From assembly GCF_024758705.1 (NCBI RefSeq), contig NZ_CP096971.1:1426001-1490000 (forward strand): 64,000 nt of DNA. Reading direction: 5' to 3'. The position numbers and the translations under genes were made by a program. Below are positions 1 through 64,000 of the stretch, one piece after another. This DNA is from Sphingomonas sp. SUN019. GTDB taxonomy: Bacteria; Pseudomonadota; Alphaproteobacteria; Sphingomonadales; Sphingomonadaceae. Each line of letters opens with the position of its first letter. Within the stretch, counting starts at the first letter, position 1. A model generated the notes under the pieces. It searched no databases. It was not told the DNA's origin and saw only the letters and a list, made by a program, of their open reading frames with translations.

Positions 1-168
1 TTCGCCCGAACCCGTCGACGGCGGCGGTGCGGTGGCGGTGACCGGCGGCGGGGTGACCGGCGCCGCCTGCTCCGCAGGTGCGGCGACTTGCGCCAAGACG
101 GGGGTGGAAACGAGCGCGGCGGCTGACAGCATCAGGGCGGCGCGGACGGGAAGTCTCTCCTGTTTCAT
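1..168 (-). CDS. Secreted protein, N-terminal fragment (runs off left edge)
   Basis: Only the first 56 codons lie in the window, so the function cannot be told. The visible part starts MKQERLPVRAALMLSAAAL and continues to VSTPVLAQ, a good Sec signal peptide: positive N-terminus, hydrophobic core and a likely cleavage after VLA. The rest is a low-complexity Ala/Pro/Val/Thr linker. It is transcribed away from rpoB, so the 260 bp between the two start codons is a divergent promoter region. The mature domain is outside the window. Confidence 0.6.
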   Translation of the reverse strand, partial: MKQERLPVRAALMLSAAALVSTPVLAQVAAPAEQAAPVTPPPVTATAPPPSTGSGE

Positions 169-225
169 ATCGCCTCAACAACGAATATGGTGAAACGGTT
201 CCGCGTTCAGAGCCTTGGGGGGCGG

Positions 226-254
226 TTGACGCTTTCCAACACGGCTCCTATATC
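226..254 (+). promoter_or_regulatory. Predicted sigma-70 promoter of rpoBC
   Basis: TTGACG (226-231) and TATATC (249-254) are separated by exactly 17 bp, which is near consensus for housekeeping sigma-70 promoters. It sits about 175 bp upstream of the rpoB start in the divergent gap after the left-edge gene, leaving a long 5' leader. This is inferred from sequence only. It implies that rpoBC can be transcribed from its own promoter and not only from an upstream ribosomal-protein operon. Confidence 0.55.
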
Positions 255-428
255 GCGTCCCTCACCACAGTTTCGGGAAATGACGCGCCGTCGCGCAGCG
301 TGTCGTACGAATTGGGACTGGTGGTTTCACGACGCTATCAGGCTGCCGTCATCCGTTCCCGGAATCGACGTGCGGCCTTTTTGCGTCGCTTTATGCGCCC
401 GTGATATTTGACGAGGGCTGATAGCTAC

Positions 429-4610
<4,182 letters not shown>

Positions 4611-4618
4611 GGGTGATC

Positions 4619-4645
4619 GGCCTCTGCCTCCCGAAGGCAGAGGCC
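4619..4645 (+). other. Intercistronic hairpin between rpoB and rpoC
   Basis: GGCCTCTGCC (4619-4628) and GGCAGAGGCC (4636-4645) form a perfect 10-bp stem with a 7-nt loop, 8 bp after the rpoB stop. No T-tract follows, so it is unlikely to be a full intrinsic terminator. A role as an RNA processing or stability element, or as a weak attenuator between the two subunits, is inference. Confidence 0.6.
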
Positions 4646-4689
4646 TCTCCTGCCCCGGCTAATAAATTTCCCTCTTCCGAGGATTTGAA

Positions 4690-8994
<4,305 letters not shown>

Positions 8995-9023
8995 TCCTTG
9001 CGTTAGTGCAGGCCTGAGATGAC

Positions 9024-9059
9024 AAAGCCCCGCCGGAGCGATCCGGCGGGGCTTTTTCT
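9024..9059 (+). terminator. Intrinsic terminator of rpoBC
   Basis: A 14-bp perfect stem, AAAGCCCCGCCGGA (9024-9037) with its complement (9042-9055), has a GCGA tetraloop and runs into TTTTTCT. It lies 30 bp after the rpoC stop. This is a textbook rho-independent terminator and marks the end of the RNA polymerase operon. Confidence 0.93.
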
Positions 9060-9120
9060 AATTGCTCCCCAGCACGGGAGGGCCTTTACCTAAAGCAGTT
9101 TATCAAGACACGTTCTAGCG

Positions 9121-10122
9121 TCATCCCGCTGGCCGACCACTTCTTGCCTCCAAATCAGTTAAGCCGTTGTAAGCTACGCTTTGCAAACCAGATTTGACGC
9201 TTGGCACAACAGATTCCCATTGCGCATGAATGATTCGGAACTTCTTGAAACGACGAACTGCCTCTGCGCTCGGGAATTGCGTTTCGGACACCGACCAATC
9301 TAGACCGTACTTTTCATCATCAACAAAGAGAGTTCGCTCTTTAACTGCTAGGCCATACCATGTCGCAGAATTTAGCCATTCATCAAGTACCGACTTCCAA
9401 TGGGCGTGTATATTTTCCCATTGCTGCCACTTAGAATCATCGTAGATTTCACCCGTCTTAAGTTGGTCATAAAGATCTGCCGCGTCCTGCACGATAGCAG
9501 TTTCCAAGTCAGTCAGGCGCTCTCGCGTGCCGATCGCATGGAAAGAACCAAGGCGACGCTCGCGTTCATCTTTTTGAAGCCGTTCTATCCGATCTAAATC
9601 TTTACGGTTTGTAGCTCCATCTACACGGACTTGCTCGACTTTTTCCGTCAAATCGATTGACTCGTTGGCTTTGCGCTCAATCACAATAATATCCGCGCGT
9701 ACCTCCCTAAACTCGATTTGCACTGCCGCTTTGAGCCCATCTAGTGCGTCATTAAATCGAGCCTCCACCGCACTCATTCGCTGGTAGTCATCGATCACGG
9801 CGCGGACCAAGCGTGCGAGTTCGTTCACGCGGGCGATAAGATGCGCTTCATCGTACCGTCCACTAGTCGCCTCTGCTTGACCGGGCGCGGCCATCTGAAT
9901 CGGTCGAAGAAGCCTAAAACCGTAAGCTCCGATCGCTAGAGCGAGTGCGAACACGAACGTCGCGGTAAAGGCGCCCGCGATGCCAATCACAATTGCTTGG
10001 GGCCACGTTAGTGCGCCCAGCCATTGGGGGGTTAATTTGCCCAGCAACGCAAACGCGGCCGTCAAGAGACCGACCCATCCGCTAAGCGATTGCACCGTCT
10101 TATTGTGAAGGAGTGCGAGCAT
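9121..10122 (-). CDS. Unrecognised membrane-anchored coiled-coil protein
   Basis: 333 aa, not recognised. Residues about 12-32 (SLSGWVGLLTAAFALLG) and 42-72 (AIVIGIAGAFTATFVFALAL) are two likely membrane helices. Residues about 85-200 are charged and helical (EARFNDALDGLKAAVQIEFR, then LDRIERLQKDERERRL), suggesting a coiled coil. The C-terminal third is a soluble domain rich in Trp (WQQWENIHAHWKSVLDEW). Base composition is clearly more AT-rich than the flanking core genes, and the gene stands alone between the rpoC terminator and a metallophosphoesterase gene, which suggests horizontal acquisition. A GGGAAGGG-type ribosome-binding site precedes the ATG. No enzymatic motif is visible and no function is proposed. 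Confidence 0.75.
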   Translation of the reverse strand: MLALLHNKTVQSLSGWVGLLTAAFALLGKLTPQWLGALTWPQAIVIGIAGAFTATFVFALALAIGAYGFRLLRPIQMAAPGQAEATSGRYDEAHLIARVNELARLVRAVIDDYQRMSAVEARFNDALDGLKAAVQIEFREVRADIIVIERKANESIDLTEKVEQVRVDGATNRKDLDRIERLQKDERERRLGSFHAIGTRERLTDLETAIVQDAADLYDQLKTGEIYDDSKWQQWENIHAHWKSVLDEWLNSATWYGLAVKERTLFVDDEKYGLDWSVSETQFPSAEAVRRFKKFRIIHAQWESVVPSVKSGLQSVAYNGLTDLEARSGRPAG

Positions 10123-10251
10123 CCCTTCCCACTACCAATAGCAGCATATGTCGGACAGGCTTAAGTATCGATCTTCGTCCTCAGATCCATCGCAAACAGA
10201 ATAGGCGCACCATGCCGCAAGGGCGGCAACGAAGTTACGAGCAATCTTTCC

Positions 10252-11031
10252 CTACCCCGTCGCCCCCGCCTCCACCGTCTCGCTGATGTGGTGCTTCGGC
10301 TCGTCCGATAGGGTCCGCACCAACGTCTCGAAGCGCCCGCCGTCCACCCGAATCTCGTTGAACGCCGGCGGCGAGTGCCGAATGCGCTTGGACAAGGTGC
10401 CCGCGCCGATCAGCCGCACGGTCCACCCCGTCCGCGTGATCGCGATGTCGAAGGGGTCGTGGACGTGGCCTGAGAGGATTGCGTGCGCACCCGCATCGGC
10501 AAGGGCGGCCAGCGCCTCGTCGCCGTTTTTCGTCTTCGCCGTGCCCTTCGCGCCGCCGTCGATCAGCGGATGATGCCCCGCGACGAAGATCAGATTGTCC
10601 TTCGGCGCATCGGCGATCAGGTCGAGCGCGCGTTGCAGCGCCTTTGGGCTGACCTTTCCCTTGGACCAGTTCCAACGCCACTGCGCGCGCGCGGTGGTCT
10701 TCAGCGGGATGATCGAAACGCCCGGCAGGTCGAGCGGCTGTTCGATCATCCGTTCGGCCGCGCCATAGCGTTTGTAGGGGCTGAGAAAGCGCCGCAGCGG
10801 ATCCCAGTAGTAGGGAATGTCGTGATTGCCGACCTCGATCGTGACCGGCACCTTCAGCGCGCGGAGCCATTTGCCCCCCGCGTCGAATTCGTGCGCCCGC
10901 GCGCGCATCGTCAGGTCGCCGGTCATGATGACGGCGTCAGGACGTTCCTTCGCGACGAGATCGGCGAACCACGCGATTGCGGCGGGGTCTTCGGCGCCGA
11001 AATGCACATCGCTGACATGGAAGAGTTTCAT
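10252..11031 (-). CDS. Metallophosphoesterase (calcineurin-like fold)
   Basis: 259 aa soluble phosphoesterase with the full dimetal signature: DVH near the N-terminus (KLFHVSDVHFG), GDL (VIMTGDLTMR), GNHD (TIEVGNHDIP), GHH (FVAGHHPLI) and GHVH (ILSGHVHDPF). The set fits the family that includes class III cyclic nucleotide phosphodiesterases, but the substrate cannot be told from sequence. I chose the ATG at 11031 (MKLFHVSD). A GTG two codons further upstream would only add MP. It is a single gene, followed downstream by the AT-rich islet and preceded by tRNA-Pro on the same strand. Confidence 0.88.
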   Translation of the reverse strand: MKLFHVSDVHFGAEDPAAIAWFADLVAKERPDAVIMTGDLTMRARAHEFDAGGKWLRALKVPVTIEVGNHDIPYYWDPLRRFLSPYKRYGAAERMIEQPLDLPGVSIIPLKTTARAQWRWNWSKGKVSPKALQRALDLIADAPKDNLIFVAGHHPLIDGGAKGTAKTKNGDEALAALADAGAHAILSGHVHDPFDIAITRTGWTVRLIGAGTLSKRIRHSPPAFNEIRVDGGRFETLVRTLSDEPKHHISETVEAGATG

Positions 11032-11089
11032 CGGCACACCAACGCGCCAGCCCCGATATGGTCCATGCGCGCGCCTTTACGGAAAAAAT

Positions 11090-11166
11090 TGGTCGGGGCG
11101 ACAGGATTCGAACCTGCGACCCCCACACCCCCAGTGTGATGCGCTACCAGGCTGCGCTACGCCCCG
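11090..11166 (-). tRNA. tRNA-Pro (anticodon GGG)
   Basis: On the minus strand a complete cloverleaf can be drawn: acceptor CGGGGCG pairs with CGCCCCG, discriminator A and an encoded CCA. The D-arm is AGCGCAGCCTGGTAGCG, the anticodon loop reads TGGGGGT inside CACAC/GTGTG, and the T-loop is GGTTCGAATCC. The anticodon GGG reads CCC/CCU. 77 nt including CCA. Confidence 0.95.
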
Positions 11167-11245
11167 ACCGGCGGAACGCGACGCCATTGGCCTCACGTCC
11201 CGAGGGAGGCGCGTTACGCGCCCTGCGCCCGCGACGCAAGCCCGA

Positions 11246-11557
11246 CTAGCCGCCGATCAGGTTGCGCCAGAATTGCCCGTCCCACGCATCGACCTTCGAC
11301 GATTCGACCGTAAACTCGCGCAATCGACGTCCGAACGCCTTCTGATGATCGGCTTGGCCGTGCGCCGCCAGCGCCTCGGCCGAGGTCCACCGCTCGGCGA
11401 CACGCACCAGATCGGGGTCGGTCGCGTCGAAGGAAAAGGTATATTCCTCGCACCCCTCCTCCTGCGCCACCGCCGCCATATGCTCGGTCAGGATTGGACG
11501 CGCACGCTCCCCCTCGCCCTTGGCCAGCTTCACGTGCCCCATCACCAGAATCGTCAT
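11246..11557 (-). CDS. Antibiotic biosynthesis monooxygenase (ABM) domain protein
   Basis: 103 aa, a single ABM-type ferredoxin-like barrel, a fold shared by small cofactor-free quinol monooxygenases such as YgiN. Features are MTILVMGHVKLAKGEGERAR, EEGCEEYTFSFDATDPD and the VAERWTSAEALAAH segment, which is the usual (E)xW core of the family, followed by HQKAFG. These domains dimerise, and many oxidise quinols or related aromatics. The actual substrate is unknown. Monocistronic and divergent from yajC. Confidence 0.8.
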   Translation of the reverse strand: MTILVMGHVKLAKGEGERARPILTEHMAAVAQEEGCEEYTFSFDATDPDLVRVAERWTSAEALAAHGQADHQKAFGRRLREFTVESSKVDAWDGQFWRNLIGG

Positions 11558-11695
11558 GCGTCTTCCTCTCCACTAACACACCCGGCTTAGCCGCGCGCCG
11601 CGTGTTGCGCCAACCCCGCATGGATGGTAGCGGCGCACGCTTCACACGGACGTCTCTCCGGCGTCCGTGCCCCTATCGTTGCAAGGTGTCGCATC

Positions 11696-12034
11696 GTGAT
11701 TTCCCCAGCTTACGCGCAGGCCGCGGGTGGCGCCGCCGCCCAGTCGAGCGGACTTTCGTCGTTCCTCAGCCTCGCGCCGCTCTTCCTCGTCTTCGTGGTC
11801 TTCTACTTCCTGATGATCCGCCCGCAGCAACGCCGCATGAAGGCGCTGCAGGCGTCGGTCGCGGCGGTGAAGAAGGGCGACAGCGTCGTCACCGCGGGCG
11901 GCCTGCTCGGCAAGGTGACCAAGGTCGAGGACAAGTTCGTCGAGGTCGAGATCGCGCCGAATACCCGCGTGAAGGTCGTGAAGATGACGCTGTCCGAGAT
12001 CACGCCGCTCGGTTCCAAACCGGCGAACGACTGA
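11696..12034 (+). CDS. yajC: Preprotein translocase subunit YajC
   Basis: 112 aa single-pass membrane protein that associates with SecDF and YidC. The N-terminus ISPAYAQAAGGAAAQ is the typical alphaproteobacterial form, the membrane helix is APLFLVFVVFYFLMIRPQQR, and the cytoplasmic part has GDSVVTAGGLLGKV and ends PLGSKPAND. I chose the GTG at 11696, preceded by AAGGTG at a good distance. Starting at 11624 would add an unconserved Arg/His-rich stretch. It is immediately upstream of secD (1 bp between stop and start), so translation is probably coupled. Confidence 0.93.
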   Translation: MISPAYAQAAGGAAAQSSGLSSFLSLAPLFLVFVVFYFLMIRPQQRRMKALQASVAAVKKGDSVVTAGGLLGKVTKVEDKFVEVEIAPNTRVKVVKMTLSEITPLGSKPAND

Positions 12035-12035
12035 G

Positions 12036-13637
12036 ATGCTCGACTTCCCGCGCTGGAAGGTCGTCTGGATCTGGGGATTTCTCGCGGTGCTGGTGGCGCT
12101 CGCGATCCCCAGCCTGCTGCCCGCCCGGCTGACCGACAATCTCGGCTTCAAGGTGCCGCGGATCAATCTGGGGCTCGATCTGGCGGGCGGCAGCTACCTG
12201 CTGCTCGAGGCCGAGACCGACGATGTCGCCGCGAGCCGGATCGAGGCGATGCGCGAACAGGTTTCGACCGAGATGCGCCGCCAGAATCCGCGGATCGAGA
12301 TCGGCGACATTTCCACGCGTGGTGGCCGCCTGTCGTTCCTGCTGCGTGATCCGTCACAGGTCGATGCTGCGCGCGAACGCCTGTTGTCGATCACCGGCAC
12401 CGGCGCCGGCATGACGGGGCAGCGCCAATGGGACATTGCGGTGGTCGACACCAGCCGCTTCGTCCTGACCCCGACCAGCGCGGGGATCACGCAGGCGATC
12501 GACACCGCGATGGGCGACGCGACCGAAGTCGTCCGCCGCCGCATCGACGAACTCGGCACGCGCGAACCGACGATCGTGCGGCAGGGCACCGACCGCATCG
12601 TCGTGCAGGTGCCCGGCCTCCAGAACCCGCAGGCGCTGAAGGACTTGCTCGGCAAGACCGCGAAGCTCGAATTCAAGCTGGTCGACGAGACCGCGACGAC
12701 GGAGCAGTTGACCAGCAACCGTCCCCCGATCGGCAGTCAGATACTGCCCTATCCGGGTAATCCGTCGGGCGTGCCGTTCATCGCGGTCAAGCGATCAACG
12801 ATCATCTCGGGCGACCAGCTGACCGATGCGCGGCAGGAATTCGACCAACAGACGAACGAGCCGCAGGTCGCGATCACCTTCGACAGCCAGGGCGGCAGGC
12901 GTTTCGCGCGTGTGACGCAGGAGAATACGAACAAGCCGTTCGCGATCATCCTCGACAACAGCGTCATTTCCGCCCCCAACATCAACGAACCGATCCTGGG
13001 CGGACGCGCGTCGATCAGCGGCAGCTTCACGACGCAAAGCGCGAACGAACTCGCCATCGCGCTCCGCTCGGGCAAGCTGCCGATCGCATTGAAGGTGGTG
13101 GAGGAATCGACCGTCGGCCCCGATCTGGGTGCCGACTCGATCCGCGCGGGCATCCTCGCCTCGTCGGTCGCGGTCGCGTTGGTCGTCGCGTTCATGCTCG
13201 TCACCTACGGGCGGTTCGGCATCTATGCGAACCTCGCGGTCGTCATCAACGTCTTCGTCATTCTGGGCGTATTGTCGCTGATCAACGGGACGCTGACGTT
13301 GCCGGGGATCGCGGGGTTCATCCTGACGATCGGCACCGCGGTCGACTGCAACGTGCTGATCAACGAACGCATCCGCGAAGAACATCGCCGTGGGCGCAGC
13401 ATCGTCCAGTCGGTCGAACTGGGCTACAAGGAAGCGAGCCGGACGATCTTCGAGGCGAACGTGACGCACGCGATTTCGGGCATCATCATGTTCCTGCTGG
13501 GCTCCGGCCCGGTAAAGGGGTTCGCTGTCGTCCTGCTGATCGGCATCGCGACCAGCGTGTTCACCGCGGTGACCTTCACCCGGATGCTCGTCGCGGGCTG
13601 GCTGCGCCGCGCCAAGCCCAAGACGATCAATATCTGA
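12036..13637 (+). CDS. secD: Protein translocase subunit SecD
   Basis: 533 aa inner-membrane protein that, with SecF, uses the proton gradient to pull secreted proteins out of the Sec channel. It has an N-terminal membrane helix (WIWGFLAVLVALAIPSLL), the D1 motif GLDLAGGSYLLLEAE at about residues 46-60, a periplasmic P1 domain, and five further membrane helices in the C-terminal third, including the conserved GTAVDCNVLINERIREE at about 435-451. Length is normal. It is the second gene of yajC-secD-secF. Confidence 0.97.
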   Translation: MLDFPRWKVVWIWGFLAVLVALAIPSLLPARLTDNLGFKVPRINLGLDLAGGSYLLLEAETDDVAASRIEAMREQVSTEMRRQNPRIEIGDISTRGGRLSFLLRDPSQVDAARERLLSITGTGAGMTGQRQWDIAVVDTSRFVLTPTSAGITQAIDTAMGDATEVVRRRIDELGTREPTIVRQGTDRIVVQVPGLQNPQALKDLLGKTAKLEFKLVDETATTEQLTSNRPPIGSQILPYPGNPSGVPFIAVKRSTIISGDQLTDARQEFDQQTNEPQVAITFDSQGGRRFARVTQENTNKPFAIILDNSVISAPNINEPILGGRASISGSFTTQSANELAIALRSGKLPIALKVVEESTVGPDLGADSIRAGILASSVAVALVVAFMLVTYGRFGIYANLAVVINVFVILGVLSLINGTLTLPGIAGFILTIGTAVDCNVLINERIREEHRRGRSIVQSVELGYKEASRTIFEANVTHAISGIIMFLLGSGPVKGFAVVLLIGIATSVFTAVTFTRMLVAGWLRRAKPKTINI

Positions 13638-13650
13638 GGCGAGCGGAACC

Positions 13651-14619
13651 ATGAAACTCCTGAAACTCGTCCCCGACGACACCAACATCGATTTCGTCCG
13701 GCTGCGTGGCTGGGCGTTCGGCCTGACCCTGCTGCTGACCGTCCTCGCGGTCGGCCTGACGGTGTACAAGGGCCTGAACTTCGGCGTCGATTTCGAAGGC
13801 GGGCTGATGATCGAGGAACGCTTCGCCACGCCCCCCGATCTCGACCGCGTGCGCGCCGTCGTCGATTCGCAGGGCGTGGGCGAGGCTGCGCTGCAGCAGT
13901 TCGGCGTCGCCAACCAGGTCACGATCCGCCTGCCCGTCCAGTCGGGCGGCGACGAGGGCGCGACCAACGCCGCGGTGAAGAAGGTCGAAACCGCGCTCAA
14001 CCGCGAATTCCCCGGCGCGACGTTCCTCCGCTACTCGACCGTGTCGGGCAAGGTATCGGGCGAGCTGATCCGCAACGGCATCCTCGCCGTCGTCCTGGCC
14101 GTGCTCGGCATCGGCCTGTTCGCGATCTTCCGCTTCGAATGGCAGTTCGGCGTGTCGACGATTGTCGCCATCGTCCACGATCTGTTGATGACGCTCGGTT
14201 TCTTCGCGCTGACGCAGTTCGAATTCGACCTCAACATCGTCGCCGCGGTGCTGACCATCATCGGCTATTCGATCAACGACAAGATCGTCATCGACGACCG
14301 TATCCGCGAGAACATGCGCCGTTACCGCAAGATGGAGATGCGCGAGATCATCAACCTGTCGGTGAACGAGACGCTGCCGCGCACCGTGATGACCTCGGTC
14401 ACGATCCTGCTCGCGCTGCTGGCGCTGCTGTTCCTCGGCGGGCACGTCCTGCGCGGCTTCACCGCGGCGATGACGCTGGGCATCGTCGTTGGCACCTATT
14501 CATCGATCTACGTCTCGTCCTCGCTGCTGATCACGCTCGGCCTGCGCGCGCAGCCCGAGGGAGCGAAAGCCAGCGGGATCGCAGGTGCCGAACGCGTCGG
14601 GCCGCGTACCGAGCGCTGA
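13651..14619 (+). CDS. secF: Protein translocase subunit SecF
   Basis: 322 aa partner of SecD. It has a first membrane helix at about residues 20-38, then FGVDFEGGLMIEE (the D1-like motif), a short periplasmic domain, and a five-helix C-terminal bundle with GYSINDKIVIDDRIREN at about 205-221. It starts 13 bp after secD with a GAGCGGAA ribosome-binding region. The length matches the family. It completes the SecDF complex and is followed 4 bp later by a small Mth938-like gene. Confidence 0.97.
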   Translation: MKLLKLVPDDTNIDFVRLRGWAFGLTLLLTVLAVGLTVYKGLNFGVDFEGGLMIEERFATPPDLDRVRAVVDSQGVGEAALQQFGVANQVTIRLPVQSGGDEGATNAAVKKVETALNREFPGATFLRYSTVSGKVSGELIRNGILAVVLAVLGIGLFAIFRFEWQFGVSTIVAIVHDLLMTLGFFALTQFEFDLNIVAAVLTIIGYSINDKIVIDDRIRENMRRYRKMEMREIINLSVNETLPRTVMTSVTILLALLALLFLGGHVLRGFTAAMTLGIVVGTYSSIYVSSSLLITLGLRAQPEGAKASGIAGAERVGPRTER

Positions 14620-14623
14620 TCCG

Positions 14624-14992
14624 ATGCGGATGGATCGCGCGGGACGTACCGACGGCCCGATCATCGCCGCGATCGGGCCGAACGGTTTCCGCATCGACGA
14701 CGGTTACTACCCCGCGCTGCTGATGACCCCGACGCGCGCGGATTCGTGGATCCCGCCGCCGCTGGAGGCGCTGACGATCGACGACTTGGAGCCGTTGCTC
14801 GGCTCAAGCCCTGAGTTCATCCTGCTCGGCACCGGCGCGACCCTAGCCCGCCCGCCCCGCGCTCTGGTGAGGGCGCTGGAGGCGAAGAACATCGGCATCG
14901 ATCCGATGGACAGCCGCGCCGCCGCCCGCGCCTGGGCCGTCCTGCGCGGTGAAGGCCGGATGGTGGCGGCGGCGCTGTATCCGCTGCTATAA
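14624..14992 (+). CDS. Mth938-like domain protein (DUF498 family)
   Basis: 122 aa. The fold family includes archaeal MTH938 and mitochondrial NDUFAF3, a complex I assembly factor. The bacterial role is not established. Visible family features are the GPNGFRIDDGYYPALLM core, a central WIPPPLEALTIDDLEPLL and the glycine loop EFILLGTGATLARPP, ending DSRAAARAWAVLRGEGR. The ATG at 14624 follows the secF stop by 4 bp, so it is the last gene of yajC-secDF. A longer frame from 14585 overlaps secF and is less likely. The stop codon abuts a palindromic repeat. Confidence 0.85.
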   Translation: MRMDRAGRTDGPIIAAIGPNGFRIDDGYYPALLMTPTRADSWIPPPLEALTIDDLEPLLGSSPEFILLGTGATLARPPRALVRALEAKNIGIDPMDSRAAARAWAVLRGEGRMVAAALYPLL

Positions 14993-14994
14993 AT

Positions 14995-15103
14995 CCTCCC
15001 CTGCAAGGGGAGGTGGCAGGCGCAGCCTGACGGAGGGGTGACACGCTATCGAGAGGGCGATACCCCTCCGGCGCTGCGCGCCACCTCCCCTTGCAGGGGA
15101 GGA
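14995..15103. repeat. Palindromic intergenic element, type 1, copy A
   Basis: Long imperfect inverted repeat. The outer arms are CCTCCCCTGCAAGGGGAGG and CCTCCCCTTGCAGGGGAGG, each itself a small hairpin. Inner arms pair GGAGGGGTG with ACCCCTCC around the core GCTATCGAGAGGG (15045-15057). The same architecture occurs at 24907 and 52027. It follows the Mth938 stop directly and encodes the last 19 residues of the minus-strand glycosyltransferase. No transposase is present, so if mobile it must be mobilised in trans. Confidence 0.85.
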
Positions 15104-16272
15104 TTTAGATGGGTTCCCCGCATCTCAACCAACCCCTTCAAATGCGCATACAACGCCGTCGTATTCGCCTCCCATGTAAACCGCTCGGCACCGGCCCGAA
15201 CCGCCCCCTGCCCCGGCGGATCGGCCAGCACCTCCGCAATCCCGGCCGCAACAGCCGCCGCCTCCCGCGCCACGATCCGCCCGGCATCCCGCCCGGTCAC
15301 CACCTCGCGCGCCCCGCCCGCATCGGAAATCACCACCGGCGTCCCGCACGCCAGCGCCTCGACCCACGCATTCGCCAGCCCCTCGGACGAAGAAGCCAGC
15401 GCCATCACGTCCGCCCCGCCGATCAACGCGGGCAGTTCCCCATGCGGCACCGCCCCCAGCAACCGCACCCGCTCCGCCAGTCCCAGCCGCGCGATCCGCG
15501 CCTCCAGCGCCTCCCGCTCAGCCCCCTCGCCCGCGATCAGCAAGGTCACGCCGGGCAGCCCCGCCACGGCATCGATCACCAGATCATGCCCCTTGCGCGG
15601 GATCAGCGCGCCGACCGACACGACCAGCGGCCCCGTCACCCCGAGCGCCGCCTTCGCCGCGACCCGATCGACCGGCGCGAACCGATCGAGATCGACCCCG
15701 GTATGATGCGCCAGCACCTTCTCCGCCGGGATGCCGAGCGCCGCCATGTCGTCGCGCATCGCCGCGCTCACCGCCAGCAATCCGTCCGCCGCCATCCCCG
15801 CGCCACGCACCTGCCCCGCAGTCGCCGCCGCGCGCGCCCAATGATGGATATCCGCCCCGCGCGCCTTGATCGACACCGGTACGCCCAGTTCCTGCCCCAA
15901 CGCCACCGCCGCTGGCCCATCGGGAAAGAAGAACGACGCGTCGATCACATCGACCGGCGTCGCGGTCAGGATCGGCCGCACCGCGCGCGCCAGCGCCGCC
16001 GCATGAAACCGCCCCCCCGTCCCCGGCACCGACAGAAACCGCGGACGATGCACGTCCAGGCCCTTCCACGTCTCGCGCGCCGGTAACCCCGCCAGCCCGT
16101 GATAATGCGCATGGCGGGACAGCGGCCGCGGCGGCAGCCCGACCGGCGCGACGACGGTCAGCGCGACATCGGGATGCGCCGCCAGCCCCAATGTCTGCCG
16201 CTCGACGAACACCCCGAAATTGGGCCGCGTCACATCGGGGAACAGGGTCGACAAGGTCAGCACACGCAGCAT
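15046..16272 (-). CDS. Glycosyltransferase, GT4 family
   Basis: 408 aa. GT4 retaining glycosyltransferases use nucleotide sugars in polysaccharide or lipid glycan synthesis. The acceptor here is unknown. The N-terminal Rossmann part has LTLSTLFPDVTRPNFGVFVE, the usual opening for this family. The C-terminal domain has VSVGALIPRKGHDLVIDAV, LLIAGEGAERE and the E-x7-E signature EGLANAWVEALACGTPVV at about residues 318-335. The last 19 residues (NPPLQGEVARSAGGVSPSR) are translated repeat element, and the stop codon lies in the repeat core, so the natural C-terminus was probably replaced. It stands alone on its strand. Confidence 0.88.
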   Translation of the reverse strand: MLRVLTLSTLFPDVTRPNFGVFVERQTLGLAAHPDVALTVVAPVGLPPRPLSRHAHYHGLAGLPARETWKGLDVHRPRFLSVPGTGGRFHAAALARAVRPILTATPVDVIDASFFFPDGPAAVALGQELGVPVSIKARGADIHHWARAAATAGQVRGAGMAADGLLAVSAAMRDDMAALGIPAEKVLAHHTGVDLDRFAPVDRVAAKAALGVTGPLVVSVGALIPRKGHDLVIDAVAGLPGVTLLIAGEGAEREALEARIARLGLAERVRLLGAVPHGELPALIGGADVMALASSSEGLANAWVEALACGTPVVISDAGGAREVVTGRDAGRIVAREAAAVAAGIAEVLADPPGQGAVRAGAERFTWEANTTALYAHLKGLVEMRGTHLNPPLQGEVARSAGGVSPSR

Positions 16273-16313
16273 ATCCGCTCGCGCTATAACGCGCGTTCGT
16301 TAAGACCGTACGG

Positions 16314-16781
16314 ATGGCACAGCACAACTACACCGCGCGCATTGAATGGACCGGCAATCGCGGAACCGGGACCAGCGCCTACCGCGCCTACGACCGCACA
16401 TGGACGATCGCGACACCCGGCAAACCGCCGATCCATTGCTCGAACGATCCGCTGCTCGGCGGCGATCCGGCGCTGCCCAACCCCGAAGACCTGCTGCTGT
16501 CCTCGCTCTCCGCCTGCCACATGCTGTGGTATCTGCACCTCGCCAGCGAAGCCGGGATCGCGGTCCAATCCTACCGCGACGATCCCGTCGGCGTCGGGGA
16601 AACCACCCCCGACGGCGCCGGCCGCTTCCTCCGCGCAACGCTCAAACCCCACATCGTCATGCCCGCCGGCACCGACCTGACCACAGCCGACGCGATCCAC
16701 GACCGCATCCACGCCGTCTGCTTCATCGCGCGATCGGTGAATTTCCCAGTCGACTATGCGGCGACGTATGAGGAAAACTAA
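16314..16781 (+). CDS. OsmC family peroxiredoxin-like protein
   Basis: 155 aa. OsmC/Ohr proteins reduce organic hydroperoxides through a pair of cysteines. Both are present: Cys68 in LLSSLSACHMLWYLH and Cys136 in HAVCFIARSVNFP. The N-terminus (MAQHNYTARIEWTGNRGTGT) and the GGDPALPNPEDLLL stretch are typical of the OsmC subfamily. Start at ATG 16314, 41 bp from the divergent glycosyltransferase. No OhrR-type regulator is adjacent. Confidence 0.9.
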   Translation: MAQHNYTARIEWTGNRGTGTSAYRAYDRTWTIATPGKPPIHCSNDPLLGGDPALPNPEDLLLSSLSACHMLWYLHLASEAGIAVQSYRDDPVGVGETTPDGAGRFLRATLKPHIVMPAGTDLTTADAIHDRIHAVCFIARSVNFPVDYAATYEEN

Positions 16782-16800
16782 ATCCGCGTGCGCACCTAAC

Positions 16801-16867
16801 CCGTTCGCCCTGAGCGAAGTCGAAGGGCATGGGACTCATGTGCTTCGACTTCGCTCAGCACGAACGG
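16801..16867. repeat. Palindromic intergenic element, type 2
   Basis: Two 29-bp arms (16801-16829 and 16839-16867) with few mismatches, containing TTCGCCCTGAGCGAAG and its near complement CTTCGCTCAGCACGAA, around a 9-bp spacer. Read through on the plus strand it encodes PFALSEVEG, a peptide often seen where this widespread sphingomonad repeat intrudes into reading frames. It lies between convergent osmC-like and manA genes and may serve as a bidirectional terminator, though no T-tract is present. Confidence 0.8.
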
Positions 16868-16878
16868 AGGTGGTGCTC

Positions 16879-17706
16879 CTAAATCCGCGTATCACCCGGA
16901 TACGCGAACAACAGATCGCTGCCCGCGTCGGCCTCCAGCGTCTCGGTCCCGTCGATCAGCACGCATTGCCCGGCGATCCAGCCGATCCCGCCGATCGTGC
17001 CCGCGCCCTTCACCGGCACCAGCCAGCCGTCGACGCCCTCGGGCAGCACCACGTCACGCGTGCCGCCGCCCCAGCGCTCCAGCACGAATTTCGGCCCTTC
17101 CACCAAAATCGTACGGCCTTCGCTCACTTCGCCCGGCATCGGCGGGGCGACCCACGGCTCCAGGTCCGCCACCGCGACGCCGTCGTCCAGATGCAGTTCG
17201 CGCGGGCGGCCGTAATCGTACAGCCGGTACGTCGTGTCCGAATTCTGCTGCACCTCGATCACGGTCAGCCCCGCGCCGATCGCATGGATCACGCCCGAAT
17301 GCGAATAATAGAATTCACCCGCCTTCACGCTTTTCCAGTCGAGCTTGTCCTCGATCGACCCGTCCAGCGCCGATTCGCGCAATTCGTCCGCGGTCATCGT
17401 CACCTTGGGACCGATCGCGATCGTCGAATCGGGTTCTGCGTCCAGGATCAGCCAGCATTCGTCCTTGCCGCGCGGCAGCCCGCGTTTCTGCGCCTCGGCA
17501 TCCGACGGATGATCCTGCACCGACAGTTTTTCGCTGGTGAACAGGTATTTGATGAGCAAATCGGGATCGCGCACGCCCTTCGGCGCCTCGAACCACACTT
17601 CGCCGATCGGCTCGGCATCGGGCGCAGGATCGGGGAAGCCGGGATACAGCGTATGCCGGCCCCACGGCTTTTCGACGCGTTTCGTGGTCAGCAAGGTGGC
17701 GGTCAT
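16879..17706 (-). CDS. manA: Mannose-6-phosphate isomerase, class I
   Basis: 275 aa cupin enzyme interconverting mannose 6-phosphate and fructose 6-phosphate for GDP-mannose and polysaccharide precursors. Zinc ligands can be read as His in QDHPSD, Glu in GKDECWLIL and His in SHSGVIHAIG. The N-terminus KRVEKPWGRHTLYPGF is characteristic of the family. I start at the ATG at 17706 (MTATLLTTKRVEKPWG). A frame beginning at 17757 would add a basic, unconserved stretch. It is shorter than the E. coli enzyme, as in other alphaproteobacterial versions. Divergent from bamD. Confidence 0.88.
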   Translation of the reverse strand: MTATLLTTKRVEKPWGRHTLYPGFPDPAPDAEPIGEVWFEAPKGVRDPDLLIKYLFTSEKLSVQDHPSDAEAQKRGLPRGKDECWLILDAEPDSTIAIGPKVTMTADELRESALDGSIEDKLDWKSVKAGEFYYSHSGVIHAIGAGLTVIEVQQNSDTTYRLYDYGRPRELHLDDGVAVADLEPWVAPPMPGEVSEGRTILVEGPKFVLERWGGGTRDVVLPEGVDGWLVPVKGAGTIGGIGWIAGQCVLIDGTETLEADAGSDLLFAYPGDTRI

Positions 17707-17820
17707 GGCGGTGCGTGTCCGATGCGAGGAAGCGAGCAGACGAAACGCTGTCCGCACGCGTCGGTTGCGGTTGCGAAGGCCATTGTTACGATATGCGCGT
17801 CTGCGCTAAGAGCGCCTTCG

Positions 17821-18816
17821 ATGCGTACCACCATGTTCCGCCCGCTCGCGATCTCGCTGATCGCCGCCCTCGCGCTCCCGATCGCGGGTTGCGCCCGCAA
17901 TTCGGCCAAGGGCGACCTGCCCTATGTCGCGCGCGACGTGGGTACGCTCTACACCGCGGCGAAGGAACGGCTCGACAAGGGTCAGTACAAGCAGGCGGCG
18001 GCATTGTTCGACGAGGTCGAGCGCCAGCATCCCTATTCGGTCTGGGCGCGCCGCGCGCAGCTGATGGGCGCGTTCAGTTACTACCTCAACCGCGATTACA
18101 CCGAATCGATCCAGTCGGCGCAGCGCTTCCTGTCGGTCCATCCCGGCAACCGCGACGCGCCTTATGCTTATTACCTCATCGCGCTCAGTTATTACGAACA
18201 GATCAGCGACGTGACCCGCGATCAGAAGATCACGACGCAGGCGCAGGATGCGCTGGGCGAACTGGTCCGCCGCTATCCCAATTCACGCTACGCCGCCGAT
18301 GCGCGGCTGAAGACAGACCTGGTGCGCGATCATCTGGCGGGCAAGGAGATGGAGGTTGGGCGTTTCTACGGCCGCCGCGGCCAGTGGCTCGCCGCGACGC
18401 TGCGCTACCGCAAGGTCATCGACAATTACCAGACGACGACGCACACGCCCGAGGCGCTGATGCGGCTGACCGAGACGTACCTCGCATTGGGCGTGCGGCC
18501 CGAGGCGGAAAAGGCAGCGGCGGTGCTCGGCGCGAACTATCCCGAAACCGACTGGTACGAACGCGCGTACAAACTGATGCGCGAATATCCGGTGACGGCG
18601 ATCGCCCCGCTGCCGCCGGGCCAGCCTGTGATCCCGGTCGGCACCCGCCCCGCAACCTCGATCCCCGGCACCACCGACACGCCCACCCCCGCCGCCGATG
18701 CGCCGGGCGCGCCGACGCCCGCGACGACCAGCGGCGGCGCTGGCGGCACGAACACGGGCACGACCCCCAGACCCACGACCCCGACCGGCACGCCACCGGG
18801 TTCGCCCAACGGCTAG
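17821..18816 (+). CDS. bamD: Outer membrane protein assembly factor BamD
   Basis: 331 aa lipoprotein of the BAM complex that inserts beta-barrel proteins in the outer membrane. A lipoprotein signal ends at PIAGC (Cys24). The body is TPR-like helices (YTAAKERLDKGQYKQAAALF, YPNSRYAADARLKTDLVRDH). The C-terminal 70 residues are a Pro/Thr/Gly/Ala low-complexity tail common in sphingomonads. ATG 17821 and ATG 17833 (MFRPLAISL) are both possible, and the lipobox is kept either way. recN starts 58 bp downstream. Confidence 0.93.
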   Translation: MRTTMFRPLAISLIAALALPIAGCARNSAKGDLPYVARDVGTLYTAAKERLDKGQYKQAAALFDEVERQHPYSVWARRAQLMGAFSYYLNRDYTESIQSAQRFLSVHPGNRDAPYAYYLIALSYYEQISDVTRDQKITTQAQDALGELVRRYPNSRYAADARLKTDLVRDHLAGKEMEVGRFYGRRGQWLAATLRYRKVIDNYQTTTHTPEALMRLTETYLALGVRPEAEKAAAVLGANYPETDWYERAYKLMREYPVTAIAPLPPGQPVIPVGTRPATSIPGTTDTPTPAADAPGAPTPATTSGGAGGTNTGTTPRPTTPTGTPPGSPNG

Positions 18817-18874
18817 GGTACACCCAACGGAACAAAACGTGTCGCTCGTTCCGAAAATCGGCTAGGCGAACGCG

Positions 18875-20536
18875 ATGCTGACCGCGCTGGCCATTCGCGA
18901 CGTCGTCCTGATCGAGGCGCTGGACCTCGATTTCCACGCCGGTCTGGGCGTGCTGACGGGCGAAACCGGCGCGGGAAAATCGATCCTGCTCGATGCGCTT
19001 GGCCTGGCGCTCGGCGCGCGCGGCGACAGCGGACTGGTGCGGCACGGTGCGACGCAGGCAGCTGTAACCGCCAGCTTCGACCTGCCCGACGCCTCCCCCG
19101 CATGGGCGTTGCTGGAGGAAAACGGGCTGGAGCGCGAACCCGGCGAGCCGCTGATGATCCGGCGGCTGGTGAAGGCCGACGGCGGCAGCCGCGGGTTCGT
19201 CAACGATCAGCCCGCCTCCGCCGCGCTGCTCCGCGAATTGGGCCGCCATTTGGTGGAGATCCACGGCCAGCATGACGACCGCGGATTGCTCGCGCCCGCC
19301 GGCCATCGCGCGTTGCTCGACGCGTTCGGGCGGATCGACACCAGCGCGACCACGACGGCATGGACCGCGTTCCGCGCTGCGGAGGGCGCTTTGGCCACGG
19401 CGCGCGCGGAAATCGACACCGCCGCGCGCGACCGCGAATGGCTCGAACACGCGGTCGCCGAGCTCGGCAAGCTCGCCCCCGAACCCGGCGAAGAGGAAAC
19501 GCTCGCCGACCGCCGCCGCCTGATGCAGCGATCCGAAAAGATCGCCGATGATCTGCGCGCGGTGGAGGCGCATCTGGAGGGGTCGGACGGGGCGCTGTCG
19601 CATTTGCGGCAGGCGGCGCGCATCCTCGATCGGATCGGGCCGGATCATGCGGCGCTCGCCGATGCGCTCGCCGCGGTCGACCGCGCGGTGATCGAGGGCG
19701 CGGTGGCGGAGGAGCGGTTGATCGAGGCGCGCCACGCGCTCGCCTTCGATCCCAACGCGCTCGACGACGACGAGACGCGGCTGTTCGAGCTGCGCGCGAT
19801 GGCGCGCAAACACCGCGTCCAGCCCGACGATCTGGCGGACCTGGCGGCCGACCTGCGCGGCAAGCTCGAACGGCTCGACGCGGGCGAGGAAGGCATCGCC
19901 GCGCTGGAGGCGAAGGTCGCTGCGACGCGCGCTGCTTATACCAAGGCCGCCACTACATTAACCGAGGCGCGCACCGCCGCCGCCGCACGGCTCGACGCCG
20001 CGGTGGCGGGCGAACTGAAGCCGCTGAAGCTGGATGCCGCACGTTTCCGCACCGCCATCGCGCCGACATCGGAGGACGGCTGGGGCGCATCCGGCCGCGA
20101 CCGCGTGGAATTCGAAATCTCGACCAACCCCGGCGCGCCGTTCGCGCCGCTGACGAAGATCGCCAGCGGCGGCGAATTGTCGCGCTTCATCCTCGCGCTG
20201 AAGGTCGCGCTGGCCGAACAGGGCGGGGCGGCGACGATGATCTTCGACGAGATCGACCGCGGCGTCGGCGGCGCGGTCGCCTCCGCGATCGGCGAACGCC
20301 TCGCGCGGCTGGCGACCCGCGCGCAGTTGCTGGTCGTCACGCACAGCCCGCAGGTCGCCGCGCGAGGGAGCGCGCATCTGCTGATCGCCAAGAGCCACGA
20401 CGGCATCGTCACCCGCACCGGCGTCCGTTCGCTGGGCGTGGCCGAACGCCGCGAAGAGATCGCGCGGATGCTGTCGGGCGCGTCGATCACCGACGAAGCC
20501 CGCGCGCAGGCCAACCGCCTGCTGGAGACCGTCTGA
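18875..20536 (+). CDS. recN: DNA repair protein RecN
   Basis: 553 aa SMC-like ATPase acting in double-strand break repair. Walker A GETGAGKS lies at about residues 28-35, the ABC signature ASGGELSRF at about 429-437, and Walker B MIFDEIDRGVGG at about 455-466. The central part is charged helical coiled coil. Family length. The gene order bamD-recN is common in alphaproteobacteria. Its TGA overlaps the start of the next gene (ATGA), indicating translational coupling to the zinc exporter gene. Confidence 0.97.
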   Translation: MLTALAIRDVVLIEALDLDFHAGLGVLTGETGAGKSILLDALGLALGARGDSGLVRHGATQAAVTASFDLPDASPAWALLEENGLEREPGEPLMIRRLVKADGGSRGFVNDQPASAALLRELGRHLVEIHGQHDDRGLLAPAGHRALLDAFGRIDTSATTTAWTAFRAAEGALATARAEIDTAARDREWLEHAVAELGKLAPEPGEEETLADRRRLMQRSEKIADDLRAVEAHLEGSDGALSHLRQAARILDRIGPDHAALADALAAVDRAVIEGAVAEERLIEARHALAFDPNALDDDETRLFELRAMARKHRVQPDDLADLAADLRGKLERLDAGEEGIAALEAKVAATRAAYTKAATTLTEARTAAAARLDAAVAGELKPLKLDAARFRTAIAPTSEDGWGASGRDRVEFEISTNPGAPFAPLTKIASGGELSRFILALKVALAEQGGAATMIFDEIDRGVGGAVASAIGERLARLATRAQLLVVTHSPQVAARGSAHLLIAKSHDGIVTRTGVRSLGVAERREEIARMLSGASITDEARAQANRLLETV

Positions 20537-21468
20537 TGAGCGGGCACGCGCACACCCACGCGCACGGGCATGACCACGGCCACGCGCACGGCCATTCCCA
20601 CGCCCCTGCACGCTGGGACCGCGCCTTCGCGATCGGCATCGCGCTGAACCTTGCCTATGTGCTGGTCGAGGGCGGCGCGGGGCTGTGGATCGGGTCGGTC
20701 GCGCTGCTGGCCGATGCGGGGCATAATTTGTCCGACGTGCTCGGCTTAGCGGTCGCATGGGGCGGCGCGACGCTGGCGCGCAAGCGCCCGTCGAAGCGCT
20801 TTACCTACGGCCTGAAAAGCTCGACGATCCTCGCCGCGCTCGCCAATGCGTTGCTGTTGCTGGTCGCGCTCGGCGCGATCGTGCTCGAATCGGTGCAGCG
20901 CTTCTGGCAGCCCGCCGCCATCCCCGGCCTGACCGTCTCCGCCATCGCCGCGATCGGCATCCTGGTGAACACCGCCACCGCGCTGATGTTCGCGCGCGGG
21001 CGCAAGGGCGACGTCAACATCCGCGGCGCATACCTACACATGGCCGCCGACGCAGCGGTGTCGGCGGGGGTCGTCGTCGCAGGCATCGCGATCTGGGCGA
21101 CCGGCGCGGGCTGGATCGACCCCGTCGTCAGCCTGGTCATCGCCGCACTGATCTTCTGGCAGACCTGGGGCCTGCTCCGCGAAACGACCGAAATGGCGCT
21201 CAACGCCGTCCCGCGCGGGATCGATTACGACGCGGTGCTGGCGGCGCTGGGGGAGCTTCCGGGCGTCGCCCGCGTCCACCACCTCCACATCTGGCCAATG
21301 TCCACCACCGAACCCGTCCTGACCGCCCACCTCCTGATGCCCGCCGGCCATCCCGGCGACGCGTTTCTGAACGAAGCACAGGCAATGCTCCACGCCCGCT
21401 TCGCGATCGGCCACGCGACGTTGCAGGTGGAGACGGATGGGGCGGGGTGTGGGGTTGGAGCGGGCTGA
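20536..21468 (+). CDS. Cation diffusion facilitator, zinc/cadmium exporter
   Basis: 310 aa inner-membrane antiporter of the CDF (ZitB/CzcD) family. The N-terminus is a His-rich metal-binding stretch (HAHTHAHGHDHGHAHGH), followed by six membrane helices. Metal-site motifs are LLADAGHNLSD in helix 2 and HMAADAAVS in helix 5. The cytoplasmic C-terminal domain has VARVHHLHIWPMSTTEPVLT. The start codon overlaps the recN stop by one base. Substrate (Zn, possibly Cd or Co) is inferred from the family. Confidence 0.92.
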   Translation: MSGHAHTHAHGHDHGHAHGHSHAPARWDRAFAIGIALNLAYVLVEGGAGLWIGSVALLADAGHNLSDVLGLAVAWGGATLARKRPSKRFTYGLKSSTILAALANALLLLVALGAIVLESVQRFWQPAAIPGLTVSAIAAIGILVNTATALMFARGRKGDVNIRGAYLHMAADAAVSAGVVVAGIAIWATGAGWIDPVVSLVIAALIFWQTWGLLRETTEMALNAVPRGIDYDAVLAALGELPGVARVHHLHIWPMSTTEPVLTAHLLMPAGHPGDAFLNEAQAMLHARFAIGHATLQVETDGAGCGVGAG

Positions 21469-21526
21469 GGGACTATGGCCGATGTTGGTGGAAAACGGAC
21501 CGGCAGCTATCGGGAGAATTAGGCAA

Positions 21527-21766
21527 TCAGCGCCACACGGCTCGGCCTTTTCCGTAACCGGGGTGACGCGCCTCGAACTCATCCATGAAGGCTAAGCGAG
21601 CTTGATCCAGCATCTGACAAGCGTCCGGTGAGTAGCCGTAGTCGCCAGCATCGGCGAGCATGTCGTAAAGCCCTAGCATGAATACCTGATAGCGCTCGGC
21701 GGGGTCCTTGATGTGCCCCATTTCGTCTGTTTCACGTCCGAAGCCGTCGTAGGTTTGTGACACCAC
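21527..21766 (-). CDS. Small hypothetical protein, 79 aa
   Basis: Not recognised. A soluble, acidic small protein (GFGRETDEMGHIKDPAERYQ, then FMLGLYDMLADAGDYGYSPD, ending HPGYGKGRAVWR). The open frame has good codon use but a GTG start (21766 or 21763), and the local composition is less GC-rich than its neighbours. It converges with the zinc exporter gene. No motif or operon partner suggests a job. It may be a recent acquisition. Confidence 0.5.
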   Translation of the reverse strand: MVSQTYDGFGRETDEMGHIKDPAERYQVFMLGLYDMLADAGDYGYSPDACQMLDQARLAFMDEFEARHPGYGKGRAVWR

Positions 21767-21871
21767 AATTGCCCTTTAACGCGCGTCCAGTCGGCATAGT
21801 GCGTCCCGCAGGCTACGGCGGTCAACGGCAAGTTTCAGGAGTGCGCCCCTTCAAGTCGAGTATCCGCAAGT

Positions 21872-22006
21872 GGGCGAAAGCCGTCATCACGTTTTCCTAC
21901 ACGATGCGACCCTGTTAGGTTAGGGCTGGCTGGCTATCGAACGTTCTTTCACTTCGTCGATCCCTTCCGCGCGAGCACGTCGATCGGCGCTCTCGACATT
22001 GGCGGG
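21872..22006. repeat. Degenerate intergenic repeat, type 3, copy A
   Basis: Two sub-blocks recur elsewhere. GGGCGAAAGCCGTCATCACG plus TTTTCCTACACGATGC (21872-21907) matches the reverse complement of 40406-40441 at 34 of 36 positions. CGAACGTTCTTTCACTTCG and onward to 22006 matches 23242-23310 with scattered changes. The stretch 21767-22143 has no gene. Besides this repeat it holds a tandem 10-bp duplication GTGTGAACTT at 22046-22065. Confidence 0.65.
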
Positions 22007-22143
22007 CCTTGGTCGGGCGCGAACAACGCTCCGAGGTCACATACCGTGTGAACTTGTGTGAACTTTGGCACGCCGTACGGCCGATCACGCCGCCCCGCGC
22101 CGAAAGCCACCCTTAACCCTATCGCGGCATAACGCGACCGATC

Positions 22144-23139
22144 ATGCCGCCGCTTCCACCCATCACTGGCCAGCGCATGCCGCACGCCGCCGCCTGGCGG
22201 TTGGTCGGGGCGATGTACGCGGTCGCACTGGCACTCGGCTGGTGGCTGAGCTTCGGCTATGACGGGACCGACCTCAACCCCGTGGCCGCGGTCGCGACGT
22301 TTGCGCTGGCGATCGCGTTTCTGGCGCGCGGGCGCGGCTTTGGACGCATTGCTGCGGGTATCGACGCCAGTGTCGTGATGCTCGCGGGCAGCGTCGCGAC
22401 GGCGGTGCTTACCGCATTGTTCGCGACCAGCGCCTTGCCGTTGCAGGACGCCGCCCTCGCGCGCGCCGACACTCTGTTGTTCGGCGCCGCCTGGCCCGCA
22501 CTGCACCGCTGGATGGAGAGCCAGCCCACGCTGTCGTCGTTGCTGCGCGGCGCGTACGGCACGCTGGGGTGGCAGCCCTTCGTGCTGGTCGCGTTGCTTG
22601 CCGCCACCGGCCGCACCGAGCGGTTGTCGCGTCTGGTGTTCGGCTGGACCTTCGCGCTGATCGTCTGCGCGGCGATCTTTCCGTTCGTCGCGGCGCTTGG
22701 CCCCTACGTGCATTTCGGCTTCACCCCGGCGTCCAGCGACCTGCTGACCGCCGCCGCCCCCGGCTGGCATGCGCCGCAGGTGCTGGCGGGACTGCGCGAC
22801 GGATCGCTCTCCACGATCGGTGCGGCGAATTTGACCGGTCTGGTCGCCTTTCCCAGCTTTCACACCGCGGGCGCGGTGTTGCTGGGCTGGGCCGCGCTGG
22901 CGCTCCCCCGCCCCGTCGCCGCGCCGTTCGTCGTGCTGAACGTAGCGATGGTCGCCAGCACCCCGACCGTCGGCAGCCACTATCTGGTCGATACCGCGGC
23001 CGGCCTCTTGCTTGCGGTCGCGGCGATCAAAGTCAGCGACCGGCCATTGGATGTTCCGGCGCGGCCGCGAGCAGAATCGACAGGCCGTAAATCACCATGG
23101 CTATGGGCAGGGTGGCAAAGGCGAAGAAAGCACGTGTGA
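22144..23139 (+). CDS. PAP2 superfamily membrane phosphatase/phosphotransferase
   Basis: 331 aa polytopic membrane protein (about six helices). It carries PAP2 motif 2, VAFPSFHTAGAV, and motif 3, VGSHYLVDTAAG, giving the catalytic His pair and Asp. Motif 1 is not obvious. The layout resembles the inositol-phosphorylceramide/phospholipid phosphotransferase branch (PAP2_3), so a lipid head-group reaction is plausible. That is inference. The C-terminal tail after DRPLDVPARP is basic and may be repeat-derived, as the gene lies between two copies of the type 3 repeat. Confidence 0.78.
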   Translation: MPPLPPITGQRMPHAAAWRLVGAMYAVALALGWWLSFGYDGTDLNPVAAVATFALAIAFLARGRGFGRIAAGIDASVVMLAGSVATAVLTALFATSALPLQDAALARADTLLFGAAWPALHRWMESQPTLSSLLRGAYGTLGWQPFVLVALLAATGRTERLSRLVFGWTFALIVCAAIFPFVAALGPYVHFGFTPASSDLLTAAAPGWHAPQVLAGLRDGSLSTIGAANLTGLVAFPSFHTAGAVLLGWAALALPRPVAAPFVVLNVAMVASTPTVGSHYLVDTAAGLLLAVAAIKVSDRPLDVPARPRAESTGRKSPWLWAGWQRRRKHV

Positions 23140-23199
23140 TCGTCGGACTACGGACCCACGGGAGCCGAGTGACGCGGATGCAATCGCGCCGGTCGTTGC

Positions 23200-23310
23200 A
23201 TTTTCCTACATGGTTCCGATCTGGTAGGACTCGCCGACTGCCGAACGCTCTTTCACTTCGTCGATTACCTTCCACGTGAGCGCGCCGATCGGTGCTCTCA
23301 ACATTCGCGA
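23200..23310. repeat. Degenerate intergenic repeat, type 3, copy B
   Basis: Contains TTTTCCTACA (23201-23210) and CGAACGCTCTTTCACTTCG continuing to 23310, which parallels copy A at 21938-22006 in the same orientation. The two copies flank the PAP2 gene. The rest of the 23140-23541 gap holds CAACATTCGCG-type short direct repeats near 23300-23350, the 31-bp block at 23419-23449 and hairpins at 23459-23509. Confidence 0.6.
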
Positions 23311-23418
23311 CGAAAACAGCGCCAGCGTCTCAACATTCTCAACATTCGCGGGTCGTGACGGTCAGATGCACGCAAAGCCCCTCCGCTTTAGGGGAAGGGT
23401 TGGAAGCGCGAGAAAACG

Positions 23419-23449
23419 CGTTCTTGGCCTAACCTTAGCCTAACCTTCC
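23419..23449. repeat. 31-bp block shared with 40295-40325
   Basis: CGTTCTTGGCCTAACC followed by TTAGCCTAACCTTCC. The reverse complement occurs at 40295-40325 with 2 differences in 31. At both sites it lies 165-220 bp from a TTTTCCTAC block, suggesting the ends of one element whose middle has diverged. Confidence 0.6.
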
Positions 23450-23458
23450 GCCGGAAAC

Positions 23459-23509
23459 ACGCCGACGGCGAAGCCGTCGTCGGACGGGTCGGCCGTTCGC
23501 CGACCCGTC
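23459..23509. repeat. Paired hairpins downstream of polyprenyl synthase
   Basis: A perfect 11-bp stem GACGGGTCGGC (23483-23493) / GCCGACCCGTC (23499-23509) with a 5-nt loop, next to a second short hairpin GACGGC-GAA-GCCGTC. They are 33 bp past the stop of the minus-strand polyprenyl synthase gene. No T-tract is present, so any termination function is uncertain. Confidence 0.45.
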
Positions 23510-23541
23510 GGCCCCGCGGGCCTGTTGGGCCGCGCAGCGGC

Positions 23542-24552
23542 TCAATAGGCCCGCGCCACCGCGAACTCGACCGCTTCGACCATCGCGTCCTTCGCCTTGC
23601 CGCCGCCGAACACGCCCAGCGCATCGATCGCGCGCTGGCCGTAGTGGCGCGCGCGGGCCATCGTGTCGTCGACGGCTCGGCTTGCCTGCACCAGCCCAAT
23701 CGCGTGCGCGAAGTCCTCGTCCGAATCACGCCGCCCCTCGACCGCGTCCTTCCAGAACTTGCGGTCGACCTCCGATCCCCGCGCGTACGCCAGGATCACC
23801 GGCAGCGTCATCTTGCCCTCGCGGAAATCGTCGCCCGCGTCCTTGCCCATCGTGCCCGCGTCCGACGTGTAGTCGATCGCGTCGTCGACCAGCTGGAACG
23901 CGATCCCCAGATTGCGGCCATAGGCGTCGAGCGCGGCTTCCTCGCTGTCCGGCCGCTCCGCCACCACCGCGGCGATCTTGCACGCCGCCGCGAACAGCGC
24001 CGCGGTCTTGGCGTTGATGATGTCGAGATAGCGGTCCTCGCCGGTGTCGATCCGGCGCACCGCGGTCAGCTGGTTCACCTCGCCCTCCGCGATCACCGCG
24101 GAGGCGTTCGACAGGATCTTCAGCACCTTGAGACTCCCGTCCTCGACCATCAGCTCAAACGACCGCGAGAACAGGAAATCGCCGACCAGCACGCTCGCCG
24201 GATTGCCCCAGATGATGTTGGCGGTGCGCTTTCCGCGGCGCAGGTCGCTGCCGTCGACCACGTCGTCGTGCAGCAAGGTCGCGGTATGGATGAATTCGAC
24301 CGCGGCGGCCAGCCGGTGGTGGCGCGTCCCCGAATAGCCGAGCAACCGCGCGCTCGCCAGCGTCAGCATCGGGCGCAGCCGCTTCCCTCCGCCCGCGATC
24401 AGATGCCCGGCAAGCTCCGGAATCAGCGGGATTTCGGACTGCATCCGGTTCAGGATCGCAGCGTTGACCAGGTTCATGTCGCCCGCGACAAGCTGGATCA
24501 TCGGCTCGAGCGACGGTGCCCGGTTATTTAGGCGGTGGATGGTGGCGGTCAT
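23542..24552 (-). CDS. ispB: Polyprenyl diphosphate synthase (ubiquinone side chain)
   Basis: 336 aa trans-prenyltransferase adding isopentenyl units to make the long quinone side chain. Both Asp-rich motifs are present: DDVVD at about residues 96-100 (LLHDDVVDGSDLRRGKR) and DDAID at about 223-227 (FQLVDDAIDYTSD). The GGGKRLRPML and HTATLLHDD stretches are typical. Sphingomonads usually make a ten-unit chain, but length cannot be read here. I start at ATG 24552 (MTATIHRLN). The frame is open 21 codons further. Divergent from chorismate mutase. Confidence 0.92.
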   Translation of the reverse strand: MTATIHRLNNRAPSLEPMIQLVAGDMNLVNAAILNRMQSEIPLIPELAGHLIAGGGKRLRPMLTLASARLLGYSGTRHHRLAAAVEFIHTATLLHDDVVDGSDLRRGKRTANIIWGNPASVLVGDFLFSRSFELMVEDGSLKVLKILSNASAVIAEGEVNQLTAVRRIDTGEDRYLDIINAKTAALFAAACKIAAVVAERPDSEEAALDAYGRNLGIAFQLVDDAIDYTSDAGTMGKDAGDDFREGKMTLPVILAYARGSEVDRKFWKDAVEGRRDSDEDFAHAIGLVQASRAVDDTMARARHYGQRAIDALGVFGGGKAKDAMVEAVEFAVARAY

Positions 24553-24619
24553 CTGCGGCTTGCTTTGGCCCCGCCCCTTGTCCAACGCAAGTCCCGCAGC
24601 GACCGTGGGAGCCAACCAT

Positions 24620-24898
24620 ATGCCGGACGACGTTTTGCGGGGTTACCGGAAGAGCATCGACAATATCGACGCCGCGCTCGTCTGCCTGCTGGCGGAACGG
24701 TTCAAGGTGACGCAGGCGGTGGGACGGCACAAGGCGGAGTCGGGCATGCCCGCCGCCGATCCGGGCCGGGAGGACGCGCAGATCGCGCGGCTGCGGCGGC
24801 TGGCCGAGGAGGCCGAACTGGACCCGGAGTTCAGCGAGAAATTCCTGCGCTTCATCATTGATGAGGTGATCCGGCACCATGAGCGGTTGCGGGGTTAG
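24620..24898 (+). CDS. Chorismate mutase, AroQ type
   Basis: 92 aa, a stand-alone AroQ helical domain converting chorismate to prephenate for Phe and Tyr synthesis. It matches the family along its length: RKSIDNIDAALVCLLAERFK, VGRHKAESGMPAADPGRED, then a C-terminal helix FLRFIIDEVIRHHERLRG. The Arg and Lys residues that bind the substrate carboxylates (Arg10, Arg27, Lys38 region) are in place. No ACT, dehydratase or dehydrogenase domain is fused. Divergent from ispB by 67 bp. A type 1 repeat follows its stop. Confidence 0.92.
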   Translation: MPDDVLRGYRKSIDNIDAALVCLLAERFKVTQAVGRHKAESGMPAADPGREDAQIARLRRLAEEAELDPEFSEKFLRFIIDEVIRHHERLRG

Positions 24899-24906
24899 AT
24901 CGCGCT

Positions 24907-25027
24907 AATCCTCCCCTGCAAGGGGAGGTGGCGGGCCGAAGGCCTGACGGAGGGGTGTAGCGCTATCGAGAGGGTGACACCCCTCCGTCAGCGCTTCGCG
25001 CTGCCACCTCCCCGTACCGGGGAGGAT
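24907..25027. repeat. Palindromic intergenic element, type 1, copy B
   Basis: Same design as 14995-15103: outer hairpin CCTCCCCTGCAAGGGGAGG, core GCTATCGAGAGGG at 24962-24974, inner arms GGAGGGGTG and CACCCCTCC, right outer hairpin CCTCCCCGTACCGGGGAGG. It fills the gap between the convergent chorismate mutase and enoyl-CoA hydratase genes, and its last bases adjoin the hydratase stop codon. Confidence 0.85.
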
Positions 25028-25816
25028 TTAGCGTCCCACGAACCGCGCTTCCCGCTTCTCCAGAAAGCTCATCATCCCCTCGCGGAAATCCTGCGTCTGG
25101 AACAACGGGAGCAGTTGCAGATACACATGCTGGACGTGCGTCTCGAACGTCTCGTCCATCCCCATTCGCATCATCCGCTTCGCCGCCTGCACCGCCAGCG
25201 GCGCATTCGCGGCGATCTCCAACGCCATCGTGCGCGCCGTCTCGGCCACCTGATCAGCAGGCACGACGACGTTGACCAAGCCCTCCGCCACGCAATCAGC
25301 CGCAAGCAACGTGCGGCCGGTGAAGATGATCTCCGCCGCCTTCGCCCACCCCAGCATCCGCGGCAGAAACCACGTGCCGCCCGATTCGGGCACGATCCCG
25401 CGCTTCACGAACGCCGCGGCCAGCTTCGCCCCATCGGCCATCACGCGAATGTCGCAGCCGAGTGCGAGGTCCATCCCGTAGCCCGCGGCCGACCCGTTCA
25501 GCGCACAGATCACCGGCTTGTCGAGCGCGGCCAGCACCGTCGGCGGGGCTTTGCGCAGGTCGATCGTGGCGGGTGACGCCGCGCTGGACGATCCGATCCC
25601 CTCACCCTTCGTCGCCTGATTCAGGTCCAGCCCGGCGCAGAACGCACGGCCCGTCCCGGTCAGCACGATCACCCGCACCGCCGGGTCGTCGCCCGCACGC
25701 AGCAGCTTTTCCGACAATTCGTCGAGCATCGGCCCCGAAATCGTATTCATCCGCTCCGGCCGGTCGAGCGTCAGCGTCGCGACCTGTTCGGATACCTCGT
25801 ACCGGATGTCAGCCAT
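25028..25816 (-). CDS. Enoyl-CoA hydratase/isomerase family protein
   Basis: 262 aa crotonase-fold enzyme acting on acyl-CoA thioesters. Family marks are the oxyanion-hole segments AFCAGLDLNQA and NGSAAGYGMDLALGCDIRV, and the late helix AKAAEIIFTGRTLLA. The Glu of VPESGGTWFLPRMLG is a candidate catalytic residue. The closest look is PaaG-like isomerases/hydratases, but the substrate is unknown. Start at ATG 25816 (MADIRYEVSEQ), which overlaps the upstream nitronate monooxygenase stop by 8 bp, so the two are co-translated. Confidence 0.88.
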   Translation of the reverse strand: MADIRYEVSEQVATLTLDRPERMNTISGPMLDELSEKLLRAGDDPAVRVIVLTGTGRAFCAGLDLNQATKGEGIGSSSAASPATIDLRKAPPTVLAALDKPVICALNGSAAGYGMDLALGCDIRVMADGAKLAAAFVKRGIVPESGGTWFLPRMLGWAKAAEIIFTGRTLLAADCVAEGLVNVVVPADQVAETARTMALEIAANAPLAVQAAKRMMRMGMDETFETHVQHVYLQLLPLFQTQDFREGMMSFLEKREARFVGR

Positions 25817-26750
25817 GCAATCCTCCCGCCATGCGCGCGACGACCGCTTCATATTCGGCCATCGTCTCGTCGAATATCTGCGCGACCGGCTTCACCGCGT
25901 CGATCCGCCCCGCGACTTGTCCGGTCAACGCGATTCCGGCCTCCAGATCACCGCCGAAATACACCGCCTGCGTATCGGCGAACTCGCCGAAGATGCTGGG
26001 CGATCCTTCTTTCTCGATCCGGGTCGTGCGTTCGGTCCGCAGCGCGCGGAGCGCCGGACCGGGGCCGCTGCGGTTGAGGAACACGGTGTCGGTCGCATCG
26101 GCATCGATGATCGCCTGCTTCCAGTTATCGTGCACCGGACATTCGGCCGAGGACAGGATGCGCGTGCCCATCAGCACGCCCTCCGCGCCCAGCGCGAACG
26201 CCGCCGCCATCGACGCGCCGTCCATGATCCCGCCCGCCGCGACAACCGGCACGTCGACCGCGGCGACGACCTGCGGCACCAGCACCATCGTCGACACGTC
26301 CTTCGGGTTCTTGAACCCCCCGCCCTCGCCGCCCTCGACGATCAGGCCGTCCACCCCCGCCTCGACCGCGCGCAAGGCTCCTGCGAGGTTGGGGACGACG
26401 TGGAAAACAGTCAGCCCCGCATCCTTCAGCATGCGGGTATATTTCATCGGATCGCCGGCCGAGGTGGTGACGAACTTCACGCCCTGATCGATCACGAACT
26501 GGACGATCGCAGGGTCGCGCACGAAGGCCTGGGCGACGTTCACGCCGAACGGTTTGTCAGTGAGGGTCCGCATCTTGACGATCTCTTCGCGCACCGCGTC
26601 GAGTTCGCCCGAGGACGTTTCGATGATCCCCATCCCGCCCGCGTTCGACACCGCGGACGACAATCGCGACCGCGCGATCCAGCCCATCGCGGCCTGGATG
26701 ATCGGCTTTTCGATCCCCAGCATATCGGTGATGCGCGTGCGTAGCGCCAT
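25809..26750 (-). CDS. Nitronate monooxygenase / 2-nitropropane dioxygenase family
   Basis: 313 aa FMN TIM-barrel flavoprotein. It opens MLGIEKPIIQAAMGWIARS with the usual PI(I)QA(P/A)M motif, and has phosphate-binding loops VEGGEGGG and VPVVAAGGIMDGASMAAAFA with GAEGVLMGTRIL. Such enzymes oxidise alkyl nitronates, but several relatives are enoyl reductases, and the pairing with an enoyl-CoA hydratase leaves an acyl-CoA or aromatic degradation role open. First gene of the two-gene unit. Confidence 0.87.
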   Translation of the reverse strand: MALRTRITDMLGIEKPIIQAAMGWIARSRLSSAVSNAGGMGIIETSSGELDAVREEIVKMRTLTDKPFGVNVAQAFVRDPAIVQFVIDQGVKFVTTSAGDPMKYTRMLKDAGLTVFHVVPNLAGALRAVEAGVDGLIVEGGEGGGFKNPKDVSTMVLVPQVVAAVDVPVVAAGGIMDGASMAAAFALGAEGVLMGTRILSSAECPVHDNWKQAIIDADATDTVFLNRSGPGPALRALRTERTTRIEKEGSPSIFGEFADTQAVYFGGDLEAGIALTGQVAGRIDAVKPVAQIFDETMAEYEAVVARMAGGLHG

Positions 26751-26833
26751 CCAGCCTCTCCCCGTTTGGTTGACGCGGGAGTGGCATGGCGGGGGGATGA
26801 AGGGAAGCCGATTCAGTCGATCGACTTACCCGA

Positions 26834-26956
26834 TTCTCCCCGGCACGGGGAGGGGGACCAGCGAAGCTGGTGGAGGGGGCGGGCCGCAAGGGTTCCGCTC
26901 GCGGAAAGCCCCCTCCGTCGCGCCTTCGGCGCGCCACCTCCCCGTACCGGGGAGGA
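26834..26956. repeat. Palindromic intergenic element, type 1 variant, copy C
   Basis: Outer arms TTCTCCCCGGCACGGGGAGG and CCTCCCCGTACCGGGGAGG as in type 1, with inner arms GGAGGGGGC / GCCCCCTCC, but the core GCTATCGAGAGGG is replaced by a different sequence (GGGCCGCAAGGGTTCCGC). It lies between the nitronate monooxygenase start and the bamF stop, so it could end the ileS-lspA-bamF transcript. Confidence 0.8.
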
Positions 26957-26961
26957 TCGGC

Positions 26962-27453
26962 TTACTTCGGCGTAGCGGGCGGGGTCGGGCTCGGGCTCGG
27001 CGCAGGCTGTTGTGTCGCAGCGGCAGGCGCAGGCGCATTCGCACCCGTATTCGCTGCCGCCCGAGCGTCCTGGCCGTCGCCTTCCGGCGCAGCGACGATG
27101 TCGCGGGTCGTCTGGCCCTTGTCGACGACGTTGGTGTCGGGATCGCCCGCCTGGCTGCGGATGCCGGCGTCGGCCGAATCGCCGCCCGCCGCCTGGACCG
27201 TCGCCGCCTCTGCAGCATTACGCGGCGCGCCGCCGAACAGCGCCTCCAGCGTCTGGCCCTGCGTGTTGGTCTGCTGCGTCCGCGCCGCGCCGGGCGTCGG
27301 CGGGACCAGCGCGAAATCGGGCGGGATGATCAGCGAGGGCTGCCGCGCGACCGCGAATTCGTCGGGACGCGCACGGTCGAAACCGCTCTTGCCACAACCG
27401 GCCAGCGTCACGAGCGCGGCGATTCCGGCCCCGGCAATCACGAACTTACGCAT
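26962..27453 (-). CDS. bamF: DUF3035 lipoprotein, BamF-like outer membrane assembly subunit
   Basis: 163 aa lipoprotein. Signal peptide MRKFVIAGAGIAALVTLAGC with lipidated Cys20. Then the DUF3035 core ARPDEFAVARQPSLIIPPDF, ALVPPTPGAA and LEALFGG, followed by a disordered Ala/Pro/Gln tail. In Caulobacter a protein with this domain was named BamF, an accessory of the BAM complex. The ATG at 27453 overlaps the lspA stop by 8 bp. It is the last gene of ileS-lspA-bamF, an arrangement that places a lipoprotein directly behind its own signal peptidase. Confidence 0.83.
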   Translation of the reverse strand: MRKFVIAGAGIAALVTLAGCGKSGFDRARPDEFAVARQPSLIIPPDFALVPPTPGAARTQQTNTQGQTLEALFGGAPRNAAEAATVQAAGGDSADAGIRSQAGDPDTNVVDKGQTTRDIVAAPEGDGQDARAAANTGANAPAPAAATQQPAPSPSPTPPATPK

Positions 27454-27973
27454 TGAATTTCTCCACAGGCTCATTTGCCGACGCCTTGCCCGGCTTCTCG
27501 CGGATCAGCAATGCGCGGACCAGCAGGATGAGCACGCCTATCGTAATCGCCGCGTCGGCGACATTGAAGACCAAAAACGGCCGCCATTCCCCGATGTGCA
27601 GATCGGCGAAGTCGACGACATAGCCGAACCGCACCCGGTCGACGATATTCCCCAGCGCCCCGCCCAGCACGCAGCCGAGCGCGACCTGATCCGCGCGGTT
27701 CGATTCGCGCCACATCCACACGCACACGCCGATCGCGATCGCCCCGGTCATTGCGACCAAGGCCCAGCGCGCGATGTCGCTCTCGGCGCGCAGCAGGCCC
27801 AGCGAGACGCCGATGTTCTGCACGAAGCGCAGGTCGAAGAACGACGTGATCTCGCGGTACGCGCCGAGATAGTCGATCCCGAGCGGCCCGGTGACGATCC
27901 ATTTCGTCAGCTGATCGGCGATGAACAAACCGACCGCGACGGTGAGGCCGACCGTTGGAATAGCGCGCTTCAT
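27446..27973 (-). CDS. lspA: Lipoprotein signal peptidase (signal peptidase II)
   Basis: 175 aa, four-helix inner-membrane aspartyl protease that cleaves prolipoproteins. The catalytic Asp pair sits in LGGALGNIVDRVRFGYVVDF and the downstream FLVFNVADAAITIGV. The N-terminal IADQLTKWIVT matches the conserved D-x-x-x-K motif. Start ATG 27973 overlaps the ileS stop by 4 bp (ATGA type). Length and order (ileS then lspA) are the common bacterial arrangement. Confidence 0.96.
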   Translation of the reverse strand: MKRAIPTVGLTVAVGLFIADQLTKWIVTGPLGIDYLGAYREITSFFDLRFVQNIGVSLGLLRAESDIARWALVAMTGAIAIGVCVWMWRESNRADQVALGCVLGGALGNIVDRVRFGYVVDFADLHIGEWRPFLVFNVADAAITIGVLILLVRALLIREKPGKASANEPVEKFNA

Positions 27974-30969
27974 GGGACCACGCTCTCACAGCGCGCGCAG
28001 AGGGCGCCGTCTTCGGTCACTTCGGGCAGGTGCCGCCAGCAGCGGCCACATTTCGAAAATCGAGTCGTCGTCACGCTTATCGATGCTTTAGTGCGCGGAT
28101 CAGCGTGGAAATCGCCGGAGCTCACGTTCGCATCCATCCGAATGCTGGACAGGATCGCGATTTCTGCGAAGTCTACCGATTGAAGTAATTCCACCTGATC
28201 ATGTCCATCTACGTCCATGAAAACGTCGGCTTCAAGACTTGAGCGAACAAGTTTGTCACGCCGCAATGGCTCGATGGCTTCAGTTACCGCGGATCGATAC
28301 TCTCGAACGCGATCCCATTTTGTCGCCAGCGCCTGATCCGCGCTCCCGACCTGATCCGGCCACGTCAGGAAATGCACCGACTGGTCGTCGCTCGGATACC
28401 GCGCCTGCCAGACCTCTTCCGCAGTAAAGCACAACACCGGCGCGGCGTAGCGGACCAACGCGTGGAACAGCGTGTCGAGGACGGTCCGGTACGCGCGGCG
28501 CTTCGCGTCTGTTGGCGCGTCGCAATAAAGCGAATCCTTGCGGATATCGAAGAAGAACGCCGACAGATCCTCGTTCGCGAAATCGGTAAGCAGCCGGTTG
28601 TAGCGGTTGAACTCATACTTCTCCGCCGCGTCGCGCAGGTCGCGGTCGAGCGCGTGGAGCAGGTGCAGGACGTACCGCTCCAGCTCGGGCATCTCCGCGA
28701 TGGCCACGCGCTCGGCCTCCGAAAACCCGTCGAGCGCGCCGAGCAGATAGCGGAACGTGTTGCGCAATTTGCGATACGCGTCGGACGCGGTGCTCAGCAC
28801 CTCCTTGCCGATCCGCACATCCTCGAAATAATCGGTCGAGGCGACCCACATGCGCAGGATGTCCGCGCCGCTCTCGCCGATGATCTTCAGCGGATCGACG
28901 ACGTTGCCGAGCGACTTGGACATCTTCCGCCCCTTGTCGTCCAGCGCGAAGCCGTGCGTCAGCACCGCATCATACGGAGCGCGCCCGCGGGTGCCGGCGG
29001 ATTCGAGCAACGACGACTGGAACCAGCCGCGATGCTGGTCGGACCCTTCGACATAGAGGTCCGCACGGACGCCCTCGCCGTAACGCTGTTCGATCACGAA
29101 GGCGTGGGTGGAGCCGCTGTCGAACCACACGTCGAGAATGTCGTTCTGCGGTTCGTAGTCGGCGAGGTCGTATTTGTCGCCCAGTAGCGCCTGATGGTCC
29201 GCGGTGAACCACGCATCCGCCCCGCCCGCCTGGAAGGCCGCGACGATCCGGTCGTTGACCGCGCTGTCGTTGAGATACTGGCCGGTCGCGCGGTGGACGT
29301 AGAGCGCAATCGGCACCCCCCATGCGCGCTGGCGGCTAATGACCCAGTCCGGGCGGCCCTCCACCATCGATCGGATGCGGTTTTCCGCGCGCGCGGGCAC
29401 CCAAGTCGTCCGCTCGATCGCGTCGAGCGCGATTTCGCGGAGGGTGGCGGCGTTGCCCTGGGCGTGGCCTAGCGTAAGCCCCTCCCCTTCAGGGGAGGGG
29501 TTGGGGTGGGGTCTCTCCACGGGCGCGTCGGTCTCGGTGAGACTGAGACACCCCACCCCCGGCCCCTCCCCTGAAGGGGAGGGGGGAGCAGGAGCGTCCA
29601 TCGGAATGAACCACTGCGGCGTAGCGCGAAAGATCACCTTCGCCTTCGACCGCCACGAATGCGGATAGCTGTGTTTGAAATCGTCACTCGCCGCGAGCAA
29701 CGCCCCCGCCGCGCGCAAATTTGAACAGATCGGCCCGTCGCTGGCGACGAACTTCTTGTTGATGACCGACCCCTGCCCGCCGAGCCACGCCCAGTCGCCG
29801 CGAAACATCCCCGCCCCATCGACCGCGAACACCGGATCGATCCCGTACGCCTTGCACAACAGGAAATCATCCTCGCCGTGGTCGGGCGCCATGTGAACGA
29901 GGCCCGTGCCCGCATCGGTTGTGACGAAATCGCCGGGCAGGAACGGGCGGGGTTTCGCGAAGAACCCGCCGAAGTGATGCATCGGGTGACGCGCGGTTGC
30001 TCCGGCGAGGTCGGAACCCTTGCCACGCCACGATTCCGTGCTGCTGGTAAAGCCCAGGCGGTTAGCCACGGAAGGCAAAAGCGCCTCCGCGATCAATAGC
30101 CGTTTGTTGATGACGTTGGCACCGTTCTCGAACGAAGCGTCTGTCAGTTCGAGACCCCAACTCGCCTCGACAACGACGTACTCAACCTCCGGCCCATAGC
30201 TCAGCGCCTGGTTCACCGGGATCGTCCACGGCGTGGTCGTCCAGATCACCGCGTGCGCGCCGACCAGTTCGGGCGCATTCGGCGCATCCACAATCTCGAA
30301 CGCGACGTCAATCTGGGTCGACACCACGTCCTCATATTCGACCTCGGCCTCGGCCAGCGCGGTTTTTTCCACGGGCGACCACATCACCGGCTTCGCGCCG
30401 CGATACAGCTGCCCGCTCTCCGCAAACTTCAGCAATTCGCCGACGATCGTCGCCTCGGCGTCGTATTTCATCGTCAGATACGGGTCGGCCCAGTCGCCCA
30501 TCACGCCCAGCCGCTCGAACTCGGCGCGCTGCACCGCGACCCATTTTTCGGCATAAGCGCGGCATTCGGCGCGGAATTGCGCGACGGGGACGTCGTCCTT
30601 GTTCAGCTTCTTCGCGCGATACGCTTCCTCGACCTTCCATTCGATCGGCAGGCCGTGGCAGTCCCAGCCGGGGACGTAGGGCGCGTCATATCCCATCAGC
30701 GTGCGCGACCGGACGATGATGTCCTTCAGCACCTTGTTCATCGCATGGCCCATGTGGATGTCGCCATTGGCGTAGGGCGGGCCGTCGTGGAGGATGTAGC
30801 GCCGCTTGCCCGCGCGCTGTTCGCGCAGGCGATCGTACACGCCGATGTTCGCCCAGCGATCGAGGATCGCGGGTTCCTTGGCGGCAAGGCCGGCCTTCAT
30901 CGGGAAGTCGGTCTTCGGCAGGAAGACGGTGTCGCGGTAATCGCGCTTCTGTTCGGTGCTGTCGGTCAT
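27970..30969 (-). CDS. ileS: Isoleucine--tRNA ligase with in-frame repeat insertion
   Basis: 999 aa class Ia synthetase charging tRNA-Ile. HIGH-type motif HMGH at about residues 72-75, KMSKS at about 682-686, editing-domain stretch ALIWTTTPWTIP-like (AVIWTTTPWTIPVNQALSYG), and a C-terminal zinc finger (CGRCWRHLPEV, then CARC). Start at ATG 30969 (MTDSTEQKRDYRDT). Between RATPQWFIPMD and LREIALDAIERT, residues about 459-497 are a Pro/Gly/Ser/Glu-rich insert (PSPSGEGPGVG, HPNPSPEGEG) that normal IleRS lacks. It is a translated palindromic element. The rest of the enzyme is intact, so it is probably functional. Confidence 0.96.
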   Translation of the reverse strand: MTDSTEQKRDYRDTVFLPKTDFPMKAGLAAKEPAILDRWANIGVYDRLREQRAGKRRYILHDGPPYANGDIHMGHAMNKVLKDIIVRSRTLMGYDAPYVPGWDCHGLPIEWKVEEAYRAKKLNKDDVPVAQFRAECRAYAEKWVAVQRAEFERLGVMGDWADPYLTMKYDAEATIVGELLKFAESGQLYRGAKPVMWSPVEKTALAEAEVEYEDVVSTQIDVAFEIVDAPNAPELVGAHAVIWTTTPWTIPVNQALSYGPEVEYVVVEASWGLELTDASFENGANVINKRLLIAEALLPSVANRLGFTSSTESWRGKGSDLAGATARHPMHHFGGFFAKPRPFLPGDFVTTDAGTGLVHMAPDHGEDDFLLCKAYGIDPVFAVDGAGMFRGDWAWLGGQGSVINKKFVASDGPICSNLRAAGALLAASDDFKHSYPHSWRSKAKVIFRATPQWFIPMDAPAPPSPSGEGPGVGCLSLTETDAPVERPHPNPSPEGEGLTLGHAQGNAATLREIALDAIERTTWVPARAENRIRSMVEGRPDWVISRQRAWGVPIALYVHRATGQYLNDSAVNDRIVAAFQAGGADAWFTADHQALLGDKYDLADYEPQNDILDVWFDSGSTHAFVIEQRYGEGVRADLYVEGSDQHRGWFQSSLLESAGTRGRAPYDAVLTHGFALDDKGRKMSKSLGNVVDPLKIIGESGADILRMWVASTDYFEDVRIGKEVLSTASDAYRKLRNTFRYLLGALDGFSEAERVAIAEMPELERYVLHLLHALDRDLRDAAEKYEFNRYNRLLTDFANEDLSAFFFDIRKDSLYCDAPTDAKRRAYRTVLDTLFHALVRYAAPVLCFTAEEVWQARYPSDDQSVHFLTWPDQVGSADQALATKWDRVREYRSAVTEAIEPLRRDKLVRSSLEADVFMDVDGHDQVELLQSVDFAEIAILSSIRMDANVSSGDFHADPRTKASISVTTTRFSKCGRCWRHLPEVTEDGALCARCESVVP
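29479..29587. repeat. Palindromic element inserted inside ileS, in frame
   Basis: Outer arms CCCCTCCCCTTCAGGGGAGG (29479 on) and CCCCTCCCCTGAAGGGGAGG (right end), each self-complementary, with inner arms GGGGTGGGGTCTCTC and GAGACACCCCACCCCC that pair with a few bulges. The reading frame of ileS is preserved through it. Architecture (nested hairpins at both ends) resembles the type 1 elements but the sequence is distinct. Confidence 0.88.
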
Positions 30970-31024
30970 GGGTGCGCGGGCATTAGCGCGGGAATGCGCG
31001 GGCGTCACTATGGCGCGCCCGAAG

Positions 31025-31783
31025 TCAGATCCCCTCCGCTACCACCTGATACCCCTTGTCCCCCAGCGCCGCGGTTAGCGCCGCGACGCACGCATCCGCC
31101 AATCCCGCATCGGGCGAGCGCACGACGAAATTCGCCCCCGTCCGCCCCTCGCGGAAGAACGGATAGCTGCCGATCGCCACCCCGGCATGCGCCTTCTCCA
31201 CCGCGCCCAACAGATCCGCGACCTCGCTCTCTGCGACCCAACAGCCGATCGTCCGCGACACCACCGGGCGGCCGCCCTCTAGCGTGCCGGTCAGCGCGTC
31301 GAGCATCCCGGCGGTGATGTGAGGCACGCCCGCCATGACGAAGATGTTGCCGATGCGGATGCCCGGCGCGCCCGACATGCGGTTCTCGATCAGGTCCGCG
31401 CCCTCCGGCACGCGCGCCATCCGCAGCCGCGCCTCGGTCGCGCCGCCGCGGGTCGCGTAATATCGCTCCAGCACCGCGACCGCTTTCGGGTGATGTTCAA
31501 CGCCGACGCCCAGCGCGGCGGCGATCGCATCGACCGTGATGTCGTCGTGCGTCGGGCCGATTCCGCCGGTGGTGAAGAGGTAGTCGTTCCGCGCGCGCAG
31601 GGCATTCACCGCCTCGACGATCGCGTCCTGCATGTCGGGCACCACACGCACCTCGGCCAGCCGGATGCCCTGCACGTTCAGCCACAAGGCGATCTGCGAC
31701 ACGTTCTTGTCCTGCGTGCGGCCCGACAGGATTTCATCGCCGATCACGATCAGCGCGGCGGTCCAGATGCGTTCGTGCTGCAT
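31025..31783 (-). CDS. CinA-like molybdopterin-binding domain protein
   Basis: 252 aa, the N-terminal half of CinA (COG1058). This domain in full-length CinA hydrolyses ADP-ribose; the C-terminal NMN-amidase half is missing here, as in many alphaproteobacteria. Visible features: AALIVIGDEILSGRTQDKN at the N-terminus, FTTGGIGPTHDDITVDAIA (the nucleotide-binding loop) and FVMAGVPHITAGMLD. I use ATG 31783 (MQHERIWTAALIVIG). The frame stays open far upstream only as an antisense shadow of map. Divergent from map by 51 bp. Confidence 0.88.
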   Translation of the reverse strand: MQHERIWTAALIVIGDEILSGRTQDKNVSQIALWLNVQGIRLAEVRVVPDMQDAIVEAVNALRARNDYLFTTGGIGPTHDDITVDAIAAALGVGVEHHPKAVAVLERYYATRGGATEARLRMARVPEGADLIENRMSGAPGIRIGNIFVMAGVPHITAGMLDALTGTLEGGRPVVSRTIGCWVAESEVADLLGAVEKAHAGVAIGSYPFFREGRTGANFVVRSPDAGLADACVAALTAALGDKGYQVVAEGI

Positions 31784-31834
31784 AGGTTCCGCATAGCCTC
31801 GCAAAATCCGCCCCGCTACGTTATATCCACCTCC

Positions 31835-32659
31835 ATGACCGATTACGTAACCGTCACCAGCGACGCGCCCATGGGGCGGACCGGCGCCATCAAGCTCCAC
31901 GGCCGCGATGCGTTCGACGGCATGATGAAGGCGGGGCAGCTCGCCGCCGCGACGCTCGACATGATCGTCCCGCACATGATCCCCGGCGTGACGACCGCCG
32001 AGATCGACCGGATGATCTTCGATTTCGTAAAAGCGAACGGCGGCATCCCCGCGACGCTCGGCTATCGCGGCTACACGCATTCGACCTGCATCTCGATCAA
32101 CCACGTCGTGTGCCACGGCATCCCGAGCGACAAGCCGCTTCGGTCGGGCGATATCGTCAACGTCGACGTAACGCCGATCCTGGACGGCTGGCACGGCGAT
32201 TCGTCGCGGATGTACCTGATCGGCGACGTGCCGTTGAAGGCGAAGCGGCTGGTCGAAGTAACCTACGAATGCCTGATGCTCGGCATCGAGCAGGCGCGGC
32301 CCGGCAACCACATGGGCGACGTGGCGAACGCGATCCAGCGCCATGCCGAGGCTCACCGGTTCGGCGTGGTGCGCGATTTCTGCGGGCATGGCCTGGGACG
32401 CCTGTTCCATGACGCGCCGGAAGTCGTCCATGTCGGCCGTCCCGGCACCGGACCGGAGTTGAAGCCCGGCATGATTTTCACGATCGAACCGATGATCAAC
32501 ATCGGGCGGCCCGACGTGAAGCTGCTCGACGACGGCTGGACGGCGGTGACGCGCGACCGGTCGCTATCGGCGCAGTTCGAACATTCGATCGGCATCACCG
32601 AAGACGGCTGCGAGATATTCACCGCGTCGCCCGGCGGGTTCGACAAGCCGCCTTATTAA
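31835..32659 (+). CDS. map: Methionine aminopeptidase, type I
   Basis: 274 aa metalloprotease removing the initiator Met from nascent proteins. Metal ligands are visible in order: Asp in DIVNVDVTPILDGWHGDSS (two Asp), His in CGHGLGRLFH, Glu in IFTIEPMINIG, and Glu in AQFEHSIGITEDG. The substrate-cleft His is in NHVVCHGIPS. The length is type Ia without an N-terminal extension. Start at ATG 31835 (MTDYVTVTSDAPMG). Confidence 0.96.
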   Translation: MTDYVTVTSDAPMGRTGAIKLHGRDAFDGMMKAGQLAAATLDMIVPHMIPGVTTAEIDRMIFDFVKANGGIPATLGYRGYTHSTCISINHVVCHGIPSDKPLRSGDIVNVDVTPILDGWHGDSSRMYLIGDVPLKAKRLVEVTYECLMLGIEQARPGNHMGDVANAIQRHAEAHRFGVVRDFCGHGLGRLFHDAPEVVHVGRPGTGPELKPGMIFTIEPMINIGRPDVKLLDDGWTAVTRDRSLSAQFEHSIGITEDGCEIFTASPGGFDKPPY

Positions 32660-32744
32660 TCGGAGCGGCTTACCCCCTTCCCTTCCACCGCGCTCTGCGT
32701 CACGATTGCCCCGCGCATCCGGCAAGCGGGGCGGGGAGAGGGTT

Positions 32745-34907
32745 ATGCGGATCGGTTCGGCGCTGCTGGCGGCGCTTCTCGCGGGGTGCAGCGTCAACTT
32801 CGTCGGCGACGATGCGCAAAAGGCGGGAAAGACCGGCGTGGCGAAGGTCGACGGCGCGCTGCTGACCACCGGCGGCGACGGCAGCGACTGGGCGATGACC
32901 GGGTATAATTACCAGGAACAACGCTTCTCCCCGCTGACCAAGGTCAACGCCGGGAACGTCAACCAGCTTGGCGTCGCCTGGTACGCCGACATGCCCGATG
33001 CGCGCGGGCAGGAGGCGACGCCGGTCGTGATCGACGGCAAGTTGTTCGTCACCGGCCCGTGGTCGAAGGTGTTCGCGTTCGACGCCGCGTCGGGTAAGAA
33101 GCTGTGGGAATACGACCCCGGCGTGTCGAAGGACAAGGGGGCGCAGGCGTGCTGCGACGTCGTCAACCGCGGCGTCGCGGCGTGGAAGGGGCGGCTGTAT
33201 GCCGGGACGATCGACGGCCGCCTGATCGCGCTGAACGCGGACAGCGGCAAGCCCGACTGGTCGGTGCAGACCACCGATAATGCCAAGCCCTACACGATCA
33301 CCGGCGCCCCGCGCGTGGTGAAGGACATGGTCATCATCGGCAACGGCGGCGCGGAATTCGGCGTGCGCGGCTACGTCACCGCGTATGACGCGGCGACGGG
33401 CAAGAAGAAATGGCGCTTCTACACCGTCCCCAACCCGACCGGCGCGAAGGACGGCGAAGCGTCCGACGCGGCGATGGCGAAGGTTTCGCCGACCTGGTCG
33501 AAGAACGGCCAGTGGAAGCAGTCGGGCGGCGGCGGGACCGTATGGGATTCGATCGTCTATGACGCCGAACTCGACCAATTGTACCTCGGCGTCGGCAACG
33601 GGAGCCCATGGAATCACGGGCTGCGCAGCGAGGGTCAGGGCGACAATCTGTTCCTGTCCTCGGTCGTCGCGCTGAAGCCGGAAACCGGAGCATATGTCTG
33701 GCATTATCAGGAGACGCCGGGCGAAACGTGGGATTTCACCGCGACGCAGCCGATCAATCTGGCGACGCTGACGATCGACGGGAAGCCGCGCAAAGTGCTG
33801 ATGCAGGCGCCGAAAAACGGCTTTTTCTACGTCGTCGACCGGACCAACGGAAAGCTGATCAACGCGGGGAAGTTCATCGACGTCGTGAACTGGGCCAGCG
33901 GCTACGATATTTCCAGCGGCCGCCCGATCGAACATCCCGAGGCGCGCTTCTACAAGACCGGCAAGCCGTTCGTGGCGATCCCCAGCGCGATCGCCGCGCA
34001 CAACTGGCAGCCGATGAGCTTCAACCCGAAGACCGGGCTGGCGTACATCCCCGCGCAACAGGTCGGCGCCGGATACCTCAACCCCTCCTCCGCGCTCGAT
34101 GCCGCCAAGCCGATCGGGTTCAACGTCGGGCAGGATCTGGGCAACGCGATGTATCCGCGCGACGCCGCGACCGTGAAGGCCGCGACCGCAGGCGCGACGG
34201 GATCGCTGGTGGCGTGGGATCCGGTCGCCAATAAACCGCGCTGGGTGGTGAAGCATCCGGTCGCGTGGAACGGCGGGACGATGACCACCGCGGGCAATCT
34301 GGTGTTTCAGGGCACCGCGCTGGGCGAGTTCCGCGCTTATGCCGCCGACACCGGGAAGCAGTTGTTCAGCTATCCAGTCGGGACCGGCGTGATGGCGGGC
34401 GCGGCGACGTATCTGGTGAACGGCGAGCAATATATCGCGATCCTCGCCGGGCGTGGCGGCGCGCTGCCGCTGTCGATCGGCTATGCGATCGGCGCAGCGC
34501 GCGACGTGCCGAACGTGCCGCGGCTGATCGTCTTCAAGCTGGCCGCGAAGGGCAAATTGCCCGCGACCACCCCGCAGGATTCATCCCCGGTCGCCCTACC
34601 CGCCTCGACCGGCACGTCTGCGCAGATCGGTGAAGGGCAATTGCTGTTCGGCCGCTATTGTCAGGTCTGCCACGGCGCGAGCGCGGGCGGCGGCGGCGTG
34701 CTGCCGAACCTGCAGCGCTCGGCGACGCTGGGGGACGCGGATGCGTGGAAATCAATCCTGATCGACGGCGCGCTGGCGAAGAACGGCATGGTCAGCTTCG
34801 CCAAGGTGATGACGCCCGAACAGGCGCAACTGGTGCGGCTGTACGTGATCGACGAGGCGAACTGGGCGCAGCAGAATCTGGGCGGCGGGCAAAGGGCACC
34901 GCGATGA
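32745..34907 (+). CDS. PQQ-dependent alcohol dehydrogenase (quinohemoprotein), lipoprotein
   Basis: 720 aa eight-bladed propeller dehydrogenase with a C-terminal cytochrome c domain (CQVCH at about residues 638-643). The N-terminus MRIGSALLAALLAGC is a lipoprotein signal, so it is anchored to a membrane and not free in the periplasm. PQQ features are the vicinal disulfide pair in AQACCDVVNRG and the catalytic segment GETWDFTATQP at about 326-336. A Thr, and not an Asp, two residues after the presumed catalytic Asp suggests calcium instead of a lanthanide; that is inference. Ribosome-binding site GGGGAGAGG. No PQQ synthesis or cytochrome genes are adjacent. Confidence 0.92.
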   Translation: MRIGSALLAALLAGCSVNFVGDDAQKAGKTGVAKVDGALLTTGGDGSDWAMTGYNYQEQRFSPLTKVNAGNVNQLGVAWYADMPDARGQEATPVVIDGKLFVTGPWSKVFAFDAASGKKLWEYDPGVSKDKGAQACCDVVNRGVAAWKGRLYAGTIDGRLIALNADSGKPDWSVQTTDNAKPYTITGAPRVVKDMVIIGNGGAEFGVRGYVTAYDAATGKKKWRFYTVPNPTGAKDGEASDAAMAKVSPTWSKNGQWKQSGGGGTVWDSIVYDAELDQLYLGVGNGSPWNHGLRSEGQGDNLFLSSVVALKPETGAYVWHYQETPGETWDFTATQPINLATLTIDGKPRKVLMQAPKNGFFYVVDRTNGKLINAGKFIDVVNWASGYDISSGRPIEHPEARFYKTGKPFVAIPSAIAAHNWQPMSFNPKTGLAYIPAQQVGAGYLNPSSALDAAKPIGFNVGQDLGNAMYPRDAATVKAATAGATGSLVAWDPVANKPRWVVKHPVAWNGGTMTTAGNLVFQGTALGEFRAYAADTGKQLFSYPVGTGVMAGAATYLVNGEQYIAILAGRGGALPLSIGYAIGAARDVPNVPRLIVFKLAAKGKLPATTPQDSSPVALPASTGTSAQIGEGQLLFGRYCQVCHGASAGGGGVLPNLQRSATLGDADAWKSILIDGALAKNGMVSFAKVMTPEQAQLVRLYVIDEANWAQQNLGGGQRAPR

Positions 34908-35131
34908 AGCGTAGCGCCGCAGCGCGTCCAAAAACGCCTCGGGCGTCACTCCTGCCTGCCTCACGATGCCGCCAAGCGTGCCACGCTTCACCTCGCGGTG
35001 CAGTGGCACACGCAGCCAGCGCCACCGTGACGCAGCACAACTTGGCTGCCGCGCTGCCGCACTTTTACAAAGCCTAGCCGTTCCAGCGCCCGTACGATTT
35101 CCGAGCCCGACAGAACCGGATAGTCATGCAT
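34908..35131 (-). pseudogene. hicA toxin remnant (frameshifted)
   Basis: From ATG 35131 the frame reads MHDYPVLSGSEIVRALERLG and FVKVRQRGSQVVLRHGGAGC, a HicA double-stranded RNA-binding-like domain, then stops at 34988. The family continuation PLHREVKRGTLGGIVRQAGV, TPEAFLDALRR is found in another frame from about 35009, so a 1-nt indel lies near 35009. The catalytic His of the GSH motif is Gln (GSQ). The second frame has also lost its stop and runs antisense into the dehydrogenase 3' end. The left boundary given is approximate. Partner of the broken hicB at 35124. Confidence 0.8.
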
Positions 35132-35327
35132 CTATGCCGATCGAGAAACCGGTCACCACGGGTGGCCCGACGATCTCGATCAGAAGTTTCTCCAGATACA
35201 GCACCACTGCTTCGAGCAGGTTAGCAACCGCCTCTTCGATCGTTTCTCCTTCGCTGACACAGCCGGTTTGGGGTTTAGTGCGGTGAACCCCCTTCTACCG
35301 CCGGATTGAGTCCGCTGTGACCTGCAT
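35124..35327 (-). pseudogene. hicB antitoxin remnant (in-frame stop)
   Basis: 68 codons from ATG 35327 with a TAG at codon 11. After it the frame reads KPQTGCVSEGETIEEAVANL and LEAVVLYLEKLLIEI, the characteristic HicB N-terminal partial RNase-H-like fold, ending GPPVVTGFSIGIDA. The stop overlaps the hicA remnant start by 8 bp (hicB-hicA order). With the hicA damage this is a dead type II toxin-antitoxin locus. The interval 35328-35468 has nothing I can identify. Confidence 0.75.
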
Positions 35328-35468
35328 AGAAATCACCCTTCTAGTCTAAAGCATATGCTTGCTCGGCCAGCGCTCTTCTGAGCCAACCCGAGGAAAGAGG
35401 ATGTCCCGCCCAAGCGAACCGCGGTGCTCCCTCTCGCCGGGTGCGCGACGCTCCATATTGGCGCCGTG

Positions 35469-36654
<1,186 letters not shown>

Positions 36655-36699
36655 TTTTACGCCCTTCACTCAATACATACAGCTAGGGAACTAAATAAC

Positions 36700-38112
36700 A
36701 TGGCGAATACGGCCGCATCCGTCCTGAAGAAGATCAAGGACGAGGAGATCGAGTGGATCGACCTGCGCTTCACCGATCCCAAGGGCAAGTGGCAGCATCT
36801 GACGATGGTCGCCGGGCTGATGGGCGAGGACGAATTCACCGACGGACTGATGTTCGACGGTTCCTCGATCGAGGGCTGGAAGGCGATCAACGAATCCGAC
36901 ATGGTGCTGAAGCCCGATCTGGACGCGGTCTACACCGATCCGTTTTCGGCGACCCCGATGCTGATCGTGATCTGCGACATCGTCGAACCCTCGACCGGCG
37001 AACTCTACGCGCGCGATCCGCGGTCGACCGCGAAGCGCGCCGAGGCCTATCTGAAGACCACCGGCGTCGGCGACACGGTGTATGTCGGGCCGGAAGCCGA
37101 ATTCTTCATGTTCGACGACGTCCGGTTCGAAAACAGCTATTCGACCAGTTACTACAAGATCGACGACATCGAGCTGCCGGGCAATTCGGGCCGCGAATAT
37201 GAGGGTGGAAACCTCGCCCACCGCCCGCGTGCGAAGGGTGGTTACTTCCCGGTCGCCCCGGTCGACAGCGCGGTCGACATCCGCGGCGAGATGGTCTCGA
37301 CCATGATCGAGATGGGCCTTCCGTGCGACAAGCATCACCATGAGGTCGCCGCCGCGCAGCATGAGTTGGGCCTGACCTTCGGCACGCTGACCACCACCGC
37401 CGACCGGATGCAGATCTACAAATACGTCGTGCATCAGGTCGCGCACGCCTACGGCAAGACCGCGACGTTCATGCCGAAGCCGATCAAGGAGGACAACGGT
37501 TCGGGGATGCACACGCATTTCTCGATCTGGAACGGCAAGACGCCATTGTTCGCGGGCAACGGTTACGCGGGCCTGTCCGACATGTGCCTGTATTTCATCG
37601 GCGGCATTATCAAGCACGCGAAGGCGGTCAACGCCTTCACCAACCCGTCGACCAACAGCTACAAGCGGCTCGTCCCCGGTTACGAAGCGCCGGTGCTGCT
37701 CGCCTATTCGGCGCGCAACCGTTCCGCCTCGTGCCGCATCCCCTACGGCACCGGCCCGAAGGCGAAGCGCGTCGAGGTGCGTTTCCCCGATGCGCTGGCG
37801 AATCCGTATCTCGCCTACGCCGCGCTGATGATGGCGGGGATGGATGGCATCCTCAACAAGCTCCACCCCGGCGAAGCGATGGACAAGAATTTGTACGACC
37901 TGCCCCCCGCCGAACTGGCCGAAGTGCCGACCGTATCGGGTTCGCTGCGTGAGGCGTTGGACTGCCTGGAGGCGGATCACGACTTCCTGTTGAAGGGTGA
38001 CGTGTTCTCCTCCGACCAGATCGCGGCCTATGTCGAGATCAAGCGGGCGGAGGTCGCTCGGTGGGAGATGACGCCTAGCCCGGTTGAGTATGATATGTAC
38101 TACAGCGGCTGA
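36700..38112 (+). CDS. glnA: Glutamine synthetase, type I
   Basis: 470 aa dodecameric enzyme making glutamine from glutamate, ammonia and ATP. Active-site segments are FDGSSIEGW near residue 50, the metal and glutamate site [24 protein letters not shown] and the R-rich [10 protein letters not shown]. Adenylylation Tyr lies in [11 protein letters not shown] near residue 397, so activity should be tuned by GlnE. Family length. Ribosome-binding site is weak (GGGAAC). The intrinsic terminator at 38229 follows. Confidence 0.98.
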
Positions 38113-38136
38113 GGCGCGGCCACGCCCGCGCCACTG

Positions 38137-38215
38137 CCGCCGACGAAGTCCGGCGGCACAGCCGCTGTCGGCCGGCGGGGCTAAAGCCCCGACCGACGCG
38201 GCTTTGCCGCGGCGT
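38137..38215. repeat. Cluster of short hairpins after glnA
   Basis: Several small palindromes in a row, among them GGGGC-TAAA-GCCCC (38177-38190) and GCGGC-TTT-GCCGC (38200-38212), plus a longer GCCGCCGGA-type pairing (CCGCCGACGAAGTCCGGCGG). None has a T-tract. They precede the glnA terminator and resemble decayed palindromic repeat. Confidence 0.4.
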
Positions 38216-38228
38216 TGACCAGAACAAG

Positions 38229-38263
38229 CGGGCGTCGGGACCACCGGCGCCCGTTTTACTTTT
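38229..38263 (+). terminator. Intrinsic terminator of glnBA
   Basis: CGGGCGTCGG (38229-38238) pairs with CCGGCGCCCG (38244-38253) with one G-T pair and a 5-nt loop, followed by TTTTACTTTT. It lies 116 bp after the glnA stop and 25 bp before the next gene. Confidence 0.82.
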
Positions 38264-38288
38264 CCCGTTCCCGCGCTAGCCTCCCCCA

Positions 38289-39587
38289 ATGCGCCTCCTC
38301 TCCCTCGCCGCCCTCATTCTCGCCACCCCCGCCGTCGCGAAACTCACCCCACCCGAATCCCGCATGCAGTCGACCGTCACCGCCGAAGCCCCCCGCCACG
38401 AAGCCCTCCTCGAGAAACTCGTCACCCAGAACAGCGGTTCGCTGAACATCGCGGGCGTCACGAAGGTCGGCGACATGATGCGCGCCGAGCTCGAACCGCT
38501 CGGCTTCACGGTCGAATGGATCGACATGAAGGCGACCGGCCGCGCGGGGCATATCGTCGCGACGCATGAAGGGAACGGGCGCGGCAAACGCGTGCTGCTG
38601 ATCGGCCACCTCGACACCGTGTTCGAGCCCGACAGCCCGTTCACCGGCTTCAAGCGCGAGGGCACGCGCGCCATCGGCCCCGGCGTGGGGGACGACAAGG
38701 GCGGGCTAGTGGTGATCGTCGCCACCCTGCGCGCCATGCAAGCGGCTGGGACGCTCAAGGCCGCCGACATCAAGGTCATGCTGACCGGCGACGAGGAGAA
38801 GACCGGCACGCCGCAGGATGTGGCGCGGCGCGATCTGGTCGCGGCGGGCAAATGGGCCGACGTCGCGCTGGAATATGAGAATGTCGCGACCGAAGGCGGC
38901 AAGGATTTCGGCACGACCGCACGGCGCAGTTCCAACAGCTGGGAGATCGTCGCGAGCGGCAAGACCGGCCATTCGAGCGGCATCTTCGGCGAGACGCTTG
39001 GTTACGGCGCAATCTACGAACTCGCCCGCATCATCGACGATTTCCGCCGCGAGTTGCCCGAGCCGAATCTGACCTACAATGTCGGGGTGATCGCGGGCGG
39101 CACACCGGCGGCGCTGGACGAGGCGGGCGTCAATGCGACTGTGACCGGCAAGACCAACATCGTCGCGGCGCGGGCGGTGGCGCGCGGCGACCTGCGCGGG
39201 CTTACACCGGAGCAGGATGCGGGCGCGAAGGCGAAGATGGCGGCGATCGTCGCGAAGCATCTGCCCAGCACCGATGCCAGACTCGCGTTCTTCGACGGTT
39301 ATCCCTCGATGCCGCCGACCGCCGCGAACCGCGCGTTGCTCGCCAAGCTGAACGTCGCGAACCGCGATCTCGGGCTGCCTGAAATGAGCGAATACGATCC
39401 GGCGAAGCGCGGGGCTGCGGATTCCAGCTTCGTCGCGGCCGACGCCGATACGATGGGCGGGATGGGGGCGAGCGGCGGGGGTGCGCATGCGGAGGGCGAG
39501 TGGGTCGACCTGACCAGCCTGCCGCGGCAGGCGTTGCGCAGCGCGGTGCTGATCAGCCGCCTGTCCAAGGAACTGCGCCCGCGCTGA
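38289..39587 (+). CDS. Secreted M20 family metallopeptidase (CPG2-like)
   Basis: 432 aa. The N-terminus MRLLSLAALILATPAVAKL is a Sec signal peptide. The di-zinc site is complete: His in LLIGHLDTVFEPD, Asp in GPGVGDDKGGLVV, Glu pair in TGDEEKTGTPQ, Glu or Asp in ALEYENVAT, and the late His in GGGAHAEGEWVDL. This pattern is closest to glutamate carboxypeptidase (CPG2) and related exported aminoacyl hydrolases. The substrate is not known. It stands 25 bp after the glnA terminator on the same strand and probably has its own promoter. Confidence 0.92.
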   Translation: MRLLSLAALILATPAVAKLTPPESRMQSTVTAEAPRHEALLEKLVTQNSGSLNIAGVTKVGDMMRAELEPLGFTVEWIDMKATGRAGHIVATHEGNGRGKRVLLIGHLDTVFEPDSPFTGFKREGTRAIGPGVGDDKGGLVVIVATLRAMQAAGTLKAADIKVMLTGDEEKTGTPQDVARRDLVAAGKWADVALEYENVATEGGKDFGTTARRSSNSWEIVASGKTGHSSGIFGETLGYGAIYELARIIDDFRRELPEPNLTYNVGVIAGGTPAALDEAGVNATVTGKTNIVAARAVARGDLRGLTPEQDAGAKAKMAAIVAKHLPSTDARLAFFDGYPSMPPTAANRALLAKLNVANRDLGLPEMSEYDPAKRGAADSSFVAADADTMGGMGASGGGAHAEGEWVDLTSLPRQALRSAVLISRLSKELRPR

Positions 39588-39624
39588 CGCGTCTCTCGGG
39601 GGCATTCCAGCCCGGAGAGAAATA

Positions 39625-40233
39625 ATGCCGATCAAGGCGATCGCAATCAATTGCACGCTCAAGGCCAAGGGCGAATCATCGACCGACGCGATGATCGCCG
39701 TGCTGGAAAAGGCCTTCGCCAAGGTCGGCGTCGAGGTCACCGAAACGATCCGCATTGCCGAACACGATGTAAAGCCCGGCGTCACCAGCGACGAAGGCGA
39801 CGGCGACGCGTGGCCCGCGATCCGCAAGAAAATCCTCGCCCACGACATATTGATCTTCGGCGGCCCGATCTGGATGGGGCAACTCGGCAGCATCGGCAAA
39901 CGCGTGCTGGAACGGATGGACGCGTTCCTCGACGAAACCGACGACGAAGGCCGGATGCCGAGCTACGGCAAGGTCGCGGTCGCCGCGATCGTCGGCAACG
40001 AGGACGGCGCGCACTGGTCCTCGGCGCAGATATTTCAGTCACTTAACGACACGGGTTGGACGATCCCGCCGGTCGCCGCGTGTTACTGGGTCGGTGAGGC
40101 GATGGGGTCGGTCGATTTCAAGGATTTGGAGAAGACGCCAGAGAAAGTGACGAAGACCGCGAGCATGGTCGCGACGAACGCGGCGCATCTGGCGAAATTG
40201 CTCAAGGCGGAGCCGTTGCCGGGCGCGGGGTGA
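39625..40233 (+). CDS. NAD(P)H-dependent FMN reductase / flavodoxin family
   Basis: 202 aa flavodoxin-fold protein. The N-terminal strand and loop IAINCTLKAKGESSTD bind the FMN phosphate, and the FMN isoalloxazine loop is ILIFGGPIWMGQLGSIGKRV. It ends ANAAHLAKLLKA. These proteins reduce flavins or quinones with NAD(P)H. The partner is unknown. It starts 37 bp after the peptidase stop with GGAGAGAAATA as the ribosome-binding site, so it may be co-transcribed. Confidence 0.85.
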   Translation: MPIKAIAINCTLKAKGESSTDAMIAVLEKAFAKVGVEVTETIRIAEHDVKPGVTSDEGDGDAWPAIRKKILAHDILIFGGPIWMGQLGSIGKRVLERMDAFLDETDDEGRMPSYGKVAVAAIVGNEDGAHWSSAQIFQSLNDTGWTIPPVAACYWVGEAMGSVDFKDLEKTPEKVTKTASMVATNAAHLAKLLKAEPLPGAG

Positions 40234-40294
40234 GGTTTGGCGATCACAAGCGGAAATGGTCTTGGAGGGGGATGGTAACGACACGCAAAATTGC

Positions 40295-40441
40295 GGAAGG
40301 TTAGGCTAAGGTTAGTCCTAGAACGCATTGCGCACTCGCATCGAGCGCGATTACGGCTTGCGACGATCCAGCGATGAGAAACAGCGAGCGACCTTTAGCA
40401 GATCGGCATCGTGTAGGAAAACGTGATCACGGCTTCCGCCC
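40295..40441. repeat. Degenerate intergenic repeat, type 3, copy C (inverted)
   Basis: Its left end (40295-40325) is the reverse complement of 23419-23449 with two changes and its right end (40406-40441) the reverse complement of 21872-21907 with two changes. The 80 bp between them are not conserved. It fills most of the gap between the FMN reductase and the homocysteine methyltransferase genes; otherwise nothing is seen in 40234-40577. Confidence 0.65.
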
Positions 40442-40577
40442 TTGGTAACAATGTTCCGGGCGCATGTTTGCTTCAGCAGCGCGTACCTTCGTGAACTTCC
40501 CCGGCCCCGACTGCTCGCGTATCTTGAATGTCCGCCATTACCTTTCGAGTCGCCATGCCGCCGAGGGTCCGGACCAT

Positions 40578-41531
40578 ATGATGAGCAATGCAGGACTTCC
40601 CCAACTCTATCACCCGTTCCTGACCGATGCGGGTCTTGAGACGGACATATTGTTCAACAGGGGCATCGACCTGCCGCATTTCGCGTCGGTGGTGTTGCTC
40701 AGGACCGAGGATGGTCGGCGGGCGCTGGAGGATTATTTTACCGGATTCCTGAAGCTGGCCGAGCGGATGCTTATCGGGGTGATCCTCGAAAGTGCGACCT
40801 GGCGGGCCAGCCCCGATTGGGCCGGGCCGCTTGGCCTTACCGACCCTGAACTCGACCGGCTAAATCATGAAGCCGTGCAGATGCTCGTCCGGCTGCGCGA
40901 TACCTGGCGCTCGGCGGTGCCGCACATCGTGGTGAGCGGCTGCATCGGACCGCGCGGTGACGGATACGATCCTGGCCGGATCATGCGTGTCGACGAGGCT
41001 GAGCTTTATCATCGGCATCAGGCAGGCGTACTGGTCGCCGCGGGTGCGAATATGCTGTCAGGTATCACGATGACCAACGTGCCCGAAGCGATCGGTCTTA
41101 CCCGCGCGGCACAGGAATTGGGATCGCCGGTCGCGATCAGTTTCACGGTCGAAACCGATGGCGCGCTGCCCACCGGCGACAGGTTGGCCGATGCGGTGAA
41201 GGCCGTCGATGACGCGACTGCGGCCTATCCCGCTTATTACATGATCAATTGCGCGCATCCGACGCATTTCGCATCGGTGCTGGAGCCCGACATGGCATGG
41301 ACGGCCCGCATCCGCGGCGTGCGCGCCAATGCGTCGCGGTGCAGCCATGCCGAACTCGATGCGATGACCGAACTCGATATCGGCGACCCCGCGGAACTGG
41401 CGGCGCAATATGGCGACCTCTGCCGCCGCGTTCCGACGATCACGATATTGGGCGGCTGCTGTGGGACCGACCTGCGCCACGTCACCGCGATCGCCGAAGC
41501 CTGCCTTGGCCCCGCCGTGACAAATGAGTGA
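40578..41531 (+). CDS. Homocysteine S-methyltransferase family protein
   Basis: 317 aa, a single zinc-binding TIM barrel of the MmuM/MetH-N type that methylates homocysteine, usually from S-methylmethionine or another methyl donor. Zinc-site cysteines are Cys225 (MINCAHPTHF), Cys294 and Cys295 (LGGCCGTDLRHV). It also has LTDAGLETDILFNRG at the N-terminus. I start at ATG 40578, after GAGGG; the frame is open 38 codons upstream into repeat-like sequence. It is convergent with the metH genes, so it belongs near but not in the methionine operon. Confidence 0.88.
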   Translation: MMSNAGLPQLYHPFLTDAGLETDILFNRGIDLPHFASVVLLRTEDGRRALEDYFTGFLKLAERMLIGVILESATWRASPDWAGPLGLTDPELDRLNHEAVQMLVRLRDTWRSAVPHIVVSGCIGPRGDGYDPGRIMRVDEAELYHRHQAGVLVAAGANMLSGITMTNVPEAIGLTRAAQELGSPVAISFTVETDGALPTGDRLADAVKAVDDATAAYPAYYMINCAHPTHFASVLEPDMAWTARIRGVRANASRCSHAELDAMTELDIGDPAELAAQYGDLCRRVPTITILGGCCGTDLRHVTAIAEACLGPAVTNE

Positions 41532-41543
41532 AGCGATCAGGCG

Positions 41544-44195
<2,652 letters not shown>

Positions 44196-44207
44196 TGGCA
44201 CTTTCTT

Positions 44208-44325
44208 CTCCCTCTCCCCTTCTGGGGAGAGGGTCGGGGAGAGGGGCAGTCCGTATCGCTGGTGACAGGCCCCTCTCCCGCCTTCGCTTCGCTCGGCACC
44301 CTCTCCCCGGAGGGGGAGAGGGAGA
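44208..44325. repeat. Palindromic element between the two metH genes
   Basis: Arms CTCCCTCTCCCCTTCTGGGG (44208 on) and CCGGAGGGGGAGAGGGAG (right end) with inner arms GGGGAGAGGGGC and GCCCCTCTCCC flanking the centre. It occupies nearly all of the 134 bp between the stop of the upstream metH gene and the ATG of the downstream one. Confidence 0.85.
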
Positions 44326-44329
44326 AGGA

Positions 44330-45376
44330 TCACGCCGCCATCGTGAACGGTTCCAGCCCGGCCAACCGCGTGCGCACCGCGGGCGTCACCACCTGCCGTG
44401 GCGCCACGCCCTTCACCCGCGCCGCCATCGCCGCGATATGCGCGGGCGTTGACCCGCAGCAGCCGCCGAGCACGTTGACCTGATGCGCATCGGCCCATTC
44501 GCCGACCAGCCCCGCGGTCGTATCCGGCATCTCGTCATATTCACCTAGCTCGTTGGGCAGACCGGCATTGGGATAGATCATGATGAGCGTGTCGCAGATA
44601 TCGCTCAGCACCTTCACGTGCGGACGGAGCTGTTCCGCGCCGAACGAACAGTTCAGCCCGATCGTCACCGGCTTCGCGTGCCGCACCGCATGCCAGAACG
44701 CCTCCACCGTGTGGCCAGACAAATTGCGCCCCGACAGATCGGTCAGCGTCATCGACAGCATGATCGGCAGGTCGCGGCCCAGGTCGTTCGCCGCCTCGAT
44801 CGCGGCCATCACGCCCGCCTTCGCGTTCAGCGTGTCGAACACCGTCTCGATCAGGATGAAGTCCACCCCGCCCGCGACCAACGCGTCAGTCTGCTGGCGG
44901 TACACGTCCTTCAAATAGTCGAACGTGATCTCGCGAAAACCCGGATCGTTGACGTCGGGTGACAGCGACAACGTCTTGTTGGTCGGCCCGATCGCCCCTG
45001 CGACGAAGCGCGGACGGCCGTCCTTCGCCGCATATTCATCCGCCAAGCGTCGGGCGATCTGCGCGGAGGCGATGTTGATGTCCGCGACCAGGGCTTCCGC
45101 CCCGTAATCGGCCTGGCTGATGACGTTGGCGCTGAACGTGTTGGTCGACACGATGTCCGACCCCGCCTCCAGATACGCGCGCGTGATCGCCTCGGGCACC
45201 TCGGGCCTGGTCAGCGCTAGGATGTCGTTGTTACCCTTCTGATCGTGGCTGAGGCCCAGATCGCCGGCATAGTCGGCCTCGGCCAGCTTCCAGTTCTGAA
45301 TCTCGGTCCCGAACGCGCCATCGGTGATCAGGATGCGCTTCGTGGCTTCGGCGTTCAGTCGTTCGCGTGCTGTCAT
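44330..45376 (-). CDS. Methionine synthase, homocysteine-binding part
   Basis: 348 aa zinc TIM barrel that binds and activates homocysteine. N-terminus [18 protein letters not shown] with the GTxIQ motif, Cys in [15 protein letters not shown], and the C-terminal zinc pair [15 protein letters not shown]. It corresponds to residues 1-350 of E. coli MetH; the split into two genes is normal in sphingomonads and rhizobia-type alphaproteobacteria. It follows metF by 10 bp and precedes the metH gene for the folate/B12 modules. Confidence 0.94.
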
Positions 45377-45386
45377 CTGATGATCC

Positions 45387-46328
45387 TCAAGCAGCTTCAG
45401 CCTGTGCCGCAGCCTTCGCCCGAACGCCGAGCATGTGGCAGATCGCGAAGCTCAGTTCGGCGCGGTTGAGGGTGTAGAAGTGGAAGGTCTTCACGCCGCC
45501 GGCGTACAGTTTCCGGCACAGTTCGGCGGCCAGCGTCGCGGCGACCAGTTGGCGCGCCTCGGCATGATCCTCGAGTCCGGCGAACAGCCGCTCCATCCAG
45601 TCGGGCACGGCGGTGCCGCACATCGCGCTCATCCGTTTCACCGCGGCGAAGTTCGTCACGGGCATGATCCCCGGCACGATTTCGGCGTCGATCCCCGCGG
45701 CCGCGACCTGATCGCGGTAGCGGAAGAACGTGTCGGGCTGATGGAAGAATTGCGTGATCGCGCGGCTCGCGCCTGCATCCAGTTTACGCTTCAGATTGTC
45801 GAGATCGGCCGCGGCATTGGCCGAATCGGGATGGCATTCGGGATAGGCCGAGACCGAAATCTCGAACGGATGCAGCCGCTTCAGCCCCGCGACCAGTGCC
45901 GCGGCGTTTTCATAGCCGCCGGGGTGCGCCTGATAGCGCGCGCCCGCGACCGGCGGATCGCCGCGCAGCGCGACGATGTGCCGCACGCCCGCGGCCCAAT
46001 ATTCCTGCGCGACTTGATCGATTTCTTCGCGCGTCGCCTCGACACAGGTCAGATGCGCGGCGGCGGGGATATCGGTTTCGCGGGCGATCCGCGCCACCGT
46101 CGCGTGGGTGCGCTCGCGGGTCGATCCGCCCGCGCCGTACGTGACCGACACGAAGCGCGGCCCGAGCGGGCTGAGCGTCGCGACCGAATCCCACAGCGTC
46201 GCCTCCATCTTCTCGGTCTTGGGCGGAAAGAATTCGAAGCTGACCGCGATGTCGCCCGCCACGTCGGCGTAGAGCGGCGCGTCGAGCGCGCGGCGCGCCT
46301 CTTCGAGCTGATTGATCGAGAAGCTCAT
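45387..46328 (-). CDS. metF: 5,10-methylenetetrahydrofolate reductase
   Basis: 313 aa FAD enzyme making 5-methyl-THF, the methyl donor for MetH. It has SFEFFPPKTEKMEATLWDSV at the N-terminus, VTYGAGGSTRERTH, ALRGDPPVAGARYQAHPGGY, and ITQFFHQPDTFFRYRDQV. Ends in FHFYTLNRAEL. Length is normal. Its start overlaps the regulator gene stop by 4 bp (ATGA type), so the regulator, metF and both metH genes form one unit. Confidence 0.96.
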   Translation of the reverse strand: MSFSINQLEEARRALDAPLYADVAGDIAVSFEFFPPKTEKMEATLWDSVATLSPLGPRFVSVTYGAGGSTRERTHATVARIARETDIPAAAHLTCVEATREEIDQVAQEYWAAGVRHIVALRGDPPVAGARYQAHPGGYENAAALVAGLKRLHPFEISVSAYPECHPDSANAAADLDNLKRKLDAGASRAITQFFHQPDTFFRYRDQVAAAGIDAEIVPGIMPVTNFAAVKRMSAMCGTAVPDWMERLFAGLEDHAEARQLVAATLAAELCRKLYAGGVKTFHFYTLNRAELSFAICHMLGVRAKAAAQAEAA

Positions 46329-47284
46329 GCCGCCTTCACCTCATGCAGGGCCGCGCCGATTTTCCGGCCGAGCCACAATTTCACGGTCAGTTCGCCGCCC
46401 TCCAGCGTCTCGGTGCGCGCGCACGTCAGCCCGGCGGCGGCGAACCAGCCCTCGATCTGCGCGTCCGAGAACCCCAGCCGCGCGTGCGCATCGCGCGTGC
46501 GGAGTTCCTCGCGGTCGTGGGCTGCGAAATCGGCGATCAACAGTCGCCCGCCGGGCCGCAGGACGCGCGCCGCCTCGACGATCGCCGCGCCGGGTTGCTG
46601 CGCGAAATGCAGCACGTGGTGGATGATCGCCACGTCGGCATCACCGTCCGCCATCGGCAGCGCATACAGATCGGCCTGCCGCAACTCGGCATTGTCGAGC
46701 CCGCGCTCGCCGATTTTCGCACGCGCCAGACGCAGCATTTCGGACGAGCGATCGATCCCTAGCGCGGTCTGCGCGTGCGGCGCGAACAATTCGATCATGC
46801 GGCCGGTGCCGGTGCCGATGTCGATCAGCCGGCCGAGCGGCGCGCTCCCGAGCACATCGCTCATCGCCGCCTCGACCTCGCTTTCGGCGATGTGGAGCGA
46901 GCGGATCGCGTCCCATTCGGTGGCCTTCGCCTCGAACCACTGCGCCGCCGACGCCGCGCGATCGGCGCGCACCGCGGCCAGCCGCGCCGCGTCCGTCCCT
47001 GCTTCGCGATCGGGCGCGGCCACATCCCAGCGATCGAGCGCATCGGCGACGGGCGCGACCAGCGCCTCCGCGCCCAGCGCCACGAACACCCAGCTGCCTT
47101 CCTTGCGGCGTTCGGCAAGTCCCGCGTCGCACAGGATCTTCACATGCCGCGACACGCGCGGCTGGCTCTGCCCCAGCACCTGCGCGAGTTCGCCGACCGA
47201 CAGCTCCATCGAGCGCAGCAAGCGCAGGATCCGGAGCCGCGAGGAATCGGCGAGTGCACGAAAGATGTCGAGGGCGACGGTCAT
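46325..47284 (-). CDS. ArsR-family regulator fused to a SAM-dependent methyltransferase (SahR-like)
   Basis: 319 aa fusion. Residues 1-95 are an ArsR winged helix (DIFRALADSSRLRILRLL, LGQSQPRVSRHVKILCDAGL). Residues about 145-260 are a class I methyltransferase fold with GRLIDIGTGTGRMIELF (157-161 GTGTG). No metal-binding cysteine pair is visible, so metal sensing is unlikely. The position in front of metF-metH fits SahR, the ArsR-type regulator of the S-adenosyl cycle described in proteobacteria, which senses S-adenosylhomocysteine. That assignment rests on context. It starts the metF-metH operon and probably controls it and itself through the palindrome at 47293. Confidence 0.87.
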   Translation of the reverse strand: MTVALDIFRALADSSRLRILRLLRSMELSVGELAQVLGQSQPRVSRHVKILCDAGLAERRKEGSWVFVALGAEALVAPVADALDRWDVAAPDREAGTDAARLAAVRADRAASAAQWFEAKATEWDAIRSLHIAESEVEAAMSDVLGSAPLGRLIDIGTGTGRMIELFAPHAQTALGIDRSSEMLRLARAKIGERGLDNAELRQADLYALPMADGDADVAIIHHVLHFAQQPGAAIVEAARVLRPGGRLLIADFAAHDREELRTRDAHARLGFSDAQIEGWFAAAGLTCARTETLEGGELTVKLWLGRKIGAALHEVKAA

Positions 47285-47292
47285 CGAAGCAA

Positions 47293-47314
47293 CATATAAA
47301 GATATCTTTATATG
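47293..47314. promoter_or_regulatory. Operator palindrome of the methionine operon
   Basis: A perfect 22-bp palindrome, CATATAAAGAT followed by its exact complement ATCTTTATATG, only 8 bp upstream of the regulator start codon. It is strikingly AT-rich in a high-GC region. The form (A/T-rich 20-24 bp palindrome) is what ArsR-family repressors bind, so it is very likely the autoregulatory operator; it overlaps where transcription or translation would begin. Confidence 0.8.
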
Positions 47315-47351
47315 AGGTCAATGTGGTGTGTTTGATCGGCTCACGCCGATA

Positions 47352-47434
47352 GTCGGTGCCAGCCCGCACCCCCACCCGACCACCCACACGGTATCCTGAT
47401 GGGTGGTCGGGTGGGGGTGCGGGCTGGCACCGAC
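47352..47434. repeat. Long perfect inverted repeat, 35-bp arms
   Basis: GTCGGTGCCAGCCCGCACCC and onward to 47386 pairs perfectly with 47400-47434 around a 13-nt loop. Arms are rich in C and G blocks (CCCCCACCCGACCACCCA). It lies between the divergent promoter of the methionine operon and the lipoprotein gene at 47544. It has no T-tract and no open frame. Confidence 0.88.
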
Positions 47435-47543
47435 TCACGCCCGAGAGGGCGTCAAACCACACGTTGCGGACCCAAATCGACCCGGCTAGCGTTGATGCGC
47501 GCCGGACCTAATCGTCCGCGTGGTATCGACAGGGAGAGTATCG

Positions 47544-47867
47544 ATGAAGTTTTTCGTGACCGCCGGCCTTGCGCTGGTTGCTGCTGCAGGCCTTTCGGCG
47601 TGCAGCCAGAAGGCCCAGAACGAGAGCGCCGAGGCCGCGAATGCGGTTGGTTCGGATGTCAGCGCGACGACCAGCGAAGCGGCGCGTGACGTCGAAGCCG
47701 CCAGCGACCGTGCGCTCGGTTCGGCCGAAGCGACGCTGGACAACGCTGGCGACAAGATCGAACGCGGTGCGGATCGCACCGGTGCGGCGATCGCCAACGG
47801 CACCGATCGCGCAGCCGACGCCACCGGCGAAGCGCTGAAAGATACGGGCGAAAAGCTGAAGGACTAA
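47544..47867 (+). CDS. Small lipoprotein with LEA/YtxH-like repeats
   Basis: 107 aa. Signal peptide MKFFVTAGLALVAAAGLSAC with lipidated Cys20. The mature part is an amphipathic helix with Ala, Asp, Glu and Thr in a loose repeat (AANAVGSDVSATTSEAARDV, GAAIANGTDRAADATGEALK), without Cys or aromatic residues. Such helical lipoproteins are common in sphingomonads, with no known function. Ribosome-binding site GGGAGA. Followed 3 bp later by another small lipoprotein gene. Confidence 0.8.
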   Translation: MKFFVTAGLALVAAAGLSACSQKAQNESAEAANAVGSDVSATTSEAARDVEAASDRALGSAEATLDNAGDKIERGADRTGAAIANGTDRAADATGEALKDTGEKLKD

Positions 47868-47870
47868 GCC

Positions 47871-48059
47871 TTGTCGCTTGTCCGACCTGTGGGAGGGGCG
47901 CTGATGGCGTCCCTCCTTTTCCTGGCGGCCTGTTCGGCCGAACCGGATGCGCCCGGCGCGATCACCGCCGATGAGCAGCAGCAATTGAACGATGCAGCGG
48001 CGATGCTCGATGCGAACAGCGTCTCCGCCGCCGCTCTGAACGAAAGCGACGTCGAATGA
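47871..48059 (+). CDS. Very small lipoprotein, 62 aa
   Basis: The frame from the TTG at 47871 reads SLVRPVGGALMASLLFLAAC, giving a proper positive N-terminus and lipobox (LAAC, Cys21). An ATG at 47904 would leave only nine residues before the Cys. AAGGA lies 9 bp upstream of the TTG. The mature peptide is SAEPDAPGAITADEQQQLND and a short acidic tail. Its stop overlaps the aldo/keto reductase start by 4 bp (ATGA). Function unknown. Confidence 0.65.
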   Translation: MSLVRPVGGALMASLLFLAACSAEPDAPGAITADEQQQLNDAAAMLDANSVSAAALNESDVE

Positions 48060-49003
48060 CCAACCGCCGCCTGGGTTCGACCGACCTCGAAATCGCACCT
48101 TTGGTGCTGGGCGGCAACGTGTTCGGCTGGACCGCCGACCGCGACGCAAGTTTCGCCGTGCTGGACGCGTTCGTGGCGGGCGGCGGGACGATGATCGACA
48201 CCGCCGACGTCTATTCGGCGTGGGTGCCAGGACATAAGGGCGGCGAATCTGAGACGATGATCGGCGAATGGCTGAAGGTCAGCGGCCAACGCGATGCGGT
48301 CCAGATCGCGACCAAGGTTGGAATGCTGCCGGGCGAAGGCGGCGAGAAGCTCGCGCCCGCGCGGATCGCCGCAGCGTGCGAGGCTTCGCTGAAGCGGCTG
48401 GGCACCGACCGGATCGACCTGTATTTCGCGCACCAAGACGATGACGATACGCCGCAGGACGCCGCGTTGGAAGCGTTCGGCCGGTTGGTCGACGCGGGCA
48501 AGGTGCGCGTGATCGGCGCGTCCAATTTCCACGCCGCACGGCTGAAATCGGCCAACGACGCGGCGAAGGCTGCCGGCATGCCGCGCTATCACGTGCTCCA
48601 GCCCGAATATAATCTGGTCAGCCGCCACAAGTTCGAGGGTGAATTGCAGGATTATTGCGTCATCGAAAACATCGGCGTCGTGCCCTATTACGGACTCGCC
48701 TCGGGCTTCCTGACCGGCAAGTACCGCACGCGCGACGATCTTTCGAAGAGCGTCCGCGGCGGCCGGATGGGCGATTTGCTGGAGGGCGAGGGCAAGGCGG
48801 TACTGGACGCGATGGACAGCGTGGCCGCCGAAACCGGTGCGACGCTGGCGCAGATCGCGCTGGCGTGGCTGATCGCGCAACCCGGCGTCACCGCGCCGAT
48901 CGCCAGCGCCACCAGCGCGAAACAGATCGAGGAACTGTTGCCCGCAATGACGCTCGACCTGAGCGACGATCAACTGGCGCGGTTGACCGACGCGGGGGCT
49001 TAG
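48056..49003 (+). CDS. Aldo/keto reductase
   Basis: 315 aa NADPH-dependent TIM-barrel oxidoreductase. Catalytic tetrad: Asp and Tyr in MIDTADVYSAW, Lys in QIATKVGMLP, His in DLYFAHQDDDD. The C-terminal cofactor part has TAPIASATSAKQIEELLPAM. It resembles the general-stress/YajO-like branch. Substrate unknown. Third gene of a small cluster after two lipoproteins, coupled by a 4-bp overlap. Confidence 0.92.
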   Translation: MTNRRLGSTDLEIAPLVLGGNVFGWTADRDASFAVLDAFVAGGGTMIDTADVYSAWVPGHKGGESETMIGEWLKVSGQRDAVQIATKVGMLPGEGGEKLAPARIAAACEASLKRLGTDRIDLYFAHQDDDDTPQDAALEAFGRLVDAGKVRVIGASNFHAARLKSANDAAKAAGMPRYHVLQPEYNLVSRHKFEGELQDYCVIENIGVVPYYGLASGFLTGKYRTRDDLSKSVRGGRMGDLLEGEGKAVLDAMDSVAAETGATLAQIALAWLIAQPGVTAPIASATSAKQIEELLPAMTLDLSDDQLARLTDAGA

Positions 49004-49261
49004 TTACCCGTTGCGGACCCAGCGGGTCCGCACGACTTCTCCGGCGATCACCTTCTTGCCGAATGCCTTGCGGATCACCGCTGCATCGGTGCCGTTCATC
49101 AGTACGACGCGCGTTCCGCCGGACATCAGATCCTCGATCGTGCTGATCGTCGCTTTATGTTTCGCGCACATCGCGATCACGTCGGCGCGCGCGGCGTCGA
49201 CGTTCATCGCGCGCGACGGGGCAGGGACGTTCTGATTGGCGGCGGTCTGCGTATCGGCCAT
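49004..49261 (-). CDS. Conserved small hypothetical protein, 85 aa
   Basis: Not recognised. From ATG 49261 it reads MADTQTAANQNVPAPSRAMN, then VDAARADVIAMCAKHKATIS, and ends RTRWVRNG, with a central GGTRVVLMNGTDAAVIRKAF that looks like a beta-hairpin and helix. One Cys, no signal peptide. The longer frame to 49363 has an unconserved leader. It converges back to back with the aldo/keto reductase (stop codons adjacent). Confidence 0.65.
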   Translation of the reverse strand: MADTQTAANQNVPAPSRAMNVDAARADVIAMCAKHKATISTIEDLMSGGTRVVLMNGTDAAVIRKAFGKKVIAGEVVRTRWVRNG

Positions 49262-49407
49262 GCATGGCTCCTCGACTATAGCGGGAGCGCGCGTATCTCT
49301 CAGTCGCACCGATGCTGGCTGAAGCAATGCGATGAAACCGATATAGGGCCGATACGCGTTCAATGCGAGGGCCGGTCACATTCACCCGCGCGCAACCAAT
49401 TCATGCG

Positions 49408-50061
49408 ATGACGTGCGTCATGGCACCGCGATTCCGCATTCCCGCGATGGCGATGGCCGGGTTTCTCGCCGCATGGGGGACGCTCGCCACGGCCGCGACG
49501 GTTCTTTCGGGCGGGCGGCGGGTGCTGGCCAGTCAGGCCGTTCCGCCCCTCAAGTCTGATCAATCGACACCAGCCGCGCCTGCAACCGATCCAGCGGCCT
49601 ATGCGGTCAAGAGCATCCTGCCGATCGACGGCCCGCTGAAGATGGGCGACGCGCATTGGGATGAGAGCGCCGCGCCGGGCAAGGGCACGATCGTCATCAC
49701 GGTCGACCTCGCCGCGCAGGTGCTGAGCGTGTTCCGCGACGGGCATGAGATCGGTGCGGCGGCGATCCTGTTCGGGGCGGATGCGAAGCCGACCCCGCTG
49801 GGCGTTTATCCGATCACGCAGAAGGACGCTGATCACGTCTCCAACATCTATCACGCGCCGATGCCGTACATGCTGCGGCTGACCAACGACGGCATCTCGA
49901 TCCATGCGAGCGAGGTGGAGGACGGGTATATGACGCACGGCTGCATCGGCGTGCCGAAGCCGTTCGCGAAGAAACTTTTCGCCGCGGTCAAGCTGGGCGA
50001 CAAGGTGATCGTGACGCGCGGCGAGAAGCTGGACGTCGGAAAGCCGATCACCGCGGCGTGA
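49408..50061 (+). CDS. L,D-transpeptidase (YkuD domain)
   Basis: 217 aa exported peptidoglycan enzyme. An N-terminal hydrophobic segment (AMAMAGFLAAWGTLATAAT) is a signal anchor or signal peptide. The YkuD catalytic motif is the His of SIHASEVED and THGCIGVP (Cys nucleophile) near residues 170-192. The usual SHGC is THGC here and the Arg after the Cys block is replaced (GCIGVP instead of GCIRM), a known variant but worth noting. ATG 49408 or 49420 are both possible starts. Followed by a larger L,D-transpeptidase. Confidence 0.87.
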   Translation: MTCVMAPRFRIPAMAMAGFLAAWGTLATAATVLSGGRRVLASQAVPPLKSDQSTPAAPATDPAAYAVKSILPIDGPLKMGDAHWDESAAPGKGTIVITVDLAAQVLSVFRDGHEIGAAAILFGADAKPTPLGVYPITQKDADHVSNIYHAPMPYMLRLTNDGISIHASEVEDGYMTHGCIGVPKPFAKKLFAAVKLGDKVIVTRGEKLDVGKPITAA

Positions 50062-50182
50062 TGTGTGCCGCGCCGCTTGCAGCGCATCGACGACCGGCAT
50101 AGGCAGCGCGGCGAGCGGTTCATCGCACGGCTTCATTGGCTGATGCAAAGCGAGCCGGGTTATCGGCTCGAAGGGTATCGTC

Positions 50183-51697
50183 ATGACGTCGCGCAATGTT
50201 TCGCCGGACCGGATCATCAGCGGCGTGCTGGCCGTCACGCTGATCGTGACCGCGCTGCCGGTATCGGCGCAGGTCACGCCGCCACCCCTGCCCGCGCCCG
50301 TGCCCACCGTGGTGACGCCGCCGCCGATCGCGCCTGCGCCCGTCCCGGTGCAGATCGTTCCCCCCGCCGCGCCGTTGCCGACGCTGAGCGAAACGCAGGC
50401 GACGCAGCTCGCCGAACTGATCGCGCGCGATTCGCTGGCGCAGGGGCTGCGGGAGCGCGCCGCCACCACCCCGCCGCCGGTCGGCGATGCGCTGGTCCGC
50501 GCGGCGCTGGATCATGCGCACGCGGTCCATGTCGGGCGGCTCGACACCGCAGATTTCCAGCGCGACTGGGGCATCAGACCGCAAGTCTACGATCCGCTGC
50601 CCGGCTTCACCGACGCGGTTAGGCGCGATCGGCTCGCGGCATGGGTCGCGTCGCTTCCACCACCCTATGCCGGCTACGACACGCTCGTCGCGGGCCTGGC
50701 GAATTATCGCAAGATCGCCGCGGCCGGCGGCTGGGCGCCGCTGGCGGTTGGGACCGCGCTGAAGTTCGGCAGCAGCAGCGCGGCCACCGGGGCATTGCGC
50801 AAGCGGCTCGCGGTCGAGGACACCGCCCTCCCCGCGACCGGCGACAAGTTCGACCAGGCGCTGCTCGACGCGGTGCGCCGCGCGCAGCGTCGCTATGGCC
50901 TGAATCCCGCAGGTCAGGTCGGTCCGCAGACGATCACCGCGCTGAACGTGCCGGTCGAGGCGCGCATCCGGCAGATTATGGCGAACATGGAACGCTGGCG
51001 CTGGCTGCCGCAGCAGCTGGAAAAGGACCGCGTGCAGGTGAACATCGCCGCCGCGGTGCTGACCGTGTTCGACGGCGACCAACCGATCCAGTCGATGAAG
51101 GCGGTCACCGGCCGTCCGGGTGACGAGACGCCGATGCTGGTGTCCGCGATCCACAGCGTGGTGCTGAATCCGCCGTGGAACGTGCCGACGTCGATCGCGA
51201 CGAAGGAATTGTGGCCGAAGGAACGCGCCAACCCCGGCTATCTCCGGCGCAACGGCTTTCGCGTGATCGATACCGGCGGCGGTGGCAAGCGGTTGCAGCA
51301 ATCGTCCGAACGCAGCGCGCTGGGACGGTACAAGTTCGACTTCGACAATGCGTTCGCGGTGTATCTGCACGATACGCCCGCGCAGAGCGGCTTCTCGCGC
51401 TTCGACCGGCTGGCCAGCCACGGCTGCGTGCGGCTGGAGAAACCCGCCGATCTCGCCAAGCTGCTGATGCGCACCACGCCCGAATGGACGCCCGAGGCGA
51501 TCGACGAGACCGTCGCCGCGGGCAAGACGGTGCGCGCGAAGATGGCGACGCCGGTCGCGGTGTACCTGCTCTACTGGACCGCCTTCGCCAACGCCGCGGG
51601 ACAGGTCAGCTTCCGCGACGATCCGTACAAATGGGACGGGACGCTGGCGGGCAAGATCGAGGCGCGATCCGCGGTACAGACATTGGCGGCGCGCTGA
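50183..51697 (+). CDS. L,D-transpeptidase, YcbB/LdtD type
   Basis: 504 aa. Signal peptide ending PVSAQ near residue 30, then a Pro-rich linker (PPPLPAPVPTVVTPPPIAPA). An LdtD scaffold domain and a peptidoglycan-binding stretch (LDAVRRAQRRYGLNPAGQVG) precede the YkuD catalytic domain, with HDTPAQSGFSRFDRLASHGC followed by VRLEKPADL; the SHGCVR motif is complete. Such enzymes form 3-3 cross-links or attach proteins to peptidoglycan. Follows the smaller L,D-transpeptidase by 121 bp, and a short lipoprotein gene follows. Confidence 0.93.
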   Translation: MTSRNVSPDRIISGVLAVTLIVTALPVSAQVTPPPLPAPVPTVVTPPPIAPAPVPVQIVPPAAPLPTLSETQATQLAELIARDSLAQGLRERAATTPPPVGDALVRAALDHAHAVHVGRLDTADFQRDWGIRPQVYDPLPGFTDAVRRDRLAAWVASLPPPYAGYDTLVAGLANYRKIAAAGGWAPLAVGTALKFGSSSAATGALRKRLAVEDTALPATGDKFDQALLDAVRRAQRRYGLNPAGQVGPQTITALNVPVEARIRQIMANMERWRWLPQQLEKDRVQVNIAAAVLTVFDGDQPIQSMKAVTGRPGDETPMLVSAIHSVVLNPPWNVPTSIATKELWPKERANPGYLRRNGFRVIDTGGGGKRLQQSSERSALGRYKFDFDNAFAVYLHDTPAQSGFSRFDRLASHGCVRLEKPADLAKLLMRTTPEWTPEAIDETVAAGKTVRAKMATPVAVYLLYWTAFANAAGQVSFRDDPYKWDGTLAGKIEARSAVQTLAAR

Positions 51698-51718
51698 TCG
51701 GCCGCTAAGGGGCATTAC

Positions 51719-52021
51719 ATGAAGACGATCCTGAGCCTCGCCGCCGTCGCGCTGACCCTTTCCGCCTGTTCGGGCGGTAAGACCGACAATCCGCCCGCGG
51801 ACACCAACGTGGAAGAACTCGCCCCCACGCCGCCGCCGGTCGTGGCCGAGCCGACGCCCGAGCCAAGCCCGTCGCCCACCCCCAGCCCGACCGAGACGCT
51901 GCCGCCGGAGGCCGCCGCCGCGCCCGACGAACAGATGCTCGACGACGCCTCGGCCACCGGCATGACCGCCCGCGCCAACCGCGATCAGGAACAGCCTGCG
52001 GACGCCGCCGAGCAGCGATAG
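51719..52021 (+). CDS. Small Pro/Glu-rich lipoprotein
   Basis: 100 aa. Signal MKTILSLAAVALTLSAC with lipidated Cys17. The mature part is disordered: Pro/Glu/Thr/Ser repeats (VVAEPTPEPSPSPTPSPTET), then an acidic C-terminus (MLDDASATGMTARANRDQ). Such a sequence may act as a spacer reaching into peptidoglycan, which would fit its place 21 bp behind an L,D-transpeptidase gene; this is inference. Confidence 0.75.
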   Translation: MKTILSLAAVALTLSACSGGKTDNPPADTNVEELAPTPPPVVAEPTPEPSPSPTPSPTETLPPEAAAAPDEQMLDDASATGMTARANRDQEQPADAAEQR

Positions 52022-52026
52022 CTCAA

Positions 52027-52146
52027 AATCCTCCCCTGCAAGGGGAGGTGGCAGGCGAAGCCTGACGGAGGGGTATCGCGCTATCGAGAGGGTGTCACCC
52101 CTCCGTCGCGCTACGCGCGCCACCTCCCCTTATAGGGGAGGATTAC
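52027..52146. repeat. Palindromic intergenic element, type 1, copy D
   Basis: Same architecture as copies at 14995 and 24907, with outer hairpins CCTCCCCTGCAAGGGGAGG and CCTCCCCTTATAGGGGAGG, core GCTATCGAGAGGG at 52080-52092 and inner arms GGAGGGGTA / ACCCCTCC. It lies between a plus-strand lipoprotein gene and a minus-strand transglutaminase gene. Confidence 0.85.
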
Positions 52147-52156
52147 GGGAGCGCCC

Positions 52157-52975
52157 TCAGCCTGAAGTCTCCGCCACCTCATCGGTATGCACGTCGAACC
52201 CGACCAGCCGTGCCGGGCCGAACGTCGTCGTCAGCGCGGTATCCGTCGCATCGCGGCCCCGCGCCATCAACAGCCGCCCGATCCGCGGACGATTGTGGCG
52301 CGCGTCGAACACATGCCACTCGCCGCCCAGATACACGTCGAACCACGCCGAGAAATCCATCGGCGCGTCGACCGGCGGAATGCCGATGTCGCCCAGATAT
52401 CCAGTGCAGTACCGCGCCGGGATGTTCATGCAGCGGCACAATGTGATCGCCAGATGCGCGAAATCGCGGCACACGCCCTGCTTTTCCTGGTACGCGTCCC
52501 ACGCGGTCTTGGTCGGGCGCGCATGGTGGTAACCGAATTCGACATGATCGTGGGCGAAGTCGACGATCGCCTGCACCTTGTCCCACCCACCCGCGATATG
52601 CCCGAACAGGCTCCACGCGGTTTCCGAAAGCCGGTCGGTCTCGCAATACCGGCTGCCGAGCAGGTACACGAGAATGTCGTTGGGCAAATCCTGCACCGGA
52701 TGCTGGGCGGCGTCGCGCGTGATCCGGTCGGGCTCGCCCGAATCTTCGATCGTGAAATCGCAACTGAGCGTCAGCCCGCCCTCCGGCACCGTGATCCGGG
52801 TACAGACGTTCCCGAAAGCGTCGAGATAATCGTACATCGGCACGTCGGGCGTGGTGACGATGCGGTGCTGCGTGCGCAGATCCTTGCTGCGCGAGGGATG
52901 CAGGCTGAGCATCGCCATCATCGGCGTCGGCACGTCGGTTTCGTAGCGGATGTCGTAACCGGCGCGGATCAACAT
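52157..52975 (-). CDS. Transglutaminase-like family protein (a)
   Basis: 272 aa cytosolic-looking transglutaminase-core protein. Catalytic triad candidates: Cys in KQGVCRDFAHLAI, His in GEWHVFDARHN, Asp in FDARHNRPRIG. N-terminal beta domain RAGYDIRYETDVPTPMMAML. These proteins are cysteine proteases or transglutaminases of unclear substrate and often occur in pairs; here the partner is the next gene, 13 bp upstream on the same strand. No signal peptide seen. Confidence 0.87.
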   Translation of the reverse strand: MLIRAGYDIRYETDVPTPMMAMLSLHPSRSKDLRTQHRIVTTPDVPMYDYLDAFGNVCTRITVPEGGLTLSCDFTIEDSGEPDRITRDAAQHPVQDLPNDILVYLLGSRYCETDRLSETAWSLFGHIAGGWDKVQAIVDFAHDHVEFGYHHARPTKTAWDAYQEKQGVCRDFAHLAITLCRCMNIPARYCTGYLGDIGIPPVDAPMDFSAWFDVYLGGEWHVFDARHNRPRIGRLLMARGRDATDTALTTTFGPARLVGFDVHTDEVAETSG

Positions 52976-52988
52976 CGCTTCTTACTCC

Positions 52989-53894
52989 CTACGCCGACAC
53001 CGACCGGGGCCGCGCCGCCACCGCATCGTCGACCGTCACGTCGACGGCCACGTCCATGTCGATGAAACTACCCGGGAAACCGCTCCAGGTTCCCGAAATC
53101 GGCACCGCCTGATAAATATCGCGCACGATCGCCACGCGGATCAGCCCGCGGTTGCCGACGATGCCGTTGGTCGGATCGAATTCGACCCAGCCCGATCCCG
53201 GCAGATATACCCGCACCCAGGCGTGCGTATTCCCCCCGCCGGTGCGCCGTTCGCGCGCGCTGGGCGAATAAACGTAGCCTGAGACGAAGCGCGCCGCAAA
53301 GCCCAGCGCCCGCGCCGCCTCGATCATCAGCATCGCATAGTCGCGGCACGTGCCCTTGCGCCGCTCCAGCGTCTCGATCGGCGATTGCGTGCCCTTTTCT
53401 GCCCGCGCGACATAGGTGAATTCGCGCCGGATCGCCTTGGTCATGTCCGACAGGATGCCGAGCGTGTCGGTCGGGCCGCTGGTGTTCAGGAACCGCCGCG
53501 CCCATTCATCGATCCGGCGCAGCGGATCGTGATGCTGGCGCTCGATCGAGCGCAGCAGGTCGGGCATCTCCTCCGACGAATAGGTGAACGGATAGACCCG
53601 CGCATATTCTTCGATATCGACGTGCTGCAATTCGGCCGGTTCGTGGCGGAGCCTGATCTTGCTATCGAACGTCAGCTGCTTCGCGCGCCGATCGAACGTG
53701 GCGATGGCGACCGAATTGCCGAACACGTCCTGCAACCAGCGGATGTCGGCGGGTTCGGGATCGATCGTCAGCGTCGCGTCGATCAGATGCTGGTCATAAC
53801 TCTCGCGCGGGCGGACCATGATCCGGTGCTCGCCGAACGAAACCGGCTGGCGATACGTATAGGTCGTGACGTGCGATAGGGTAAGGAGCGGCAT
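52989..53894 (-). CDS. Transglutaminase-like family protein (b)
   Basis: 301 aa. N-terminal beta domain (TLSHVTTYTYRQPVSFGEHR) typical of bacterial transglutaminase N-terminal regions, then the core with Cys in RKGTCRDYAMLMIEAA, His in NTHAWVRVYLPG and Asp in GWVEFDPTNGIVG. Start at ATG 53894. It is first in the two-gene unit with (a). Divergent from N-formylglutamate amidohydrolase by 38 bp. Substrate unknown. Confidence 0.88.
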   Translation of the reverse strand: MPLLTLSHVTTYTYRQPVSFGEHRIMVRPRESYDQHLIDATLTIDPEPADIRWLQDVFGNSVAIATFDRRAKQLTFDSKIRLRHEPAELQHVDIEEYARVYPFTYSSEEMPDLLRSIERQHHDPLRRIDEWARRFLNTSGPTDTLGILSDMTKAIRREFTYVARAEKGTQSPIETLERRKGTCRDYAMLMIEAARALGFAARFVSGYVYSPSARERRTGGGNTHAWVRVYLPGSGWVEFDPTNGIVGNRGLIRVAIVRDIYQAVPISGTWSGFPGSFIDMDVAVDVTVDDAVAARPRSVSA

Positions 53895-53932
53895 CGTGGC
53901 TCCCGTGTTGCACGATGGAGATGAGGAACCAA

Positions 53933-54679
53933 ATGCTGAAGCAGGACGATCCCGCGCCGGTTCGCATCACCAACCCGCACGGGGCCTCCCCGTTCCTCCT
54001 GATCGGCGATCATGCGGGAAATCTGGTGCCGGGCGTATTAGGGTCGCTGGGATTGTCCGACGCGGAATTGGCGCAGCACATCGGCTGGGACATCGGCATC
54101 GCGGGCTTGGGCGAAGTGCTGGCGGCGCGGATGGATGCGGCGTTCGTGCATCAGGTGTATTCGCGGCTGGTGATCGACTGCAACCGCGCGCCGGATGCGA
54201 TCGATGCGATGCCGGAGGTCAGCGACGGGACGCGCATCCCCGGCAATCAGGCGCTCGACGATGCGGCGAAGGCCAAGCGGGTCGCGGCGATCCACGAGCC
54301 GTATCATCGCGCGATCGGCGATGGGCTGGCGGCGCGGGATGCGGCGGGGCGGGAAACGGTGCTGGTCGCACTGCACAGCTTCACGCCCGCGATGCGCGGA
54401 GAGGCACGCCCGTGGCAGATCGGGGTGCTGCACGACCGCGGCGACACGCGTTTCGCGCACGCGTTTCTGCGCGCGCTGCAGGCCGACCCGTCGCCGACCG
54501 TCGGCGACAACGAACCGTACCGGATGGATTCGATCGACTACACCATCCCGCGCCACGCCTATCCGGCGCGGCCCTATGTCGAGATCGAGGTGCGGCAGGA
54601 TCTGCTTGGCGACGCGGCGGGGATCGAACGCTGGGCGACCTATATCGAGGACGCGCTGCGCACCGCGCTGGCCAGTTGA
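53933..54679 (+). CDS. N-formylglutamate amidohydrolase
   Basis: 248 aa. The family hydrolyses N-formylglutamate, the last step of one histidine degradation route (HutG type), and related formyl amino acids. Motifs: LLIGDHAGNLVPGVLG, VHQVYSRLVIDCNRAPDAID, LVALHSFTPAM and YTIPRHAYPARPYVEIEVRQ. I start at ATG 53933, preceded by GAGGA; ATG 53915 is upstream in frame. No other hut genes are here, so the pathway link is uncertain. The 3' end overlaps mobA by 40 bp on the opposite strand. Confidence 0.88.
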   Translation: MLKQDDPAPVRITNPHGASPFLLIGDHAGNLVPGVLGSLGLSDAELAQHIGWDIGIAGLGEVLAARMDAAFVHQVYSRLVIDCNRAPDAIDAMPEVSDGTRIPGNQALDDAAKAKRVAAIHEPYHRAIGDGLAARDAAGRETVLVALHSFTPAMRGEARPWQIGVLHDRGDTRFAHAFLRALQADPSPTVGDNEPYRMDSIDYTIPRHAYPARPYVEIEVRQDLLGDAAGIERWATYIEDALRTALAS

Positions 54680-55182
54680 TCGAGATCGGCGGGCGTATTC
54701 ACGTTGTCGAGCGCGCCGAGGTCGACCGAGCGCACGCCAGCGATCACCGCCCAGCTTCGCATCGAGCGGTCATCCGCGGTCGCGAGGTGCCGGTCGAGCG
54801 TCTCCGAAAGGCTGGATGGCCACAATCCGATCACCGGCATCGCCGCGACGTAGCAGGGCGGCTCGGCCAACCGCGCGACCAGATCGACGGGCAGAAACGG
54901 CGCGTCGCATGGCGCGCTGACGACCCGATCGAACCCGTTCGCGCGCGCGTAGTGCAGCGCCGCGCTCAGCCCGCCGAGCGGCCCGAGATCGGGACCGGGC
55001 CGATCGGCGACACAATCATACCCGTCGATCGTCCGCCCGCACACGACCAGAGCATCGACCTGCGGCCCCAGCGCCGCGATCACCCGCCCGATCAGCGCCA
55101 CGCCATCCAGCAGCGCCACCGCCTTGTCGCTGCCGAAGCGCCGGGATCGTCCGCCGGCCAGTATCGCACCGAGCGTCCTCAT
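54640..55182 (-). CDS. mobA: Molybdenum cofactor guanylyltransferase
   Basis: 180 aa. Transfers GMP to molybdopterin to form the bis-MGD cofactor used by DMSO-reductase-type enzymes. The GTP-binding N-terminus LGAILAGGRSRRFGSDKAVA is canonical, with DRPGPDLGPLGGLSAALHYA and APCDAPFLPVDLVARL. Its start overlaps the fdhD stop by 4 bp. With fdhD it indicates that a formate dehydrogenase or similar bis-MGD enzyme is encoded elsewhere. The end overlaps the amidohydrolase gene on the other strand. Confidence 0.92.
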   Translation of the reverse strand: MRTLGAILAGGRSRRFGSDKAVALLDGVALIGRVIAALGPQVDALVVCGRTIDGYDCVADRPGPDLGPLGGLSAALHYARANGFDRVVSAPCDAPFLPVDLVARLAEPPCYVAAMPVIGLWPSSLSETLDRHLATADDRSMRSWAVIAGVRSVDLGALDNVNTPADLDQLASAVRSASSI

Positions 55183-55955
55183 GGAATCGCCAGCAACGCA
55201 TCGCCGCGCACCAGCACGCGCAAGCGCAGCCCCGCCGCCGCCGCGCGCTCGATCGCCAGCGTCGTCGGGGCGGAGATTGTCGCCAGCATCGGACAGCCCG
55301 ATAGCACCGCCTTCTCCACCAGTTCATACGAACAACGCGACGTCAGGAGCGCGAATCCGCAGTCCCAGTCCTGCCCGCGCCGCAGCATCGCGCCGATCAG
55401 CTTGTCGAACGCATTGTGCCGCCCGACGTCCTCGCGGACCAGCCACGGTGCGCCGTCCGCCGCACACGCCGCCGCGCCGTGAACCGCGCGCGTCGCCTCT
55501 CCCAACGGTTGCAGCGCGTCCAGCGCAGCTAGCGCGCGGAACGGTGCATCCTCGTCGCCAGCCCACGTCCGTACGGCGCGCGGCAACGGCCGCAGCGCCT
55601 GCTCAAGATTTTCGATCCCGCACAATCCGCACGACGATTCGGACGCCCGGTGCCGCACGCGATCGGCGATCCGGCCAGCGACCCGCTTCGCCAGCGTGAC
55701 GCGCACGATGACCCCGGCAGCGGCCGGATGCGCCACCACGTCCAGCACGTCCCCCGCGCGGTCGATCAACCGCTCCGATAGGGCGAAACCGAACGCCAGA
55801 TCTTCCAAATGCTGCGGCGTCGCCATCAGCACCGCATAACCGATGCCGTTGAACTCGATCGCGACCGGCATCTCCACCGCGACCGCACGATCGATCGGCG
55901 CGGTCGTCCCATCGGCCGCGCGTCGGACGAAACCGAAGTCGCGCGCGCCGGTCAT
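55179..55955 (-). CDS. fdhD: Formate dehydrogenase accessory sulfurtransferase FdhD
   Basis: 258 aa. Delivers sulfur from IscS to the molybdenum cofactor of formate dehydrogenase. The essential CxxC motif is Cys109 and Cys112 in SESSCGLCGIENLEQ. Other family segments: NGIGYAVLMATPQHLEDLAF near the N-terminus and GEDVGRHN-type LVREDVGRHNAFDKLIG. Followed by mobA with a 4-bp overlap and preceded 10 bp upstream by a dapF-like gene. Confidence 0.94.
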   Translation of the reverse strand: MTGARDFGFVRRAADGTTAPIDRAVAVEMPVAIEFNGIGYAVLMATPQHLEDLAFGFALSERLIDRAGDVLDVVAHPAAAGVIVRVTLAKRVAGRIADRVRHRASESSCGLCGIENLEQALRPLPRAVRTWAGDEDAPFRALAALDALQPLGEATRAVHGAAACAADGAPWLVREDVGRHNAFDKLIGAMLRRGQDWDCGFALLTSRCSYELVEKAVLSGCPMLATISAPTTLAIERAAAAGLRLRVLVRGDALLAIP

Positions 55956-55965
55956 GCCGGGCGCA

Positions 55966-56907
55966 TCAGCACGCCGCAGCGGACCGTTCGTCCACTACCG
56001 CAGCCCAGGCCGCGATCTCATCGTTGCGCCAGCGCGCGATCGTCAGGTCGCCCGCGATGCCGGTCGCCAGATCGACGCTGACCGCGCCGTCCCATTCGAA
56101 CGTCGCATTGCCGTTCAGCGTGACCATGCCATCGGCATCGGCGCGCGCGCGGATCATGCCGCCGCGGTTGCGGACGGTCACCTCCCGCCCCCAGCCGATC
56201 CGCCCGGTCAGCGCCGCGGCGTGCGCCGACGCCGCCATCGCGCTGCCGCAACTGTCGGTCAGCCCGACGCCGCGTTCATGCGTGCGGACGAACAATGCCT
56301 CCGCGTCCAGCACCTGCACGAACGACACGTTGGCGCGGTTCGGCAGCCAGCCGGGCGCGGCCTCGCACGCCAAGCCGATCCCAATTAGCTCAGCCTCGTC
56401 GATCGAGTCGACGAACGCGATCAGATGCGGGTTCGGGATCGCCACGGCTGTGAAGGGGCGCGAGGACGAAAGCTGTGCGATCGGCCGCTCGACGATCTCC
56501 GCGCCTTCGCCCGTCAGCGGCCAGGCTGTGACGTCGCGCGTCGCGGGTCCGGCGGTTTCGCGGATGGTGTAGACGCCCGGCGCGATGTCGGCCGCACGCG
56601 TGACCGCCACCGCCGACGTGCGCAGCCTGAGCGTCGCGGCGTCGATCCCCAAACGCTCGAACGCCAGCCGCGCGACGCATCGCACGCCGTTCAGACACGT
56701 CTCCGCCTCAGATCCGTCGCTGTTCCACATCCGGAAACCCAGATCGCCGGTCAGCGCCAGCAGCCCGTCGCCGCCGACACACCCGCGCCGGTCCGCCAGC
56801 GCGCGCGCGACGACCGCCCACTCGTCGTCGGCCAGGTCGATCCCGCGCGCGTCGACCAACGGGAAATCGTTGCCCGATCCGTGGCATTTGATGATGTCGA
56901 ACCGCAT
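55966..56907 (-). CDS. Divergent diaminopimelate epimerase homologue
   Basis: 313 aa, DapF fold. Both catalytic cysteines are visible: Cys71 in NSDGSEAETCLNGVRCVAR and Cys220 in ERGVGLTDSCGSAMAAS. The surrounding motifs depart from DapF: the Gly after Cys71 is Leu (CLNG for CGNG), and the second is SCGSAMAA where ACGSGACAA is usual. The N-terminus FDIIKCHGSGNDFPLVDARG is DapF-like. It is most likely an epimerase of another amino acid or a paralogue; the true dapF would then lie elsewhere. It sits upstream of fdhD-mobA in what looks like one operon. Confidence 0.8.
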   Translation of the reverse strand: MRFDIIKCHGSGNDFPLVDARGIDLADDEWAVVARALADRRGCVGGDGLLALTGDLGFRMWNSDGSEAETCLNGVRCVARLAFERLGIDAATLRLRTSAVAVTRAADIAPGVYTIRETAGPATRDVTAWPLTGEGAEIVERPIAQLSSSRPFTAVAIPNPHLIAFVDSIDEAELIGIGLACEAAPGWLPNRANVSFVQVLDAEALFVRTHERGVGLTDSCGSAMAASAHAAALTGRIGWGREVTVRNRGGMIRARADADGMVTLNGNATFEWDGAVSVDLATGIAGDLTIARWRNDEIAAWAAVVDERSAAAC

Positions 56908-56916
56908 CGCAGCGAA

Positions 56917-57378
56917 CTAGCGCAGCCCGTAATGATCCGCCAGCCGATCGAGCGCGAGGCCGAGCACCACTCGCCCCGATCGCGCAGGCCAGCCGAGCTC
57001 CTTTTCGGCCGCAGGCAATCCCTCCCCCGCGCAGACCACGCGCCACAGCACGTCGCTCAGTCCCGGTCCGGTCGCCGCGATCGCCGCGTCGAAGCGGCGC
57101 TTGGCCGCAACCTGCGCCTCACCCGGCGTCAGGCCGTCGCCGCCGCCGCCGTCCACCCGCGCGGTCCAGCTCATCGTGACGCGTGGGGCGATCGACGCCC
57201 TTTCATAATCGCCCCGCAACCGCTCCCCGGCCTCGAACTGCCGCGCGTCGACCAGTCCGCGCGACCGCAACCAGCCGAGCGGCGATTCGGCCAGGTTCAC
57301 CGTCACGCTGCGTCCCCGCACACCCTTCGCCGAAATCACACCCTGGGCGTCGATCCCGCGCTCCACCAGTTCCCGCAT
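56917..57378 (-). CDS. DUF6456 domain protein (putative helix-turn-helix)
   Basis: 153 aa. The C-terminal 120 residues match DUF6456: LGWLRSRGLVDARQFEAGER, LRGDYERASIAPRVTMSWTA, EAQVAAKRRFDAAIAATGPG, then LSDVLWRVVCAGEGLPAAEK and RVVLGLALDRLADHYGLR. The family is linked to DNA binding by its sphingomonad/rhizobial relatives, but the target is not known. ATG 57378 follows GGGAGAGA. A frame open to 57678 is an antisense shadow of the XRE gene. Divergent from that XRE gene and 10 bp upstream of the dapF-like gene. Confidence 0.75.
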   Translation of the reverse strand: MRELVERGIDAQGVISAKGVRGRSVTVNLAESPLGWLRSRGLVDARQFEAGERLRGDYERASIAPRVTMSWTARVDGGGGDGLTPGEAQVAAKRRFDAAIAATGPGLSDVLWRVVCAGEGLPAAEKELGWPARSGRVVLGLALDRLADHYGLR

Positions 57379-57469
57379 CGCTCTCTCCCGTTCGAGTCGC
57401 AAGCAGGGTTGCCATAGCGGCACGATTGTAGGAAAGTTATTTAACCGATACGGTTCTTGTGGAGTGCAT

Positions 57470-58033
57470 ATGATTACCGCCATCCGTGAAGTGCGCCGCG
57501 CGCGCGGCCTGACGCTGGAAGAGGTCGCCAAAGCGTGCGACCCGCCGACCACCGCGCAACAGATCGGGCGGCTGGAGACGGGCACGCGGGGCGTGTCGGT
57601 CGCGTGGCTCAACCGGATCGCGGGCGCGCTGGGCGTCACCGCGGCCGATCTGGTGACCCTGCCCGACCGCCCCGACATCGCGGTCGCCGCCCTGCTCGGT
57701 CCCGACGGCGCTCATGCGCCACGCCGCGCCGCGACGGTGATCGCCCCCACGCCCGCGCCCGGCCTGATCGCGGTGGTCGTCTCCGCCAGCGTCGGCGATT
57801 ACCGCGCGGGCGACGAATTGTGGTGCGCGCGCCTCGCCCCCGATGCCTTCGCCGCCGCGCTCAACCGCGACGTGCTGGTGCCGCGCCCGGCGGGCCGCTT
57901 CGCCTTCGGCCGGCTGATCGCGCTGGAGGGGACGAAACTGAACCTGCTCCCGCCCGGTCCCGGCGCGCGGCAACAGGTGATCGCCGACGCGCCGTGGCTG
58001 GCGCAGGCGGTCAGGCTGATCCGGGGATTGTGA
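57470..58033 (+). CDS. XRE-family transcriptional regulator with peptidase S24-like C-terminal half
   Basis: 187 aa. N-terminal Cro/C1 helix-turn-helix (ITAIREVRRARGLTLEEVAK, TTAQQIGRLETGTRGVSVAW). The C-terminal half (VVSASVGDYRAGDELWCARL, DVLVPRPAGRFAFGRLIALE) resembles the beta-rich S24 dimerisation fold but no Ser/Lys dyad is evident, so it is probably a dimer/effector domain. Start ATG 57470 after TGGAG. Its stop codon touches the tRNA-Val gene on the other strand. Target unknown; the divergent DUF6456 gene is a candidate. Confidence 0.82.
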   Translation: MITAIREVRRARGLTLEEVAKACDPPTTAQQIGRLETGTRGVSVAWLNRIAGALGVTAADLVTLPDRPDIAVAALLGPDGAHAPRRAATVIAPTPAPGLIAVVVSASVGDYRAGDELWCARLAPDAFAAALNRDVLVPRPAGRFAFGRLIALEGTKLNLLPPGPGARQQVIADAPWLAQAVRLIRGL

Positions 58034-58109
58034 TGGTGGGCGCTGACGGGCTCGAACCGCCGACCCTCTCGGTGTAAACGAGATGCTCTACCAACTGAGC
58101 TAAGCGCCC
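58034..58109 (-). tRNA. tRNA-Val (anticodon TAC)
   Basis: Minus-strand cloverleaf: acceptor GGGCGCT pairs with AGCGCCC, discriminator A, encoded CCA. D-arm AGCTCAGTTGGTAGAGC, anticodon stem TCTCG/CGAGA with loop TTTACAC (TAC), T-arm GGCGGTTCGAGCC. 76 nt including CCA. Confidence 0.96.
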
Positions 58110-58150
58110 CCGGCACGCCCGATGCCACCGCTGCGCCGTCGCTGCAACCC

Positions 58151-59065
58151 TCAAGCGACCGGCAGGCCAGCGTCGCGCGTCGCCAGCACGTAGCGATGCA
58201 TCGCGTCCAGCGCGCGCGGCGACAGCGCCATGAACGCACGGCGGCGATCGAAAGGATCGGGTTGACGTTCGAACAATCCCGCGTCGGTCAGCTTGGCGAT
58301 CCAGCGCAGCGCGGTGGTCGGCGCAACTGCAGCGGCAATGCACAGGCTGGAAACCGAAACCTGCGCCCGCGCCAGATGCGCGGCATACAGGTCCAGGATC
58401 ATGTCCCATGCCGGATCCTCGAACAGGCCTTCGCCAAAGAAACGGTCGCGCAGCCGCCGCGCGCGGATGATCTTCCGCACGTCCTCGGCGGCAATGTCGG
58501 ACAGCGCGGGCCGCCCCGTAAATCCCGCTCGGACATCGGTGACGGTGCCGGGGCTCGACCGCGGCGCATCGTCGCGGCGGCTGAGGCGCGCGAGCACTTC
58601 GGCGATCCGCGCCACTTCCTCGTTCAGCCGCGCCAGCCGCTCCGCTTCGCCCTCCCGCAACGGGTCGTGCAACGCCACGCGATCGTCCGCGATCCACGCG
58701 ATCGTCAGCGCACCGACCCAATCCGCCTCGCCCGGCGTGCACAGCAATTGCACGTCGCGACCGACCAGGCCGGCGCTGACGATATCGATCTGCGATTCGG
58801 ACAGCGCGGCCACGATGTTCAATCGCCGCGCGGTCGCGATGGCGTCGATCCGGTAGAGCGTCGACGCGAGTATCTCGTCGGAAACCCCCTGCGCATCGAG
58901 CAGGATGATCGGATCGTGCGCCTGCTGATCCATCCGGTCGACCACCTGATCCCAGCCGACCACCGACAGCCGTCCGCCGCAATATCCGACGGCATTGGTC
59001 ATCGCCGCGGATGGCGCGACGACCGCGGCGAGCATCGCGGCCCGCATGTGCGCATGATCGATCAT
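58151..59065 (-). CDS. MarR-like winged-helix protein
   Basis: 304 aa. The C-terminal 90 residues form a winged helix: VSVSSLCIAAAVAPTTALRW, IAKLTDAGLFERQPDPFDRR, RAFMALSPRALDAMHRYV, typical of MarR-type DNA binding. The N-terminal 200 residues (VGWDQVVDRMDQQAHDPIIL, LLCTPGEADWVGALTIAWIA) look like a receiver-fold or Rossmann-like sensor of a sphingomonad-specific family. I choose ATG 59065 (MIDHAHMRAAML). Single gene; effector and targets unknown. Confidence 0.75.
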   Translation of the reverse strand: MIDHAHMRAAMLAAVVAPSAAMTNAVGYCGGRLSVVGWDQVVDRMDQQAHDPIILLDAQGVSDEILASTLYRIDAIATARRLNIVAALSESQIDIVSAGLVGRDVQLLCTPGEADWVGALTIAWIADDRVALHDPLREGEAERLARLNEEVARIAEVLARLSRRDDAPRSSPGTVTDVRAGFTGRPALSDIAAEDVRKIIRARRLRDRFFGEGLFEDPAWDMILDLYAAHLARAQVSVSSLCIAAAVAPTTALRWIAKLTDAGLFERQPDPFDRRRAFMALSPRALDAMHRYVLATRDAGLPVA

Positions 59066-59192
59066 GGCTTCGGTAGCGATCCTGTTTCTCCCGATTACCG
59101 CAAACTGCGCACGAAACCGGAATGGTGCGAGCGTTGTCGCTCCATTCCGGAGGCTTGTCGCCACAGCGGTGAACGCCCCAATCCGTTCCCGG

Positions 59193-60659
59193 TCAATCGA
59201 GCGATTTGACGATTTCCTCGACCATCTTCTTCGCGTCGGCCAGCAGCATCATGGTGTTGTCCATGTAGAAGACGTCGTTGTCGACCCCGGCATAACCGAC
59301 GCCGCCCATCGAGCGTTTGATGAACAGCACGGTCTTCGCCTTTTCCACGTCCAGCACGGGCATCCCGTAAATGGGGGAGGTCTTGTCGGTCTTCGCCGCC
59401 GGATTGGTCACGTCGTTCGCACCGATGACGAAGGCGACGTCGGTCTGCGCGAATTCGCTGTTGATGTCCTCCAGCTCGAACACGTCGTCATACGGCACGT
59501 TCGCTTCGGCCAGCAGCACGTTCATATGCCCCGGCATCCGCCCCGCGACGGGGTGGATGGCATATTTCACGCGGACGCCGTGGTCCTTCAATTTATCGCC
59601 CATCTCGCGCAGGACATGCTGCGCCTGCGCCACCGCCATGCCGTAACCGGGCACGATGATGACCTGTTCGGCCTGGCTCAGCAGGAATGCCGCATCCTCG
59701 GCCGAGCCGCGCTTCCACGGGCGTTGTTCCTTCGCCTCGCCGCCGCTGGCGTCGGCGACCGCGCCGAAGCCGCCCGCGATCACGCTGATGAAACTGCGGT
59801 TCATCGCGCGGCACATGATGTAGCTGAGGATCGCGCCCGACGATCCGACCAGCGCGCCGGTGATGATCATCGCGGTGTTGTGCAGCGTGAAGCCCATCGC
59901 GGCCGCAGCCCAGCCCGAATAGCTGTTCAGCATCGACACGACGACCGGCATGTCCGCCCCGCCGATCGGGATGATCAGCAGGAAACCGATCGCGAAGCTG
60001 AGCGCGGTGACGGTCCAGAACACCCAAGGGCTCTGGTCGAGCGTGAAATACGCGATCAGCCCGAGGATGCCCGCGAGCACGCCCAGATTGATGACGTGCC
60101 GCCCCGGCAGCATGATCGGCGCACCGCCCATGTTGCCGTTCAACTTCAGGAACGCGATGACCGAACCGGAAAAGGTGATCGCACCGATCGCGACGCCCAG
60201 ACCCATTTCGATGCGGCTGACGGTCAGGATTTCGCCGTTCGCGCCGAGGATGCCGAAAGCTTCCGGATTTTGATATGCGGCGACCCCGACGAGCACCGCC
60301 GCCAACCCGACCAGCGAGTGGAAGGCGGCGACCAACTGCGGCATATCGGTCATCGCAATCCGCCGCGCGGTCACGATGCCGATTGCAGCGCCGATACCGA
60401 TGGCGGCGATAACTTGGAGGAGCGTGATCGTATCAAGCTGGAAAGCAAATCCGGCACCGTCACCGATCAACGTCGTCGTACCGGGAATGTGCGTCACCAG
60501 CGTGGTGATGACCGCGATCCCCATGCCGATCATGCCGAAACGATTGCCGCGCTGACTCGACACCGGCGACGACAGCCCGCGCAGCGCGAGGATGAAGCAC
60601 ACCCCGGCGACCAGATACGCCAGCGCCACCCACGGATTCACTGCGGTCGTATGTTCCAT
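59193..60659 (-). CDS. pntB: NAD(P) transhydrogenase subunit beta
   Basis: 488 aa. Membrane domain II plus NADP-binding domain III of the proton-pumping transhydrogenase that converts NADH and NADP+ to NADPH and NAD+. N-terminal membrane helices (VALAYLVAGVCFILALRGLS), the domain III nucleotide site IIVPGYGMAVAQAQHVLREM and KYAIHPVAGRMPGHMNVLLA, with FVIGANDVTNPAA and MPVLDVEKAKTVLFIKRSMG. Length is normal. It is last in the operon coxIV-pntAa-hicA-hicB-pntAb-pntB. Confidence 0.96.
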   Translation of the reverse strand: MEHTTAVNPWVALAYLVAGVCFILALRGLSSPVSSQRGNRFGMIGMGIAVITTLVTHIPGTTTLIGDGAGFAFQLDTITLLQVIAAIGIGAAIGIVTARRIAMTDMPQLVAAFHSLVGLAAVLVGVAAYQNPEAFGILGANGEILTVSRIEMGLGVAIGAITFSGSVIAFLKLNGNMGGAPIMLPGRHVINLGVLAGILGLIAYFTLDQSPWVFWTVTALSFAIGFLLIIPIGGADMPVVVSMLNSYSGWAAAAMGFTLHNTAMIITGALVGSSGAILSYIMCRAMNRSFISVIAGGFGAVADASGGEAKEQRPWKRGSAEDAAFLLSQAEQVIIVPGYGMAVAQAQHVLREMGDKLKDHGVRVKYAIHPVAGRMPGHMNVLLAEANVPYDDVFELEDINSEFAQTDVAFVIGANDVTNPAAKTDKTSPIYGMPVLDVEKAKTVLFIKRSMGGVGYAGVDNDVFYMDNTMMLLADAKKMVEEIVKSLD

Positions 60660-60698
60660 CCTGCCCCCGATTGCCTCAGCCCGTTCCGTCCGCGCGCC

Positions 60699-60998
60699 TT
60701 AGTGCTTCGCCGGAACCGGCCGATCCTTTTTCTTGTACATCGCCAGCATCCGGTGCGTGACCGCGAAACCGCCGAAGATGTTGACGCTGGCCAGCACGAC
60801 CGCGAGCAGCCCGAGCCACTTCGCACTGTCGCTCCCCGCCGCAGCGGAAGCGATCAGCGCCCCGACGATGATGACGCTGGAAATCGCGTTGGTCACCGCC
60901 ATCAGCGGCGTGTGCAGCGCGGGCGTGACCGACCACACGACGTAATAGCCCACGAAACAGGCCATGACGAAGATCGACAGGATCGCGATGAAGTCCAT
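60699..60998 (-). CDS. NAD(P) transhydrogenase subunit alpha part 2
   Basis: 99 aa membrane subunit (PntAb), three helices: FIAILSIFVMACFVGYYVVW, VTNAISSVIIVGALIASAAA and KWLGLLAVVLASVNIFGGFA followed by VTHRMLAMYKKKDRP. It corresponds to the C-terminal membrane part of E. coli PntA, normal as a separate gene in alphaproteobacteria. The hicAB genes separate it by 27 bp from hicB and by 488 bp from pntAa. Confidence 0.95.
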   Translation of the reverse strand: MDFIAILSIFVMACFVGYYVVWSVTPALHTPLMAVTNAISSVIIVGALIASAAAGSDSAKWLGLLAVVLASVNIFGGFAVTHRMLAMYKKKDRPVPAKH

Positions 60999-61025
60999 GT
61001 TTCCCCCTTGGAATATCCGGCCGCG

Positions 61026-61241
61026 TCAGGCCGCTGCGCGTCGCGGCTGCGGCACCGCGCGACCCATTTCCTCCGCCGCCTCGATCCAGCAAGCGATCGC
61101 GTCATAGGCATTGGTCAGCGCCTCATGCGGCGTTTCGCCGTCGGAACGGCATCCCGGTAACTCCGGCACGATCGCTGCAAACCCGCCGCCGTCAGCCGCG
61201 GACAAGGGCGCGATGTCGACCTCATAATCCTGCGGTTTCAT
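61026..61241 (-). CDS. HicB family antitoxin
   Basis: 71 aa HicB antitoxin. It has the partial RNase-H-like fold DYEVDIAPLSAADGGGFAAI, VPELPGCRSDGETPHEALTN and AYDAIACWIEAAEEMGRAVP. The C-terminal DNA-binding module of longer HicBs is missing, leaving PQPRRAAA. It overlaps hicA by 4 bp (ATGA type), so both are co-translated. Located between pntAa and pntAb in the transhydrogenase operon. Confidence 0.9.
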   Translation of the reverse strand: MKPQDYEVDIAPLSAADGGGFAAIVPELPGCRSDGETPHEALTNAYDAIACWIEAAEEMGRAVPQPRRAAA

Positions 61242-61486
61242 GCTTCAGACTCCCGAACGGCGTCCACGAACGCGACCAGTTCGCGGATATAGACCGGTTT
61301 GATCGGGCGATGCGCCGGGATCGTCAGGATCATCGGCATCGACCGGTGCGACACCTTGTAATGTGACCCCTTGCGCGGCGGCGTGCAAGCGACGCCGAAC
61401 CCGCTGCACAGCCGCTCGACATCGCCGATCCGCCAGTCCCGCGGATTGGCGCGCATCGCAGCGAGGAGCTTGTCCGCACCCGCCAC
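61238..61486 (-). CDS. HicA family mRNA interferase toxin
   Basis: 82 aa dsRBD-like toxin. The catalytic GSH motif is intact (PPRKGSHYKVSHRS, His42), followed by the family stretch LTIPAHRPIKPVYIRELVAF VDAVRES. The start is a GTG that directly follows the pntAa stop codon with no gap, so toxin production is tied to transhydrogenase translation. hicB follows. Such pairs normally autoregulate; no separate promoter is apparent between pntAa and hicA. Confidence 0.9.
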   Translation of the reverse strand: MAGADKLLAAMRANPRDWRIGDVERLCSGFGVACTPPRKGSHYKVSHRSMPMILTIPAHRPIKPVYIRELVAFVDAVRESEA

Positions 61487-62608
61487 CTATCCCAACAGCC
61501 GCGCGTTCACGACCGCGCCACCCTTGGTCAGCCGCACCGCGTCGCCGATCTCCTCGTCCAGCACCGGTCGCCCGGCATCCTTGTCCCAGAAGGTCGACAG
61601 GAAATTATACAGGTTCCGCGCGAACAACGCGCTCGCATCCGCCGCCAGCCGTGACGGCACGTTGCGGTGGCCGACGATCTTCACGCCGTGGCGCACGACG
61701 ATTTCGCCCGCCACCGCACCCTCGACGTTGCCGCCCTGCTCCACCGCGAGATCGACGATCACGCTGCCCGGCCGCATCGTCGCAATCTGCGCGTCGGAGA
61801 TCAGCCGCGGCGCGGCGCGGCCGGGGATCAAAGCTGTCGTGATGACGATGTCCTGCTTGGCGATGTGCGCCGACACCAGTTCGGCCTGCGCGGCCTGATA
61901 TTCGGGGCTCATCTCGCCCGCGTAACCGCCCGAGCCCTCGCCCTCGATCCCCTTCACATTCTCGACGAAGACCGGTTTCGCGCCGAGCGACTGGATCTGC
62001 TCCTTCGTCGCGGACCGCACGTCGGTGGCGGAGACCTGCGCGCCCAGCCGCCGCGCGGTGGCGATCGCCTGCAGGCCCGCGACGCCGACGCCCATCACGA
62101 ACGCCTTGGCCGCGCTGACCGTGCCCGCCGCGGTCATCATCATCGGAAAGGCGCGGCCATATTCGGCCGCGGCGTCCAGCACCGCCTTGTACCCGCTCAG
62201 ATTCGACTGCGAGGACAGGATGTCCATCGACTGCGCGCGCGTGATGCGCGGCATGAATTCCATCGCCAGCGCCTCAAGTCCCGCGCTTGCATAGCCATCG
62301 ACGCGGGCGCGCTCCCCGAACGGGTTCAGCCCTGCGACCAGCCACGCGCCCGGCGCAGCGCCGCCCAGCGACGCGGCGTCAGGCCCCTGCACGCCGAGGA
62401 TGATCTCCGCCCCGGAAAGCGTCGTCGCGCGGTCCCCCACGCTCGCGCCTGCATCGGCATAGGCCTGATCGGCGATCGAGGCGCTTTCGCCCGCCCCCGC
62501 CTCCACCGCCAGCGTCGCGCCGAGCGCGATGAACTTCTTCACCGTCTCCGGCGTGGCGGATACCCGCTGTTCGCCGTCGACATTCTCCTTGAGGACGGCG
62601 ATCTTCAT
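61487..62608 (-). CDS. NAD(P) transhydrogenase subunit alpha part 1
   Basis: 373 aa soluble NAD-binding domain I (PntAa), homologous to alanine dehydrogenase. Motifs: AVLKENVDGEQRVSATPETV at the N-terminus, ITRAQSMDILSSQSNLSGYK (RQxD loop region with Gln and Asp), the Rossmann signature MGVGVAGLQAIATARRLGAQ and VIVDLAVEQGGNVEG. Preceded by a small oxidase subunit IV gene with a 4-nt gap. Its stop abuts hicA directly. Confidence 0.95.
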   Translation of the reverse strand: MKIAVLKENVDGEQRVSATPETVKKFIALGATLAVEAGAGESASIADQAYADAGASVGDRATTLSGAEIILGVQGPDAASLGGAAPGAWLVAGLNPFGERARVDGYASAGLEALAMEFMPRITRAQSMDILSSQSNLSGYKAVLDAAAEYGRAFPMMMTAAGTVSAAKAFVMGVGVAGLQAIATARRLGAQVSATDVRSATKEQIQSLGAKPVFVENVKGIEGEGSGGYAGEMSPEYQAAQAELVSAHIAKQDIVITTALIPGRAAPRLISDAQIATMRPGSVIVDLAVEQGGNVEGAVAGEIVVRHGVKIVGHRNVPSRLAADASALFARNLYNFLSTFWDKDAGRPVLDEEIGDAVRLTKGGAVVNARLLG

Positions 62609-62612
62609 GCGG

Positions 62613-62747
62613 TCAGGCGATCAGCCAGATCACGATGGCGGCGACGATCGCGCAGCCCAGCGTGCCCCATTTCAGCAGGTTCATGATGCTGGCGTAGGTC
62701 GACAGATGCGCCTTCATGTCATCGCGTTTGACGGTTTCGTCGGCCAT
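62613..62747 (-). CDS. aa3-type cytochrome c oxidase subunit IV
   Basis: 44 aa, too short for many gene finders. MADETVKRDDMKAHLSTYAS, then a single membrane helix MNLLKWGTLGCAIVAAIVIW LIA. This is the family of small bacterial oxidase subunit IV peptides (pfam07835). The gene precedes pntAa by 4 bp; it probably shares the transhydrogenase promoter. The catalytic oxidase subunits are not in the window. Divergent from the sigma-54 regulator by 138 bp. Confidence 0.88.
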   Translation of the reverse strand: MADETVKRDDMKAHLSTYASIMNLLKWGTLGCAIVAAIVIWLIA

Positions 62748-62885
62748 TTCGATCCTCTTCGCGTGTCGATATCGCAGCGATCCTTATCCGGGAGGCCGCT
62801 TACCCTCAAGCCGCTTCTGCGCTGCTTAAGCGGGCCTTTACCTGCACGCGCTATGCCGTCGTCTGGGACCGGGACAGGAACGACA

Positions 62886-64000
62886 ATGACGCGCAACGGG
62901 CAGCGCCTGCTGATGCTGATCGATGAGGAGCCTGCGCAGCGGCGGCTGGTGGCGGCGCTGGCCGCGCGCGGCGGATGGCGTTCGATATTCGCGACGGATC
63001 ATGAAATGGCGATCGCGATGCTGGGCACGCAGGACGGGATGCAGCTGGATGCGATCATGCTCGACCATTGGGGGACCGATTCGGACGCCGCGGCGCTGAT
63101 CGCCGAACTGCGCGCGCGCCGCCCCGCGCTGCCGATCATGATGCTGACCGCGAACGGGTCGGTTGCGGCTGCGGTCGACGCAATGCGGGCGGGCGCGACC
63201 GATTTCCTGGTCAAGCCGCTGGCCCCCGAACGGCTGCTGCAGGCGCTGGACGCCGCGATCGCCGGCACCAACGCGGGCGAACTCCGTCCGTTGACCGAGA
63301 AGATCCCGGCGTTGCTCGCGTTTGACGAGATCGTCGGCAGCTCCCCCGATTTCCGCGCCGCGCTCGCCATCGCCGCCAAGGCCGCGCGCGCGCGCATCGC
63401 GGTGCTGATCGAGGGCGAAAGCGGCGTCGGCAAGGAGGTGATCGCCGAGGCGGTCCACGCCGCCTCTCCCCGCGCCAAGAAGGCGATGATCTCGGTCAAT
63501 TGCGGGGCGATCCCGGCGAATCTGGTCGAAAGCGAATTGTTCGGCCACGAACGCGGCGCATTCACCGGCGCGTTCGAGCGCAAGATCGGTAAATTCTGCG
63601 ACGCCGACGGCGGCACGTTGTTTCTCGACGAGATCGGCGAGATGCCGCTCGACGCGCAGGTGAAGCTGCTGCGGTTGCTGCAATCGGGCGACGTCCAGCC
63701 GATCGGCGCGCGGCATCCCCGGCAAGTCGACGTGCGCGTCATCGCCGCCACCAACAAAAAGCTGCTGGACGAGGTGGAGGCCGGGCGCTTCCGCGAAGAC
63801 CTGTATTACCGCCTGAACGTCGTCCAGGTGACGATCCCGCCCTTGCGCGAACGGACCGGCGACATACCGGCGCTCGCCCGCCACCTGCTCGCCCGCATCG
63901 CGCGCCAGCCCGGGCTGCGGCAATTGGGCATCACCGACGATGCGCTGGCGTTGCTGGTCGAATACGACTGGCCCGGCAACGTCCGCCAGCTCCAGAACGC
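62886..64000 (+). CDS. Sigma-54-dependent response regulator (runs off right edge)
   Basis: The first 371 codons are visible. A receiver domain ([14 protein letters not shown], phospho-Asp60 in IMLDHWGTD, Thr in MLTANGS, Lys at about 110 in DFLVKPLAP) precedes an AAA+ activator domain with Walker A GESGVGKE (about 177-184), the sigma-54 contact loop GAFTGA (about 224-229), Walker [12 protein letters not shown] and VRVIAATNK. The frame is still open at the [11 protein letters not shown] motif. NtrC-class activator, cognate kinase not seen. Divergent from the coxIV-pnt operon. The C-terminal Fis-type DNA-binding domain should lie beyond the edge. Confidence 0.92.

What the first reader, a model, noticed from the sequence alone, without database searches (positions are those of the whole stretch)
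29479..29587. Palindromic repeat translated in frame inside isoleucyl-tRNA synthetase
About 39 residues (459-497) rich in Pro, Gly, Ser and Glu sit between RATPQWFIPMD and LREIALDAIERT, where IleRS normally has a short loop. The DNA there is a long nested palindrome with 20-bp ends, and both the peptide motifs PSPSGEGPGVG and HPNPSPEGEG come straight from its arms. This parallels the Rickettsia palindromic elements that invade essential genes in frame, but with an unrelated sequence. The reading frame and the catalytic motifs are kept, so an essential enzyme seems to tolerate selfish DNA in a surface loop of the catalytic core.
Basis: partly seen in the sequence, partly recalled or inferred. 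Interest (0 to 1): 0.78.

Follow-up and report, generated by a model that had tools for sequence, protein, structure and literature searches.

The report
Nuclease-linked palindrome inside an essential enzyme
A mobile-looking DNA palindrome is translated as part of an essential protein-synthesis enzyme in a Sphingomonas-type bacterium, and its two ends are the kind of ends that bracket small DNA-cutting-enzyme genes in these bacteria, which points to a possible mover of such palindromes.

Summary
Confirmed: a 106-bp nested palindrome (29479-29584) is read in frame in the genome's only full-length IleRS. It is a dispersed repeat here (seven full copies, one split); another copy is in frame in ValRS. 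Across sphingomonads, 44 of 81 IleRS loops match palindromic elements of unrelated families at this position, and 5 of 19 ValRS carry one at another site.

New: the split copy encloses a DUF559 (Vsr/homing-endonuclease-like) gene. All five DUF559 genes here lie between long, locus-specific inverted arms, as do 75 of 89 in 21 sphingomonad genomes and 23 of 26 further genus loci (random placements 0 of 1000). Arm type follows DUF559 phylogeny. Other loop palindromes, including the CGTC-tagged type, bracket GIY-YIG nuclease genes instead (inverted arms 44 of 59; UvrC 0 of 10).

Reading: a gene-less derivative of a nuclease-encoding palindromic element, built like REP/RAYT with another enzyme. Nuclease-driven movement is inferred. 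Against it: six of ten genomes rich in this hairpin have no DUF559 flanked by it, and the links weaken outside the genus. In-frame palindromes, one in Rickettsia IleRS, were already known.

The parts
27970..31008 (-). ileS, isoleucyl-tRNA synthetase (1012 aa from GTG; an ATG lies at codon 14); the only full-length IleRS match in the genome
29479..29584 (-). 106-bp palindromic element (family A) translated in frame as PSPSGEGPGVGCLSLTETDAPVERPHPNPSPEGEG
29479..29500 (.). left terminal hairpin of the element
29563..29584 (.). right terminal hairpin, inverted relative to the left one
14995..15102 (.). another inverted hairpin pair; best match among own DUF559 arms is locus L129 (score 30)
24910..25025 (.). 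another inverted hairpin pair; best match L129 (score 32)
44210..44322 (.). another inverted hairpin pair; best match own DUF559 locus L127 (score 39)
52030..52141 (.). another inverted hairpin pair; best match L129 (score 31.5)

Best explanation
The insert is a non-autonomous copy (two inverted palindromic arms with a short spacer) of a small mobile element whose full form is arm - DUF559 nuclease gene - inverted arm. Shown: the dispersed copies; the full form with the same arms in this genome; locus-specific matched arms on most DUF559 genes in the genus; arm type following nuclease phylogeny; repeated, family-independent occupation of the same IleRS and ValRS sites. Inferred: the DUF559 protein, a Vsr/homing-endonuclease-like nuclease, recognises its cognate arms as hairpins or cruciforms, cuts there or at the target, and host repair copies the element in. 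Insertion would be blind to frame, but only events that keep the frame and fall in a tolerant loop survive in an essential gene, so these loops collect them. A second nuclease class, GIY-YIG, plays the same part for other palindrome families (F-type and CGTC-tagged) found in the same loops.
For: Own genome: split element with a DUF559 gene inside; 5 of 5 DUF559 loci with inverted arms, 5x5 arm matrix high only on the diagonal. 21 genomes: 75 of 89 DUF559 loci score >=20 for inverted arms against random placements 0 of 400 and 0 of 240 and 0 of 1000, and 0 of 46 ORF-centred placements in the window. Genus loci outside those 89: 23 of 26, same-locus controls 0 of 52. Within-locus arm match median 33, cross-locus in the same genome 10.5. 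Arm class on the DUF559 tree: 11 changes against 35.7 shuffled; Mantel rho 0.50, 0 of 500 as high. Loops that match DUF559 arms, where that genome's own DUF559 loci were tested: 12 of 14 match an arm of the same genome. GIY-YIG: 44 of 59, taken-as-UvrC 0 of 10; pyrimidine hairpins on both sides of 81 of 89 DUF559 and 1 of 59 GIY-YIG loci, F- or CGTC-type on both sides of 0 of 89 and 28 of 59. IleRS loops: 33 of 81 match DUF559 arms (control 0 of 162), 16 of 81 match GIY-YIG arms (control 0 of 81), 44 of 81 in union. 30 family changes on the IleRS tree with the loop left out. ValRS 5 of 19 filled, 14 empty. DUF559 profile matches PDB 3hrl (2.4e-33) and 3r3p 'Mobile intron protein' (5.1e-4). A Caulobacter DUF559 protein, VsrA, is needed for an SOS response in vivo (PMC12907096, passages).
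Against: No movement, target-site duplication or exact empty site was seen. Of ten genomes with at least four exact A hairpins, three (G244, G287, G305) have a DUF559 gene with that exact hairpin on both sides and G000 has one with a mismatch in one arm; in the other six (G217, G221, G262, G279, G317, G322) none of their 30 DUF559 loci has it on either side, and G217 and G221 hold 50 hairpins each. G298 has two A hairpins and no DUF559 match; within the family, A hairpins occur in 19 of 57 genomes with DUF559 and 1 of 7 without, p = 0.42. 14 of 89 DUF559 loci fall short of the threshold. Two of 14 loops match no DUF559 arm of their own genome (L018, L054). Arms of different genomes also resemble each other (43 of 445 cross-genome pairs >=20), so similarity alone is not locus-specific; the same-genome comparison is. 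The motif and arm-class patterns were written after seeing arms. Outside the genus the link weakens: DUF559 18 of 29 (order) and 17 of 29 (phylum); GIY-YIG 7 of 30 (phylum) with 2 of 60 controls passing.
Confidence: 0.6

Rival explanations
1. The palindromes spread by some other means, and DUF559 and GIY-YIG genes are homing-type hitchhikers that invade the middle of pre-existing palindrome pairs which they cut.
For: Both nuclease classes have relatives among homing or mobile-intron enzymes (3r3p; GIY-YIG background in PMC1564403, passages). The genes sit between two arms; A-rich genomes hold more hairpins than DUF559 genes; six of ten A-rich genomes have no A-flanked DUF559.
Against: A separate mover would be needed for each of many families; no Y1_Tnp (RAYT) gene was found in the own genome, though other transposases were not searched for. 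Arm class follows nuclease phylogeny, as expected of co-transmission; homing to a cognate palindrome would also give this.
Confidence: 0.27
2. A REP/REPIN moved by a RAYT tyrosine transposase.
For: Same architecture: inverted palindrome dimers dispersed in the genome, full form with a gene between two arms.
Against: No PF01797 match in the own genome, while the search rings in 5 of 14 control genomes. No GTAG anywhere in the element. A different enzyme sits between the arms.
Confidence: 0.05
3. A lineage-specific IleRS extension with accidental palindromic DNA, selected as protein.
For: All 81 loops are longer than the 2 residues of S. aureus IleRS; peptides rich in Pro, Gly and Ser recur.
Against: The same DNA is dispersed in the genome; different families sit at one site; close pairs are unrelated in the loop only (L017/L072 flanks 96.7% and 94.6% identical, best loop score 9).
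Confidence: 0.05
4. Assembly or sequencing error at a strong palindrome.
For: Palindromes are error-prone in sequencing (recalled).
Against: Open frame and intact motifs; the same kind of insert in dozens of other genomes.
Confidence: 0.01

Closest known systems
Rickettsia palindromic elements (RPE; Ogata 2000 seen only as a citation; PMC3767692 section 12 read; PMC10969869 passages)
   Same: Palindromic repeats (68-192 bp for RPE-4/6/7 in R. japonica) read in frame in housekeeping genes; IleRS and PheRS-beta host RPE-7; different RPE groups are listed for one gene in different species.
   Different: Other host group; this element has no ATGAC motif; a partner nuclease gene is seen here; unrelated superfamilies share one site, which favours repeated insertion over the common origin that paper leans to.
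REP/BIME/REPIN with RAYT transposases (PMC3733652 passages; PMC2817692 and PMC3116915 listings only)
   Same: Inverted palindrome dimers as gene-less copies, a full form with a gene between arms; in-frame copies reported in uvrA, uvrB, dnaE2 and others.
   Different: No GTAG, no tyrosine transposase found; a Vsr-like or GIY-YIG nuclease instead.
CGTC-tagged REPs (PMC3733652 passages)
   Same: One IleRS loop (L076) carries such a repeat (by eye; its match to GIY-YIG arms is weak, 22); CGTC-type arms lie on both sides of 10 of 59 GIY-YIG loci by a strict pattern.
   Different: The window's own element is of pyrimidine-hairpin type. [quoted passage not shown]
Free-standing homing endonucleases (Vsr-like and GIY-YIG; enzyme names such as I-Bth0305I are recalled)
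   Same: Small nuclease folds, selfish spread, residence in conserved genes.
   Different: No intron or intein recognised; the product stays in the protein; palindromic arms and many gene-less copies.

Membership tests
Rickettsia palindromic elements | Palindromic repeat of about 70-190 bp read in frame inside genes | tested here: met
   also the ValRS copy L119 (valine--tRNA ligase)
Rickettsia palindromic elements | ATGAC motif of RPE-4/6/7 (PMC3767692) | tested here: not met
   absent on both strands of 29479-29584
Rickettsia palindromic elements | Sequence similarity to the RPE families | not tested
   no Rickettsia sequence was fetched
REP/RAYT (GTAG REP) | GTAG tetranucleotide at one end of the palindrome | tested here: not met
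   absent on both strands of the element
REP/RAYT (GTAG REP) | Y1_Tnp (RAYT) gene in the genome | tested here: not met
   PF01797: no match in own genome
CGTC-tagged REP | CGTC tag at one end of the palindrome | tested here: not met
   one CGTC, in the spacer; C-type pattern on both sides of 0 of 89 DUF559 loci
MITE (non-autonomous derivative of a larger element) | Terminal inverted repeats shared with a gene-carrying copy in the same genome | tested here: met
   G000:C1:1010412-1010842 (L125/L128): same arms, DUF559 between (score 37)
MITE (non-autonomous derivative of a larger element) | Target-site duplication | tested here: inconclusive
   judged by eye only; flanks diverge too much, none evident
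MITE (non-autonomous derivative of a larger element) | Movement in trans by the partner enzyme | not testable with these tools
   needs an experiment
Vsr-like / PD-(D/E)XK nuclease (DUF559) | Profile match and conserved acidic residues | tested here: met
   PF04480 E 1.7e-33; invariant E16, D45, E56, D58, D67 in 12 aligned; PDB 3hrl and 3r3p

The most novel reading that the evidence does not exclude
Bacterial palindromic repeats that lack a transposase are the gene-less progeny of nuclease-palindrome elements: Vsr-like DUF559 nucleases own the pyrimidine-hairpin superfamily, and GIY-YIG nucleases own the CGTC-tagged and F-type superfamilies. A tiny structure-cutting nuclease plus two hairpin arms is then a minimal mobile element with no transposase. 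It would supply the missing mover of CGTC REPs and, by extension (not tested here), of the Rickettsia RPE-4/6 elements that invade coding genes.
Probability: 0.43. Interest if true: 0.93.

Novelty: new variant of a known kind. Interest (0 to 1): 0.84.

Why it matters
How palindromic repeats without a transposase spread, and what moves those that invade coding genes, has been open; a 2013 survey says so for CGTC REPs (PMC3733652, passages). The partition found here (nuclease class by palindrome superfamily, arms matched locus by locus, arms tracking nuclease phylogeny) gives concrete candidates that are cheap to test. It also shows that one loop each in IleRS and ValRS is a recurrent landing site where essential enzymes accept and swap selfish peptide inserts.

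Tried and rejected
RAYT partner: no PF01797 in the own genome; other transposase families were not searched. Conserved sphingomonad extension: rejected. Defence-system reading of DUF559: weak partial DpdF matches in PADLOC for 2 of 3 proteins, none for the third. Presence/absence link of DUF559 with A hairpins: across the order 19 of 72 genomes with DUF559 against 1 of 75 without, but confounded by phylogeny and not significant within the family (19 of 57 against 1 of 7, p = 0.42). Target-site duplications: none seen by eye. Structure model of IleRS: queue refusals, then a job accepted that had not finished, so surface position and disorder of the loop are not shown. Literature: 10 searches of an open-licence library; among the papers listed, several searches being cut to the best 12-40 of far more hits, none was seen to link DUF559 or GIY-YIG to palindromic repeats in bacteria. 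All 12 papers with the word DUF559 were listed (titles and abstract starts); I read passages of one. PMC1564403 and PMC12306157 were checked by term search only.

Rows dropped or partial. GIY-YIG: 69 of 113 matches in 21 genomes are in the count (59 other, 10 taken as UvrC from their long frames); one more, L333, near a contig end, was left out; with the same assumed position it scored 10, so 44 of 60 if counted. DUF559: all 93 matches in 21 genomes used, eight half-gene matches merged into four, giving 89. The 20 other genomes were picked for their loop elements; 3 of 29 loci dropped as duplicates of the 89; no check against the loci; 64 of the 75 armed loci used (11 had no clean translation in my script; L186 is probably mistranslated and was kept). 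Phylum and order draws: only the 29-30 best-scoring loci of each search were tested; three GIY-YIG loci (L408, L412, L418) were cut short, two of them near contig ends, and counted as misses. The motif and arm-class patterns were written after looking at arms. Families of the five filled ValRS sites were assigned by eye.
Full report
1. The observation. In ileS (27970-31008, minus strand) the stretch 29479-29584 is a nested palindrome: two 22-nt hairpins, inverted, start to start 84 nt, inside a 33-nt inverted repeat that is 88% complementary. As single-stranded DNA it folds far better than 200 shuffles (z = -7.2, none as low). The IleRS frame runs through it and yields PSPSGEGPGVG...HPNPSPEGEG. 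The protein is an isoleucine--tRNA ligase above the curated cut-off and the genome has one full-length IleRS match. Against solved IleRS, residues 470-521 face two residues of S. aureus 1ffy.

2. It is a dispersed repeat. The own genome (3.81 Mb, one contig) holds seven full copies, one split copy and one weak 38-nt match. The best match to the IleRS copy (93%) lies in frame in a 982-residue valine--tRNA ligase frame (L119; 1184.8 bits, cut-off 704). I did not annotate the surroundings of the other five full copies. The window holds four more inverted hairpin pairs of related type and one single hairpin; the pairs match arms of own DUF559 loci L129 (three) and L127 (one) with scores of 30-39.

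3. The same loop is a hot spot. In 81 IleRS (the window's and the 80 best loci of 492 found; most titled Sphingomonas) the loop has 13-73 residues. At scores of 20 or more, 33 match arms of DUF559 loci of any of 21 genomes (control 0 of 162), 16 match arms of GIY-YIG loci (control 0 of 81), and 44 match either (L065 is exactly at the threshold). Where the genome's own DUF559 loci were tested, 12 of 14 such loops match an arm of the same genome; L018 and L054 do not. By similarity to seven representative loops, 39 of 81 fall into families A 7, B 11, D 6, E 7, F 6, G 1, H 1, and 42 into none. On a tree built without the loop these labels need at least 30 changes (21 of 78 inner branches are weak). 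Near-identical genes differ in the loop: L017 (A) against L072 (none), flanks 96.7% and 94.6% identical, best loop score 9; L020 (A) against L029 (B), 94.6% and 91.8%, 16.5; L009 (B) against L011 (F), 91.4% and 93.0%, 10.5. ValRS shows a second site: 5 of 19 (own, G008, G010, G016, G018) carry 82-85 residues where 14 have 44-46, with A-, B- and F-type elements by eye.

4. The partner gene. The split copy (G000:C1:1010412-463 and 1010803-842) encloses a DUF559 gene (PF04480, E 1.7e-33). The own genome has five DUF559 matches and all five sit between inverted arms, one of them (L130) with an internal stop. Scoring each upstream arm against each downstream arm gives 40.5, 25.5, 43, 23.5, 32.5 on the diagonal and at most 19 elsewhere. 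Over 21 genomes (own, plus 20 chosen because of their IleRS loops) 75 of 89 DUF559 loci reach 20, and each genome has at least one. Random placements reach it in 0 of 400 and 0 of 240 and 0 of 1000, ORF-centred placements in 0 of 46. Arms of different genomes also resemble each other: 43 of 445 cross-genome pairs reach 20. Genus loci that are not among the 89 reach it in 23 of 26, same-locus controls in 0 of 52. 93 of 101 genomes of the genus have DUF559. In wider draws 18 of 29 (order) and 17 of 29 (phylum; controls 0 of 58) reach it.

5. Arms and nuclease go together. Within-locus arm match has median 33, cross-locus in the same genome 10.5; in 67 of 88 loci the own partner arm beats every other downstream arm of that genome. 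Four arm classes set by pattern, plus four loci unclassed, need 11 changes on the DUF559 tree against 35.7 for shuffled labels; protein and arm similarity correlate (Mantel rho 0.50, 0 of 500 permutations as high; 64 loci, same-genome pairs left out). Near-copies between species add to this.

6. A second nuclease class. Loops of families F, G and H did not match DUF559 arms. I therefore asked whether another small nuclease carries them. In the same 21 genomes 44 of 59 GIY-YIG loci not taken as UvrC reach 20, and UvrC 0 of 10. By strict patterns their arms are F-type in 18 of 59 and CGTC-type in 10 of 59 (on both sides); the rest of the 44 carry variants or other palindromes. Pyrimidine hairpins flank 1 of 59, and that one has F-type arms too. 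For DUF559 the figures are 81 of 89 pyrimidine hairpins and 0 of 89 F- or CGTC-type. GIY-YIG arms are locus-specific as well (median 27 within, 9.5 across). All six F loops and the H loop match GIY-YIG arms at 35 or more; the single G (CGTC-type) loop only at 22. In the phylum draw the GIY-YIG link is weak, 7 of 30 with 2 of 60 controls.

7. What DUF559 is. A profile of 12 members matches PDB 3hrl 'Endonuclease-Like Protein' (2.4e-33) and 3r3p 'Mobile intron protein' (5.1e-4); five acidic residues are invariant in the 12. That it belongs to the PD-(D/E)XK, Vsr-like nucleases is stated in PMC12907096 (passages), where the Caulobacter DUF559 protein VsrA is required for an SOS response in a methyltransferase mutant, so such proteins can lead to DNA damage in a cell.

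8. Mechanism. Shown: a repeated unit of arm - nuclease gene - arm, gene-less copies with the same arms, and repeated arrival at the same protein loops. Inferred: the nuclease cuts its cognate hairpins or cruciforms and repair copies the element elsewhere. The element of the window is open in 3 of its 6 frames, the seven full own copies in 3-4 of 6, which helps in-frame survival. Selection, not targeting, may explain why loops of essential enzymes hold them.

9. Evidence against. No movement was seen. Among ten genomes with four or more exact A hairpins, DUF559 with that exact hairpin on both sides was found in G244, G287 and G305, and in G000 with one mismatch in one arm; in the other six, all 30 of their DUF559 loci were examined and none has it on either side, although G217 and G221 hold 50 hairpins each. 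Related hairpins with mismatches were not counted there. G298 has A hairpins and no DUF559. Within the family, A hairpins do not depend significantly on DUF559 (p = 0.42). Homing of nuclease genes into pre-existing palindromes remains a serious rival.

10. What is known. In-frame palindromes are known in Rickettsia, including RPE-7 in IleRS and PheRS-beta, where hot spot and common origin were both considered (PMC3767692, section 12), and REPs inside uvrA, uvrB, dnaE2 and other genes (PMC3733652, passages). [quoted passage not shown] Among the papers listed in my ten searches of an open-licence library I saw none that ties either nuclease class to palindromic repeats in bacteria. By architecture this is REP/RAYT with another enzyme, hence a new variant of a known kind; the enzyme class would be new for it.

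Noticed in passing
L025:1946-2012 (IleRS loop of Sphingomonas sp. BT553): A second palindrome (GTTTCAGGT...ACCTGAAAC) appears to sit inside the hairpin arm of a D-type element, still in frame: an element within an element within IleRS.
   Followed up: partly
G000:C1:3128246-3128563 (L130): One of the five own-genome DUF559 genes has an internal TGA, so it looks like a decaying copy; its arms still pair.
   Followed up: no
26937-26955: A single CCTCCCC-type hairpin without a visible partner, a possible half element.
   Followed up: no
L034, L053, L060 IleRS loops: Loops that match pyrimidine-hairpin arms (scores 25, 36.5, 38.5) but have little self-complementarity (15.5-18.5) look like decayed half elements kept in the protein.
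   Followed up: partly
L373, L363 (GIY-YIG loci): Arms of a further palindrome type (GTCATTGCGAGCG...GAAGCAATCCAG), so GIY-YIG loci carry more families than F and CGTC.
   Followed up: no
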